From Lachnospiraceae bacterium (GTDB lineage Bacteria > Bacillota > Clostridia > Lachnospirales > Lachnospiraceae): a stretch of 52,605 bases of DNA. The notes under the pieces were generated by a model, which did no database searches, was not told where the DNA came from, and saw only the letters and a list, made by a program, of their open reading frames with translations. Location of the stretch: NCBI GenBank assembly GCA_021205305.1, contig JAJPXU010000019.1, positions 1-52,605 of the forward strand, in the 5' to 3' direction. The translations under genes and the position numbers were made by a program. Each line of letters begins with the position of its first letter. Positions within the stretch are counted from its first letter, which is position 1. Shown here piece after piece: positions 1 through 52,605 of this stretch.

Positions 1-21
1 CATTTTAACTTAAACAGTTTG

Positions 22-51
22 TTGACTTTTTGCGACCGTGATAATTATAAT
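22..51 (+). promoter_or_regulatory. Sigma-A type promoter of the redox operon
   Basis: A -35 box TTGACT (22-27) is followed after 18 bases by TATAAT (46-51). It lies 73 bases upstream of the first gene, which leaves a leader that contains the inverted repeat at 70-100. The spacing is one base longer than the optimum but both hexamers are close to consensus. Confidence 0.7.
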
Positions 52-69
52 AAAAGTGAAAATAATTGT

Positions 70-100
70 CAACGAATTTTTGGTGTATCGCAATTCGTTG
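70..100. promoter_or_regulatory. Spaced inverted repeat in the leader of the redox operon
   Basis: CAACGAATT (70-78) and AATTCGTTG (92-100) are perfect 9-base inverted arms separated by 13 bases. They sit just downstream of the likely transcription start. They could be a repressor operator or an RNA stem-loop ahead of the ribosome binding site at 111-116. The sequence does not decide between these. Confidence 0.45.
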
Positions 101-123
101 AATAAACGGCAGGAGGAAAAAGC

Positions 124-951
124 ATGGCGGATAAAAACATTATTTATTACTATTCCGGCTCTGGCAACAGCCTCTCTGTGGCAAAGCATATAGGCAGGAA
201 GCTGGGCAACACCGATATTGTGTCAGTTTATAAGCTGCGGGATAAGCCGGAGGTTCCGGCGGATTATACGCGGGTTGGCATCGTGACTGCCACATGGTTC
301 GTCCGCCCACCGCGGATCGTGAGGGAGGTCTGCGAAAAGCTTACGCTTTCCCGGTCGCAGAAGGTATTTATCATCGCCACCTGCGGCGGCTACGATGGCT
401 ACGTCTGTATTGACCTGAAAGCGATTCTACAGCCCAAAACAGATTATTCGGTTCAGACGTTCATGCTGCCGATGCCGCCCAATCATATTGTAGGTTTTTC
501 ACCGATGCCGGACTGGATTGTCCGCATCTATTTAAAGCACGAAAAGAAAGCATCTGTGAAAATAGCGGAGAAGATTAAAACGGATCAGCCGACAAAGAAC
601 CGGAAAGGACTCAACCGCAGGGCACTTTCCTGGGTATCAAAAACCTTTAATGGCTGGCTGGGTGTCGACCGTGATTCGACAGAAGGCGGATTTTATACAA
701 CGGATGCCTGTACCAAATGCGGCACCTGTGAGAAACTGTGTAAGAATGGAAACATCCTTCTGACGGAAGACGGCGTGGTCTGGGGGCATGACTGCCAGCA
801 GTGCATGGCCTGCATCATGTGGTGCCCGAACCATGCCATCCGCCATCCCAACGTGCCGGAAAAACGCAGGCGTTATCAGAACCCGAATATCCGGCTGGTG
901 GATATGATTCATTCCAGATTCCATGTAGGAGGAGATGGAAGTGAAATATAA
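124..951 (+). CDS. EFR1-type flavodoxin/ferredoxin fusion protein
   Basis: A 275-residue soluble redox protein. The N-terminal flavodoxin-like domain opens with YYYSGSGNS (residues 8-16), the usual FMN phosphate loop. The C-terminal part is a bacterial two-[4Fe-4S] ferredoxin with cysteines near 196, 199, 202, 206 and 224, 227, 230, 234, the second set followed by proline. This order is that of the EFR1 family of anaerobic Firmicutes, presumed to pass electrons between flavin and iron-sulfur partners. The ATG has an AGGAGG 7 bases upstream. It is the first gene of a three-gene redox operon and overlaps the next reading frame by a few bases. The partner enzyme is not known; the adjacent Fe-S aldo/keto reductase is the obvious candidate. 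Confidence 0.9.
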   Translation: MADKNIIYYYSGSGNSLSVAKHIGRKLGNTDIVSVYKLRDKPEVPADYTRVGIVTATWFVRPPRIVREVCEKLTLSRSQKVFIIATCGGYDGYVCIDLKAILQPKTDYSVQTFMLPMPPNHIVGFSPMPDWIVRIYLKHEKKASVKIAEKIKTDQPTKNRKGLNRRALSWVSKTFNGWLGVDRDSTEGGFYTTDACTKCGTCEKLCKNGNILLTEDGVVWGHDCQQCMACIMWCPNHAIRHPNVPEKRRRYQNPNIRLVDMIHSRFHVGGDGSEI

Positions 952-2149
952 GATCAATCCCAGGAATGGCGACAAACTATCCGTCCTTGGCTATGGCTGT
1001 ATGCGTTTTGCCGGAGACAGCATCGTGACGTCGTTCACCGGTCGCTTTGACGAGAAAAAGGTGGAAAGGCTGATCGTTTCCGCCGTGGAGCAGGGGATCA
1101 ACTATTTTGACACGGCTTATGTCTATACCGGGAGCGAGGAGATCCTGGGCAGTGTTCTGAAAAAGCACAATCTGCGGGATCAGGTTTTCATCGCTACCAA
1201 AATGCCGCTGATCATGTGCCGCAAGGCAGAGGATCTGGATAAGTTTTTTGACAAACATCTGGAACATCTGCAGACCGATCATATCGACTATTACCTGCTG
1301 CATATGCTGACGGATATGAAAACGTGGGAAACGCTTTGCAGCTGGGGCATTTGTGAGTGGGCTAAAGAGAAGAAAAAATCAGGGCAGATCCGGAACTTTG
1401 GCTTTTCCTTCCATGGAGCGCAGAGTGAATTCCTTGCTTTGCTGGATGCGTATGACTGGGATTTCTGCCAGATTCAGTACAATTATTCGGATGAAAACTA
1501 TCAGGCAGGCGTCACCGGATTAAAAGCAGCTGCGGCGAAGGGAATGCCGGTCATGATCATGGAGCCGCTTCTGGGCGGCAAGCTGGCGAAAAACCTGCCG
1601 AAAAAGGCAGTGGAGCGATTCCGACAGACGAATCCGGAACTCTCCCCGGCCGCCTGGGGATTCCGCTGGCTGTACAACCAGCCGGAGGTCACAGTAGTCT
1701 TAAGCGGTATGAATGAGCAGGAGCAGCTGGATGATAATGTCCGGATTGCGGATACTGCCGCGCCCGGAATGCTGACAGAGACGGAGCAGGAGGCTATCCG
1801 GGATGTCCGGGAAATTTTTAAAGAGTCCTATAAGGTCCACTGTACAGGCTGTCATTACTGCACGCCATGTCCGGCAGGAGTGGATATCCCGGCCTGCTTT
1901 ACTGCTTACAACACCCGCTACTCCATCAGCAAAAGCCAGGGACTGATCCAGTATTATATGGGAACTCTGATGAATGACAAGCCCAGCTACGCCAGTCTGT
2001 GCAGAGAATGCGGAAAATGTGAGAGTCATTGTCCGCAGTCCCTGCCAATCCGGCAAAACCTGAAGGCGGTAGCGAAGGAATTTGAAGGACCGTTATTTAA
2101 AGGCGCAAAAGCGGTTCTGCCGTTTTTTGTAAGGAAAAAGAGAACCTGA
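941..2149 (+). CDS. Aldo/keto reductase with C-terminal 4Fe-4S domain
   Basis: About 402 residues. The first 280 form an aldo/keto reductase barrel with the Asp and Tyr in YFDTAYVYTGSEE, the Lys in IATKMP and the His in YYLLHML expected for the catalytic tetrad. The C-terminal extension carries a cysteine run C-x2-C-x2-C-x2-C-P near 301-310 and CRECGKCESHCP near 354-365, so it probably binds iron-sulfur clusters. I prefer GTG at 941 over ATG at 935, because AGGAGG (927-932) is 8 bases from the GTG and touches the ATG. The gene overlaps the stop of the flavodoxin gene, so the two are probably translationally coupled. Substrate unknown. Confidence 0.88.
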   Translation: MKYKINPRNGDKLSVLGYGCMRFAGDSIVTSFTGRFDEKKVERLIVSAVEQGINYFDTAYVYTGSEEILGSVLKKHNLRDQVFIATKMPLIMCRKAEDLDKFFDKHLEHLQTDHIDYYLLHMLTDMKTWETLCSWGICEWAKEKKKSGQIRNFGFSFHGAQSEFLALLDAYDWDFCQIQYNYSDENYQAGVTGLKAAAAKGMPVMIMEPLLGGKLAKNLPKKAVERFRQTNPELSPAAWGFRWLYNQPEVTVVLSGMNEQEQLDDNVRIADTAAPGMLTETEQEAIRDVREIFKESYKVHCTGCHYCTPCPAGVDIPACFTAYNTRYSISKSQGLIQYYMGTLMNDKPSYASLCRECGKCESHCPQSLPIRQNLKAVAKEFEGPLFKGAKAVLPFFVRKKRT

Positions 2150-2216
2150 TGGAGCTGCAAAGATACCGAACAGCTACATTCTGATGCAAAAAAGCCACAT
2201 CAAATAGGAGGTCATT

Positions 2217-2885
2217 ATGACATTACAGGAAGCAATGAATGCACGACATAAAGTGAGCAAATACACAGATAAGCCGCTGTCGGCTAAAGATGTTCGGCAG
2301 CTGAATGACAGAATCAAAGCTCAGAATCAGAAATATGGTCTGAATATGAAGCTTGTCACAGGAAGCAAGGATGCGATGCCGGGGATTATAGCAGCGCTGA
2401 TGTCAAAGGGCGTCAAAAACTATATCATCCTGGCGGGTCCTGACACGCCGGGTATTGACGAAAAACTGGGATACAGCAGTGCCGACCTGATGCTTTATGC
2501 GCAAACACTTGGCCTGAATACCTGGTGGATTGGCGGAATGTTCAGCCGTAAGAACGCAAAAAAGAATGTAAATGCGGGGGACAACACGAAAATTATCGGA
2601 ATTGTCGTGGTCGGCTACGGTGAAAATCAGGGCGTTCCGCACAAGTCTAAGGCGGCATCGGACATATCGTCTTATGAAGGAACCGCTCCGAAATGGTTCA
2701 ACGATGGCGTTAAGGCGGCTTTGTTAGCTCCGACGGCCATGAATAAACAGGCATTTACCATCAAAGGTGAGGGAAATAAGGTAAGTATGACCTGCAATAA
2801 TGGCTCCTATTCCGGTGCTGATCTGGGAATCGGCAAATATCATTTTGAACTCGGTGCCGGTAAGGACAATTTTGAGTGGATGTGA
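2217..2885 (+). CDS. Nitroreductase family protein
   Basis: A 222-residue protein that begins with the MTLQEAMNARHKVSKYTDKP type N-terminus typical of FMN-dependent nitroreductases. The arrangement, with SADLMLYAQTLGLNTWWIGG in the middle and a second half starting near APKWFNDGVKAALLAPTA, matches the TM1586-like nitroreductase family, in which two half-domains occur in one chain. It presumably reduces a nitro, quinone or enone substrate using NAD(P)H. AGGAGG sits 6 bases before the ATG. It follows the aldo/keto reductase by 67 bases and is the last gene of the redox operon. Substrate cannot be read from sequence. Confidence 0.83.
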   Translation: MTLQEAMNARHKVSKYTDKPLSAKDVRQLNDRIKAQNQKYGLNMKLVTGSKDAMPGIIAALMSKGVKNYIILAGPDTPGIDEKLGYSSADLMLYAQTLGLNTWWIGGMFSRKNAKKNVNAGDNTKIIGIVVVGYGENQGVPHKSKAASDISSYEGTAPKWFNDGVKAALLAPTAMNKQAFTIKGEGNKVSMTCNNGSYSGADLGIGKYHFELGAGKDNFEWM

Positions 2886-2897
2886 CTTGGCGTGTTC

Positions 2898-4235
2898 TTA
2901 TTTTTCTGCTCCATGCTTTGCATGTCGTTCCCATGGCGTGTTTTTTGCCGCCTCCAGATTTGTCTGGCGGCGGTTTTTCACATTCTCGCTCATAGGCTGA
3001 ATTTCGCCTGCGCTCTTAAGGGCTGTCTTGGTAAGCAGCGGCCCGACCAGCTCGTAGATCAGGATGGCAAAGAGCGTGATATTGCGGATCAGTTCGCCCT
3101 GCTCGCCCAACTGCTGGGCAGTGACGCACATCCCCAGGGCAACGCCGGCCTGCGGCAGAAGTGTGATGCCGAGGTACTTGCAGATGATATCACTGCAATG
3201 GGTTGCTTTCGAAGAAATGTAGGCACCGATGTATTTACCGGCAGACCGGGTGAGAATATAGACCAGACCGATCAGCACGATGATGCCGCTTGTAAAGACA
3301 CTCAGTTCCAGCTGTGCGCCAGAGATTACGAAAAAGGCGGCGAAGAGCGGGTTGGTCCAGCTGTCCGTCTTGTCCATGATTTCATGAGAGAGCGGACAGA
3401 GGTTGCAGAAAATGGTCCCCAGCATCATACATACCAGCAGAGATGAAAAGCTTATGGTCACCGGGCCGATATCGAATTCCAGCATGGACAGTGCGGTGGT
3501 CAGGAGCACAAACGCGATGGACATATTCAGGCGGTTGGTATTGGAGTTGAACAGCTTTTCAATCTGCGTGAGCAGCCAGCCCATCAGTGCGCCGAGAGCG
3601 AGGGACAGGACGATTTCCAGCAGCGGATTGACAATGATAGAGATAAAGTCAATCGAACCGGTCACCATAGCCTGGGCAACACCGAAGCTCACCGCAAACA
3701 CTACCAGCCCGACTGCGTCATCCAGCGCAACGATTGGCAGAAGCAGATCGACCAGAGGCCCCTTTGCCTTGTACTGGCGGACGACCATCAGTGTCGCCGC
3801 AGGAGCAGTAGCGGTCGCGATGGCACCGAGCGTGATTGCCTGAGCCGTGGTCAGTGCACCATTGGTTGCCACACATACGATCAGAAGTGCCGCATCGACA
3901 AACAAAGTCGCTGTCAGTGCCTGGACGATACCGATCACAGTCGCCTGCTTCCCTGTTTTTTTCAGCTGCGACAGACGGAACTCATTGCCAATGGAAAAGG
4001 CAATAAAACCGAGAGCTACATCGGAGATCAGGCTGAGCGATTCGACGTTTTCCATGCTGGTGAAGCCCAGTCCGGGAATACCAAGACGTCCGAGACAGTA
4101 TGGACCGATCAGGACACCGGCCACCAGATACGCAGTGACAGACGGCAGCTTGAAAGGCTTAAACACACGGGTCATCAGAAGCCCTGCAAGAATAGCGATT
4201 GAAAGTGAAAGTAAAATGTAAACCATATCATTCAT
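2898..4235 (-). CDS. Cation:proton antiporter of the CPA2 family
   Basis: A 445-residue integral membrane protein with about 12 hydrophobic segments, beginning MNDMVYILLSLSIAILAGLL. The motif LPIVALDDAVGLVVFA in the middle holds the paired aspartates used for ion exchange in CPA2 (KefB/NapA-like) carriers. There is no C-terminal TrkA-N or RCK domain, only a short charged tail. It probably exchanges Na+ or K+ for protons across the cytoplasmic membrane. It lies 21 bases downstream of a TetR gene on the same strand and is likely controlled by that regulator. Its 3' codons overlap a plus-strand terminator. Confidence 0.87.
   Translation of the reverse strand: MNDMVYILLSLSIAILAGLLMTRVFKPFKLPSVTAYLVAGVLIGPYCLGRLGIPGLGFTSMENVESLSLISDVALGFIAFSIGNEFRLSQLKKTGKQATVIGIVQALTATLFVDAALLIVCVATNGALTTAQAITLGAIATATAPAATLMVVRQYKAKGPLVDLLLPIVALDDAVGLVVFAVSFGVAQAMVTGSIDFISIIVNPLLEIVLSLALGALMGWLLTQIEKLFNSNTNRLNMSIAFVLLTTALSMLEFDIGPVTISFSSLLVCMMLGTIFCNLCPLSHEIMDKTDSWTNPLFAAFFVISGAQLELSVFTSGIIVLIGLVYILTRSAGKYIGAYISSKATHCSDIICKYLGITLLPQAGVALGMCVTAQQLGEQGELIRNITLFAILIYELVGPLLTKTALKSAGEIQPMSENVKNRRQTNLEAAKNTPWERHAKHGAEK
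2947..2978 (+). terminator. Rho-independent terminator inside the 3' end of the opposing gene
   Basis: GCCGCC-t-CCAGA, a TTTG loop and TCTGG-c-GGCGG form a strong stem, followed by a run of five T on the plus strand. It ends transcription of the nitroreductase operon but lies within the C-terminal codons of the convergent antiporter gene. Confidence 0.7.
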
Positions 4236-4256
4236 TCCTCCTTTAGCCCTTCCTGC

Positions 4257-4841
4257 CTATTCGTTAAATCCCATTTCCGGCCGGTACCACTTATCGAACA
4301 AGTTCTGAATGATGTCCAGCAGGTCTTCGTCACTCAGGGCATCCCGGCTCTGAAGGTTGATGGAGATCGCGTGGAAAATCCCAAAGAAATAGATATCTCT
4401 GACGGCTCTCTTCTTCGGGGCGTTCACATCCAGCAGACTGATGTTATTTGAAATGTTTTCGTTAATCCTTCTTAAAAAATGTGAGTGGTTCTCTTCAGAA
4501 AGCAGGACGGATACCCGGTATTTATTTTTACGGAAGCATTGAATCATAGTTTCAAAAAACTGACGTTCCCCGACCTGGTTTTCGCCGCATTTCTCATCTA
4601 TGGTCTTCCGCATATCCCGCAGGAATTCATCCTCAGCATATTCAATGAGACCATAAATATCCGCAAAATAGCGGTAGAATGTGGCGTGGTTGTAGCCTGC
4701 AATATCCGTGATCTCATGGATGGTAATCTGGTAGATTTTTTTGCTGTGGGCCAGCATAAAGAAAGCATTGATAAGGGCTTCACGGGTTGCATTTGTGGCT
4801 TTGATATATTTTTTTTCTTTAATTGCAGTTTGGTTCTTCAT
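4257..4841 (-). CDS. TetR/AcrR family transcriptional regulator (copy 1)
   Basis: A 194-residue TetR-type repressor. The N-terminal helix-turn-helix contains ITIHEITDIAGYNHATFYRYF (broken here only by its natural length), the characteristic recognition helix ending in TFYRYF. The C-terminal part is a ligand-binding helical domain of the kind seen in DhaS-like members. It is first in an operon with the antiporter. The protein is a clear paralogue of the one at 14051-14644, with long identical stretches, and the two share promoter and operator-like sequences. It probably represses itself and the antiporter; the inducer is unknown. Confidence 0.9.
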   Translation of the reverse strand: MKNQTAIKEKKYIKATNATREALINAFFMLAHSKKIYQITIHEITDIAGYNHATFYRYFADIYGLIEYAEDEFLRDMRKTIDEKCGENQVGERQFFETMIQCFRKNKYRVSVLLSEENHSHFLRRINENISNNISLLDVNAPKKRAVRDIYFFGIFHAISINLQSRDALSDEDLLDIIQNLFDKWYRPEMGFNE

Positions 4842-4909
4842 TATTGTAGTTTTCTCCTTATCATGAAAACTTTAGCGGGCTTACCCCGTTTCTTTACTGA
4901 ATTTTCGGC

Positions 4910-4942
4910 ACACAGTGTACATCCAGTTTTACAAAAAAACAA
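4910..4942 (-). promoter_or_regulatory. Promoter with palindrome over the -10 box, tetR copy 1
   Basis: Read on the minus strand, TTGTTT (4937-4942) and TACACT (4914-4919) are separated by exactly 17 bases. The palindrome ACACAGTGT (4910-4918) overlaps the -10 hexamer. The same promoter, spacing and palindrome occur upstream of the second tetR copy (14685-14717). Autorepression through this site is the likely reading. Confidence 0.65.
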
Positions 4943-5321
4943 GAGGAAAATCCGAAAATGCGACAAATTTGAAAAATTGTCGATTGAATATTTGATTTTG
5001 CGGTGTTAGTATACATCCTGCTACAAATGGTGTTCATCCGTGTATAGACTTTCCTGTACCCGGATTCTGTAGCCTTCCCAACATGGCAGGGAAATGGCAG
5101 AATCCGGAATAACAGGGGCTGATACTTTATAAGTGGTGGCGTTTGTTCGTTTTTATGCACACGGCCGCATAAGGAGTTTTATGGCTTACGCCATATGCGG
5201 CCGGCGCAGCGGATAGGGGAAGAGGATTCCCCTATCCGATATGTTCTATATATTCTATATCAGATGAACAACGTGGATAGCTGGAAGGCAGTAAAAGAAA
5301 GATGAGGAGTGAAGAGAAATC
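4943..5321 (+). other. Hairpin-rich leader upstream of the radical SAM gene
   Basis: This 379-base gap contains three successive perfect stems: CCGGATTCTG/CAGAATCCGG (5060-5069 and 5098-5107), GGCCGCATA/TATGCGGCC (5163-5171 and 5194-5202), and CGGATAGGGGA/TCCCCTATCCG (5210-5220 and 5228-5238, loop of 7). None is followed by a long T run, so they are not typical terminators. I did not find a convincing promoter in the gap. It may be a structured 5' leader of the radical SAM/ABC operon. Confidence 0.5.
5181..5216 (+). CDS. Possible 11-residue leader peptide
   Basis: An ATG preceded by AAGGAG (5171-5176) opens an 11-codon frame, MAYAICGRRSG, ending at TAG. Its start lies in the loop of the second leader hairpin and its stop lies in the third hairpin. 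The arrangement recalls attenuation leaders, but the ribosome binding site is close to the ATG and coding is unproven. Confidence 0.2.
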   Translation: MAYAICGRRSG

Positions 5322-6698
5322 ATGAAACTTACAGATAAAGCAAAGACAGCGCTCACAGAAGCGGTGGTGAAGCAGGGCCTTGGGTATCTGGAAAAGGATC
5401 CGGAAACGAACATCCCGAAGCTGATGGCGCTGGTCGATAAGTACACACCGAAGGACTGGTTTGCGGGACAGAGAACCGCGATCCGGAATGCGATCCAGGA
5501 TAAGGACAATAACTGGTATCAGCTGATCATGCGTCTGTATCAACTGGATCCGGGTGTCCGCAAGACGTTCTTTGAGAATTTTATTATCAATGCAAGCCTG
5601 AACGGCGGGAAGCTGCAGGAGGAAAATGCAAAAGAGAACAACTGCAATTCCCCGTGGGCGATCCTGCTTGACCCGACGAGTGCCTGCAACCTGCACTGCA
5701 CCGGCTGCTGGGCAGCGGAGTACGGACATCAGCTGAACCTGACGCTGGAGGAGATTGATTCCATCATCCGCCAGGGGAAGGAAATCGGTGTCTATATGTA
5801 CATTTACACGGGCGGTGAGCCGACCGTGAGGAAGAAGGACATCATTAAGCTATGCGAGATGCATCCGGACTGCGAATTCCTGGCATTTACGAACGGAACT
5901 CTTTTTGACGAGGAATTCTGTGATGAGATCCTGCGGGTAAAGAATTTCGTCCCGGCATTCAGCCTGGAAGGCTCTGAGGAAGCGAATGATGGCCGCCGCG
6001 GCCAGGGTATTTACCAGAAGGTGATGCATTCCATGAAGCTTCTGAAAGACCGCGGACTTCCGTTTGGCATTTCCACCTGCTATACTTCCGCGAATGTGGA
6101 CAGTGTGAGCAGTGAGGAGTATTTTGACAAGCTGGTGGACTGCGGCGCGATGTTTGCCTGGTTCTTCCATTATATGCCGGTCGGAAATGACGCGTCAGCG
6201 GATCTTCTCCCGACACCGGAGCAGCGTAAGAAGATGTACAGCAGTATCCGCGAATTCCGGAATACGAAAGCACTCTTTACACTGGATTTCCAGAATGACG
6301 CGGAGTTTGTGCATGGCTGCATCGCCGGAGGACGGTATTACCTGCATATCAATGCAAAAGGGGATATCGAGCCGTGCGTGTTTATCCATTACTCGAACTG
6401 CAACATCCGGGAAACGACCCTGAAGGACGCCCTGAAGAGCCCGCTGTTCCAGGCATATCATGATAACCAGCCATTCAACGACAACATGATGCGCCCGTGC
6501 CCGATGCTCGAAAATCCGGAACGCCTGCGCAAAATGGTGAAAGAGACCGGGGCAGTCAGCACGGATTACCAGAGCCCGGAGAGCGTGGATGACCTGTGCG
6601 ATAAGACAACGCCTTACGCAGAGAACTGGAAAGCGACTGCGGATGAAATCTGGGAGGCAAACCCGAAGAGCAAAGAAGTAAAGGTAAGAAAAAGGTAA
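5322..6698 (+). CDS. Radical SAM protein
   Basis: A 458-residue enzyme with the radical SAM cluster motif C-x3-C-x2-C in SACNLHCTGCWAAEYG (cysteines near 122, 126 and 129). An all-helical N-terminal region of about 110 residues precedes it. After the barrel there is a further cysteine-containing segment (HGCIAGGRYYLHINAKGDIE, then PCVFIHYSNC and RPCPMLE), as in SPASM-like auxiliary cluster regions. The protein should generate a 5'-deoxyadenosyl radical; its substrate is unknown. GAGGAGTGAAGAG lies just upstream of the ATG. It is followed by two ABC exporter genes on the same strand, so a role in making or modifying something that is exported is possible, but no precursor peptide gene was found nearby. 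Confidence 0.85.
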   Translation: MKLTDKAKTALTEAVVKQGLGYLEKDPETNIPKLMALVDKYTPKDWFAGQRTAIRNAIQDKDNNWYQLIMRLYQLDPGVRKTFFENFIINASLNGGKLQEENAKENNCNSPWAILLDPTSACNLHCTGCWAAEYGHQLNLTLEEIDSIIRQGKEIGVYMYIYTGGEPTVRKKDIIKLCEMHPDCEFLAFTNGTLFDEEFCDEILRVKNFVPAFSLEGSEEANDGRRGQGIYQKVMHSMKLLKDRGLPFGISTCYTSANVDSVSSEEYFDKLVDCGAMFAWFFHYMPVGNDASADLLPTPEQRKKMYSSIREFRNTKALFTLDFQNDAEFVHGCIAGGRYYLHINAKGDIEPCVFIHYSNCNIRETTLKDALKSPLFQAYHDNQPFNDNMMRPCPMLENPERLRKMVKETGAVSTDYQSPESVDDLCDKTTPYAENWKATADEIWEANPKSKEVKVRKR

Positions 6699-6710
6699 CG
6701 ATTCAAGGCC

Positions 6711-6735
6711 GTACCCTGCACTCGCTGCAGGGTAC
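6711..6735. repeat. Palindromic element, hairpin 1 module
   Basis: GTACCCTGCA and TGCAGGGTAC form a 10-base perfect stem around a 5-base loop (CTCGC), followed by GTATG. The same stem length, loop size and GTAC ends recur at 11678 and 30956. Here it lies between the radical SAM and ABC genes. Confidence 0.65.
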
Positions 6736-6783
6736 GTATGGAAGTACATAGCAGTAAAAAGGTACATATGACGCATAATACAT

Positions 6784-6806
6784 AGAGCCTTGTCAGAAAA
6801 GGCTCT
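6784..6806 (+). other. Intercistronic stem-loop
   Basis: AGAGCCTT (6784-6791) pairs with AAGGCTCT (6799-6806) around a 7-base loop. No T run follows. It lies 26 bases before the first ABC gene and could protect mRNA ends or attenuate read-through. Confidence 0.45.
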
Positions 6807-6832
6807 GGCATAATTATGAGGAGGAGATTCTT

Positions 6833-8740
6833 ATGCTTCATATTTTAAGCAATATGAAACCGAGAGACCGGTGGCTGGCACTCGTCTGCCTGCTGCTGGT
6901 CTGCGGGCAGGTATATTTTGACCTGCGCCTGCCGGATTATACAGCGGAGATCACGGTACTGATCAGCAGCGAGGTCACGGAGCTTTCAGAATACTATTCG
7001 GCGGGAGCGAAGATGCTCGGCTGTGCGCTGTGCAGTGCGGTCATGACCGTGATCGTCGGTTATTTTGCAGCAAGGATCGCATCGGACTTTTCGTTTGATG
7101 TCCGGGCGAAGCTGTTCAACAAGGTTTCGGCACTGGGCGCCGGCGAGATCAAGAAGTTTTCTACGGCCAGCCTGATCACCCGTACCACAAACGATATCAC
7201 ACAGATCCAGATGCTGATCGCGATGGGGCTGCAGATGATGCTCCGTGCGCCGATCATGGCGGTCTGGGCGATCATCAAGATCGTCGGGAAGAGCTGGCAA
7301 CTGTCCGTTGTTGTTGCCGCGGCGGTTGTTATTGTAGTGACCTCCATGATCATCCTGCTGGCGGTCATGATCCCGAAGTTCCGCATTGTCCAGAAACAGG
7401 TGGACGGTGTGAACCGGATCACGCAGGAAAACCTGAACGGTATCCGTGTGGTGCGTGCATTTAACGCGGAGAAATACCAGGAAGAGAAGTTTGACGACGC
7501 CAATACCAGCCTGATGAAGACACAGCTCTTTACCGGCCGGGGGATGGCGATCCTTTCCCCAATCATGATGTTCGTCCAGAGCTGTGTGAGTGTCGGCATC
7601 TATTACGTGGGTGCCCGCCTCATCAACAATATCAATGTTCCTTTAAATGGCACAGTGTCGGAAATGATGCTGGCTGTGTCAGACCGTGCGACAATGCTGG
7701 GCGAGGTGGTGTCATTCAGCTCCTATGCCCTGTATGTGATCATGTCGTTTGTCATGCTGCTGATGATCTTTATGATGCTGCCGCGTGCACAGGTATCCGC
7801 GAGCCGTATCAACGAAGTCATTGACTGTGATATCGCGGTACAGGAAGGGCAGGAGACGAAAACATCTGTGGAAACGCCCCCTTCCGTTGGTCGGCGGATA
7901 TCCCGCCCAGAGGGCGAGGATGCCACCCGGCGAGGGCAGGACGCCCCGTCATCAGAGACGCTTCGCGTGGACGGGGCTGAAACCGGTACGGTTGAATTCA
8001 AGGATGTGTCGTTCCGTTATCCGGATGCTTCTGAAGACTGCCTGAAGCATATTTCGTTTACGGCAAAGAAAGGGGAGACGGTGGCCTTTATCGGTGCGAC
8101 CGGTTCCGGAAAATCGACGCTGGCCGGCCTTGTCGCAAGGCTTTACGATGCTACATCGGGGAAAGTCCTTGTAGATGGGAAGGAAGTATCCGGCTACAGC
8201 TTTGAGACCCTTTATAATAAGATTGGTTATATCCCGCAGAAGGCGACCCTGTTCGCTGATACGGTAGAAGGGAATATCTCCTTCGGCAAGAGTGCGCAGA
8301 AGGTGACGACAGACGATGTGGAGAGGGCGCTGGATATCGCCCAGGCTTCGGATTTTGTCCATGCGATGGATGACGGCCTGCAGAGCCATATTTCCCAGAG
8401 CGGCTCCAACGTATCCGGCGGACAGAAACAGCGTCTTGCCATTGCGCGTACGATTGCGAGAAAGCCGGAGATCCTGATCTTTGATGATTCCTTCTCGGCA
8501 CTGGACTATAAGACAGACCGCGTCCTGCGCCAGAGGATTAAGACTGACCTGAAAGGCACGACCTGCCTGATCGTGGCACAGAGGATTGGTACGATCCGCC
8601 ATGCGGACCGCATCGTGGTGCTGGATAACGGCGCGGTAGCCGGGATCGGCACCCATGAGGAACTGATGAAGAACTGCGAGGTCTACAAGCAGATCGCGCT
8701 GTCACAGCTTTCCGCGGATGAACTCGCGGCGAACGCGTAA
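6833..8740 (+). CDS. ABC exporter half-transporter, subunit 1 (degenerate ATPase site)
   Basis: A 635-residue type IV ABC exporter: six membrane segments in the first 330 residues, then a nucleotide-binding domain with Walker A GATGSGKST (about 421-429), signature VSGGQKQR (about 527) and Walker B ILIFDDS (about 546-552). The usual catalytic Glu after Walker B is Asp, as in the degenerate subunit of heterodimeric exporters. Between the two domains, residues about 343-384 form a Pro/Arg/Gly/Ser-rich linker encoded by GC-rich palindromic DNA that looks like an in-frame insertion. AGGAGGAG precedes the ATG. It is paired with the next gene, so the two probably make one exporter. Substrate unknown. 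Confidence 0.92.
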   Translation: MLHILSNMKPRDRWLALVCLLLVCGQVYFDLRLPDYTAEITVLISSEVTELSEYYSAGAKMLGCALCSAVMTVIVGYFAARIASDFSFDVRAKLFNKVSALGAGEIKKFSTASLITRTTNDITQIQMLIAMGLQMMLRAPIMAVWAIIKIVGKSWQLSVVVAAAVVIVVTSMIILLAVMIPKFRIVQKQVDGVNRITQENLNGIRVVRAFNAEKYQEEKFDDANTSLMKTQLFTGRGMAILSPIMMFVQSCVSVGIYYVGARLINNINVPLNGTVSEMMLAVSDRATMLGEVVSFSSYALYVIMSFVMLLMIFMMLPRAQVSASRINEVIDCDIAVQEGQETKTSVETPPSVGRRISRPEGEDATRRGQDAPSSETLRVDGAETGTVEFKDVSFRYPDASEDCLKHISFTAKKGETVAFIGATGSGKSTLAGLVARLYDATSGKVLVDGKEVSGYSFETLYNKIGYIPQKATLFADTVEGNISFGKSAQKVTTDDVERALDIAQASDFVHAMDDGLQSHISQSGSNVSGGQKQRLAIARTIARKPEILIFDDSFSALDYKTDRVLRQRIKTDLKGTTCLIVAQRIGTIRHADRIVVLDNGAVAGIGTHEELMKNCEVYKQIALSQLSADELAANA

Positions 8741-8756
8741 AGGAGATGCGTCTATT

Positions 8757-10823
8757 ATGGCAGAATCAAATACAATGAACCGATCATCACAAAGCGGCGC
8801 TCCAATGCGTAGAGGCCCCATGGGAGGCGGCCCGATGGGCGGCATGGGCGGCGGAAAAGCGAAGAATATGAAAGGCGCCCTGTTAAGCCTTCTTTCCTAC
8901 TGCAGGAGCCAGGCGGGGATCATTGCCCTGGCACTGGTGCTGGCGGCGGCCGGCGCGGTCTTTACGATCATCGGGCCGGACCAGCTGTCCAGGCTGACGG
9001 ATTATATTTATGACGGGCTTTATGGAGGAGTTTCCTCGGAGGATATGGCTGAGGACATCCAGGAGCAGATCATGAGCGGGGAGATCAACATCATGGATTA
9101 CCTGCCGGAAGGGACAGACCTGTCGGAATTCGATATGGACAGCCTGGATCTGACCGATACGGACAATGAGCTGACCCAGGCGATCATGGAGAATATCACC
9201 TTAAGCGAGGAATACCAGGAAGCCCATGCGGATGACGGCATCGACATGGACGGTATCGTTGGCGTGGCGCTCCTTCTGGTCGGGATCTATCTTGCCAGCG
9301 CCCTGTGCAATTTCGTCCAGCATTTCATCATGCAGACCGTGACACAGCGGACGGCGAAACGGCTGCGTGGGGATATCAGTACGAAGATCAACCGCCTGCC
9401 GCTGAAATATTATTCGGGCAATGCCGCCGGTGACGTGCTCTCCCGTATGACGAACGATGTGGATATGATCGGCCAGGCGATGTCCAACAGCCTGTCGAAC
9501 CTGGTGACTGCAATTGCCCAGTTTATCGGCTGCCTGATCATGATGTACTATACCAACTGGATCATGGCGACAACGACCGTCCTTGCGACCCTCATCGGGC
9601 TCATCCTGATGGTCGTGATCATGAGCCGTTCGCAGAAATACTTTACCGCCCGCCAGGAAAGCCTCGGTAACCTGAACGGTTACATTGAGGAAATGTACAC
9701 CGGGCATGATGTGATCCGCATCCTGAACGCGGAGGATGAGGTAAAGGATACGTTTACCTCCCTGAACCAGAAAGTGAAAAACGCGAACTTCAGTTCCCAG
9801 TTCTTATCGGGTCTGATGCAGCCTCTGATGACCTTTGTCGGGAACCTGGGGTATGTGGCCGTCTGCATCGTGGGCGCGTCGCAGATCATTAACGGCAACA
9901 TCACCTTCGGCGTGATCACGGCATTCCTGATCTACACCCGCCTGTTCGAGTCGCCGCTGCGCCAGATCTCACAGGCCATGACACAGATGCAGTCCTGCGC
10001 GGCAGCATCCGAGCGTGTCTTTGAATTCCTTGCTGAGGAAGAGATGGAGGATGAGTCCGCGAAGACGAAACACATTGACCGTGTTGAGGGCGAAGTGGAA
10101 TTTAAGCATGTGAAATTCGCGTACCCGAGCGCACCGGAAAAAGAGATCATCCATGACTTCAGTGTAAAGGTAAAGCCGGGGCAGAAAGCCGCCATCGTCG
10201 GCCCGACCGGCGCAGGCAAGACCACACTGGTCAACCTGCTGATGCGCTTCTACGAACTGACCGGAGGCGAGATCCTGATCGACGGCGTTCCGACGACGGA
10301 CATCCCGAGGGAGAATGTACACAGTCAGTTTGGTATGGTGCTGCAGGATACCTGGCTGTTTGAGGGTACTGTGAGAGAGAACCTTCTGTATAATACAGAG
10401 GGTGTCACGGAAGCGCAGATGATCGAAGCCTGCAAGGCCTGCGGCATCCACAACTTCATCTCGGCGCTGCCGCACGGGTATGATTCCGTCTTAAGCGACA
10501 ACACCGCAATCTCCGCCGGCCAGAAGCAGCTGATGACCATCGCGAGAGCAATGATCCAGAACAGCCCGATGCTAATCCTCGATGAGGCAACCTCCAGCGT
10601 GGATACGAAGACCGAGATGATCACCCAGCAGGCGATGGATAAGCTGACTGATAAGCGTACCAGCTTCGTGATCGCGCACCGTCTGTCCACCATCAAGAAT
10701 GCGGACATCATCCTTGTGATGCGCGACGGCGACATCGTCGAGCAGGGCAACCATGAGGAACTGCTGGCGAAGAACGGGTTCTATGCGGAGTTGTATAACA
10801 GCCAGTTTGAACAGGCATCCTAA
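8757..10823 (+). CDS. ABC exporter half-transporter, subunit 2 (catalytic site intact)
   Basis: About 688 residues. A Gly/Met-rich cytosolic N-terminus (residues 15-40) precedes six membrane segments. The first external loop carries an unusually long acidic insert of about 85 residues (from DYIYDGLYGG to the DDGIDMDG region). The nucleotide-binding domain has Walker A GPTGAGKTT (about 481), signature ISAGQKQLM (about 584), which departs from LSGGQ, and Walker B LILDEATSSVD with the catalytic Glu. The altered signature here and the Asp in subunit 1 together make one degenerate and one working ATP site, as in TM287/288-type heterodimers. ATG 8757 has AGGAGA 10 bases upstream and is preferred over an upstream in-frame codon inside the previous gene. 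Confidence 0.93.
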   Translation: MAESNTMNRSSQSGAPMRRGPMGGGPMGGMGGGKAKNMKGALLSLLSYCRSQAGIIALALVLAAAGAVFTIIGPDQLSRLTDYIYDGLYGGVSSEDMAEDIQEQIMSGEINIMDYLPEGTDLSEFDMDSLDLTDTDNELTQAIMENITLSEEYQEAHADDGIDMDGIVGVALLLVGIYLASALCNFVQHFIMQTVTQRTAKRLRGDISTKINRLPLKYYSGNAAGDVLSRMTNDVDMIGQAMSNSLSNLVTAIAQFIGCLIMMYYTNWIMATTTVLATLIGLILMVVIMSRSQKYFTARQESLGNLNGYIEEMYTGHDVIRILNAEDEVKDTFTSLNQKVKNANFSSQFLSGLMQPLMTFVGNLGYVAVCIVGASQIINGNITFGVITAFLIYTRLFESPLRQISQAMTQMQSCAAASERVFEFLAEEEMEDESAKTKHIDRVEGEVEFKHVKFAYPSAPEKEIIHDFSVKVKPGQKAAIVGPTGAGKTTLVNLLMRFYELTGGEILIDGVPTTDIPRENVHSQFGMVLQDTWLFEGTVRENLLYNTEGVTEAQMIEACKACGIHNFISALPHGYDSVLSDNTAISAGQKQLMTIARAMIQNSPMLILDEATSSVDTKTEMITQQAMDKLTDKRTSFVIAHRLSTIKNADIILVMRDGDIVEQGNHEELLAKNGFYAELYNSQFEQAS

Positions 10824-10844
10824 AACATATTAAAATCGTATCTG

Positions 10845-10881
10845 ACGCAGCGCCTTTGCCAGAAAAAGCAGGGCGCTGCGT
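10845..10881 (+). terminator. Stem-loop ending the radical SAM/ABC operon
   Basis: ACGCAGCGCC (10845-10854) pairs with GGCGCTGCGT (10872-10881). The stem is strong, but there is no T run after it, so termination is only a likely function. Confidence 0.45.
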
Positions 10882-10970
10882 GAGTAATATAAGGGAAGAT
10901 GGGGAAGAGACGTTTTGCAGGATGGATGAGGGAAATTTCTATACGCACAAAAAAGAAAGGAATGGATGCT

Positions 10971-11300
10971 ATGGGCAAAGTGGACAAGGTAAACAAGCTG
11001 GTAGAAAAAAAGAAAACAGACAAACTTACCGCGCTGATAAAAGATAAGGACAAAGAAGTCCGTCTGGCCGCGATAGAAGGTCTGGGGAAGGTACCGGAAA
11101 CAGAGGATTCGTTAAATACATTGGTTAAGTGCATGGAGAATGACAGTGATGCGGATATCCGTAAAGCAGCGGCACTCACGCTTGGCGATTCGGAAGGGGA
11201 CTATGTAGAGACCCACTTGCGTTATTGCCTTTCCCATGAAAAAGATGAAAGCGTTCTGGCAGCACTCAGGGAATCCCTGGCTAAAATAAAAAGCAGGTAA
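10971..11300 (+). CDS. Small HEAT-repeat protein
   Basis: About 109 residues. After a lysine-rich start, the protein shows HEAT/PBS-lyase-type helical repeats: DKDKEVRLAAIEGLGKV, then DSDADIRKAAALTLGDS, then a third unit ending ESVLAALRESLAKI. Such proteins are scaffolds for protein contacts; no catalytic residues are visible. ATG 10971 is favoured because GAAAGG lies about 10 bases upstream, whereas the ATG at 10962 is too close to it. It stands alone after the ABC operon. No partner can be named. Confidence 0.75.
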   Translation: MGKVDKVNKLVEKKKTDKLTALIKDKDKEVRLAAIEGLGKVPETEDSLNTLVKCMENDSDADIRKAAALTLGDSEGDYVETHLRYCLSHEKDESVLAALRESLAKIKSR

Positions 11301-11331
11301 GCAATCAGAGAAATGATATTTCTTAAATAAT

Positions 11332-11347
11332 AGTTATCAAGATAACT
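11332..11347. promoter_or_regulatory. Perfect palindrome resembling a repressor operator
   Basis: AGTTATC-AA-GATAACT is a perfect inverted repeat. The form is similar to operators used by MarR-type repressors. A second small palindrome, AGAAAT-GAT-ATTTCT, lies at 11309-11323. The gene they may have controlled appears to be lost; only fragments follow. Confidence 0.35.
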
Positions 11348-11369
11348 GAAAAGGGCGGCGCTTAACAGG

Positions 11370-11434
11370 CATCGGAACAATGTCAATAATGCACGCTATG
11401 TAGAGATTGCTGTGGACATCATACAGGAACAGCT
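11370..11434 (+). pseudogene. Fragment resembling an acyl-ACP thioesterase
   Basis: In one frame the DNA reads [16 protein letters not shown], which resembles the HVNNxxYxExA motif of acyl-ACP thioesterases (hot-dog fold). Nothing else of the gene is present on either side. The match is short, so the assignment is tentative. Confidence 0.4.
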
Positions 11435-11640
11435 GAAGCAGTAGCGGGAGAAGCGGGCGTTCCATTTTACCATATCACAGGTTCAGAATTTGTGGAAATG
11501 TTCGTTGGCGTTGGTGCCAGCAAGAAGCGGTCCGCCTCCTGGAGGAGAACCGAAGTGCACTGGAGCTGATTGCAGCACGCCTGCTGGAAAAAGAGAGCAT
11601 CAGCGGTGAAGAATTTATGGAACTGCTGAAAGAAATTTAA
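11435..11640 (+). pseudogene. Two joined fragments of ftsH
   Basis: 11435-11526 reads [18 protein letters not shown] and then [11 protein letters not shown], which is the FtsH segment just after Walker A. From 11527, in another frame, it reads [19 protein letters not shown] and continues to a TAA at 11640, matching the extreme C-terminus of FtsH. The whole ATPase core and the protease domain between them are missing, and the join shifts the frame. This is a non-functional remnant, and a full ftsH must be elsewhere if the cell has one. Confidence 0.75.
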
Positions 11641-11677
11641 AGATGGAATTCCCTTTTTTAAAGAAAACGTCAGTACA

Positions 11678-11735
11678 GTACCTCGCATCTGCTGCGAGGT
11701 ACGTATGAAGGCGTAACTGTGAAGGCACTGAACAG
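11678..11735. repeat. Palindromic element, short form
   Basis: GTACCTCGCA and TGCGAGGTAC (11678-11687, 11693-11702) form hairpin 1 with loop TCTGC, followed by GTATGAAG and a right end CGTAACTGTG...GAACAGTTGC that matches the right end of the 30940 element. The second hairpin of the long form is missing. It lies directly before the phospholipase D gene. Confidence 0.65.
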
Positions 11736-11752
11736 TTGCAAAATATGAACAA

Positions 11753-13558
11753 ATGAGAACAGAATGTAAAAATAAAAATTACCCGATTGTGACGGCGATA
11801 ATATACAGTTTTTTCGTGCTTATTTCATTTACACTGATATGGAAATATCCGGCTGCAGTGGTGCTTCTTGCAGTTTACCTGATTTATGGCATATGCTGTT
11901 TCGGGCTTTATGGTTATGTAAAACGAAAATTTGAAGGAAAAGAAAAATCGCTGACGATTTCTGTAAGATGCATTTTTCTCGCTGCACTTACGGATTGTTA
12001 TGGGCTTGCAGCGGGAGAGGACAGTTATCTTTTTTTCGATATTTTTAGCAGTATAGATGGCATTGCGATGCTGGCAGATCTTGTGGCGAAGGTTCGGGTT
12101 ATCATTGCCATATGGAAAGAAAAAGCGGGAAAGCCTGCTGCGAAGAAGAGAATTCCTGCCTTTTTCCGCAGTCCGGTGCTTTATATCACGCTCTATATAT
12201 TTCTGGGGGCTTTTTTGCCGTTTGTGATTCAGCCGCAGATCAGCGAGAGCACGGTTGAAAATGTCGAAGCGACCTCTTTTTACGGCGATGAGGCTTCAGG
12301 TGAACGGGCTGCCGTTCTTTCAGATAATGGAGAAGCGCTGGAGGAGCGCATCCGCCTGATTTCGCAGGCGCAGGAGGAAATCATTCTGTCTACGTTTGAA
12401 ATTGACGCGGATACCAGCGGCAAGATGGTGATGTCGGCGCTAATGGAAGCAGCGGGTCGGGGAGTAGACGTATATATTCTCGCAGACGGGTTCTCTTATA
12501 TCAAAAGTATGTGGGGAAATCCGTATTTTCTGGCACTTGCGCAGACGGAGCATGTGGAGATCCGGATTTATAACCCGATTCGTCCGTGGATGCCCTGGAC
12601 CATCATGGGACGTCTGCATGATAAATATTTGATCGTGGATGACCTGGGATATATTTTAGGCGGCCGCAACACGTTTGATTATTTTTTGGGGGATCAGGAA
12701 GGACATAAGAATTACGACTGGGACATTCTTGTCTACAGTGCCGATGTAGGGGCTGACAATTCACTGGAACAGGTGCGCGATTATTTTTGGTCTGTGTGGG
12801 AGCAGTCCGTATGCAGAACACTTGCGGACAATCATTTCTGGGAAAAACTTCCTCCGGTTATTTCGGCGGAAAAGGAACTATTAGACGAGTATGAGGAAAT
12901 GACGGAAGAGCATGGGGACTGGCTTCTGGCAAAGGACTACGAAAGTGTGACTGTGCCGGTCAACCATATCGAGCTGGTGTCCAATCCGACTCAGATTTAT
13001 GCCAAAGAACCGGTCGTGTTCTATACCATCACAGAGCTGATGATGCAGGCAGAGGAAGAAGTGGTTTTCCATACGCCGTACATCATCTGTAATGACTGGA
13101 TGCTGGAACGCCTGGAGAAAATCTGCGGAGAAGTGGACAGTGTCACGATGATGACCAATTCTGTTGCGAACGATGGCAATCCATTCGGCGCTTCGGATTA
13201 TGATTTAAATAAAGAAGAGATTCTTGAGACAGGCGTAGAAATACTGGAATATGACGGAGGCATTTCCTATCATGGAAAGTGTTTTGTAATCGATGACCGG
13301 CTATCCGGGATCGGCTCCTTTAACTGGGATATGCGGAGCGCTTATGTAGATACAGAGCTGATGCTGGTGGTAGACAGTGAAGAACTGAATGCACAGCTCC
13401 GGACAAAAATGCAGGAATACGAGGCGGACGCGCTGACTGTCATTGATATTGATACATCGATTGCACCGGAAGGAAAAACAGCACAGGAGGTCAGCGATGG
13501 GAAAAACCGACTCCTGCAGATTCTGAAATGCTTCAACTGGGGACGTTTTATTATGTGA
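11753..13558 (+). CDS. Phospholipase D / cardiolipin synthase-like membrane protein
   Basis: A 601-residue protein with two HKD motifs, LHDKYLIVDD (about 287) and YHGKCFVIDD (about 505), each followed by the GG or GSFN sequence usual in the phospholipase D superfamily. Two or three membrane segments occupy the first 150 residues, with a further hydrophobic stretch near 145-165. It may transfer or hydrolyse phosphatidyl groups, for example in cardiolipin synthesis, but it is longer than typical Cls and the acceptor is unknown. No good ribosome binding site precedes ATG 11753, so the start is uncertain. The last 140 bases of the gene are duplicated at 14733-14872. Confidence 0.82.
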   Translation: MRTECKNKNYPIVTAIIYSFFVLISFTLIWKYPAAVVLLAVYLIYGICCFGLYGYVKRKFEGKEKSLTISVRCIFLAALTDCYGLAAGEDSYLFFDIFSSIDGIAMLADLVAKVRVIIAIWKEKAGKPAAKKRIPAFFRSPVLYITLYIFLGAFLPFVIQPQISESTVENVEATSFYGDEASGERAAVLSDNGEALEERIRLISQAQEEIILSTFEIDADTSGKMVMSALMEAAGRGVDVYILADGFSYIKSMWGNPYFLALAQTEHVEIRIYNPIRPWMPWTIMGRLHDKYLIVDDLGYILGGRNTFDYFLGDQEGHKNYDWDILVYSADVGADNSLEQVRDYFWSVWEQSVCRTLADNHFWEKLPPVISAEKELLDEYEEMTEEHGDWLLAKDYESVTVPVNHIELVSNPTQIYAKEPVVFYTITELMMQAEEEVVFHTPYIICNDWMLERLEKICGEVDSVTMMTNSVANDGNPFGASDYDLNKEEILETGVEILEYDGGISYHGKCFVIDDRLSGIGSFNWDMRSAYVDTELMLVVDSEELNAQLRTKMQEYEADALTVIDIDTSIAPEGKTAQEVSDGKNRLLQILKCFNWGRFIM

Positions 13559-13599
13559 GGGAAAATGGGTTCAATAACATTTTAAGAGGACGGTGAGAT

Positions 13600-13910
13600 A
13601 TGAAGCTTAATCCAAAGCTGAAGGAAAAAATTATGGAGCCGCTGGGCGATGGTGTCGGCGTACAAATTGCGAAGACAAGGAAAATCGTTCCGGCCATTGT
13701 GATCGGTTTTGCGATGCCGATGATGATTTCCAGGATACATAAAACCAGATTTCTGAGCGCGTTGAAGCAATCTGTTTTTCCCTTGGGGATAAAGAAAGTC
13801 ATACGAAGAATCCATATCTGGCTCCTGTGGAAGAGAATACCAGATTGCTTTTTCACTATTTTTCAGAAAAAGGAATCCGGACAATGTTTCACCTGAATAA
13901 GGGAAATTAG
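13600..13910 (+). pseudogene. Probable frameshifted small gene of unknown function
   Basis: A frame starts at ATG 13600 after GAGGACGG and reads MKLNPKLKEKIMEPLGDGVG, then a hydrophobic stretch. From 13791 the plausible protein sequence continues in a different frame (NPYLAPVEENTRLLFHYFSE, then KGIRTMFHLNKGN, stop at 13910). One frameshift would join them. I do not recognise either half. It may be a decayed gene or two unrelated scraps. Confidence 0.35.
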
Positions 13911-13914
13911 TAAA

Positions 13915-13948
13915 GAGCGGAAAAGGCTATGTTCAGCCCTTCCCGCTC
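13915..13948. terminator. Stem-loop between converging remnants
   Basis: GAGCGG (13915-13920) pairs with CCGCTC (13943-13948), with AAGGCT/AGCCCTT extending the stem imperfectly. It lies at the 3' side of both the plus-strand remnant and the minus-strand tetR transcript. Confidence 0.4.
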
Positions 13949-14050
13949 TGAATTCGTTTTCTGTTTTTTATGATGTATAAGAGCATGGACAGCAGCATCA
14001 AAACAATACATGCGGATACCAGGGTCAGTAACAGAAATCCCTGTGTCAGT
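13933..14050 (-). pseudogene. Remnant of a membrane protein C-terminus
   Basis: Directly after the stop of tetR copy 2, on the same strand, an open frame reads LTQGFLLLTLVSACIVLMLL and ends in a positively charged tail, KNRKRIQSGKG. This is one hydrophobic helix plus a cytosolic tail, without its own start codon after the tetR stop. At the equivalent place behind tetR copy 1 a full antiporter gene is found, so this may be the last piece of a lost membrane-protein gene. Confidence 0.35.
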
Positions 14051-14644
14051 TTATCCGCCAAAACCCATTTCCAGCCGGTACCATTTATCGAACAGGTCCT
14101 GAATGATGTCCAGCAGGTCTTCATCACTCAGGGCATCCCGGCTCTGAAGGTTGATGGAGATCGCGTGGAAAATCCCAAAGAAGTAGATATCCCGGATTGT
14201 CTTTTTTTGCGGGGTATTCAGATCCGGGCGATTGAGGTTTTTCGAAATGTTTTCATTGATCCTTCTTAGAAAATGGGACCGGTTTTCTTCGGAGAGCAGG
14301 ACGGATACCCGGTATTTATTTTTACGGAAACACTGGATCATGATCTTAAAAAACTGGCGTTCCCCGACCTGACTCTCACCGCTTATTTCCTCGATGGCCT
14401 TCCGCATATCCCGCAGGAATTCATCCTCGGCAAATTCGATCAGGCCGTAAATATCCGCAAAATACCGATAAAAGGTGGCGCGGTTGTATCCGGCGATATC
14501 CGTGATCTCATGGATGGAAATCTGATAGATTTTTTCCTGGTGGGCCAGCATAAAAAACGCATTGATAAAGGAATCACGGGTCGCGTTTGTGGCTTTGATA
14601 TATTTTTTTTCTTTTACATTCGTTTTTTCAGTTTTCTCCTTCAT
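14051..14644 (-). CDS. TetR/AcrR family transcriptional regulator (copy 2)
   Basis: A 197-residue TetR-type regulator, closely similar to the one at 4257-4841 from the KEKKYIKATNATR segment to the C-terminus (RDALSDEDLLDII). The helix-turn-helix ends in AGYNRATFYRYF. The start at 14644 has AGGAAAG upstream on the minus strand; the open frame extends further but through the promoter region. The neighbouring gene is degraded, so this copy has lost its presumed operon partner. Because both copies share an identical-looking promoter palindrome, they could cross-regulate. Confidence 0.88.
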   Translation of the reverse strand: MKEKTEKTNVKEKKYIKATNATRDSFINAFFMLAHQEKIYQISIHEITDIAGYNRATFYRYFADIYGLIEFAEDEFLRDMRKAIEEISGESQVGERQFFKIMIQCFRKNKYRVSVLLSEENRSHFLRRINENISKNLNRPDLNTPQKKTIRDIYFFGIFHAISINLQSRDALSDEDLLDIIQDLFDKWYRLEMGFGG

Positions 14645-14684
14645 TGCAGGCTTTCCTTTCTTTTCCTTTCTTTTCTTTTTCGGG

Positions 14685-14717
14685 ACACAGTGTACAACCT
14701 GTGTTGCAAAAAAACAA
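14685..14717 (-). promoter_or_regulatory. Promoter with palindrome over the -10 box, tetR copy 2
   Basis: On the minus strand TTGTTT (14712-14717) and TACACT (14689-14694) are 17 bases apart. ACACAGTGT (14685-14693) overlaps the -10 box. Hexamers, spacing and palindrome are the same as in copy 1. Confidence 0.65.
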
Positions 14718-14732
14718 GAGGAAATTTTGAAG

Positions 14733-14872
14733 TACGAGGAGGATGCACGGAAGGTGATTGATGTTGATACATCGACTGCACCGGAAGGAAAAGCAGCACA
14801 GGAAGTCAGCGATGGGAAAAACCGACTCCTGCAGATTCTGAAATACTTCAACTGGGGAGTTTTATTATGTGA
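14733..14872 (+). repeat. Duplicated 3' end of the phospholipase D gene
   Basis: This stretch matches 13418-13557 closely. It encodes DVDTSTAPEGKAAQEVSDGK and then NRLLQILKYFNWG, as in the end of the intact gene, with a one-base loss near the stop that shifts the frame. It abuts the duplicated tetR promoter. It is a non-coding partial copy. The rest of the gap to 14970 holds only the promoter at 14910. Confidence 0.8.
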
Positions 14873-14909
14873 CCGAAGATGGGGGAATTTTTTTATTGAA
14901 AATTATTCA

Positions 14910-14938
14910 TTGCATTGGTAGAAGAACTCTTCTATAAT
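14910..14938 (+). promoter_or_regulatory. Promoter of the MutS-like gene
   Basis: TTGCAT (14910-14915) and a perfect TATAAT (14933-14938) with 17 bases between, 32 bases before the ATG, which is preceded by AAGGAGG. Confidence 0.7.
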
Positions 14939-14970
14939 AAAGCTACATAGGTACTTAAGGAGGCTTTTTA

Positions 14971-16725
14971 ATGGAAGAAAATTTAAGCTTACTCTGTCCG
15001 CCCGGAAAGCGGGCGCATGAGAGAGAGCTCCCTGAGGCGACTTACCATGACCTTTCCGTGGAAACGATCTGTGAACCTCTCTCAAAGCTGGAGCCGGAGC
15101 GGGCTCTGCTGCGCCGGATGATGGCACGTATTTCAGGAGATCCGGATGTGATCCACTATCGCTGTGACGTGTTTGAGGATATCCTGCGGTTTCCGAAGCT
15201 GCGGGAACAGATGCAGAAGCTGCTGGATCGGGTGGATTTTCTGAAGACCTACGGAAGCTTTGACAAGGGTTCTGACGCTGCGGGCGTCTGGGAGCTGGTA
15301 CATCGCCTTGATGAGATGGATGAGTACATACACTGCGTGGAGGCAATCTATGCGGTCCTGAATGAGAACGCGATTTCGTCAGAAGGGCTGCTGAACCTGA
15401 AGGAATACGTGCGCAATCTTTATGAGGATTGCGGCTTTTCGGAGCTGAAAAAGGACATCGAAAACCTGAAAGTAGACGCGGCAAAAGTCAAAAGCGTGAC
15501 GCTGGGTGTAAACCTGAACGACCGCTTTGAACCGGTAGAGACGGGGATTGTCTCAATCAATGAAAAGCCGTTTACCAAATCAAACGTGATAGCAAATTTC
15601 TGTGAGTTCCTGAATCGGAAGGATGATGTCCAGCCGGATACGGAGTGGAATGGCAACATGACGTTCCGTACCTCAGGGATGGATCTGGAAGGTGCGACCG
15701 AGACGATGGGGAGAGTCGGACTGATGCGCGCCAATCCTCTTTTTGCCGCGGCGGGGATGGCGAGGGTGGATGATGACAGCCGCGGCGGCGATGTGATCCG
15801 CACACTGGACCGCGCAATCAGTGCGCTTCTGACGCGTACGGTCAAAAAGCTGAAATCTGTGCTTTCCAGACATGTGTCCGTCAGCACACATACGATATCG
15901 GCGCTGATTCCGGAATTTTTGTTTTACATCCGCTGGGCGGAATATATAGAAAAGATGGAAGCGGCCGGATTCCGGTTTTGCAAACCGCAGATTCTGGAGT
16001 CAGAGAAACGGGAAATGCGGGCAAAGAATCTCTGCAATATGAAGCTGGCGCAGTCTTTCTTTGAAAAAGGAGAGTCGGCGCAGGAGATTGTGCCGAACGA
16101 TCTGGATTTTGACGCGGAGCATCGGATCTACATTCTGACGGGAGCTAACCGCGGCGGGAAGACGACGATCACGCAGGCGGTCGGATTGGCGTTTCTGTTT
16201 GCACAGAGCGGGCTGTATGTCCCTGCAGAATCGTTCGCGTTCAGTCCGGCGGACAATATTTTTACCCATTATCCAGCGGATGAGAATCAGACAATGGATC
16301 TGGGCAGGCTTGGTGAAGAGTCCAGCCGTTTCCGGGATCTGTTCCGGGCAGCGACTCCGCGCAGTCTGCTGCTTTTAAACGAATCCTTTTCGACGACCTC
16401 TTTTGAGGAGGGCTATTTTATCGCGCGGGATGTTACGCGGATATTGCGCCGCCTGGGTGTACGGACGATTTACAACACGCATATGCATAAGCTGGCGATT
16501 GAGCTTGACGAGCTGAACGAAGAGGAGGGCGGCGACAGCAAGATCGCGAGCCTGATCGTCGAGGCGGACGAGGGAAAGCGCTCTTACCGCGTGAAAGTCG
16601 CACCGCCCGGCGGAAAATCCTATGCGCATGACATTGCGGAAAAATACGGGGTCACCTACGAGCAGCTTGCGAAAGAGAAGAGCCAGCTGCTGGGAGCGAG
16701 TGGGCAGATTTCAAAAATGGAATAG
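14971..16725 (+). CDS. MutS-like ATPase (no mismatch-recognition domain)
   Basis: A 584-residue member of the MutS superfamily. A helical lever/clamp region in the first 380 residues leads into the ATPase with Walker A GANRGGKTT (about 391-399). The segment MDLGRLGEESSRF matches the MutS dimer-interface region, and the Walker B equivalent is LLLLNES (about 466), with Asn where DNA-repair MutS has Asp. The N-terminal mismatch-binding domain is absent, so this is not MutS1. It also lacks the Smr nuclease of MutS2. The cellular role is unknown. It has its own promoter and converges on the ABC-F gene. Confidence 0.82.
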   Translation: MEENLSLLCPPGKRAHERELPEATYHDLSVETICEPLSKLEPERALLRRMMARISGDPDVIHYRCDVFEDILRFPKLREQMQKLLDRVDFLKTYGSFDKGSDAAGVWELVHRLDEMDEYIHCVEAIYAVLNENAISSEGLLNLKEYVRNLYEDCGFSELKKDIENLKVDAAKVKSVTLGVNLNDRFEPVETGIVSINEKPFTKSNVIANFCEFLNRKDDVQPDTEWNGNMTFRTSGMDLEGATETMGRVGLMRANPLFAAAGMARVDDDSRGGDVIRTLDRAISALLTRTVKKLKSVLSRHVSVSTHTISALIPEFLFYIRWAEYIEKMEAAGFRFCKPQILESEKREMRAKNLCNMKLAQSFFEKGESAQEIVPNDLDFDAEHRIYILTGANRGGKTTITQAVGLAFLFAQSGLYVPAESFAFSPADNIFTHYPADENQTMDLGRLGEESSRFRDLFRAATPRSLLLLNESFSTTSFEEGYFIARDVTRILRRLGVRTIYNTHMHKLAIELDELNEEEGGDSKIASLIVEADEGKRSYRVKVAPPGGKSYAHDIAEKYGVTYEQLAKEKSQLLGASGQISKME

Positions 16726-16738
16726 GATGGAAATATAT

Positions 16739-16811
16739 GCGCAGGGCAGGATGCGGGATGCAGTTACAGGATGGATTCCGGTTAAGAATTGCCCTGCGCG
16801 TCAATTTTTTC
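16739..16811. terminator. Convergent terminator between the MutS-like and ABC-F genes
   Basis: GCGCAGGGCA (16739-16748) pairs with TGCCCTGCGC (16790-16799) across a 41-base loop, followed by a TCAATTTTTT tract on the plus strand. The right arm overlaps the last codons of the minus-strand ABC-F gene. Confidence 0.55.
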
Positions 16812-18659
16812 CTTTAATTCATTCAGATAGACCCAACGCTCCATTTTCTGCTCCAACAGCGCTTCGGCCTCGTCCTTGTCGCGGACAATCTGGTTCAGCC
16901 TGCCGTAGTCGCTTGCGTAGCGGGTCATATCGCTCTCCAGCGAGGCAATTTTTTCCTCCAGAGCGGCAATATCGCTGTCGATGGTCTCGTATTCTTTTTG
17001 TTCTTTGAAAGAAAAACGGAGTTTTTTGGGACCGCCCCATGTGCTGCGGCTGTCTGCTGTCGCAGCTTTGGGCGGTTTCCCCTGGTTATCGAAGACAGCT
17101 TCCCCTGTTTTCTCCTGTCGGTTGGAAAGAGCGGAGCTTCCTTTGTGCGTGGAAGCTTCCAAAACAGTGATAGACTCTGGGCGTGCATGCAGATAGTCAG
17201 AGTAGTTTCCCTCATACTGCTGAAGATGTCCATTTCCTTCAAAGGCAAAAATCCGCTGTACCGTGCGATCCAGAAAATAGCGGTCATGGGAGACGGTGAT
17301 CACGATTCCGTCGAAGGAATCCAGGTATTCTTCCAGCACTTCGAGTGTCTGGATATCCAGGTCATTGGTCGGTTCGTCCAGCACGAGGACATTTGGTTCA
17401 CTCATCAGGACGCGCAAAAGATAGAGGCGGCGTTTTTCACCTCCTGAAAGCTTTTCAACGCGCGTCCACTGCATGGTTTTATCAAAAAGAAAACGCTCCA
17501 ATAGCTGCGAGGCAGAGATGGTGCCGTTGGCGGTATGAATGGTTTCCCCGATCTCTTTTACACATTCAATGGCAGTCTGTGAGCCGCAGAGTGCACTGTT
17601 TTCCTGCGCAAAATAGCCGATGCGGATCGTCTGCCCGATGGTGATCTGTCCGGCGTCCGGCTGCAGGCCGCGGCAAATCATATTCAGAAGCGTACTTTTG
17701 CCGCAGCCGTTGGGACCGACAATCCCTACGCGGTCGTGTTTTAAAAATGTATAAGTAAAATCGGTAATCAGCTTCTTTTTCCCGTAGGATTTGCAGATGG
17801 AATCCAGCTCAATCGTGGTGCGTCCCATACGGCTTCCGATGGAGGAGAGCTCCAGGCGCGCCTCTTCGATCGGTCCGGTTTGCTGCTGCAGGGCACGGAT
17901 ACGGTCGATATGGGCTTTCTGCTTGGTCGAGCGGGCTCTGGCGCCGCGGGAAAGCCAGGCGAGTTCGGTCCGCAGCAGGCTGGCCCGTTTCCGCTCGGAA
18001 GCGATTTCCTGATTCTGGCGCTGCTCCTTGAGCAGGAGGTATGTCGCGTAATCACCGGGATAGCTGTAGATGCTTCCGTGGTCGATTTCAATAATTCTTG
18101 TGCTGATGCTGTCCAGAAAATAGCGGTCATGCGTCACCATTACAAGTGCGCCGCGAAAATCGGTCAGATAATCCTCCAGCCACTGGGCCATTTCAGCGTC
18201 CAGATGGTTGGTTGGCTCATCCAGTACCAGCAGATCGACCGGGGCGAGTACTGCGTTAGCCAGAGCAACCCGCTTTTTCTGTCCGCCGGAAAGATGCGCT
18301 ATCTTTTCCGTGGCGCCGGGCAGACCGAGTCGGTTGATCGCGCTCGCGGCATCCGCTTCGATGCTCCATTCATTGAGTTCATTCCGGTTGTCTTTTATGA
18401 TCGCATCCATAACGGTGGCATTTTCATCAAAAACCGGCTCCTGCGGAAGATAGCGGATCGTCAGATTCCGCCCTTTGGTGATTGTGCCGGAATCCGGCTC
18501 CTCCAGTCCGGCGATCAGTCTCAGAAGCGTTGACTTTCCTGTGCCATTGACGCCGATCACACCGATTTTTTCCCCTTCCTCGATGGAAAAATTCGCATGA
18601 TCCAGAAGCTTTCTCTCCGTAAAAACCTTTGTCAGCTGTTCCGCTGTCAGTAAATTCAT
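16782..18659 (-). CDS. ABC-F family ATP-binding protein (Uup-like)
   Basis: A 625-residue soluble protein with two ABC ATPase domains and no membrane segments. Domain 1 has Walker A GVNGTGKST near residue 36 and signature LSGGQKKR; domain 2 has GPNGCGKST and LSGGEKRR. Both Walker B motifs read LVLDEPTN. The linker between them is charged and arginine-rich, and a C-terminal coiled coil (from EEKIASLESDMTRY to LNELKEKID) matches the extension of Uup-type proteins. ABC-F proteins act on the ribosome, either as translation factors or for antibiotic protection. The Uup-like coiled coil favours a housekeeping role. It is transcribed from 18726 leftwards. Confidence 0.9.
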   Translation of the reverse strand: MNLLTAEQLTKVFTERKLLDHANFSIEEGEKIGVIGVNGTGKSTLLRLIAGLEEPDSGTITKGRNLTIRYLPQEPVFDENATVMDAIIKDNRNELNEWSIEADAASAINRLGLPGATEKIAHLSGGQKKRVALANAVLAPVDLLVLDEPTNHLDAEMAQWLEDYLTDFRGALVMVTHDRYFLDSISTRIIEIDHGSIYSYPGDYATYLLLKEQRQNQEIASERKRASLLRTELAWLSRGARARSTKQKAHIDRIRALQQQTGPIEEARLELSSIGSRMGRTTIELDSICKSYGKKKLITDFTYTFLKHDRVGIVGPNGCGKSTLLNMICRGLQPDAGQITIGQTIRIGYFAQENSALCGSQTAIECVKEIGETIHTANGTISASQLLERFLFDKTMQWTRVEKLSGGEKRRLYLLRVLMSEPNVLVLDEPTNDLDIQTLEVLEEYLDSFDGIVITVSHDRYFLDRTVQRIFAFEGNGHLQQYEGNYSDYLHARPESITVLEASTHKGSSALSNRQEKTGEAVFDNQGKPPKAATADSRSTWGGPKKLRFSFKEQKEYETIDSDIAALEEKIASLESDMTRYASDYGRLNQIVRDKDEAEALLEQKMERWVYLNELKEKIDAQGNS

Positions 18660-18697
18660 TGCCTTTTATCCCTTTCCAGTCAATTAAAACTGCTGAT

Positions 18698-18749
18698 ACT
18701 ATAATACAAAAATCCTTTCGTTGCAAGATCGAGCCGGAAAGAGTATAAT
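18698..18749. promoter_or_regulatory. Two divergent promoters sharing one -35 hexamer
   Basis: TTGCAA at 18721-18726 is self-complementary. To the right it is 17 bases from TATAAT (18744-18749), a near-ideal plus-strand promoter. To the left, on the minus strand, it is 17 bases from TATAGT (18698-18703), which would drive the ABC-F gene. The two promoters therefore cannot be occupied at the same time. Confidence 0.6.
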
Positions 18750-18750
18750 T

Positions 18751-18880
18751 GTTACTGGTCACAACCCGACCACGCACATGCTGCGTGGTCAGGGGCGAAA
18801 ACGTAGATGTTGCAAGCATCTGGCCCCATCGCGCAGCGATTTTAATTGGCCAGATGCCGTTATAGGTCACACCTGTAGAG
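18751..18880. repeat. Palindromic element, long form
   Basis: It begins GTTACTGGTCACA. Hairpin 1 is GACCACGCA/TGCGTGGTC (18768-18776, 18782-18790) with loop CATGC. A linker with GAAAACGTAGATGTTGCA follows. Hairpin 2 is GCATCTGGCC/GGCCAGATGC (18816-18825, 18848-18857) with an inner ATCGC-GCA-GCGAT. It ends near GGTCACACCTGTAG. Module order, loop size and linker match the element at 30940. It starts 2 bases after the -10 box of the plus-strand promoter. Confidence 0.65.
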
Positions 18881-18897
18881 GTTAAAATAATGTAAAT

Positions 18898-18927
18898 TTG
18901 ATCGGGGTGTGAACTGTAACGTATAAT
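18898..18927 (+). promoter_or_regulatory. Candidate promoter of the phosphopantetheinyl transferase gene
   Basis: TTGATC (18898-18903), 18 bases, TATAAT (18922-18927). It lies downstream of the palindromic element, so the gene may have two promoters. Confidence 0.5.
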
Positions 18928-18969
18928 TAGGGTGCGCAGAAAAAATGAAAGAAAGGTTTATAACATTCC

Positions 18970-19635
18970 ATGTCTGGCATAAGGAGAAGGGGCTTCCCGG
19001 ATGAGGGCAGGAAGCTTTTTACAATGAACACAGAGATCCTGGCTGATTCCGCAACTTACGCGCGGTATTACAATGAAATGTCCGCCGCGCGCAGGGAGAA
19101 GATTAGCCGGCTTTGCCAGGAAAAGGACCGGATGCTTTCTCTGGCGGCAGGGATTCTCCTTGATCGGGGGCTGCAGACCTATGGCCTGCGGGAGGCGGAT
19201 GTGCGGATTGCCTATGGAGCGTATGGAAAGCCGTATCTTCCGGATTTTCCGGATATTCATTTCAGTCTTTCTCATTCGCATGAGATGGCTATGGCGGTGT
19301 TTGCGGATGCGCCGATTGGATGTGATATTGAATACCAGAAGCGGCTCAATGAGAAATTGGCCAGACGTTTTTTCTGCCCGTCTGAATATGCCTGGATGAT
19401 GCAATCAGAGGATCTGGAAGTGCAAAAAAGACGGTTTTACCGGCTCTGGACCCTGAAGGAAAGCTTTTTAAAAGCAACGGGAATGGGGCTTCATCTTCCG
19501 CTCGATTCTTTCTGCTTTACTTTTGAAGGAGAAGACCTATGCTCACTCAGGCAGCAGTATGATGATGCAGAGTATGCGCTGGAAGAGTATTCGCTCGAAG
19601 GATACCGTGCTGCGGTATGTTTGAAATGGGGGTAA
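18970..19635 (+). CDS. 4'-phosphopantetheinyl transferase superfamily protein
   Basis: 221 residues from ATG 18970. It carries the two signature motifs of Sfp/AcpS-type transferases: GCDIEYQK (about 118) with the Mg-binding Asp and Glu, and WTLKESFLKATG (about 160) with the Lys-Glu pair. Such enzymes transfer the 4'-phosphopantetheine arm from coenzyme A to carrier proteins. No carrier protein or synthetase gene is nearby, so the target is unknown. An in-frame ATG at 19024 has a better placed AGGAAG, which would give 203 residues, but it would remove part of the first beta strand; the start is therefore unsettled. Confidence 0.85.
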   Translation: MSGIRRRGFPDEGRKLFTMNTEILADSATYARYYNEMSAARREKISRLCQEKDRMLSLAAGILLDRGLQTYGLREADVRIAYGAYGKPYLPDFPDIHFSLSHSHEMAMAVFADAPIGCDIEYQKRLNEKLARRFFCPSEYAWMMQSEDLEVQKRRFYRLWTLKESFLKATGMGLHLPLDSFCFTFEGEDLCSLRQQYDDAEYALEEYSLEGYRAAVCLKWG

Positions 19636-19744
19636 TATTTAGGGTTGACGGAATTTGAACTCGTCGGTGGTGTGCAAAAAATCAGGATCATGATGAGGAC
19701 ACGGAAGACTACATTAATAGAACAAAAGGAGATTGTGTGTAATT

Positions 19745-20671
19745 ATGAAAAAACCAGTACTGGTAGTGATGGCAGCAGGTATGGGGAGCCGCTATGGCGG
19801 TCTGAAACAGATTGATCCGGTAGACGCAGACGGACATATTATTATGGACTTTTCTGTTTATGACGCGGTTCGCGCCGGGTTTGAAAAGGTGATTTTTATT
19901 ATCAAAAGAGAGAACGAAGCAGACTTTCGAAAGGCGATCGGAGACCGCCTGGAGAAGCAGATAGAGGTATCCTATGTTTTTCAGGAATTGTCCGATCTTC
20001 CGGAGGGGTTTGCGGTACCGGAGGGCAGGGTGAAGCCGTGGGGAACCGGTCACGCGGTTCTGAGCTGTCTGCATGAGGTGGACGGACCGATGGTGGTGAT
20101 CAATGCGGACGATTATTACGGGAGCCATGCTTTTTCTCTGGCCTATGATTTTCTGACTCATAAGAATGATTCGGCCAGGGAGACGGATGGCCGCTATATG
20201 ATGGTTGGCTATCGGCTGGAGAACACGCTTACTGAAAACGGCTCCGTCGCGCGGGGAATCTGCGAGACGGATGAGAACGGCTATCTGATCAAGATCACGG
20301 AGCGTACCTGTATCGAGAGACATGGCGACGGCATTGCTTATACAGAGGATGGCGGAGAAAATTGGACACCGCTTGCTGCGGACACCACCGTTTCTCTGAA
20401 TATGTGGGGGTTCTCGGCGGATATTCTTATTCAGTTAAAGGAAAGGTTTCAGGTTTTCCTGGAAGAGAATCTGGAGAACAATCCGCTGAAATGCGAATAT
20501 TTCCTTCCGTTTGTCGTTGATGAGCTGCTGACGGAGAAAAAGGCGACTGTGAAAGTGATGAAGACGCCTGATAAGTGGTATGGTGTGACATACAAAGAGG
20601 ATAAGCCGGCGCTAATGCAGGCGATTCAGAAAATGAAAGATGGCGGACTTTATCCGCAGAAACTCTGGTAG
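19745..20671 (+). CDS. Sugar-phosphate nucleotidyltransferase family protein
   Basis: 308 residues beginning MKKPVLVVMAAGMGSRYGGL, the nucleotide-binding loop of NTP transferases (G-x-G-x-R). The DD in VINADDYYG is the metal-binding pair. The remainder has the length and arrangement of glucose-1-phosphate nucleotidyltransferase relatives, with a C-terminal region rich in Lys and Glu. The sugar and nucleotide are not deducible. ATG 19745 is preferred to an upstream TTG, which is too close to AAGGAG (19726-19731). The gene is single, ending at the terminator at 20764, and is some 11 kb from the polysaccharide locus. Confidence 0.82.
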   Translation: MKKPVLVVMAAGMGSRYGGLKQIDPVDADGHIIMDFSVYDAVRAGFEKVIFIIKRENEADFRKAIGDRLEKQIEVSYVFQELSDLPEGFAVPEGRVKPWGTGHAVLSCLHEVDGPMVVINADDYYGSHAFSLAYDFLTHKNDSARETDGRYMMVGYRLENTLTENGSVARGICETDENGYLIKITERTCIERHGDGIAYTEDGGENWTPLAADTTVSLNMWGFSADILIQLKERFQVFLEENLENNPLKCEYFLPFVVDELLTEKKATVKVMKTPDKWYGVTYKEDKPALMQAIQKMKDGGLYPQKLW

Positions 20672-20763
20672 GAGATGGCTACAGATTTTTATCCATGGAA
20701 TATTGGAGCCAGGGAGACAAGAATCTCGTTTCAGATATGAAATGAAGGAATGAATCATTGCAG

Positions 20764-20788
20764 GGGATGGGCTTGCCCGTCCCTTTTT
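20764..20788 (+). terminator. Rho-independent terminator
   Basis: GGGATGGG and CCCGTCCC (20764-20771, 20776-20783) form a stem with a short CTTG loop and are followed by five T. It ends the nucleotidyltransferase transcript. Confidence 0.75.
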
Positions 20789-20838
20789 CTATGGTGCGCC
20801 TGGTGGCGCACGTTTCTAACCACAGCTCATTTTTTGCA

Positions 20839-20943
20839 TTTACCATTATTTGGGTTCGTACGGGCATATTATTTTACATTCCCTTTAAACTCATTACTTT
20901 GATTTTACTCATACTTTACATTTGGCGGATTATGTATTTTACA
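20839..20943 (+). promoter_or_regulatory. Pho box-like tandem TTTAC repeats upstream of pstS
   Basis: TTTAC-type hexamers occur at 20873 (TTTACA), 20884 (TTTAAA), 20893 (ATTACT), 20904 (TTTACT) and 20915 (TTTACA), spaced 11, 9, 11 and 11 bases. Further copies lie at 20839 (TTTACC) and 20938 (TTTACA). Direct TT-A-ACA repeats with one-turn spacing are how Gram-positive PhoP-type regulators bind DNA. The two-component pair at 25400-27518 is the likely regulator. The rest of this intergenic gap shows only the terminator at 20764 and a small GTGCGCC hairpin after it. Confidence 0.65.
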
Positions 20944-21055
20944 TAGCCGCACTAGAATAGTCATCGTAATGAGGCACCGGAAAACGACTACAGCGAAAAA
21001 ACGGGTAAGTCCTCTGCAAAATAATTTGTTCTATTATAAAAGGAGACGAATGATT

Positions 21056-21925
21056 ATGAAGAGAAAAGCAATCGCAGCAGTGATCGCAGCAATGATGGTA
21101 GCAAGCCTTGGAACAACCGCAATGGCGGATGCGACCGGCGATATTGTAGTATGCTCCAGAGAAGATGGCTCAGGCACACGCGGCGCGTTCATTGAGCTGG
21201 TTGGCGTAGAGCAGAAAGATGAGGATGGCAACAAAGTAGATATGACGACAGAGGCAGCTGAGATTACCAACAGCACAGCGGCTATGATCACAAAGGTGGC
21301 TGGTGATGAGAATGCAATCGGTTACATCTCTCTGGGGTCTCTGGATGAGAGCGTGACAGCAGTAGCGATTGACGGAGTAGAGGCTTCCGTAGAGAATGTG
21401 GAATCCGGCGACTATACGGTTGTACGTCCGTTCAACATCCTGACAATGGAAGAAGTCAGCGAAGAAGCACAGGATTTCATTGATTTCATTCTGAGTGAAG
21501 AAGGCCAGGCGGTTATCTCTGAGAATGGTTACATTGCCCTTTCTGACGCAGAACCGTTTGCAGGCGGCAGCGTATCCGGAAAGATTGTAGTTGGCGGTTC
21601 TTCTTCTGTGACTCCGGTGATGGAGAAGCTCGCTGAGGCTTATGCAGAGATCAATGCGGATCTGGAGATCGAGGTCATGCAGAGCGATTCTACAACAGGC
21701 GTAACATCCACAATTGATGGCAACTATGACATCGGAATGGCTTCCCGTGAACTGAAAGAAGAGGAAGAAGAGGAAGGTATTTCTGCTACCATGATCGCGC
21801 AGGACGGTATTGCAGTTATCGTAAATAACGAGAGCGGTATCACAGAGCTGACCACAGAGCAGGTAATGCAGATTTACACCGGCGAAATCACAACCTGGGA
21901 AGAGGTTACAGAGGCAGCTGAGTAA
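21056..21925 (+). CDS. pstS: Phosphate-binding protein PstS, circularly permuted
   Basis: 289 residues. A cleavable signal peptide (MKRKAIAAVIAAMMVASLGT, then TAMA) is followed at once by DATGDIVVCSREDGSGTRGA, which in ordinary PstS starts the second half. This half runs to EEGQAVISENGYIAL, normally the C-terminus. Only then comes GKIVVGGSSSVTPVMEKLAE, normally the mature N-terminus, running to IYTGEITTWEEV, normally the middle of the protein. Both phosphate loops (SSSVTP and GSGTR) are present once each. There is no lipobox cysteine. ATG 21056 is preferred over 21050 because AGGAGA ends 9 bases upstream. It is first in the pst operon, behind a Pho box. Phosphate binding is inferred from family and context. 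Confidence 0.9.
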   Translation: MKRKAIAAVIAAMMVASLGTTAMADATGDIVVCSREDGSGTRGAFIELVGVEQKDEDGNKVDMTTEAAEITNSTAAMITKVAGDENAIGYISLGSLDESVTAVAIDGVEASVENVESGDYTVVRPFNILTMEEVSEEAQDFIDFILSEEGQAVISENGYIALSDAEPFAGGSVSGKIVVGGSSSVTPVMEKLAEAYAEINADLEIEVMQSDSTTGVTSTIDGNYDIGMASRELKEEEEEEGISATMIAQDGIAVIVNNESGITELTTEQVMQIYTGEITTWEEVTEAAE

Positions 21926-21958
21926 AAAAACAGATACATTGTGATGGCAGAAGAAGGT

Positions 21959-21990
21959 ACCAGCCAGGCGGATCGAACTGGCTGGTGCTT
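21959..21990 (+). terminator. Partial terminator after pstS
   Basis: ACCAGCCAG (21959-21967) and CTGGCTGGT (21978-21986), followed by GCTTTTG. The T run is short, so it may let some transcription through and give more PstS than membrane components. Confidence 0.55.
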
Positions 21991-22019
21991 TTGATTATAT
22001 GATGATTCAGGGAACAAAA

Positions 22020-22056
22020 GGTCAGGGATGGAACGCTTGTGTTCCTATTCCTGACC
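22020..22056 (+). other. Second stem-loop in the pstS-pstC gap
   Basis: GGTCAGG (22020-22026) pairs with CCTGACC (22050-22056), and GGAAC (22030-22034) with GTTCC (22041-22045). No T run follows. It may protect the upstream mRNA. The DNA after it has a stop-free frame with one hydrophobic stretch, but no start codon with a ribosome binding site. Confidence 0.45.
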
Positions 22057-22117
22057 GTGGGAACCCTGGTTATGGCTTATATGTTTTATCACATTGGTTT
22101 GTTACGAAGGAGAGAAT

Positions 22118-22975
22118 ATGACACAGAAGTTTTCTGAGCGAATCATGCGGATTATATTTTTAATTGCGGCCTGCATGTCGATACTGGCGGTTGCCCTGAT
22201 CTGCGTTTTCCTTTTCGCGAATGGGATTCCGACCATGGTAAAAATTGGCATTCCGGAATTCCTGCTCGGGACAACCTGGAAACCATCGAATGATATCTAT
22301 GGAATTTTGCCGTTTATTTTGGGCAGCATTTATGTTACTGCCGGTTCTATTGTAATCGGTGTGCCGATCGCGATGCTGACCGCAATTTTTCTGGCATTTT
22401 ACTGCCCCAAACGGATTTACACACCGCTGAAGTCAATGATCAATCTGCTGTCGGGAATTCCTTCCGTTGTATACGGCTTTTTCGGTATGGTCTGGATTGT
22501 TCCGACCATGAAGTCGATTATCGGCAGCTCCGGAAGCACAATGCTGACCGCATGTATTCTGCTTGGCATTATGATTCTTCCGACAGTCATTGGCGTGATG
22601 GAGCCTGCGCTTCGGAGCGTCCCGGAGAGCTACTATGAGGGTTCCCTCGCGCTTGGAGCGACACATGAGAGAAGTGTATTCTGTATTATACTTCCGGCAG
22701 CAAAGTCTGGTGTGGTAGCAGGAATTGTACTTGGAATCGGCCGTTCCATTGGGGAAACGATGGCAGTTATCATGGTTGCGGGCAACCAGACCTGGATGCC
22801 CAAAGGGCTGTTAAAGGGCGTGCGTACAATGACAGCAAACATTGTAATAGAAATGGGCTACGCGTCAGGCTTGCACAGGCAGGCGCTGATTGCTACGGGC
22901 GTGGTGCTCTTCGTGTTCATTTTGATTATCAATCTGAGCGTTTCACTCTTGAAGAGGAGGTCTGAGCATGAATAA
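22118..22975 (+). CDS. pstC: Phosphate ABC transporter permease PstC
   Basis: 285 residues with six membrane segments. The cytosolic EAA-like loop contains EPALRSVPESYYEGSLALGA, the coupling helix that contacts PstB. The segment LLSGIPSVVYGFFGM is characteristic of Pst permeases. It forms the membrane channel with PstA. ATG 22118 follows AAGGAG by 5 bases. The stop codon overlaps the start of pstA (ATGAATAA), so translation is coupled. Confidence 0.94.
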   Translation: MTQKFSERIMRIIFLIAACMSILAVALICVFLFANGIPTMVKIGIPEFLLGTTWKPSNDIYGILPFILGSIYVTAGSIVIGVPIAMLTAIFLAFYCPKRIYTPLKSMINLLSGIPSVVYGFFGMVWIVPTMKSIIGSSGSTMLTACILLGIMILPTVIGVMEPALRSVPESYYEGSLALGATHERSVFCIILPAAKSGVVAGIVLGIGRSIGETMAVIMVAGNQTWMPKGLLKGVRTMTANIVIEMGYASGLHRQALIATGVVLFVFILIINLSVSLLKRRSEHE

Positions 22976-23816
22976 AACGATTGTCTATTTTAAACATCAT
23001 CCATTCTCTGCCCTGGTGAAATGCCTGGTATGGCTGGCGGCAATCATTACAGCAGTGGTATTGGTATTTATCGTTGGTTTTATTCTGGTTAAGGGTGTGC
23101 CAAACCTGAAACCGAGCCTTTTTGCATTAAAGTATACTTCCGATAATGTTTCGCTGATGCCGGCTCTGATCAATACTCTGATAATAACGGCCCTGGCTCT
23201 GGTAATTGCGGTTCCGGTCGGTATTTTTGCGGCGATCTTTCTGGTGGAATATGCGAAAAAAGGAAGTAAGCTGGTAAGCCTGGTGCGCATCACAGCAGAA
23301 ACGCTTTCCGGCATTCCGTCTATCGTGTTCGGTCTGTTTGGCCTTTTGTTTTTTACAACAACATTAGGCTGGGGGTTTTCTCTGATGTCTGGCGCATTCA
23401 CGCTTGTAATCATGATTCTGCCGCTGATTATGCGTACGACGGAGGAAGCGCTGCTTGCTGTTCCGGATGCTTATCGGGAGGCTTCCTTTGGCGTGGGTGC
23501 CGGTAAGCTGCGCACAATTTTCCGGGTAGTACTTCCGTCTGCTATTCCTGGAATCCTGTCCGGTGTTGTACTTGCTACCGGACGAATTGTCGGTGAGACA
23601 GCGGCATTGCTCTATACAGCGAGTACGGTCGCGCAGGTGCCAAGCACACTCTTCGGCAGTGGGCGTACCCTGGCGGTCCATATGTATGTGCTGTCGAATG
23701 AGGGGCTTCATATGGGTGAGGCTTACGCGACAGCCGTTGTCCTGATTGTGCTGGTTTTGATTCTCAATGGATTGTCATCCCTGTTTGCGGGTATGCTGAT
23801 GAAAGGGCAAAAGTAA
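22968..23816 (+). CDS. pstA: Phosphate ABC transporter permease PstA
   Basis: 282 residues with six membrane segments. It has the TLSGIPSIVFGLFGL segment and the coupling loop TTEEALLAVPDAYREASFGV. It pairs with PstC. AGGAGG lies 9 bases upstream of the ATG, inside pstC. A gap of 123 bases separates it from pstB. Confidence 0.94.
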   Translation: MNKTIVYFKHHPFSALVKCLVWLAAIITAVVLVFIVGFILVKGVPNLKPSLFALKYTSDNVSLMPALINTLIITALALVIAVPVGIFAAIFLVEYAKKGSKLVSLVRITAETLSGIPSIVFGLFGLLFFTTTLGWGFSLMSGAFTLVIMILPLIMRTTEEALLAVPDAYREASFGVGAGKLRTIFRVVLPSAIPGILSGVVLATGRIVGETAALLYTASTVAQVPSTLFGSGRTLAVHMYVLSNEGLHMGEAYATAVVLIVLVLILNGLSSLFAGMLMKGQK

Positions 23817-23939
23817 AAAACAGGTTCGCCAGACTTTAAAGCCGGCAGTGAATTTCCAGATTGGCGGGAGCAAATAGCCGGATACCAAGTGACAGAATAG
23901 AACAGAAACATCGCACAGGAGTGAGAGGAAAAAGATATA

Positions 23940-24689
23940 ATGGGAAAGATAGACATTAAAAACACGGATTTATACTATGGGGATTTCCACGCACTCAAGA
24001 ATATCAATCTTGAAATCCCGGCAAATAAGATTACCGCTTTTATCGGGCCGAGCGGCTGTGGAAAATCGACGCTTTTAAAATCCTTAAACCGCATGAATGA
24101 TCTCGTAGAGGGCTGCAAAATTACGGGAGAGATCACGCTGGACGGGGAAGATATTTACGGAGATATGGATGTCAATCAGCTGAGAAAGCGCGTCGGAATG
24201 GTATTTCAGAAAGCAAATCCGTTTCCGATGAGTATATATGATAATGTGGCGTATGGGCCGAGGACACACGGGATACGCAGCAAGGCGAAGCTGGATGAAA
24301 TTGTGGAAAAAGCGCTGCGGGACGCTGCGATCTGGGATGAGGTCAAGGATCGTCTGAAAAAGAGCGCACTGGGCATGTCCGGCGGGCAGCAGCAGCGGCT
24401 TTGCATTGCGAGGGCACTGGCGGTAGAACCGGAGGTATTGCTGATGGACGAGTCAACCTCTGCTCTGGATCCGATTTCAACATCCAGAATTGAGGACCTG
24501 GTGATTGAACTGAAGGAGAAATATACCATTGCGATGGTAACGCATAATATGCAGCAGGCAGCACGTATTTCAGACAAAACAGCGTTTTTCCTTCTCGGTG
24601 AAATGATTGAGTTTGACGATACCACGACGCTGTTCTCCGTTCCGAAGAACAAAAAAACAGAAGAATATATTACGGGGAGGTTTGGCTGA
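23940..24689 (+). CDS. pstB: Phosphate ABC transporter ATPase PstB
   Basis: 249 residues, the usual PstB length. Walker A is GPSGCGKST (about 32-40), the signature is [15 protein letters not shown] and Walker B is [12 protein letters not shown]. The segment [20 protein letters not shown] is typical of PstB. It drives phosphate import through PstCA. It is 2 bases from phoU, so the two are one translational unit. Confidence 0.95.
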
Positions 24690-24691
24690 TT

Positions 24692-25378
24692 ATGAGAGAT
24701 CGATTTGTAGAAAAACTGGACCAGCTGCAAAAAGAGCTGCTTGAGATGGGAATGCTTTGCGAAGAGGCGATTATGAAGACCTACCGTCTGCTTGTTTCGA
24801 CAGAGAACCGTGAGGAGACGGCGGAGGAGATAGATCATCTGGAAAATGAGATTGACGGGAAGGAACAGGGGATAGAGAGTATCTGTCTGCAGCTTCTTTT
24901 GCGGCAGCAGCCGGTGGCGTCTGATCTGCGCCGGATCTCGGCCGCGATGAAGATGATCACGGATCTGGAGCGTATCGGCGATCAGGCGACGGATATCGCG
25001 GAGATTATGAAGACCGGCAGCATTGATGTGCCGGTAAAGGGTGTGGCAATCGCGCAGATGGCGGAGTTCACGGTCAGTATGGTAAATAAGAGTGTGGAGG
25101 CATACGTAAACCGTGATCTGGAGCTTTCACGGGAAGTGATTGATAGCGACGACCAGCTTGACGCTATGTTCCTGGATGTGAGAAAAACGCTGACAGATCC
25201 GAATATTAATGAAACATTTAATAATGACCAGATTCTGGATCTTCTGATGATTGCAAAATATTATGAACGAATCGGCGACCATGCGACAAACATTGGTGAA
25301 TGGGTAGAATTTTCACTGACCGGGGTACACAGGCAGGGGAAAAAGGTGTATAATGTGTTTGGTGCGTATGCGAAGTAA
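24692..25378 (+). CDS. phoU: Phosphate regulatory protein PhoU
   Basis: 228 residues, all helical, with the two PhoU three-helix repeats. Metal-binding E/D-x-x-x-D motifs appear as DLERIGDQATDIAE (first repeat) and YYERIGDHATNIGEWVEF (second repeat). PhoU damps Pst uptake and keeps the PhoR-type kinase in its non-signalling state when phosphate is plentiful. It ends 21 bases before the response regulator. Confidence 0.93.
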   Translation: MRDRFVEKLDQLQKELLEMGMLCEEAIMKTYRLLVSTENREETAEEIDHLENEIDGKEQGIESICLQLLLRQQPVASDLRRISAAMKMITDLERIGDQATDIAEIMKTGSIDVPVKGVAIAQMAEFTVSMVNKSVEAYVNRDLELSREVIDSDDQLDAMFLDVRKTLTDPNINETFNNDQILDLLMIAKYYERIGDHATNIGEWVEFSLTGVHRQGKKVYNVFGAYAK

Positions 25379-25399
25379 AAGAAAGTGGGGAGGTAGTAC

Positions 25400-26080
25400 G
25401 TGGCGCTGATTTATATTGTGGAAGATGATGAGAATATTAAAGAGATTGAGATGTTTGCTCTTAAGAATACGGGGTATGAGGTGCAGGGGTTTGACTGTGC
25501 CTCTGCTTTTTATGCCAGGCTGAAGGAGCGGCTGCCGTCGCTGGTGCTGCTGGATGTTATGCTGCCGGATGAGGATGGGCTGGAGATTGTGAAGAAGCTG
25601 CGGTATTCGGCGCGGACGCGCCGGATTCCGATTATTCTGGTGACGGCGAAGACGACGGAGTTGGATAAGGTGAAGGGGCTGGATATTGGGGCGGATGATT
25701 ATATTACGAAGCCATTTGGTGTGATGGAACTGATTTCGCGGGTGAAGGCGCTGATGCGCCGCACACAGGATATGCAGGAGGAACGGCTGATCCGACTGGC
25801 TTCGATTTTTATGGATGATGAGAAGCGGGCGGTGTTTGTGGATGATGTGCCGGTGGAGCTGACGTTTAAGGAGTATGAGCTGCTGAAGCTGCTTCTTTTG
25901 AATGCGGGGATTGTGGTTTCGCGGGATATGATTCTGGATCGCGTGTGGGGGACGGATTTTGAGGGAGAGTCGAGGACACTGGATATGCATATAAAGACAC
26001 TGCGGCAGAAGCTGGGTACGGCCGGGACGATGATACGGACGGTGCGCAATGTCGGTTATATACTGAATGATGAAAAATGA
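25400..26080 (+). CDS. OmpR/PhoB-type response regulator
   Basis: 226 residues. The receiver domain has the acidic pair in IVEDDENI, the phosphorylated Asp in LVLLDVMLPDEDG and the Lys in ITKPFG. The C-terminal winged helix begins near RLASIFMDDEKRAVF and contains LTFKEYELLKLLLL and RTLDMHIKTLRQKLG. The start is GTG 25400 after GGGAGG. Its place behind phoU, with a Pho box at pstS, makes it the likely PhoP/PhoB regulator of the operon. Codon use here is richer in G-ending codons than in the flanking genes. Confidence 0.92.
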   Translation: MALIYIVEDDENIKEIEMFALKNTGYEVQGFDCASAFYARLKERLPSLVLLDVMLPDEDGLEIVKKLRYSARTRRIPIILVTAKTTELDKVKGLDIGADDYITKPFGVMELISRVKALMRRTQDMQEERLIRLASIFMDDEKRAVFVDDVPVELTFKEYELLKLLLLNAGIVVSRDMILDRVWGTDFEGESRTLDMHIKTLRQKLGTAGTMIRTVRNVGYILNDEK

Positions 26081-26088
26081 TCGCTACT

Positions 26089-26122
26089 GTTCACAACCCT
26101 CGTCGGATAGCCGGCGAACAGG
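26089..26122. repeat. Palindromic element, left-end form
   Basis: It begins GCTACTGTTCACAACCC, close to the left end of the 18751 element. CTGTTC (26092-26097) pairs with GAACAG (26117-26122) around a CGTCGG-ATAG-CCGGCG hairpin. It separates the response regulator from its kinase. Confidence 0.5.
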
Positions 26123-26195
26123 TGAAATGCGTAAAAATCCGGTGCAAGCTGCCGTAAAGTGCAGCCGGAAAGGGCCGGGAGTGGGGTGAAATGGC

Positions 26196-27518
26196 ATGAA
26201 AAAGAAAATCAATATCTGTCTGATTTCAACGGTTTTTGTGACGCTTGTGGCAACGCTTTTGATAGCGGTTGCCATTTTTCGTAATATGTATAAGGAACAG
26301 GTGCTTTCGGAAATGCGGACATACGCAGCCCTGATCAGCAGCCTTTCGACTTCGGCAGAGGAACTGGAAGCGCAGTATACGGAGGATGTGGCGGGACTTC
26401 GCGTCACACTGATTGATGAAAATGGGGAAGTGGAATACGACAGTGATGTGAGCGGTACGCTGGAGAATCACGCGGATCGGGAAGAAGTGAAAGAGGCGGA
26501 AGAGGAGGGAGAAGGATGGACGATCCGGTATTCCGATTCTCTGAACAGCGAGATGTATTATTACGCCGTGGAACTGGATGACGGCTCAATTTTGCGGATC
26601 AGCCGGGAGGAAGCGAGTATCTGGGGAATTTTCACGAATACGCTGAAAGGAATTTTCGGGGTAGGACTGATTATGCTTCTGGTATGTATGATTTTGTCAC
26701 GACGGATTACCGCAGGGATTGTAAATCCAATCGAGAAGATGGCTTCTAATATTGACAGTGCCGGTACGGAAGGAATTTATGAAGAACTGATTCCTTTTGT
26801 CACGACGATCCGCAAACAGCATGAGGATATCATGAAAAGCGCGAAGATGCGCCAGGAATTTACAGCGAATGTTTCGCATGAACTGAAAACTCCTCTGACT
26901 TCCATCTCAGGATATGCGGAATTGATTGAGACAGGGATTGCAGGCGAAAAAGAAATACAGCATTTTGCCCATGAGATTCATCGCAGCGCACAGAGGCTGC
27001 TGACGCTGATCAATGATATCATTAAATTATCGGAGCTTGACGCGGATAAGATGGACATTGCTACGGCAGATGTGGATCTTTACGCGGCAGCACAGGCGTG
27101 TGTGGAATCGATCAGCCTGAATGCGAAAAAGCAGGGAATCCATATACGCTGCGTTGGCCAGCCGATTATGATCAGGGGTGATAAAAATATGATTGATGAA
27201 CTGCTCTATAATCTCTGTGACAACGCGATCCGCTATAATCGGCCCGACGGCACGGTGACGGTGACCATTGGAGAGCGAGCCGGACGTGCAATGCTGTCTG
27301 TGAAGGATACTGGCATCGGGATTCCCAAGGAGAGCCAGGAACGCGTTTTTGAACGCTTTTACTGCGTGGATAAGAGCCGCTCCAAAAATACAGGCGGTAC
27401 CGGACTGGGGCTTGCGATCGTAAAGCATATTGTTGCGCAGCATCACGCGGAGATTGAGCTGGAGAGCAAGGTCGGAGTTGGAACGGATATTACCGTATTG
27501 TTTGATAAAGCCATATAA
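26196..27518 (+). CDS. PhoR-type sensor histidine kinase
   Basis: 440 residues. There are two membrane segments (about 9-28 and 148-168) with an external sensor domain of some 120 residues that contains an acidic EVKEAEEEGEG stretch. The HisKA domain has NVSHELKTPLTSISGYAELI, with the phosphorylated His. The HATPase domain has the N box LLYNLCDNAIRYN, then DTGIGIP and GTGLGLAIVKHIV. It should phosphorylate the response regulator upstream, from which it is separated by 115 bases holding a palindromic element. GGGGTGAAATGGC precedes the ATG. Confidence 0.92.
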   Translation: MKKKINICLISTVFVTLVATLLIAVAIFRNMYKEQVLSEMRTYAALISSLSTSAEELEAQYTEDVAGLRVTLIDENGEVEYDSDVSGTLENHADREEVKEAEEEGEGWTIRYSDSLNSEMYYYAVELDDGSILRISREEASIWGIFTNTLKGIFGVGLIMLLVCMILSRRITAGIVNPIEKMASNIDSAGTEGIYEELIPFVTTIRKQHEDIMKSAKMRQEFTANVSHELKTPLTSISGYAELIETGIAGEKEIQHFAHEIHRSAQRLLTLINDIIKLSELDADKMDIATADVDLYAAAQACVESISLNAKKQGIHIRCVGQPIMIRGDKNMIDELLYNLCDNAIRYNRPDGTVTVTIGERAGRAMLSVKDTGIGIPKESQERVFERFYCVDKSRSKNTGGTGLGLAIVKHIVAQHHAEIELESKVGVGTDITVLFDKAI

Positions 27519-27541
27519 GTGATTTGTGTGTGGCAGAATAT

Positions 27542-27580
27542 CGGGATGTGGCGCGAAAACCAGCGTACATCCCGGTTTTT
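27542..27580 (+). terminator. Terminator of the phosphate operon
   Basis: CGGGATGT (27542-27549) pairs with ACATCCCG (27567-27574), followed by GTTTTTATTATTTT. Confidence 0.75.
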
Positions 27581-27604
27581 ATTATTTTCTTAAGATTCCC
27601 ATAC

Positions 27605-27633
27605 TTGACTATTCCTGCCAAATGGTGCAAGAT
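27605..27633 (+). promoter_or_regulatory. Weak promoter of the L,D-transpeptidase gene
   Basis: TTGACT (27605-27610), 17 bases, CAAGAT (27628-27633). The -35 box is good; the -10 box is poor. Confidence 0.4.
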
Positions 27634-27664
27634 ATGAGAATGACAGGAAGGTAAGGGGATTTTC

Positions 27665-29095
27665 ATGGAAAAAAAACATAAGGGTTTACGAATTGCAATT
27701 GTACTCATTGTTCTTGTGCTGCTGGCAGGGCTTGGCGGAGCAGGCTATTATCTGTACCGGCAGGCGAACAGCGGACTGTTCTTTGAAGAGACGACATTGA
27801 ATGGATATGATGTGTCTGAGATGACCAGCGATGAGGTGTTTCAGATGCTGAAAACAGACTACAGTGCGCCGACGCTGACGATCATGGAGGGAGATGAAGC
27901 TGCGCTGACGCTGACTCTGGAGCAGATGGGGTATACGATTGATGAGGCGGCATTGCTCTCTGATATTCGGGCATGCATGCGTGAGCAGAACCAGGATCTG
28001 CTGAACAGTCTTTACCAGGGTAATGCGTTTGAGGTAGAAGTGTCGTTTGACTTTGATGAGAATGTTTTTCTGTCAGCGGTGACATCTGCGAATTTTGCTT
28101 CCGCGCGTACGCAGAGCATTGACGCGACATTGGAGTATGACGGAACTGAGTATTATATTGAGTCAGAAGTCTATGGCACGGAGTTCGATGACGCGGATCT
28201 GCAGGTGATGGTGAAAGACTTTGTAGATAATCTGGTGGCGGAAGACCGGCCGCAGGAGGATGCGGTGCTTACCTTGCCGGATTCCTTCTATTATTTGCCG
28301 GCTGTTACGCAGGAGGACCTGGATATGAATTCTCTGATGGATATCTACAATTCCTACTGCAAAGCGGTGATTACACTGACGTTCGGGGAAGAAACGGTCA
28401 CTCTGGACTGGTCTACGATCCAGGACTGGATTCTCATAGACGGAGAGCTTGCCTCGATTGATGAAGAGCAGGTGGAAAATTTTGTCTATAATCTGGCCGC
28501 AACCTACAATACCCTATATTTGCCGCGTACATTTACGACGAGTAATGGGAATACGATTACGTACGAGAGCAGCGATTACGGTTATCAGATTGACCAGAGC
28601 GGTGAGGCGGAACAGCTGATCGCGGACATTACGTCAAATACGGAGGTGACCCGCGAACCGGTTTATTCTACAAAAGGCCGTACACGCAATGGTATAGACG
28701 ACATCTGCGGTACGTATGTGGAAGTTGATTTGACGAGCCAGCATATCTGGTATTATAAGAATGGTGAACTGATTGTGGAGAGCGACTGTGTCACAGGCAA
28801 GCCGACGGAAGACAGGGAGACGGCTACCGGTGTCTTTATGATTCCGTACAAGCAGACAAATGTCACCTTAAGCGGCGGCTCCGGTTCCAGTGCCTGGGAG
28901 ACGGATGTGACCTACTGGATGCCGTTTCATGACGGGCAGGGGCTGCACGACGCTACCTGGCGTTCTTCTTTTGGCGGTACCATTTATCAGACCAATGGTT
29001 CGCATGGCTGTGTGAACCTGCCGTATGCTGTGGCGGAGACAATCTATAATGAAATGGAAGAACGCACACCGATCTTTTTGTATAAAACGGAATAG
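27665..29095 (+). CDS. L,D-transpeptidase with VanW-like peptidoglycan-binding domain
   Basis: 476 residues. A short cytosolic start, one membrane anchor (about 10-33), then an extracellular region of about 310 residues with the PG_binding_4 (VanW-like) fold, including the GYDVSEMTSDEVFQML opening. The C-terminal YkuD domain has the catalytic SHGCVNLP (Cys near 453) and an upstream His. Such enzymes form 3-3 cross-links in peptidoglycan or attach proteins to it. It is a single gene between the Pho operon and ribonuclease Y. ATG 27665 is preceded by AAGGGGATTTTC. Confidence 0.92.
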   Translation: MEKKHKGLRIAIVLIVLVLLAGLGGAGYYLYRQANSGLFFEETTLNGYDVSEMTSDEVFQMLKTDYSAPTLTIMEGDEAALTLTLEQMGYTIDEAALLSDIRACMREQNQDLLNSLYQGNAFEVEVSFDFDENVFLSAVTSANFASARTQSIDATLEYDGTEYYIESEVYGTEFDDADLQVMVKDFVDNLVAEDRPQEDAVLTLPDSFYYLPAVTQEDLDMNSLMDIYNSYCKAVITLTFGEETVTLDWSTIQDWILIDGELASIDEEQVENFVYNLAATYNTLYLPRTFTTSNGNTITYESSDYGYQIDQSGEAEQLIADITSNTEVTREPVYSTKGRTRNGIDDICGTYVEVDLTSQHIWYYKNGELIVESDCVTGKPTEDRETATGVFMIPYKQTNVTLSGGSGSSAWETDVTYWMPFHDGQGLHDATWRSSFGGTIYQTNGSHGCVNLPYAVAETIYNEMEERTPIFLYKTE

Positions 29096-29136
29096 CGCTG
29101 TTATCGGCTAAATTTGCGAAAACGTTTCAGAATTGC

Positions 29137-29165
29137 TTGACACATTTGTAAAAACAGTATAAAAT
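29137..29165 (+). promoter_or_regulatory. Promoter of the ribonuclease Y gene
   Basis: Consensus TTGACA (29137-29142), 17 bases, TAAAAT (29160-29165). AAGGAGGTG lies before the GTG start. Confidence 0.75.
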
Positions 29166-29244
29166 TAAGGCGTTGTCTGGTCGTCTGTCTGTGGCAGGAC
29201 AGGTGAGACTGTGAACAATGAAAAATGAATAAGGAGGTGCTCCT

Positions 29245-30798
29245 GTGCCTACAGTAATTACAATTGCTGTTGTAATTGTACTGGTTCTGGTGGCAGTCGC
29301 GATATCCTCCCTTGTCTCCGTCAATTATTACAAGAAGACGACGGAAGCAAAGCTCGGCAGTGCTGAGGAAAAGGCAAGGCAGATTATTGACGATGCACTG
29401 AAGGCTGCAGAGTCGAAGAAACGTGAAGCACTTCTGGAAGCGAAGGAAGAATCTTTGAAGACGAAAAATGAGTTGGAAAAAGAGTCGAGAGAGCGCAGAA
29501 CAGAATTGCAGCGTTACGAGAAGCACGTCCTGTCGAAGGAAGAAAGCGTGGACAGGAAAGCGGACGCTCTGGAACGCCGGGAATCAGGAATTACAGCCAG
29601 GGAAGAAGAGTTAAAGAAGAAGACCGCAGAAGTAGACAAGCTTCGGGACCAGCGTCTGACTGAACTCGAGAGAATCTCAGGACTTACCTCTGAACAAGCA
29701 AAAGAATATCTTTTAAAAACTGTTGAAGATGAAGTAAAAATTGATACTGCGAAGCTCTACAGGGAACTGGAGAGCCAGGCAAAAGAAGAAGCTGGGAAAA
29801 AGGCAAAGGAATATGTGGTTACGGCGATTCAGAAATGTGCCGCTGACCATGTTGCGGAGACAACGATCTCTGTGGTTCAGTTGCCGAGCGACGAGATGAA
29901 GGGCAGGATTATCGGACGTGAAGGAAGAAATATCCGTACACTGGAGACATTGACGGGTGTGGATCTCATCATTGATGATACGCCGGAAGCTGTCATCCTG
30001 TCAGCATTTGACCCGATCAGAAGAGAAGTAGCGAGAATTGCACTTGAGAAGCTGATCGTAGATGGCCGTATCCACCCGGCCAGAATTGAAGAAATGGTGG
30101 AAAAGGCGCAACGTGAAGTGGAGACGATTATCCGCGAAGAAGGAGAAGCTGCCGCGCTGGAAGTTGGTGTACATGGCATTCATCCTGAGCTGATACGTCT
30201 GCTGGGCAGAATGAAATACAGGACCAGCTATGGTCAGAACGCACTGAAGCATTCGATTGAGGTGGCACAGCTTTCCGGGCTGCTTGCCGGTGAAGTTGGT
30301 GTAGATGTGAGAATGGCTAAGCGTGCGGGTTTATTGCATGATATTGGCAAATCCATCGACCATGATATGGAAGGCTCTCATGTACAGATCGGAGCGGAAC
30401 TTTGCAGGAAATACAAAGAATCCCCGATTGTCATCAATGCCGTAGAGTCTCATCATGGAGATGTAGAACCAGAATCACTGATCGCCTGCATTGTACAGGC
30501 TGCGGATACGATTTCGGCAGCCCGTCCGGGAGCACGTCGTGAGACTCTGGAAACATATACAAACAGATTAAAACAGTTAGAAGATATTACGAACACCTTT
30601 AAGGGTGTGGAGAAATCCTTTGCTATTCAGGCAGGTAGGGAAATACGTGTTATGGTCGTGCCGGATCAGGTAAACGACGCAGGTATGGCGCTTCTCGCGA
30701 GAGAGATTGCCAAACGGATTGAGGCAGAACTCGAATATCCGGGGCAGATCAAAGTGAGTGTGATTCGCGAGAGCAGAGCGGTTGATTACGCGAAGTAA
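29245..30798 (+). CDS. rny: Ribonuclease Y
   Basis: 517 residues, the standard length. One N-terminal membrane anchor is followed by a long coiled coil rich in Lys and Glu (about 35-180), a KH RNA-binding domain with [15 protein letters not shown] (about 217) and an HD domain with [12 protein letters not shown] (about 363). It is the membrane-bound endonuclease that starts mRNA decay in Gram-positive bacteria. The start is GTG 29245, with a strong AAGGAGG 7 bases or so upstream. It is monocistronic, with its own promoter and terminator. Confidence 0.96.
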
Positions 30799-30820
30799 AA
30801 GACAGACAAAGGAAAATTTG

Positions 30821-30857
30821 CCGCAGGGAAGAAGTTGTTTCCCTGCGGTTTTTCTTT
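30821..30857 (+). terminator. Terminator of the ribonuclease Y gene
   Basis: CCGCAGGGAA (30821-30830) pairs with TTCCCTGCGG (30839-30848), followed by TTTTTCTTTC. Confidence 0.85.
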
Positions 30858-30906
30858 CTCAATTTCTAAAAAATTATTAAGCTTTTGTGAGAAAATCCAC
30901 ATTTAC

Positions 30907-30935
30907 TTGCACACTTTTGCGGGTTGTAGTACAAT
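30907..30935 (+). promoter_or_regulatory. Promoter of the polysaccharide locus
   Basis: TTGCAC (30907-30912), 17 bases, TACAAT (30930-30935). It lies 199 bases before the first gene. The palindromic element at 30940-31074 fills most of the leader. Confidence 0.65.
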
Positions 30936-30939
30936 ACTG

Positions 30940-31074
30940 ATAACTATTCAGGACAGTACTTCGCACTTGCTGCGAAGTACGTAAGAAAACATATATTGAA
31001 CAGGGAAAAGCCCCATCGCGAAGCGATTTCAAATGGGCTTTTCCCTCGTAACTGTGAGGGTACCGAACAGTTAC
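30940..31074. repeat. Palindromic element, long form with terminal inverted repeats
   Basis: The left end TAACTATTC (30940-30948 region) is matched by GAACAGTTA at the right end, with one mismatch. Hairpin 1: GTACTTCGCA/TGCGAAGTAC (30956-30965, 30971-30980), loop CTTGC. A linker with AAGAAAACATATATTGAACA follows. Hairpin 2: AGGGAAAAGCCC/GGGCTTTTCCCT (31002-31013, 31035-31046) with an inner ATCGC-GAA-GCGAT. A third stem GTAACTGT/ACAGTTAC closes it (31048-31055, 31067-31074). It lies in the 5' leader of the polysaccharide operon. Confidence 0.7.
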
Positions 31075-31133
31075 CAATGTTGTAATAATCCAGAACAGCA
31101 TCGAAACAAAAAACTATCCGGGAGGATTTTATT

Positions 31134-32030
31134 ATGAAAGGCATTATTCTGGCGGGCGGTTCAGGAACTCGCCTTTATCCGTTAACGAAGGTTACGAGTA
31201 AACAGCTGCTTCCTATTTATGATAAACCAATGATTTATTATCCGATGTCGGTACTGATGAACGCTGGCATCCGTGATATTCTGATTATTTCGACACCAAT
31301 GGATACCCCTCGGTTTGAAGCACTTTTGGGGGATGGACATCAGTTTGGCGTGCATTTGTCCTATGCCGTGCAGCCTAGTCCGGACGGGCTGGCACAGGCC
31401 TTTATTATAGGTGCAGATTTTATCGGAGATGATACCGTAGCGATGGTTTTGGGAGATAATATTTTTGCCGGCCACGGACTGAAAAAACGTCTGAAAGCTG
31501 CTGTGGAAAATGCCGAGAGCGGCAAGGGAGCGACTGTCTTTGGGTACTATGTCGATGATCCGGAACGTTTTGGTATTGTGGAGTTTAACAAAGAGGGCCT
31601 GGCGGTTTCGATCGAGGAGAAGCCGGAGCATCCAAAGAGCAATTACTGTGTGACCGGATTGTACTTTTATGACAATAAAGTCGTGGACTACGCGAAAAAT
31701 CTGCAGCCGTCCGCAAGAGGTGAACTGGAAATCACGGATTTGAATCGCATCTATCTGGATGCGGGCGATCTGAATGTTGAACTCCTCGGACAGGGCTTCA
31801 CCTGGCTGGATACCGGTACACACGAGAGTCTTGTGGAAGCGACCAATTTTGTGAAAACCATGGAAGATCATCAGCACAGGAAGATTGCCTGCCTCGAAGA
31901 GATTGCGTATCTCAATGGCTGGATTACCCGTGAGGAAGTGCTGGAGATTTACCAGGAATTGAAGAAAAACCAGTATGGCCAGTACCTGATGGATGTTTTG
32001 GAAGGAAAGTATCTGGACGCGCTGCATTGA
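31134..32030 (+). CDS. rfbA: Glucose-1-phosphate thymidylyltransferase
   Basis: 298 residues, close to the usual RmlA length. It begins [20 protein letters not shown], the nucleotide-binding loop, followed by [20 protein letters not shown]. The metal-binding LGDN is near residue 107. It makes dTDP-glucose from glucose-1-phosphate and dTTP, the first step to dTDP-rhamnose. The rfbB, rfbC and rfbD partners are not in this window. First gene of the polysaccharide locus; GGGAGG precedes the ATG. Confidence 0.95.
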
Positions 32031-32106
32031 AAGGCTGCGGCTGCTCATAATTACGTTCTGAGAAAAAAGAGAAAAAGGTCTGGCCGGAAGGGGTCGGAAC
32101 CTGGAC

Positions 32107-32934
32107 ATGAGAGTGAGTAGAATGAAGAAACATACATTTGTAATCTGCGCGTACAAAGAAAGCCCGTATCTTGAGGAATGTATCCGCTCTCTGCGGGCGC
32201 AGACCGTGAAAAGCCACATGATTATGGTGACTTCCACGCCGAATGACTATATCAAAGGCATGGCAGAGAAATACCAGATCCCGTATTATATCAATAAGGG
32301 AAAAGGCGGTATCACACAGGACTGGAATTTCGGCTACGCAAAAGCCGGCGGGGGCTATATTACAATCGCGCATCAGGATGATGTTTATGAGAAAACATAC
32401 CTTGCGCGGGCGCTGAACGCGCTCACGTCAGCGAAAAAGCCGCTGATTTATTTTTGCGATTATTACGAAATTCGGAATGGAGAGAAGGTATATCAAAATC
32501 GCCTGTTAAAAGTGAAACGGCTGATGCTTCTCCCGCTTCGGGTTCCCTGTTTTAAAAATTCGGTGTGGGTTCGCAGGCGAATTTTATCTTTTGGGACGCC
32601 GATTTGCTGTCCCTCCGTGTGTTATGCGTCCGAAAATCTCCCGGAGGTGATTTTTCGGAATCATTACAAAGCCTGTGAGGACTGGGAAGCCTGGGAATCC
32701 ATTTCGAAACGGAAAGGGGCCTTTCTCTATGACCCCAGGCCTCTGATGGGGCATAGAATCCATGCGGATTCGGAGACATCTTCTGCCATTGGGGAGCATA
32801 AGCGAACGGATGAGGAGTATGAGATGTTCCGGAAGTTCTGGCCGGATGGGCTGGCCCGGCTGCTTGGGCGGCTGTACGCGACCAGCCAGAATTCCAATCA
32901 GGTGCAGGAAACGCCTGCCGGAAAGAAGCGATGA
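32107..32934 (+). CDS. Family 2-like glycosyltransferase
   Basis: Up to 275 residues; an in-frame ATG at 32122 (MKKHTFVICAYKESPYLEEC) fits the family N-terminus better and is the likelier start. The GT-A fold shows CAYKESPYLEECIRSL and a metal-binding segment IAHQDDVYE. A TQDWNFGYAKAGG segment lies before it. The sugar and acceptor are unknown. It is cytosolic, 22 bases before the next glycosyltransferase, and forms a unit with it. Confidence 0.82.
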   Translation: MRVSRMKKHTFVICAYKESPYLEECIRSLRAQTVKSHMIMVTSTPNDYIKGMAEKYQIPYYINKGKGGITQDWNFGYAKAGGGYITIAHQDDVYEKTYLARALNALTSAKKPLIYFCDYYEIRNGEKVYQNRLLKVKRLMLLPLRVPCFKNSVWVRRRILSFGTPICCPSVCYASENLPEVIFRNHYKACEDWEAWESISKRKGAFLYDPRPLMGHRIHADSETSSAIGEHKRTDEEYEMFRKFWPDGLARLLGRLYATSQNSNQVQETPAGKKR

Positions 32935-32956
32935 TATAGATGTGGAGCACTGACAG

Positions 32957-33643
32957 ATGAAAAAACTGATAATCATACCGGCTTACAACGAACAGGAAAG
33001 TATTCTGGATACTGTTCGTGATGTTGAAAAAAATGCGCCGGAATTTGACTATGTGGTAGTGAATGACTGTTCGAAAGATGATACGTTAAAAATTTGCAGG
33101 GAGCATCACATCCATGTGTTGGATTTGCCGATTAATCTGGGGATTGGCGGCGCTGTCCAGACGGGGTATCTGTATGCATATCGAAATGGTTATGATATTG
33201 CGGCGCAGATTGACGGAGATGGCCAGCATGATGCCTCCTATCTGGGGATGATGGCAGATGAACTGGTATCAGAAGACCTGGATATGGTGATTGGTTCCCG
33301 CTTTATTGATAATGAAGGGTTTCAGTCTTCCTGGATTCGACGTTCCGGCATTCATTTTTTTACAATGCTGATGCGTGTTCTTTTTGGAAAGACGATCACG
33401 GATGCTACTTCCGGGATGCGCCTGTGTAACCGCAGAACGATGGAATTGTTTATCCGGGATTATCCGAGAGACTATCCGGAGCCGGAGACAGTGGCGCGTC
33501 TTCTGCGGCACAAATATAAAGTGAAAGAAGTGCCGGTGAAGATGCGGGAGCGCTCGGGAGGGGTCTCCTCGATTTCACCGCGAAAATCGGTCTATTATAT
33601 GGTAAAGGTGACCCTGGCGATTTTCATGGAACGGCTTCGCTGA
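32957..33643 (+). CDS. Family 2 glycosyltransferase (dolichol/undecaprenyl-phosphate type)
   Basis: 228 residues. IIPAYNEQESILDTV opens the GT-A fold; AQIDGDGQHDASYL holds the DxD metal site; the acceptor-side region has GSRFIDNEGFQSSWIRRSG. Proteins of this short form, without membrane segments, transfer one sugar to polyprenyl phosphate. The DUF2304 gene that follows is a frequent companion and may provide the membrane part. Confidence 0.9.
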   Translation: MKKLIIIPAYNEQESILDTVRDVEKNAPEFDYVVVNDCSKDDTLKICREHHIHVLDLPINLGIGGAVQTGYLYAYRNGYDIAAQIDGDGQHDASYLGMMADELVSEDLDMVIGSRFIDNEGFQSSWIRRSGIHFFTMLMRVLFGKTITDATSGMRLCNRRTMELFIRDYPRDYPEPETVARLLRHKYKVKEVPVKMRERSGGVSSISPRKSVYYMVKVTLAIFMERLR

Positions 33644-33663
33644 TTGGAAGGAAGGAACAGCTT

Positions 33664-34080
33664 ATGATGTCATTTAAGCTTCAGGTTATTCTTGTGGTGA
33701 TCCTGCTCGCCGCTCTGGCGGTGATTGTTGCCATGCTGAAGAAGCGGACACTGGATCTGAAATATGTGCTGGTCTGGATTTTTTGCCTGGTGGTGCTTTT
33801 GATTTTTTCTATCTTTCCGGGTACTATGACGAAGCTGGCCAGATTTATCGGTATTTATTCTCCGGTCAACATGATTTTTTTCCTGGGATTTCTGCTTGCG
33901 GTTACGATTATCTTTACGCTGACGGTCAGCCTTTCCCGGACGACCGGAAAGGTACGAAAGCTGGCGCAGATGATGGCTCTGGAAAACGATACCTGGAAGA
34001 AAGAGAACGAAGAGGCTGAGACCGGGGCGGGGGTTTACGCGGAACATGAACAGGCTCACGAAGAACTACATCTACAATAG
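33664..34080 (+). CDS. DUF2304 family membrane protein
   Basis: 138 residues with three membrane segments and a charged C-terminal tail (from about 100). The small size and the position directly behind a short family 2 glycosyltransferase are typical of DUF2304. It probably anchors or assists that enzyme. ATG at 33664 or 33667 could be used; both follow GGAAGGAAGG. It overlaps the next gene by 35 bases. Confidence 0.8.
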   Translation: MMSFKLQVILVVILLAALAVIVAMLKKRTLDLKYVLVWIFCLVVLLIFSIFPGTMTKLARFIGIYSPVNMIFFLGFLLAVTIIFTLTVSLSRTTGKVRKLAQMMALENDTWKKENEEAETGAGVYAEHEQAHEELHLQ

Positions 34081-35482
34081 CGCGTATCAGCTTCTGGCTG
34101 TGCTGATTCCTCTTTTGACGACCCCCTATCTGACCCGGACACTGGGGACGACTTCACTGGGAATTGACAGTTATGTGCTTTCGGTTGTACAGCTGGCGGA
34201 GGTTCTGGGTACGTTGGGGACAAATACATACGCGAACCGGGAGATTGCGTATGTGAGAGACGACCGCGAAAAACTCACAAAAACCTTCCTGGAAATCTTT
34301 CTGTTGCGGTTCGCCCTTTGCGTCATTGTCGTGTTTGTCTATGCAGGCGTCGCGCTGCGCTCTGCGTACCGGACGGTATTTCTGATTCAGACAGTCACTC
34401 TGGTCTGCTATTTTTTTGATATTTCCTGGCTTTTTATCGGGATGGAAGAGATGAAGCCGGTGGTAATTCGAAATACCTGTGTCAAGCTTCTTGTGACTGC
34501 CTGTATTTTTCTCTTTATCCGGGAACCGGATGACCTGCTTCTTTATGTCACAATAACCGCATCCGGCCAGCTGCTTGGGGATTTGCTTATGGCCTGGCAG
34601 GGGAGGCGCTATTTGAAAATCAGGGGGATTGGCAAGCTGGATATCCGGCGGCACATCCGGCCGGTATTGCTTCTTTTCCTGCCGCAGGCCGCCTCTTCCC
34701 TGTATGTGCTGTTTGATAAAACAATGCTGGGATTGCTTTCTGAGCAGATCGACAGCGTTTCCCTTTATGATAAGGCGGAATCGCTGGTAAAGACGCCGTT
34801 GGTGTTCGCAACGGCGATGACGGCGGTACTGATGCCAAGGATCGCGAATGAATTTGCGGCGGGGCATAAAGAAAAAATAAAGGAACTGGTGCAGGGTTCC
34901 GTCAATTTTATGCTTCTGTTTTTTCTGCCGATCGCGTTTGGTATGGCGGTGATTGCTGAAAAATTTGTGCCCTGGTATCTCGGGGACGCTTATCAGGCGA
35001 GTATCGCGGTTGTGCATATCCTCTCGCCGGTGATTCCGGCGATTGCACTGAGTAATGTCAGTGGGACGCAGTTCCTGGTGGCGACGAAAGAGACGAAGCC
35101 TTTGACCGTTTCCTATATGGCTGGAGCGTTTTTCAATCTGATTGGAAATTTTATCCTGATTCCGATTTATAACGAAAAAGGAGCGGCGGTTACGACACTG
35201 TGCGCGGAGTGGCTGGTGACGCTGATTCAGTTTTATGCGGTTCAGGAAAGACTCGGATCGCTGCATTTATTCAAAAATAACTGGAAGAAGCTGGCAGCGG
35301 CTCTGGCTATGCTGTTGCTGATTGTGCCGATGAACCGCATCACGGATTCTGTCTGGCTTGTTCTTTTTCAGATCGGATTGGGAGGGATTTTTTATTTCGT
35401 CCTTCTACTGCTCTTCAGAGAGGAGAGTGTGATCGAAATGTTGCGGAATGTCAGCGCGCGCGTGAAGCACCTGCGCAGATGA
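34046..35482 (+). CDS. Polysaccharide flippase, MATE/MOP superfamily (first of two)
   Basis: 478 residues with about 12-14 membrane segments. It opens MNRLTKNYIYNSAYQLLAVL, with LTTPYLTRTLG following, which is characteristic of Wzx/RfbX-type exporters. It should move lipid-linked repeat units across the membrane. The start lies within the DUF2304 gene. A second flippase is at 44340, which is unusual for one polymer. Confidence 0.92.
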   Translation: MNRLTKNYIYNSAYQLLAVLIPLLTTPYLTRTLGTTSLGIDSYVLSVVQLAEVLGTLGTNTYANREIAYVRDDREKLTKTFLEIFLLRFALCVIVVFVYAGVALRSAYRTVFLIQTVTLVCYFFDISWLFIGMEEMKPVVIRNTCVKLLVTACIFLFIREPDDLLLYVTITASGQLLGDLLMAWQGRRYLKIRGIGKLDIRRHIRPVLLLFLPQAASSLYVLFDKTMLGLLSEQIDSVSLYDKAESLVKTPLVFATAMTAVLMPRIANEFAAGHKEKIKELVQGSVNFMLLFFLPIAFGMAVIAEKFVPWYLGDAYQASIAVVHILSPVIPAIALSNVSGTQFLVATKETKPLTVSYMAGAFFNLIGNFILIPIYNEKGAAVTTLCAEWLVTLIQFYAVQERLGSLHLFKNNWKKLAAALAMLLLIVPMNRITDSVWLVLFQIGLGGIFYFVLLLLFREESVIEMLRNVSARVKHLRR

Positions 35483-35543
35483 TGCAGCGTTTTGCACTTT
35501 GCCATGGATGCAGAGAAACATTTTAGGCAGAGAGGAGTCAAAG

Positions 35544-36239
35544 ATGAATATCGCATTGCTGATTGCCGGCGGAAGCGGCGCACGGATGCACCAGAGCATC
35601 CCGAAACAGTTTTTGAATGTAAATGATAAGCCGGTCATGCTTTATACGATGGAAGCGTTTCAAAAACATCCGGACATTCAGGCGATTGAGGTGGTATGCC
35701 TGGATGGATGGCATGAGATTCTGCGGGCGTACGCGGAACAATACCATATTTCAAAGCTGGTGAAGATTGTATCCGGCGGAGAAAATGGTCAAAGTTCGAT
35801 CCGCAACGGCGTGTATGACCTGATGGAGCATTATCAGGAGGAGGATCTTGTCCTGATTCATGACGCGATTCGGCCGATGGTATCCCAGGACATCATTTCA
35901 GATAATATTGCGAAGTGCAGAAAATATGGTTCGGCGGTGACGGTGATCCCCTGTATGGAAGCGATGCTCTTCAGCGAGAACCGGGTCAGTTCCAGCCGGA
36001 CGATTCCGCGGGATACGCTGCTGCGCACACAGACACCGCAGACCTTTCCGCTTGGAACACTGTACCGCCTGCACCGGGAGGCACTGGAAAAGGGGATTAC
36101 AAATTCCATCGCGACCTGCACCCTGATGGCTGAGTTGGGGTATGAGGTTTACTTTGCGGCTGGTTCCGAAAAAAACATCAAGATTACCACGGTGGAGGAT
36201 CTGGATATATTTAAGGCGCTATTGCAGGTCTCGCAGTAA
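35544..36239 (+). CDS. IspD/TarI family cytidylyltransferase
   Basis: 231 residues. It begins MNIALLIAGGSGARMHQSIP with KQFL after it, the CTP-binding loop of IspD/TarI. Further motifs are VLIHDAIRPM, which holds the metal-binding Asp, and TPQTFPL. It makes a CDP-activated alcohol such as CDP-ribitol. Its neighbours, an SDR and a LicD protein, favour CDP-polyol for a surface polymer over isoprenoid synthesis. ATG 35544 has GAGAGGAG upstream; a longer frame begins in non-conserved sequence. Confidence 0.88.
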   Translation: MNIALLIAGGSGARMHQSIPKQFLNVNDKPVMLYTMEAFQKHPDIQAIEVVCLDGWHEILRAYAEQYHISKLVKIVSGGENGQSSIRNGVYDLMEHYQEEDLVLIHDAIRPMVSQDIISDNIAKCRKYGSAVTVIPCMEAMLFSENRVSSSRTIPRDTLLRTQTPQTFPLGTLYRLHREALEKGITNSIATCTLMAELGYEVYFAAGSEKNIKITTVEDLDIFKALLQVSQ

Positions 36240-36328
36240 AGCTTCAGTCGGAGATTTCTTTTCTGCTGGCTGCTGATGAGGCAATCAAAACAGTGCGCCG
36301 GACTTTTCATGAAGATGCGGGGGAAACG

Positions 36329-37396
36329 ATGGCAGAGACGCTTGCGGATAAAATCAGTCAAATGTATGAAAAAGAGATTGAACCATATATGACGGGCCCG
36401 GTTCCCTGGGAGGGGCTTGCGGGCAAAACCATTCTTGTGGTGGGAGCGAATGGAGTGATTGGCGCAGCCATTGTGCGGCTGCTTCTGCATCGCAATCGCT
36501 GCCAGGCAGGCGGGATGCGGATTCTGGCTGTTTCCAGAAGCAGAGAACGATTTATGGAATGCTTCGCCGGGCAGTATGAGAAAGGCGAGTTATTTTATTA
36601 TTCCATGGACATCAGCGAGAAGGTTCAGCTGCCGGAACGCGCGGACTATGTGATCTGTGCGGCGGGCGACGGCGATCCGGCTTCGTTTGCGGTACATCCC
36701 GTGGAGGTGATGAGGACCAATCTGGCCGGACTGGATCACTTGCTTTGCTATTCCCGGCAGTGCGGGTGCGGGCGGGTTCTGTACCTGTCATCGGGGGAAA
36801 TATATGGGCAGTCCGTAGAAGGAAAAATTTTTGATGAGACGTTCTGCGGGTATGTGGATCATGCAAAAGCAAGGTCCTGCTATCCGGCGGCCAAGCGGGC
36901 GGCGGAAGTGCTCTGTCAGTCATGGATTCAGGAATATGGAGCAGATATCGTGATCGCGCGGCCCTGTCATATCTTTGGACCGGATCTGAAAGCTGCGGAC
37001 AGCCGTGCGGTGGCGCAGTTCCTCTTCCAGGCGGCATGCGGACGGGAACTGGTGATGAAGAGCGACGGCCGGCAGCAGCGTTCGATGTGTTATTCTTTTG
37101 ACTGTGCGGAGGCGCTGCTTATGATTTTGCTTTTCGGAAAGCGCGGGGAAGCGTATAATATTGCAGGTAAGGAACAGGTGGTTTCCATACGGCAGCTTGC
37201 GGAAATGATTGCAGATGCGGGTAAAGTGGGATTCCGTATCGAGACACCGACACAGTCGGAAAAAAGCAGTTACAATCCGGTAGAAAAGTCCATCCTGGAC
37301 TGGCACAAACTATATGCTCTGGGGTGGCGTCCCAGAAAAAGCATAAGAGAGGGCATTCATTCGACACTGGAGATTATGAAAGAGAGAGTTGGGTAA
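36329..37396 (+). CDS. NAD-dependent epimerase/dehydratase family protein
   Basis: 355 residues from ATG 36329 (GGGGGAAA upstream). A GTG at 36293 is an alternative. The N-terminal part has the Rossmann loop VVGANGVIGAA; LSSGEIYGQ and SCYPAAKRAAE supply the Ser and the Tyr-x3-Lys of extended SDR enzymes. A C-terminal substrate domain is present, with GEAYNIAGKEQVVSI. It sits between the cytidylyltransferase and LicD genes, so it probably acts on the same CDP-alcohol or its precursor. The exact reaction cannot be read. Confidence 0.86.
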   Translation: MAETLADKISQMYEKEIEPYMTGPVPWEGLAGKTILVVGANGVIGAAIVRLLLHRNRCQAGGMRILAVSRSRERFMECFAGQYEKGELFYYSMDISEKVQLPERADYVICAAGDGDPASFAVHPVEVMRTNLAGLDHLLCYSRQCGCGRVLYLSSGEIYGQSVEGKIFDETFCGYVDHAKARSCYPAAKRAAEVLCQSWIQEYGADIVIARPCHIFGPDLKAADSRAVAQFLFQAACGRELVMKSDGRQQRSMCYSFDCAEALLMILLFGKRGEAYNIAGKEQVVSIRQLAEMIADAGKVGFRIETPTQSEKSSYNPVEKSILDWHKLYALGWRPRKSIREGIHSTLEIMKERVG

Positions 37397-37399
37397 CCG

Positions 37400-38251
37400 A
37401 TGGATAACTACTACGATCCGGAAATCCTGAAAAGGATACAGTCCGTGGAACTGGATATGCTGAAAGATTTTGACGCGCTCTGCGAGAAATACCAGATTGA
37501 ATATTTCGGCGTTGGCGGTACGACAATCGGCCTGCTGCGGCATGAGGGCTATATTCCCTGGGATGATGACATTGATATTGGAATGATGCGCAAGGATTAT
37601 GACCGTTTTCTCGCGGTCGCGGAACAGGAATACGGAGATAAGTACAGCCTTTTGAATTTTGAAAAGAATCCGGATTATCCGCTGATGACGACGCGGTGGG
37701 TCAAAAATGGCACTACGTTTCTGGAACACAATTTCAGGAACATCGATGCGAACTGGGGAATTTTTCTGGATCTGTTCTGCTTTGACAATATCCCGGATGA
37801 CGACCGGGCCTTTAAAAAGCAGGGATTCTGGGCATGGGTCTGGAGTAAGCTGCTGATCCTGCGGAGCGTTCCCTTCCCGGTGCTGGAGCAGACAGGGGTT
37901 ATGAAATATTGCATCTGGGCAGGGTGTGCCGTACTGCATTTTTTCATCCGGCTGTTTCATATACCGGCAGCTTTCTTTTATAAAAAGGCACACGCACAGG
38001 CGACAAAATATCAGAATGTCGAGACAAAACGGGTCTCTTATATGTTCGATCCGGCTCTTTATACGAGCGTGATGGACAAGAAAGACGTGCTGCCTACGAG
38101 ACGGAGAGCCTTTGAGGGAATGCAGGTCAAATTTGCCTGCAATGTAGAGAAATATTGCAGGGAGCGATACGGGGATTATATGAAGATGCCGCCTGTAGAA
38201 AAACGGCATAACCATGTGCCGTATCGGCTGGACTTTGGAGAAGGAAAGTGA
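37400..38251 (+). CDS. LicD family phosphotransferase
   Basis: 283 residues. The LicD core is FGVGGTTIGLLRHEGYIPWD and DDIDIGMMR (about 35-65), with the DDDID metal site. An amphipathic segment near 160-200 may touch the membrane. LicD proteins transfer phosphorylated alcohols (phosphocholine, and in the fukutin/FKRP relatives ribitol-phosphate) from CDP-donors to a sugar. It is 3 bases from the SDR gene and 6 bases from the next glycosyltransferase. Confidence 0.92.
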   Translation: MDNYYDPEILKRIQSVELDMLKDFDALCEKYQIEYFGVGGTTIGLLRHEGYIPWDDDIDIGMMRKDYDRFLAVAEQEYGDKYSLLNFEKNPDYPLMTTRWVKNGTTFLEHNFRNIDANWGIFLDLFCFDNIPDDDRAFKKQGFWAWVWSKLLILRSVPFPVLEQTGVMKYCIWAGCAVLHFFIRLFHIPAAFFYKKAHAQATKYQNVETKRVSYMFDPALYTSVMDKKDVLPTRRRAFEGMQVKFACNVEKYCRERYGDYMKMPPVEKRHNHVPYRLDFGEGK

Positions 38252-38257
38252 GCCCCG

Positions 38258-39328
38258 ATGCCGACAGTGAGTGTGATTATTCCGGTTTATAAGTCGATGG
38301 ATGTCCTGGAGACGGCAGTGCAGAGTGTTTTAAAGCAGTCGTTTGAGGATTTTGAACTTTTGCTGATTGAAGACGGCTCACCGGATGGCAGTCTTGACTT
38401 ATGCAGGCGGCTGGCCGCAAATGACGCGCGCATCCGCGTTTACCACAAGGAAAACGGCGGAATCTGCAGCGCCAGAAATTATGGCATGAGCCTTGCAACA
38501 GGAAAATACATTGCGTTTCTGGATCATGACGATGAATACCTGCCGGGCTATCTGAGCGATCATATCGCTCTTTTAGAGAACTACCAGGCGGATGTGGTGA
38601 AATTTGAGCGGGTGAAGGAAAAGCATGCGCTGGACGGGACCGTCACGATCCTGCATGGGAGCCGGATCTGTAAAATGCCGGGAATGCAGGACGGCGTCGC
38701 CTGCTACCAGGGGGAAGAGATTGCGGCACGTTTTCCGGAGATCCGGGAGGCAGCCAAGACGATGTATATCTGGGATGGCATTTACCGCAGAGATTTTTTG
38801 CGGCAGAATCACCTGGTTTTTGACGAATCGTTTCGGTTTGGTCATGAAGATATGATGCTGAATCTGGAAATACTCTCTGCGGCGCAGGCCATGGTGTTTC
38901 ATACCGGAGAGTATTACAAGCACAAATACCGGGAATCCACCAGCACTTCAGCCACGTTTGACAGAGCGCGGGTCGCGGATTCCATCCGGGTCGCGAAGCG
39001 GGAGAGCAGGCTGCTTGCGGACTGGGGATATCCGCCTGAGCAGATTTTGTACAGCTATATGAACGCGCTGTTTGTGACAATGAATATTCTCTGTCTGCCC
39101 GGCGCGGATTGTTCGCGGAAAACGAAGAAAGAACTGCTGGAGAATTTCCGGAAAGAAACCGTCGGCCAGATGGAATATCTGTCCGAGGCGGTAAAGAAGC
39201 TGTTCCGGATAAAGAAGCTTCATGGAATACTCGCGTGGCTGTTTATGAAAAAACAGTATACGATTTGCCTGGCAGCTTTCCGGGTTTATTTCCGGCTTAC
39301 GAATTCCGGAACGGAGGTATCATCCTGA
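38258..39328 (+). CDS. Family 2 glycosyltransferase
   Basis: 356 residues. MPTVSVIIPVYKSMDVLETA, the LLIEDGSPDGSLDLCR segment and AFLDHDDEYLPGYL are standard GT-A motifs. The C-terminal 120 residues are basic, like those of capsule and teichoic acid glycosyltransferases. Donor and acceptor unknown. Confidence 0.92.
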   Translation: MPTVSVIIPVYKSMDVLETAVQSVLKQSFEDFELLLIEDGSPDGSLDLCRRLAANDARIRVYHKENGGICSARNYGMSLATGKYIAFLDHDDEYLPGYLSDHIALLENYQADVVKFERVKEKHALDGTVTILHGSRICKMPGMQDGVACYQGEEIAARFPEIREAAKTMYIWDGIYRRDFLRQNHLVFDESFRFGHEDMMLNLEILSAAQAMVFHTGEYYKHKYRESTSTSATFDRARVADSIRVAKRESRLLADWGYPPEQILYSYMNALFVTMNILCLPGADCSRKTKKELLENFRKETVGQMEYLSEAVKKLFRIKKLHGILAWLFMKKQYTICLAAFRVYFRLTNSGTEVSS

Positions 39329-39365
39329 GCCAGAAGAGAAAGCCGCGGGGGTGGGAAAAGATGGA

Positions 39366-40385
39366 ATGAAAAATACAGACGAAATTCAATTCTCCGTGGC
39401 GATGTGTACGTACAATGGGGAAGCATATATCCGTGAGCAGCTACAGAGCATTCTGGAGCAGGAAGTTCCGGTTGATGAGATTGTAGTGGCAGATGATGGT
39501 TCCACGGACGGCTCCGTGGAGATGGTCAGAGAGATGCTTTCCCAGAGCGGGATTCGCCATGAGATTATAGTAAATAAGAAAAATCTGGGTTTTCGCAAAA
39601 ATTTTGAACAGGCAATTGGAAAGACGCACGGGAAAATTGTTTTTCTCTCTGACCAGGACGATGTCTGGAAACGGGAGAAGGTACGTGCGACCTGGGAGCA
39701 TTTCCGGAAGAATCCGGCCTGCCTGTTGGTCTTTTCGAACGCGGAAGTAGTCGATGAGAAGCAAAATCCGCAGGCAATGGATCTGTGGGATTCGCTGATG
39801 CTGAAAAAAGAGACACTTACCGGCATCGACTGGAAGCGGCTGTTTTTGAAAGGCTGGTATGTGACCGGCGCTGTGACCGCAATTCGGCGGGAACTTTTTG
39901 AGGAAGCGACTCCTTTTCCTGAAAACTGCTATCACGATGCCTGGCTGGGAATGCGGGCGGCGCTGCGCAGCGGAATAGAGCCGGAGCCGGAGAAGCTGAT
40001 CTGCTACAGGCAGCATGGCGAGAATCAGATCGGAACGGCGGCTTCCCGGGCAGCCCGTTGGCAAAAAAGGCTGAAAGTTCTTAAGACATCCGGTCAGGCG
40101 CAGATTGAGATTCACAGGCAGTATGCGATGATGTATCGGGAAATCGAAGAAGGTTTTTCCGATTTACTGGCAGCGGATCCGGCGTTTTGGGAAGAACTGA
40201 AGGCCTGCACGCACTATCATCAGGAACTGGCCGGGCTGAAAGATCTGCGCGTCCGTGAGCGGCTGCGGGTGATTGCGCGCAATCACCGGCAGGGGAATTT
40301 TAAACGTTTTGCGAAGAGCGCTGCCGCGATGCGGGGAGATTTGCTTTATGCGCTGGCAGACGGTATCGGAAAGCCTTGTGTATAA
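39366..40385 (+). CDS. Family 2 glycosyltransferase (rhamnosyltransferase-like)
   Basis: About 339 residues from ATG 39366; a GTG at 39351 is possible. SVAMCTYNGEAYIREQLQSI, then VVADDGSTDGS and VFLSDQDDVWKREK, which match the rhamnosyltransferase-like branch of family 2. This would fit the dTDP-sugar enzyme at the start of the locus, but the donor is not proved. Basic C-terminal region. Confidence 0.9.
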   Translation: MKNTDEIQFSVAMCTYNGEAYIREQLQSILEQEVPVDEIVVADDGSTDGSVEMVREMLSQSGIRHEIIVNKKNLGFRKNFEQAIGKTHGKIVFLSDQDDVWKREKVRATWEHFRKNPACLLVFSNAEVVDEKQNPQAMDLWDSLMLKKETLTGIDWKRLFLKGWYVTGAVTAIRRELFEEATPFPENCYHDAWLGMRAALRSGIEPEPEKLICYRQHGENQIGTAASRAARWQKRLKVLKTSGQAQIEIHRQYAMMYREIEEGFSDLLAADPAFWEELKACTHYHQELAGLKDLRVRERLRVIARNHRQGNFKRFAKSAAAMRGDLLYALADGIGKPCV

Positions 40386-40457
40386 TGCACAGAATGTACA
40401 TGGAATTGTGATACAGGCTGCCGGGACAATGCCAGAGAAAACAGAAAGGTATTTTGG

Positions 40458-43226
40458 ATGAAAGAGAAGCTGCACCTTATTTATGGGGTTTTTCTGCTGA
40501 TTTGCGTGGCGCTCGCTGTCATTACGACGGATTTTGGCAGTGAGAGTACGTGTTCAGAGACCTATGGCCTTGCAACTGATTCTACGGTTGTTTTGGAAGA
40601 AGACAGTGAGATTCGGGTGGACTTTACGCTTGCCTATGACTGTTTTGAAGGGCTGAATGTGAAATTTCAGGCGGACGACGGGTTTGGGGAAGAGGAGCTG
40701 CTGGCTCGTCTGTATGACTGCGAAAGCGGGGAACTGCTGGCTGAGGATACCCTCGCCCTTAAGTATGAGATGGTGCGGAACAGTGATGCCGGCTCTTATA
40801 TGTACCTTACCCTTCCAGTGGAAGATGCGGAAGGAAGAGAGGTTTCTCTGATACTGACACTTCAGGGATGCGAGATTTATACAACACCGGAATTTGTGGT
40901 CAGCGATACTTACAACCAGGTCTCCAGTCTTTCTGTGGATGGGGAGACGGCGGAAGAAAAGCTGGTATTTACCACCTATTACACCACAGAGACGAGTATG
41001 GTTTCGGAAGTGACGGACGCCATCTTGAAAGCCCTGTTGTGGATTTTTATCGGCAGCCTCCTGTTTTTGTGGGCAGCGGCTTCTGCTTTTCCGGCAAAGG
41101 AAGAGCCGCAGGTGCTTCTGCGTCTGTCCGGCGTGTTTTCCAGGTGCAAAGCATTTGCCGGGAAGATGATTTCCCGCTTCCTTTGTTTTTTGCAGAAACG
41201 AAAAATACTGGCAGCGTACCTCGCTGTTCTGCTCCTTCTTGTCAGTGCGCTGCTTTATGTCTATGAGTATCACATTGAGCGGGTGATGGACCAGCAGGAG
41301 GAGATTGCAATTCTGGAAGAGAGTGCTTCGGGGGAAGTGTTTTTGCTGGACGAAGATGTACAGGAAGCAGAGCAGCATTTCCTGATCCGGAAAAACAAGC
41401 AGGTGACAGCAGTGATCCTGCATATCACGCCGGACGCCATTGGGGAAAATGCGAGCCTGAAGGCCATCGTCATGGATCATACGACCGGGGATGTACTGGC
41501 CAGCGAAGAACTCTCTTTAGCAGAAGAATTGTCGGTGGGAGAAACCTTTGTCTGGAAGATTACTCTGGATGAGACTCTGGTGACATCCAGGAAGCACGAC
41601 CTGAGTGTGACGCTGTGTGCGGAACAGTTTGACGGAACGGTTGTAGAACTTCCTTACAGCAGTGTGGAAGAAAGTAAGGAGTCAGAATCAGAGGATGAAG
41701 AAGGGTCTCTGGAAAATCAGCTATATATCAATGGTGTGGCCGACGGAAGCACGCTCGCGGTTACTCTGGAATACGGAAACACCTTTTTCCTTTTGCCGAT
41801 GTATCTGGTTTTCTGCGTGGGGGTACTGGTCATAGTTTCTCTTTTGTATTTCCTGATTTTTGTCCGGCGGGTCAGCCTGACGGGGCTGTGTCCGGTTCTG
41901 ATTCTGTCGCTGGGTCTGATGATGGGCTGTGTGATTACGATGTATGGGGTGCCGGACGAGCCTTCCCATATTGATACCGCTTACCAGCTCTCCAATGAGC
42001 TGCTGGGGATTCCGGACAGCCCGAAAGACGGCTATATTTACAAGCGGGCGGATGACGCGGACATGACTGCGGAGGATAAGGAGAGCATCAGTGTCGCCTC
42101 TTATGAGCGTCTGTACCGGCAGCTGTTTACACTGGTGGAAGACGATACGCTGGTCGAATGCAGGGCGTTGAGCGCCCTCAATAATTCCGGCAGAATTTTT
42201 TATCTGCCGCAGGCGCTGGGACTCACGCTTGGCAGGCTGTTAGGGCTTGGCACCATGCCTATGCTGATGCTGGGGCGCTTGTTTGCCCTGATTGCTTACG
42301 CAATCCTGACCGCTCTGGCGGTGAAAAAGCTTCCCGTTGGGAAGGTTTCCCTGATGCTGATTGCGGTACTGCCGATCACTTTGCAGCAGGCTGCGTCTTT
42401 TTCATACGACAGTGTCATCAATGGAGTGGCCTTTTTATTTGTGAGCTACAGTTTATTTCTCTGTTCAGAAAATGCGGTCATCCGCTTTCGGGACCTTGCG
42501 GTGACGGTGATTACGGGCTGTTTGATGGCGACTGTAAAAGGAAGTGTCTATCTGCCGCTGTGTCTGCTGCCATTGGGGATTTTCCTTGTAAAAGACGGCT
42601 GTGACCGGAAACAAAAGGCACTGATTGCGGCGGTGACGGCAGTGTGTTTGTATGCGTTTCTGCGCGGGAACCTTTCGAGCATCGTTTCCCGCCTGTCCAG
42701 AACAGCCGCTGAGGCAGTCGGCGGGTCGGACAGCACACAGATCTATACGTTTGGCTATTTCATCCAGTATCCGCGGCGTCTGCTTGGAATGCTTGTAAAC
42801 ACCATTTACAAGCAGGGGGATGCATACCTGCGGAACCTGCTCGGCGGGTACCTGGGCTGGCTGGAAATTACGATTCCCTGGTTTGTGATTATTGGGTTTC
42901 TGTTCCTTCTGCTGCTTTCCTGTATCGAACATCCGGGAGAAAGCAGACTGCCGGGCAGAAAGCGGGCTTTCTGGGGCATCCTTGCTGCGGGTACATTTTT
43001 CCTGGTGGAGATATCGATGCTGTTTTCGTGGACTTCCACTGACTCCCTCTATATTGAAGGAGTGCAGGGGCGGTATTTTATCCCATTCCTGCTGCTGATA
43101 CTTCTGGTGCTGCGAAACGCATTCTTTCAGACGAAAAAAATCCTGGATCGAAGGCTGCTGTTTATGAGTGGATTTTTAAACACGATTGTATGGATCCAGA
43201 TCATCCAGAAAGTGGTAGATGCCTGA
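40458..43226 (+). CDS. Large DUF2142-like membrane protein
   Basis: 922 residues. An N-terminal signal-anchor, two extracellular beta-rich regions (about 30-185 and 290-430) separated by two membrane segments, then about 10 membrane segments in the C-terminal half. The segment YGVPDEPSHIDTAYQLSNEL is the DUF2142/GT-C hallmark, with the catalytic-type Asp-Glu in the first external loop. Such proteins are thought to transfer sugars from lipid carriers on the outer face. The doubled extracellular domain looks like an internal repeat. Confidence 0.8.
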   Translation: MKEKLHLIYGVFLLICVALAVITTDFGSESTCSETYGLATDSTVVLEEDSEIRVDFTLAYDCFEGLNVKFQADDGFGEEELLARLYDCESGELLAEDTLALKYEMVRNSDAGSYMYLTLPVEDAEGREVSLILTLQGCEIYTTPEFVVSDTYNQVSSLSVDGETAEEKLVFTTYYTTETSMVSEVTDAILKALLWIFIGSLLFLWAAASAFPAKEEPQVLLRLSGVFSRCKAFAGKMISRFLCFLQKRKILAAYLAVLLLLVSALLYVYEYHIERVMDQQEEIAILEESASGEVFLLDEDVQEAEQHFLIRKNKQVTAVILHITPDAIGENASLKAIVMDHTTGDVLASEELSLAEELSVGETFVWKITLDETLVTSRKHDLSVTLCAEQFDGTVVELPYSSVEESKESESEDEEGSLENQLYINGVADGSTLAVTLEYGNTFFLLPMYLVFCVGVLVIVSLLYFLIFVRRVSLTGLCPVLILSLGLMMGCVITMYGVPDEPSHIDTAYQLSNELLGIPDSPKDGYIYKRADDADMTAEDKESISVASYERLYRQLFTLVEDDTLVECRALSALNNSGRIFYLPQALGLTLGRLLGLGTMPMLMLGRLFALIAYAILTALAVKKLPVGKVSLMLIAVLPITLQQAASFSYDSVINGVAFLFVSYSLFLCSENAVIRFRDLAVTVITGCLMATVKGSVYLPLCLLPLGIFLVKDGCDRKQKALIAAVTAVCLYAFLRGNLSSIVSRLSRTAAEAVGGSDSTQIYTFGYFIQYPRRLLGMLVNTIYKQGDAYLRNLLGGYLGWLEITIPWFVIIGFLFLLLLSCIEHPGESRLPGRKRAFWGILAAGTFFLVEISMLFSWTSTDSLYIEGVQGRYFIPFLLLILLVLRNAFFQTKKILDRRLLFMSGFLNTIVWIQIIQKVVDA

Positions 43227-43289
43227 AAAAAGAGCGTTCAGAAAAGGAAAACGGCCGGTAATGATTGTTTTCGGAAAGGGGAGAGACAC

Positions 43290-44288
43290 ATGAAGCTTAT
43301 CATTCAGATTCCGTGTTATAATGAAGCCAAGACACTGGAAATTGCGCTGAATGACCTGCCTAAAAGGATAGAAGGGATTGACCAGATTGAATATCTGATT
43401 ATCAACGATGGCAGTAAGGATGCTACGGTGGAAGTCGCGAGGCGCTGGGGCGTGAACTACGTCGTGAATTTTAAGCGGAATAAGGGACTGGCCTATGGTT
43501 TTATGGCCGGGATTGACGCCTGCCTGCGCAACGGGGCAGATATCATCGTGAATACGGATGCGGATAATCAGTATGCAGGGGAGGATATTGAAAAACTGGT
43601 GCGCCCGATTCTGGAAGGAAAGACAGACATTGTGATCGGTGAACGGCCGATTGATGAGACAAAGCATTTTTCTCCTGTCAAGAAGAAGCTGCAGCATCTG
43701 GGAAGCTGGGTTGTGCGGAAAGCATCAAACTCGGACATCCCTGACGCGCCGAGCGGCTTCCGCGCGTTCAGCCGGGATGCGGCAATGCGCCTGAATGTGA
43801 CGAATGAATACACCTATACGCTGGAAACGATCATTCAGGCTGGGCGGGTGAAAATCGCCCAGACTTCTGTCCCAATCCGGACAAATGAAGAATTGCGTCC
43901 TTCCAGACTGTTTAAAAGTATTCCGAGTTATATTAAAAAATCTGTGGTTACTATTTTGCGGGCGTATATCATGTATTCTCCATTGAAAACCTTTTCCATT
44001 CTTTCCATGATTCCGTTTGCGGCGGGGCTGGCGATCGGGATTCGTTTTCTGGTTCTGTTTTTCACAGGGAGCGGCAATGGCCACACGCAGTCGCTGATTT
44101 TATGCGCGATCCTGATTATGATGGGTTTTATGACTTTTGTGATTGGCCTGCAGGCGGATTTGATTGCCAAAAACAGGAAGCTTTTGGAGGACATCCAGTA
44201 TCATGTGCGGCATATCGACTATGATAAGCTGCCGGATGCACGTCCGCAGACGCGTCCGGACAAAGCGGCAGATGAGGAAGAAAAGTAA
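43290..44288 (+). CDS. Family 2 glycosyltransferase with C-terminal membrane segments
   Basis: 332 residues. MKLIIQIPCYNEAKTLEIAL, LIINDGSKDATVEVAR and NTDADNQYAGEDI (DxD) show the polyprenyl-phosphate sugar synthase type. Two membrane helices lie at about 230-285. It resembles DPM1/GtrB-like enzymes, which load a sugar on undecaprenyl phosphate; the GT-C proteins nearby would then use it. GAAAGGGGAGAG precedes the ATG. Confidence 0.92.
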   Translation: MKLIIQIPCYNEAKTLEIALNDLPKRIEGIDQIEYLIINDGSKDATVEVARRWGVNYVVNFKRNKGLAYGFMAGIDACLRNGADIIVNTDADNQYAGEDIEKLVRPILEGKTDIVIGERPIDETKHFSPVKKKLQHLGSWVVRKASNSDIPDAPSGFRAFSRDAAMRLNVTNEYTYTLETIIQAGRVKIAQTSVPIRTNEELRPSRLFKSIPSYIKKSVVTILRAYIMYSPLKTFSILSMIPFAAGLAIGIRFLVLFFTGSGNGHTQSLILCAILIMMGFMTFVIGLQADLIAKNRKLLEDIQYHVRHIDYDKLPDARPQTRPDKAADEEEK

Positions 44289-44339
44289 GAATCTGTGTAA
44301 CGGAAGGTACAGAACAGGAATGAATATGCAGGAGATCGT

Positions 44340-45635
44340 ATGCGAAATTTTTTGACATCAGAAAAAAATCAGGAGCGGTCAGCGGTTGTCTGGAATGCGT
44401 TTTCCGCTATGATGAATTCGTTTCAGACAACCATTTTGTTGATCGTGCTGACAAGGGCAGGGAAGGATACGGATTCGGGAATGTTCGTCATTGCGTACGC
44501 GGTGGGTAATCTGATGCTGCAGGTCGGAAAGTATGGCGTCCGGCAGTTTCAGGTCACGGATACGGCAGAGACGTATACCTTTCGGGATTACCTGGCTGCC
44601 CGCCTGCTTACCGTTGCCCTGATGCTTCTGGCAAGCTTTGCCTATGCTGGATATGCGTTCTCCTCCGGACGGTATACGGCACAGAAAGCGGCGGTTGTGC
44701 TGCTGCTCTGTCTCGTCAAAGCGGTGGAAGCATTTGAGGATGTCCTGCATGGCAGACTGCAGCAGCTCGGACGGCTGGATATCGCCGGGCGAATCCTGGG
44801 AATCCGGCTTTTCCTGTTTATTGTCCTGTATGCGCTGCTGTTTTTTGAAACCAGAGACATTCTTTTGACGAGCCTGATTTCACTGCTTGTTACGCTGGCT
44901 CTGTCTGTGCTTATGAATCGGAGCGTACGAGGCTGTCTGAGGATGGAAAATCCTTTCCGGGCTGACGGCACCGACAGGGCTGCCAATGCGGGAAAAGAGC
45001 GGGCTTCTGCGCAGCGCGTCAGGACTCTGCTTGCGGCTTGCTTTCCGCTGTGTGCCAGCGCCTGCCTGAATATGTATGTGGCGAACGCGCCAAAATACAT
45101 CATGGATTCTGTGGTGAGTGCGCAGGAACAGACGGCCCTGAATATTGTATTCATGCCGGTGTTTGTGATCGCGCTGCTGGGCAATTTTATTTTTCAGCCG
45201 ATTCTGAAACGGCTGGGAGGCCTGTGGTATGAGAAGCGCACACGGGAATTCAACGGGATTGTCGGAAAGCTTGCCGGAGCGGTTGTGCTGCTGACCGCGG
45301 TGATAGCCCTTGCGGGGTATTGGCTGGGGCTTCCTGCATTGGAGCTGGTTTATGGGGTGGATTTGTCTGCTTATCGGGTGATTTTGGTCGTATTCATCCT
45401 GGATGGCGGAATCATTGCAATGCACAATCTGCTGATCCTGGTCATTACGATTCTGCGGCGGCAGAGCCGGATGCTTTATGGTTATGTGGCGGCAGCGCTT
45501 GCCCTGTTCCTTTTTGGCACACCGATTCTGAGACATTTTGGAATCCTGGCGCTTTGTCTGTATTTTACGGCGGTTTTAACGCTGCTGATGCTTTCCTTTT
45601 TGCTCGTGCTTCATGAAAGGGGCACAAAAGAATGA
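44340..45635 (+). CDS. Polysaccharide flippase (second of two)
   Basis: 431 residues with about 12 membrane segments, starting RNFLTSEKNQERSAVVWNAF, followed by a helix with MMNSFQTTILLIVLTRAG. The layout is that of MOP-superfamily flippases. It overlaps the next gene by 4 bases (ATGA), so they are coupled. It shows little likeness to the flippase at 34046. Confidence 0.85.
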   Translation: MRNFLTSEKNQERSAVVWNAFSAMMNSFQTTILLIVLTRAGKDTDSGMFVIAYAVGNLMLQVGKYGVRQFQVTDTAETYTFRDYLAARLLTVALMLLASFAYAGYAFSSGRYTAQKAAVVLLLCLVKAVEAFEDVLHGRLQQLGRLDIAGRILGIRLFLFIVLYALLFFETRDILLTSLISLLVTLALSVLMNRSVRGCLRMENPFRADGTDRAANAGKERASAQRVRTLLAACFPLCASACLNMYVANAPKYIMDSVVSAQEQTALNIVFMPVFVIALLGNFIFQPILKRLGGLWYEKRTREFNGIVGKLAGAVVLLTAVIALAGYWLGLPALELVYGVDLSAYRVILVVFILDGGIIAMHNLLILVITILRRQSRMLYGYVAAALALFLFGTPILRHFGILALCLYFTAVLTLLMLSFLLVLHERGTKE

Positions 45636-46603
45636 AGAAATCAGAAAATCAAAACGTCCTTTTTATTACGACGAAAAATACCGATTATATACGGAACACG
45701 CAGGAGATGGCACTCTTGACGGAAAAAGCGGGGGAGCTGGCCGTTCTTGGCAGCAAAAGCGGCAGCTACGTCAAGCGTTTGGCGTATGTGTATTTTCATC
45801 TGCTGCTTTGTCCCATGAAGGGGTATGACACCGTGTTTGTCGGTTTTTCCCCGCAGCTGGTGCTTCCTTTCTGGCGTTGGAAATTTCGGGGAAAGACAGT
45901 TGTGATTGACTTTTTTATTTCGGTTTATGATACGATGGTGTGCGACCGGAAAAAATTCAGAAAAGGCGGAGCAATGGCCGGCATCTGCCGCTGGCTGGAT
46001 AAAAGAACGCTTCGCGGCGCGGATCTCTGCATTTGTGATACGAACGCACATGGAGATTATTTTTCTTCTGAATTTGATTTTCCGCGGGAGAAGTTTCGTA
46101 CCCTGTATTTGCAGGCAGATGAGTCGATTTATTATCCGCGAAAGACGCAGAAGCCCAGGGAAGCGCAGGGACGCTTTGTGGTTCTGTACTTTGGAAGTGT
46201 CCTTCCCCTGCAGGGCGTGGAGGTAATTACGGACGCCATGCGTGCTCTGGCGGAAGATGCGCGTTTTTTCTTTTACTTTATCGGTCCGGCTTCTGAGCGG
46301 ATTGCGGCTTCTAATATTCGGTATATCGACTGGCTGAAGCAGGAGCAGCTGGCGGAATACATTGCGTGCGCCGATTTGTGCCTGGCGGGGCATTTTAACG
46401 CCGGAATTGAAAAGGCAAAACGTACGATACCAGGCAAGGCGTATATTTACCGGGCAATGGAAAAACCCATGATTCTGGGAGACAATCCGGCCAACCGGGA
46501 GCTGTTTGATGAAAGTATGGAGGGGATTTTCTTTACTCCTATGGGGGACGCGCGGGCGCTCACAGAGCGGATTTTAAAGGTTTATGAGGAAAAACGATGG
46601 TAG
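45632..46603 (+). CDS. GT-B fold glycosyltransferase
   Basis: 323 residues. There is a variable N-terminal half and a C-terminal half with VVLYFGSVLPLQGVEVITDA, FYFIGPAS and PGKAYIYRAMEKPMILGDNP, which match the donor-binding half of family 4-like enzymes. Cytosolic or peripheral. It overlaps both neighbours, so it is the middle gene of a coupled set of three. Confidence 0.8.
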   Translation: MKKSENQNVLFITTKNTDYIRNTQEMALLTEKAGELAVLGSKSGSYVKRLAYVYFHLLLCPMKGYDTVFVGFSPQLVLPFWRWKFRGKTVVIDFFISVYDTMVCDRKKFRKGGAMAGICRWLDKRTLRGADLCICDTNAHGDYFSSEFDFPREKFRTLYLQADESIYYPRKTQKPREAQGRFVVLYFGSVLPLQGVEVITDAMRALAEDARFFFYFIGPASERIAASNIRYIDWLKQEQLAEYIACADLCLAGHFNAGIEKAKRTIPGKAYIYRAMEKPMILGDNPANRELFDESMEGIFFTPMGDARALTERILKVYEEKRW

Positions 46604-48300
46604 GGAAGAAAAAAAGTGCGGTTATACCCAAAACCAAATGTATCACAGCCGTCGCGGTGATTGTGGCTGCCGCATTGTTTCTCTGGAGAATGAGCGGCAC
46701 GGAACTTGTGCTTTCAGAGACAGGAGTGCATCCGCTTCGTCTGGTGTTTTTTCTGTGCGTGCTGTTTCTGGTGCCGGTTTGTGCCTGCATCCTGGTACCG
46801 GAGATCCCGCCCGTGCATAATTGCCTGTCGGCAATGGGCGGGTCTGCGTCCTCGATTCGCAGAAGCGAATCAGGACAGAATCCGGAGGGAAGCCGGGCGG
46901 CGAAACCGCTGAGCCTGTTTGTGTATGCGTTTCTCTTTTTCTACGCCTTGTTTCAGATGTCTTACTACGAGAGTTATGTTGGCAGAACTCCGGATGAAAT
47001 CCAGCATATCTCCTACATCGCTTATCTGGAAGATAAGGACGTATTGATTCCGGATTTCACGGAGATGACCTATGCCGTACTTCTTCCGGAAACGAGCGCT
47101 TTAGACGGCGTATGGCGGCTTGACTGGACAAATGATGAAGTAAATTATTTAGGTCATCCACCCCTGTATTATCAGATTATGAGACTGGCAAACGCGATTC
47201 AGTTTGAGAGTGACGGTGAGGTCTGCGTGGTCAATATTGCCCGCCTGCGTCGGTTCAGTATGGGGATCGCGGCACTTGCTCTTTTGCTGATTTTCTATAT
47301 TGGTTTTACGAGGCTGGATCAGAAAAAACCATGCCTGCACCTTTTATACGGGATGATTGTCACCAGCGTGCCCATGATGCTCTATGGAGCCAGCGGCATT
47401 TCGAATGACACGCTTGCGCTGCTTACAGGGACCGTCTATTTTGGGGGAATCCTGCGGTTTGCTGAGCAAAAGCGTGATTGGAAAACGTATCTGCTGATTG
47501 CTGTGGGGGGGACGGCTTCACTGCTGACGAAGACGACCGCGGGGCTGATGACCGCGATGGCGAGTGTAGTGGTGGTCGCGGTTTGCCTTATCCGGGAAAA
47601 AAGCTGGAAGTGTCTGTTTCACAGAAGCTTTTTTGTGACACTGCCAATTTACCTTCCGGCAGTTCTGTATTTTTTGTATATATATAAACAATACGGGACG
47701 TTTCAGCCTTCGCTGGCAAATTTTGTATCAGAGGCGTATTTTCAGGAATCGGCGTTCTATGTTCCGGAAGAAGAGCGGGCGGTTATGACCCTGTATCAGT
47801 ATTTCCTCTACTATAAGAGAGAGTTTTTCGGCTCCTGGAGCGGGATTGCCAGCCATATTGCTTTGTATAAGCCGACCCGTCTGTATTCCCCGGACCGGAT
47901 TGCCCTGCTGTCGATCTGGATACTCCCGGCAGTTTCCGCGTTCTTTTTCTGGCGGAAAAAGGACAGCCGGGGAATTGCCTGTACCGGATTGTATGCGGCT
48001 GCGCTTCTGGCGGTGGCTATGCAGTTTGTGAACGCGGCCGGAGGATTCTACTCCCGGGGTTACATGGGGGGATTCCAGAGCCGGTATTATATTTGTGTGA
48101 TAGCAGCTTTTGGACTTTCGATTGCTCGGCTGTTTGAGCGAGGCTTCACGGACAGTCAGGCGAGTCAGGCGCTGCCGGATGGGACGCTTCAGAAAAACAG
48201 GCAAACGCTTTTGTCTGTGCTCGTGACGGTGTTTGTTTTGCTGTTGTTTTATGAGAATTTCATTTATTTTCTGCTGAATTTTACGGAATATCTGACGTAA
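46597..48300 (+). CDS. GT-C/DUF2142-like membrane protein with in-frame hairpin insert
   Basis: 567 residues with about 12 membrane segments. The first large external loop has YVGRTPDEIQHISYIAYLED and LGHPPLYYQIMRL, as in DUF2142 and related GT-C proteins. Between helices 2 and 3 (about residues 73-105) lies a soluble stretch, IRRSESGQNPEGSRAAK, whose DNA forms a strong stem-loop at 46848-46876 and looks inserted. It is likely a lipid-linked sugar transferase. It overlaps the preceding gene by 7 bases. Confidence 0.75.
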   Translation: MVGKKKSAVIPKTKCITAVAVIVAAALFLWRMSGTELVLSETGVHPLRLVFFLCVLFLVPVCACILVPEIPPVHNCLSAMGGSASSIRRSESGQNPEGSRAAKPLSLFVYAFLFFYALFQMSYYESYVGRTPDEIQHISYIAYLEDKDVLIPDFTEMTYAVLLPETSALDGVWRLDWTNDEVNYLGHPPLYYQIMRLANAIQFESDGEVCVVNIARLRRFSMGIAALALLLIFYIGFTRLDQKKPCLHLLYGMIVTSVPMMLYGASGISNDTLALLTGTVYFGGILRFAEQKRDWKTYLLIAVGGTASLLTKTTAGLMTAMASVVVVAVCLIREKSWKCLFHRSFFVTLPIYLPAVLYFLYIYKQYGTFQPSLANFVSEAYFQESAFYVPEEERAVMTLYQYFLYYKREFFGSWSGIASHIALYKPTRLYSPDRIALLSIWILPAVSAFFFWRKKDSRGIACTGLYAAALLAVAMQFVNAAGGFYSRGYMGGFQSRYYICVIAAFGLSIARLFERGFTDSQASQALPDGTLQKNRQTLLSVLVTVFVLLLFYENFIYFLLNFTEYLT

Positions 48301-48385
48301 CCGTTCCGATCAAAAACAGATTGCCTGGAATCGGTGATTTTGGCGGATGAGTTGGATAAGGAATGCGAGGAGGGAAAAAGGAACT

Positions 48386-50338
48386 TTGGACAGAACGAAG
48401 ACAGGCGAGAAAAAAGCGGTCACAGCGGCGACTTTATTTTCCGCAGCTTTCCTGTGCGCGCTCGCGGGGCAGTTGTCCGTGCCGGTGATCAGTGATGAGA
48501 CGGTGACGATGGCGAACGCAGCCTGGGTGACCGGCAGAGACTGGAGCCTGATGATCGCGCATCTGGGCGGACCGTATTACCGTTTTATTCAGGCATTGAT
48601 GACCGTGCCGCTGTTTGCTTTCCTGGATGACCCGGACATGATCTATCGCATTTCCATGGTTCTTCAGGCTCTGGTGCACGCGACGACGGTGCCGGTGGTT
48701 TACCTGATCTGCCGCAGGCATCTGCGCATATCCTCGCCCGTGCTGGCCGCCCTGCTTGGCATGGCGGTGTGTTTCATCCCATCAATCGCACTGTATGTTT
48801 TCTATTATCGCGGGGATTACCTGCTCTGTGTGCTGCCGTGGTATGTGCTCCTGTTTCTGCTTGAGACGGTTCGCACTGCCGAAGAAGGAAAAAAAGGGAG
48901 GCGAATCCTGTTTTCCGCATTGGCTGTTATCTGCTGCGCACTGGCTTATATGGCGCATACCCGCGGGATTGTCCTGATTCTGGCACTCGTGTTCTGCGCG
49001 GGGCTGATATGGATTCTGACCCGGAAAAAGTCTCTTTCCTGGCCGGTAAGCATCGGTCTGACGGCTGTGCTTATCCTGGTAGATCAAAGGGTTTCCGGCA
49101 TTCTCAAACAGGCGCTTTACTCTATAAGCGGGGTAAACTCCAATGCGTTTGAATCTACAGACATGGGCGGGTACCTGAATATTTTCTCCGTACAGGCATT
49201 GAAAGATCTGCTCATGCTCTGCCTTTCCTGGCTGAACACACTTGTGGTCACGACGCAGGGACTGGTGCTGATCGGCGGCGCGGCGGTGATTGTTTTTTGC
49301 CGGAAAGTAAGCAAAAGGCAGCCGGAAAAATCGTATCCTGTGCGGACGGAAGAAAAGCAGTCAGATATTCTGCCGCCGGAAACATCGGTCATTCGAACAG
49401 AAGAAAAAATCATGGCGCTGTTTACCTTTCTTGTCTTTGCCGGATATTATGCGGTAGGGGCACTGTATTTTAAGGGGACGTATGTTTCACTGGCGACCGG
49501 CGAGCTGACCAGACGCTCCGACCGTCTTTTATATGACCGTTATTCGGTGTGCGGGGCAGGGATGCTGGTGTTTTTTGCCCTGTATGTGCTGTGCTGCCAC
49601 CGCGAGTGGCTGAGCGGAAAGCTCCGCATTGCCTGTATGGCGGCAGCCGCGGCACTTTTCGCGCTGTTCCTGTGGAAATTTTTGCCAATTGTGGTAAAAT
49701 ATCCGGGATATGTGTATAATACCATCACCTTGAATACCTTCCAGGTGGTCAGTAAGCCCGCAAAGCTCCTTTCCGGTATGAAATACGGCAGGACGGCTCT
49801 GATTGCGGCCTGCCTGCTTGGGCTGGGGCTGATGGCCGCGGTGCTGCTGGTATCGCTGTTTTGGAAGAAGCGGATGCCATATATGCTTCTGGCACTGGTA
49901 CTGGCAAGTGATCTGGCGCTGATTCTGGTAAACTACGGGAAGATCCGCAAGGCTTCTGACGATTATGTGCAGGAAGCGACACAGGAAGTGACGGAGTTTT
50001 TGCAGGAGATGGAAGAGGAGATTACGGAGGAATTTCCATATGTTTTAAAAGGCGGCCTTTCCGGCGTGAAAATCCAGTTTTATCAGTCACAGCTGATGGA
50101 GTATCAGCTGTTTGGGAAAAAACAGGAGGAGTCGCTTGGAATTACGGATTATTTTATTATCAGCAAGAAGGGTGATATCGATCTGACCTGGTATGAGGAG
50201 GATTATTATCTTTTTGAGGAGTTTGATTATGAAAATGCGGAATATGACATCGTGTATGTCAAAGGGGATGCGCTTGCCAAACGGCTTGAGGAGCTTGGAT
50301 ATACGATGATCCGGTATGTTCCGGAGATACAGGAGTAA
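48386..50338 (+). CDS. Multi-spanning membrane protein, probable GT-C glycosyltransferase
   Basis: About 650 residues with some 11-12 membrane segments and a C-terminal soluble domain of about 110 residues. The first external loop has [20 protein letters not shown], with an Asp-Glu pair at the place where GT-C enzymes have their catalytic acid. I prefer TTG 48386 as the start, since AGGAGG (48368-48373) lies upstream of it and inside the longer ATG 48347 frame. The family is not certain; a polymerase role is possible. Confidence 0.7.
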
Positions 50339-50421
50339 AACGATTTATGTCGTTTACTATAAATATAGAAAAAGAATGGCAGGAAACAGCTGCCGATTAC
50401 ACAAATATGGAGGATAAAAAC

Positions 50422-51669
50422 ATGAGCAAAATAAGAATCGCAGTAGCGGGTACAGGATACGTGGGGCTGAGTCTTGCGGTGCTGCTCGCACAGAATAATC
50501 AGGTGACAGCGGTGGATATTGTCCCGGAGAAGGTGGATATGATTAACCATCGCAAATCTCCGATTCAGGATGATTATATTGAAAAATATCTGGCGGAGAA
50601 GGAACTGGATCTGACAGCGACACTGGATGCGGAAGCTGCCTACCGGGACGCGCAGTTTGTGGTGATCTGCGCGCCGACCAATTATGATTCACACACGCAG
50701 AAGTTTGATACATCAGCGGTAGAGGCTGTGATAGCGCTTGTCATGCAGTACAATCCGGATGCGATTATGATTATCAAATCGACGATTCCGGTTGGCTATA
50801 CCAAATCGATCCGCGAGAAGACGGGCAGTCAGAACATCCTTTTCAGCCCGGAGTTTCTGCGGGAATCCAAAGCACTTTACGATAATCTGTATCCGTCGCG
50901 TATCATTGTCGGTACAGATAAGGAGGATGAGCGTCTGGTGAACGCGGCGCATGTCTTCGCCGGAATGCTGCAGGAGGGCGCAATCAAAGAAAACATTGAT
51001 ACACTGTACATGGGGTTTACGGAAGCGGAGGCAGTCAAGCTGTTTGCCAATACGTACCTGGCGCTCCGGGTCGCTTATTTCAATGAGCTGGATACCTACG
51101 CGGAAATGAAGGGACTGGATACACAGCAAATTATTAATGGTGTCTGCCTGGATCCGCGCATTGGTACACATTACAACAATCCGAGTTTTGGCTATGGCGG
51201 TTACTGTCTGCCGAAGGATACCAAACAGCTGCTTGCGAATTATGAGAATGTGCCGGAGAACCTGATCGAGGCGATTGTGGAGAGCAACCGCACACGGAAG
51301 GATTTCATCGCGGATCGGGTGCTCAAACTTGCTGGATATTATGATTATTACAATCGCGGAGACTACAGTGCGGCGAATGAGAAGTCCTGTGTGGTCGGCG
51401 TTTACCGGCTGACCATGAAGAGCAATTCTGACAACTTCCGCCAGAGCAGCATCCAGGGCGTCATGAAGCGCATCAAGGCAAAGGGGGCGACCGTCATCAT
51501 CTATGAGCCGACCCTGGAGGATGGAAGTACCTTTTTTGGCAGTGTCGTAGTGAACGATCTGGCTGCGTTCAAGTCACAATGTGATGCAGTGATCGCGAAC
51601 CGCTATGATTCCTGCCTGGATGATGTAAGAGAAAAAGTGTACACACGCGATATTTTCTTCCGGGACTAG
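50422..51669 (+). CDS. ugd: UDP-glucose/nucleotide-sugar 6-dehydrogenase
   Basis: 415 residues from ATG 50422, which has GGAGG 8 bases upstream. The Rossmann motif is [28 protein letters not shown] and [15 protein letters not shown] hold the catalytic Glu region and Cys. It oxidises a UDP-sugar, most likely UDP-glucose to UDP-glucuronate, with two NAD+. It is the last gene of the polysaccharide locus and suggests a uronic acid in the polymer. The ORF could extend upstream, but that part is not conserved in style. Confidence 0.94.
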
Positions 51670-51687
51670 CTGTCTCAAAACAGATGG

Positions 51688-52524
51688 CTATGTCCGCAGG
51701 GACGGGGATGATCCCATCCGGGCAGAACTGCGGGAGCTCTGTAACTCAGGAGGCCACTGCGGTTCCTCTGCAGATACCTTTTTGCGGTATTCCAGGGGCG
51801 ACATCCCTGTGATTTTCCGGAATTGCCGATTGAAATGTTCCACTGTATGATAGCCGCAGTCCATGGCAATCTCAGCGGAACTTTTTCTCGTATGCGCCAG
51901 CTGGTGTCTGGCCCGCTTGATGCGGTTGTTGATGACATCCTCCATACAGGAAATGCCGAATTGCTGTTTATAGAGTGCCTGCAGATAGCTGGAGCTGATA
52001 TTCAGCCGTTCAGCCATGCCTTTTACGCTCCATTCCCGCCATGGCTCCATCTGGATGGACTTGCGCAGGGCATAGAGCGCATGGGAAAATGACGTGACCT
52101 CGCGGACGTTGGAGTCGTCATAGAGGCGGCTGAAGAGAATCTGCACCAGGTCAGAGAGAATCTCCTCATTGCCTTCTTTATCGGAATAGTATTCCCAGGT
52201 GATGAGCTGCTGCAGGTTGTAGCAATACTCCGGCTCAGAGATGGGAAAGGGACGGTTCCGGCAGGGAAAATCAAGAATCATTTTCTCTGTGGTAGAAAAA
52301 TAGAGCCAGTCGTCGCTGTAGCTTTCCCCGTCTGCGCGGTAGTATATATTCTCTCCGGGTTCATACAGAATCGCAGTGTCTTCCGGAAACTGCACCAGAG
52401 CCTCCCCGCAGCGAAATACGGCGGGAGAGTGTGTCATGACCAAAAGAAACCTCCCAGGGGGGGTGTCATATACGAAATCTGCCGGATGGGTTGAAGAATA
52501 ACCGGCTGCATAGACCTTATTCAT
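51688..52524 (-). CDS. AraC family transcriptional regulator
   Basis: About 278 residues from the start at 52524, where AAGGAA lies 6 bases upstream; a longer frame begins at 52557. The N-terminal cupin-like part (about 20-120) has HPADFVYDTPPGRFLLVMTH. The C-terminal double helix-turn-helix has MAERLNISSSYLQALYKQQF and DCGYHTVEHFNRQFRKITG with MSPLEYRK after it. Such proteins respond to sugars. It converges on ugd with an 18-base gap and no clear terminator. Its target is unknown. The last 25 residues are atypical and may come from read-on into non-family sequence. Confidence 0.9.
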   Translation of the reverse strand: MNKVYAAGYSSTHPADFVYDTPPGRFLLVMTHSPAVFRCGEALVQFPEDTAILYEPGENIYYRADGESYSDDWLYFSTTEKMILDFPCRNRPFPISEPEYCYNLQQLITWEYYSDKEGNEEILSDLVQILFSRLYDDSNVREVTSFSHALYALRKSIQMEPWREWSVKGMAERLNISSSYLQALYKQQFGISCMEDVINNRIKRARHQLAHTRKSSAEIAMDCGYHTVEHFNRQFRKITGMSPLEYRKKVSAEEPQWPPELQSSRSSARMGSSPSLRT

Positions 52525-52605
52525 TGAAATTTCCTTTCTGTACATTTCCAGTTCCATTTTAGAGGATAAGTCAATCCTTTACGAGTATAAATCATTGTAT
52601 AAAAA

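Follow-up and report, generated by a model that had tools for sequence, protein, structure and literature searches.

A circularly permuted phosphate-binding protein PstS in a Lachnospiraceae pst operon, member of a widespread permuted subfamily

The window, i.e., the whole stretch of DNA analysed here, comprises 52,605 nucleotides of a Lachnospiraceae draft genome and carries a set of pst genes on the forward strand. The gene for the phosphate-binding protein, pstS, occupies positions 21056..21925 and encodes 289 amino acids; a second in-frame ATG of this ORF lies at 21050. It is followed by pstC (22094..22975; TIGR02138, 275.9 bits, cut-off 196), pstA (22968..23816; TIGR00974, 269.8 bits, cut-off 193), pstB (23940..24689; TIGR00972, 417 bits, cut-off 343) and phoU (24692..25378; TIGR02135, 188.2 bits, cut-off 130), and is thereby part of a pstCAB-phoU operon. 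Two regulatory genes lie behind phoU on the same strand. The first, at 25400..26080, encodes a PhoB-like response regulator with the Pfam domains Response_reg and Trans_reg_C, for which PhoB was the best NCBIfam match (221.6 bits, below the cut-off of 296). The second, at 26196..27518, encodes a PnpS/PhoR-like histidine kinase with PnpS as the best NCBIfam match (259.4 bits, below the cut-off of 400). Upstream of pstS, at 20873..20920 of the forward strand, TTTACA direct repeats were found which may act as a Pho box, with one-mismatch matches at 20873-20889 and 20904-20920 to the consensus quoted in PMC4913102. Other one-mismatch matches in the window were located at 6276 and 29147, and with up to two mismatches the motif was matched 13 times in the window vs 3.4 expected.

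The initial annotation had described this PstS as circularly permuted, with each half present once and with new termini at the usual mid-protein crossover. The PstS-family binding-protein domain PF12849 matched the protein in two stretches, with 116.5 bits against a cut-off of 27. The first, at 21131-21502, corresponds to profile positions 129-267 and the second, at 21560-21913, to positions 4-128, with no internal stop between them. The ORF starts with a putative signal peptide (21056..21130, forward strand), read from the sequence as ending in GTTAMADA at the presumed cleavage site and lacking a lipobox cysteine. The C-half of PstS, now first, begins with VCSREDGSGTRGAF and extends over 21134..21553, as delimited by PF12849 129-267 and a C-half model. 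A linker from the old C-terminus to the old N-terminus, around ALSDAEPFAGGSV, lies approximately at 21536..21574, and the N-half, now last, runs from KIVVGGSSSVTPVMEKL to ITTWEEV (21560..21913, PF12849 4-128), all on the forward strand. The protein was modelled by AF2 with a mean pLDDT of 90.

A rotation control was made with 24 normal-order PstS proteins, trimmed to their two halves. Rotated halves scored higher against the window protein in all 24 cases; the best single-stretch score had a median of 158 bits rotated vs 82 bits unrotated (n=24), and the longest stretch a median of 255 vs 130 out of 263 residues. Normal-order PstS proteins align to the window protein as two swapped stretches, and a normal linear order is ruled out by the swapped PF12849 matches together with this control. 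A fusion with a second PstS copy is likewise ruled out, since each half occurs only once in 21056-21925 and the ORF has the size of a single PstS gene. The break point falls in a loop that, across the normal-order proteins inspected, resembles NWSEVGGxDxxIIVVSREDGSG, hereafter the VGGxD loop. This agrees with the crossover position proposed for the new termini.

An assembly or sequencing artefact, in which two partial genes were joined, was considered, as the window comes from a draft assembly in 173 contigs. However, the same swapped order was seen at all 80 loci taken as the best 80 of 441 relatives, cultured strains included. Two plasmid records with "complete" in their titles show it too, as does a Streptococcus pneumoniae protein of known crystal structure, PDB 4H1X, which is collinear with the window protein. 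The independent assemblies and the crystal structure exclude a sequencing error, and we regard the probability of such an artefact as negligible. The window gene is a circularly permuted pstS, real and functional-looking, and an ordinary member of a widespread permuted subfamily. Downstream of the permuted pstS, the first pst gene was pstC in 77 of the 80 homologous loci L005-L084, and a second PstS followed by pstC in the other 3. The start of pstC lay no more than 400 nt from the permuted pstS in 75 of the 80 loci and farther away in L035, L042, L045, L051, and L067.

The value of 80 out of 80 gives no frequency, because these loci were ranked by similarity to a permuted query. Frequencies were therefore counted with a profile, A1, built from 51 permuted proteins. 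The suggestion that the permuted form might be common in this bacterial group was borne out. Within the genus of the window genome, 34 of 47 genomes gave permuted matches; 33 of them had one match, and in G815 the match was split over two contigs. The remaining genomes had normal order only (4), a fragment (1), or no match at E <= 1e-10 (8). In the order, 57 of 196 genomes reached a line set at best E 1.3e-54, or 58 of 196 if G496 is added, whose divergent permuted protein (L155) fell below this line. In the phylum, the permuted form was present in 14 of 398 genomes, i.e., 16 of 398 at E <= 1e-45 minus two tandem proteins from G341 and G384, which were among the 16 because the profile matches their middle C-N part. 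In the order survey, most permuted proteins gave one match of at least 184 bits, whereas normal-order proteins were matched in two halves separately, neither above 144 bits. The exceptions were two weak permuted proteins scoring about 102 bits, one in G496 and one at G507 C62. The latter, L163, is a short permuted copy of 227 residues without the RxxGSGT region and is perhaps decaying. L152 (G602 C58) is a fusion in which a copper amine oxidase N-terminal domain (PF07833) and a Pro-rich spacer precede the permuted PstS.

Among named records the permuted form was found in Lachnospiraceae, Phascolarctobacterium, Acetivibrio, and Eggerthellaceae, and also on a Treponema saccharophilum plasmid, so that the topology is seen in several phyla. 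Permuted and normal forms were rarely found in one genome. Both are carried by G012, G471, and G506, the last two being among the 57 permuted-form genomes and also among the 58 genomes, of 146 searched, with a TIGR02136 match at E <= 1e-40. In G004, G007, and G026 a permuted PstS occurs with a weaker normal-order PF12849 protein. In most genomes of the genus to which the window belongs, the permuted lineage seems to take the place of normal PstS. The window genome itself (G000) has a second permuted PstS-like gene, L102 on contig C95, which is flanked by genes for a polyphosphate kinase and a BPD_transp_1 permease and not by pstCAB. As we read the match table, 7 of the 47 genus genomes encode a lower-scoring permuted protein of this kind.

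The permuted chain is predicted to keep the usual two-lobed binding-protein fold with the phosphate-contact motifs. Residues R35, S39, G40, S182, and S230 were present in 56 of 56 permuted rows and T41 in 55 of 56; the window protein was also aligned to 4gd5, a structure titled phosphate-bound. Ser, Thr, and Gly contacts are listed for another PstS in PMC12421899. One position beside the phosphate-site Ser differed. The residue at window D211 (codon 21686-21688) is an Asp in 40 of the 56 permuted rows but in none of the 24 normal ones. All normal rows and the other 16 permuted rows, including 4H1X and the permuted protein L154 discussed below, have Gly there. This Asp could shift specificity, and it is, together with the placement of the genome's second copy beside a permease and a polyphosphate kinase gene instead of pstCAB, what speaks for a protein that binds another ligand than phosphate or only serves sensing. 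On the other side stand the conserved contact motifs and the window PstC, PstA, PstB, and PhoU, all above curated cut-offs. In addition, loss of both pst operons in unencapsulated S. pneumoniae cut phosphate uptake by about half and single losses did not, according to PMC4913102. Since uptake fell only on double loss, both Pst1 and Pst2, to which 4H1X belongs, are implicated in it. We consider a ligand other than phosphate, or a role in sensing only, improbable. Judged from its sequence, the window protein probably serves ordinary phosphate capture; it would most likely close on phosphate and hand it to PstC/PstA of the PstCAB importer.

The lipobox was missing in 24 of 128 permuted ORFs, the window's included, vs none of 30 normal ORFs. 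Proteins whose signal peptide has no lipobox cysteine include, besides the window PstS, close relatives from Lachnospiraceae and Blautia, such as L005-L016 and the Blautia loci L030, L068, and L076.

Phylogenetic trees were made from N-halves and C-halves aligned apart and then set in one common order. The ORF set comprised 162 ORFs from 171 loci with identical ORFs counted once (11 loci from L085 on have no own entry, as they repeat the ORF of another locus), and 83 of 165 rows remained as tree input after a 72% identity filter. For an 82-row tree, seven rows were added, and the long or divergent permuted L100, L155, L163, and L082 and normal L122, L123, L124, and L126 were left out. In this tree 55 permuted proteins formed one clade with support 98/96, including the window protein, the C95 copy, 4H1X, and proteins of Bacillota and Actinomycetota. 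The window protein and 4H1X thus share common descent as permuted proteins, the position of 4H1X inside the clade being weak (81/89). We also considered whether the permuted gene could have arisen from half-genes of two different PstS paralogues, fused to each other. A genome with two adjacent pstS genes exists (L138), and the N-half tree is poorly resolved and did not by itself show the 55-row clade. However, this clade was recovered by the C-half tree alone (98, starred), keeping it together improved the N-half tree by 26 lnL units, and both halves of L154 join the same normal-order sisters, L164 and L184. The compatibility of both half trees with the same clade favours one rearranged gene, and a fusion of unlike halves appears very unlikely. 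We have high confidence that the window PstS goes back to an old permutation which pneumococcal PstS2 shares; this confidence covers the complete explanation given here (a permuted PstS with its role in the operon, the old shared permutation, and a further change of order at the same loop).

What is most interesting about the permuted subfamily is that its chain order changed more than once. L154 is a permuted PstS located before pstCAB-phoU in G465, a single instance from a draft genome. The normal-order L164 (G486) matches the two halves of L154 at 61.6% and 64.2% identity, and the normal-order L184 (G556) is about as close, at 66-67%. A single clade of all 56 permuted rows was rejected (lnL 130 lower, p-AU 0.000282); the chain order has consequently changed at least two times, at the same loop. 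In the 82-row tree L154, L164, L184, and L175 formed a group (99/98) outside the 55-row permuted clade; within this group the normal-order L175 branched first and L154 before L164 and L184 (100/85).

Two directions of this further change were weighed. The order in L164, L184, and L175 could be a return to normal after one old permutation. In the careful tree, made without L175 and L184 and with L155, L163, and L100 dropped, L154 and L164 were placed inside a 54-row permuted clade with support 99/99, another tree lacking L175 and L184 also had them inside, and a position of the L154 group inside, with 11 permuted rows, was not rejected by the AU test when the other sisters were added (p 0.228 without L175, p 0.519 with L175). 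A position of L154 and L164 outside was not rejected either in the smaller set of careful-tree rows (p 0.398). Against a return stand the 82-row tree, which puts the group outside, and the larger number of changes needed if the whole group belongs inside: L175, which branches first, and L164 with L184, which branch after L154, are all of normal order, and a second permutation therefore requires fewer changes. A return to normal order is possible, though we consider it the less likely course; a second permutation in the lineage of G465 and its normal-order sisters would be the simplest explanation, and is the one we favour with some confidence. It seems rather likely that the PstS crossover loop is a hot spot of permutation, with at least two events, one in an old multi-phylum lineage and a later one in the lineage of G465, whose normal-order sisters share about 63% identity with it. 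With the tether now at the hinge, PstS may also have become able to do without a membrane anchor, as the permuted ORFs lacking a lipobox suggest.

As to the route of origin, a tandem duplication of pstS followed by fusion and loss of the outer halves is the most likely one, as also suggested in the initial annotation. The chain from the first lobe crossing onward would have moved to the front, with a short linker joining the old termini and the new termini placed in the crossover loop. Single-ORF tandems and adjacent pstS pairs are the forms expected en route to permutation by duplication and loss. Tandems were found in two genomes of one genus, where L098 (G384) and L099 (G341) encode an N-C-N-C PstS of 531 and 544 residues, respectively, in a single ORF followed by pstC and, in G341, also by pstA, pstB, and phoU (L204). 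The adjacent pair at L138 was seen in one genome examined. Direct ancestry of L098 and L099 to the permuted clade was not supported, as the tandem units branched elsewhere in both tree sets.

Among binding proteins PstS is a standard model, and a natural permuted lineage of this size, with close permuted and normal sisters, makes effects of chain order on folding, hinge motion, and importer docking testable without engineering. In two annotated plasmid records the permuted proteins are named "substrate-binding domain-containing protein" beside annotated pstCAB. The window PstS scored 197.1 bits against the linear model TIGR02136, under its curated cut-off of 206.6, and only 2 of 51 permuted proteins reached the E-value of 5e-61 equated with that cut-off, 50 of the 51 having been entered without the leader part, which possibly cost score. 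With a linear model that under-scores the permuted form and with such generic record names, surveys by gene name may miss permuted PstS. No description of a circularly permuted PstS was found in the open-access literature searched, although one may still exist, and no paper naming 4H1X was found there.

The closest known system is S. pneumoniae PstS2 (SP_2084, PDB 4H1X), which has the same permuted order, is matched collinearly and at full length over the mature chain, and belongs to the same clade. It differs from the window PstS in being 44% identical and in having Gly, not Asp, at window position 211. Its permuted topology was solved in 2012, under a title that, in its shortened form, does not mention permutation. 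Normal-order PstS proteins (TIGR02136; PDB 4gd5, 4q8r, and 1twy) are homologous in both halves and share motifs and operon partners, but their halves are swapped relative to the window protein, whose termini lie in their crossover loop. OpuAC of Bacillus subtilis has 10-13% identity and betaine as ligand. TpMglB-2 (Tp0684), proposed as "Type Ic", is likewise a naturally permuted two-lobed binding protein, with ligand binding and shape change retained; it differs in its Type I fold, glucose as ligand, another break point, and a poor sequence match in the moved part (PMC4990184). The window protein did not show the Type I (cluster B) sugar-binding fold, as PF12849 was matched in both halves and PstS structures matched best. 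TpMglB-2 is a precedent for function kept in vitro after permutation (PMC4990184).
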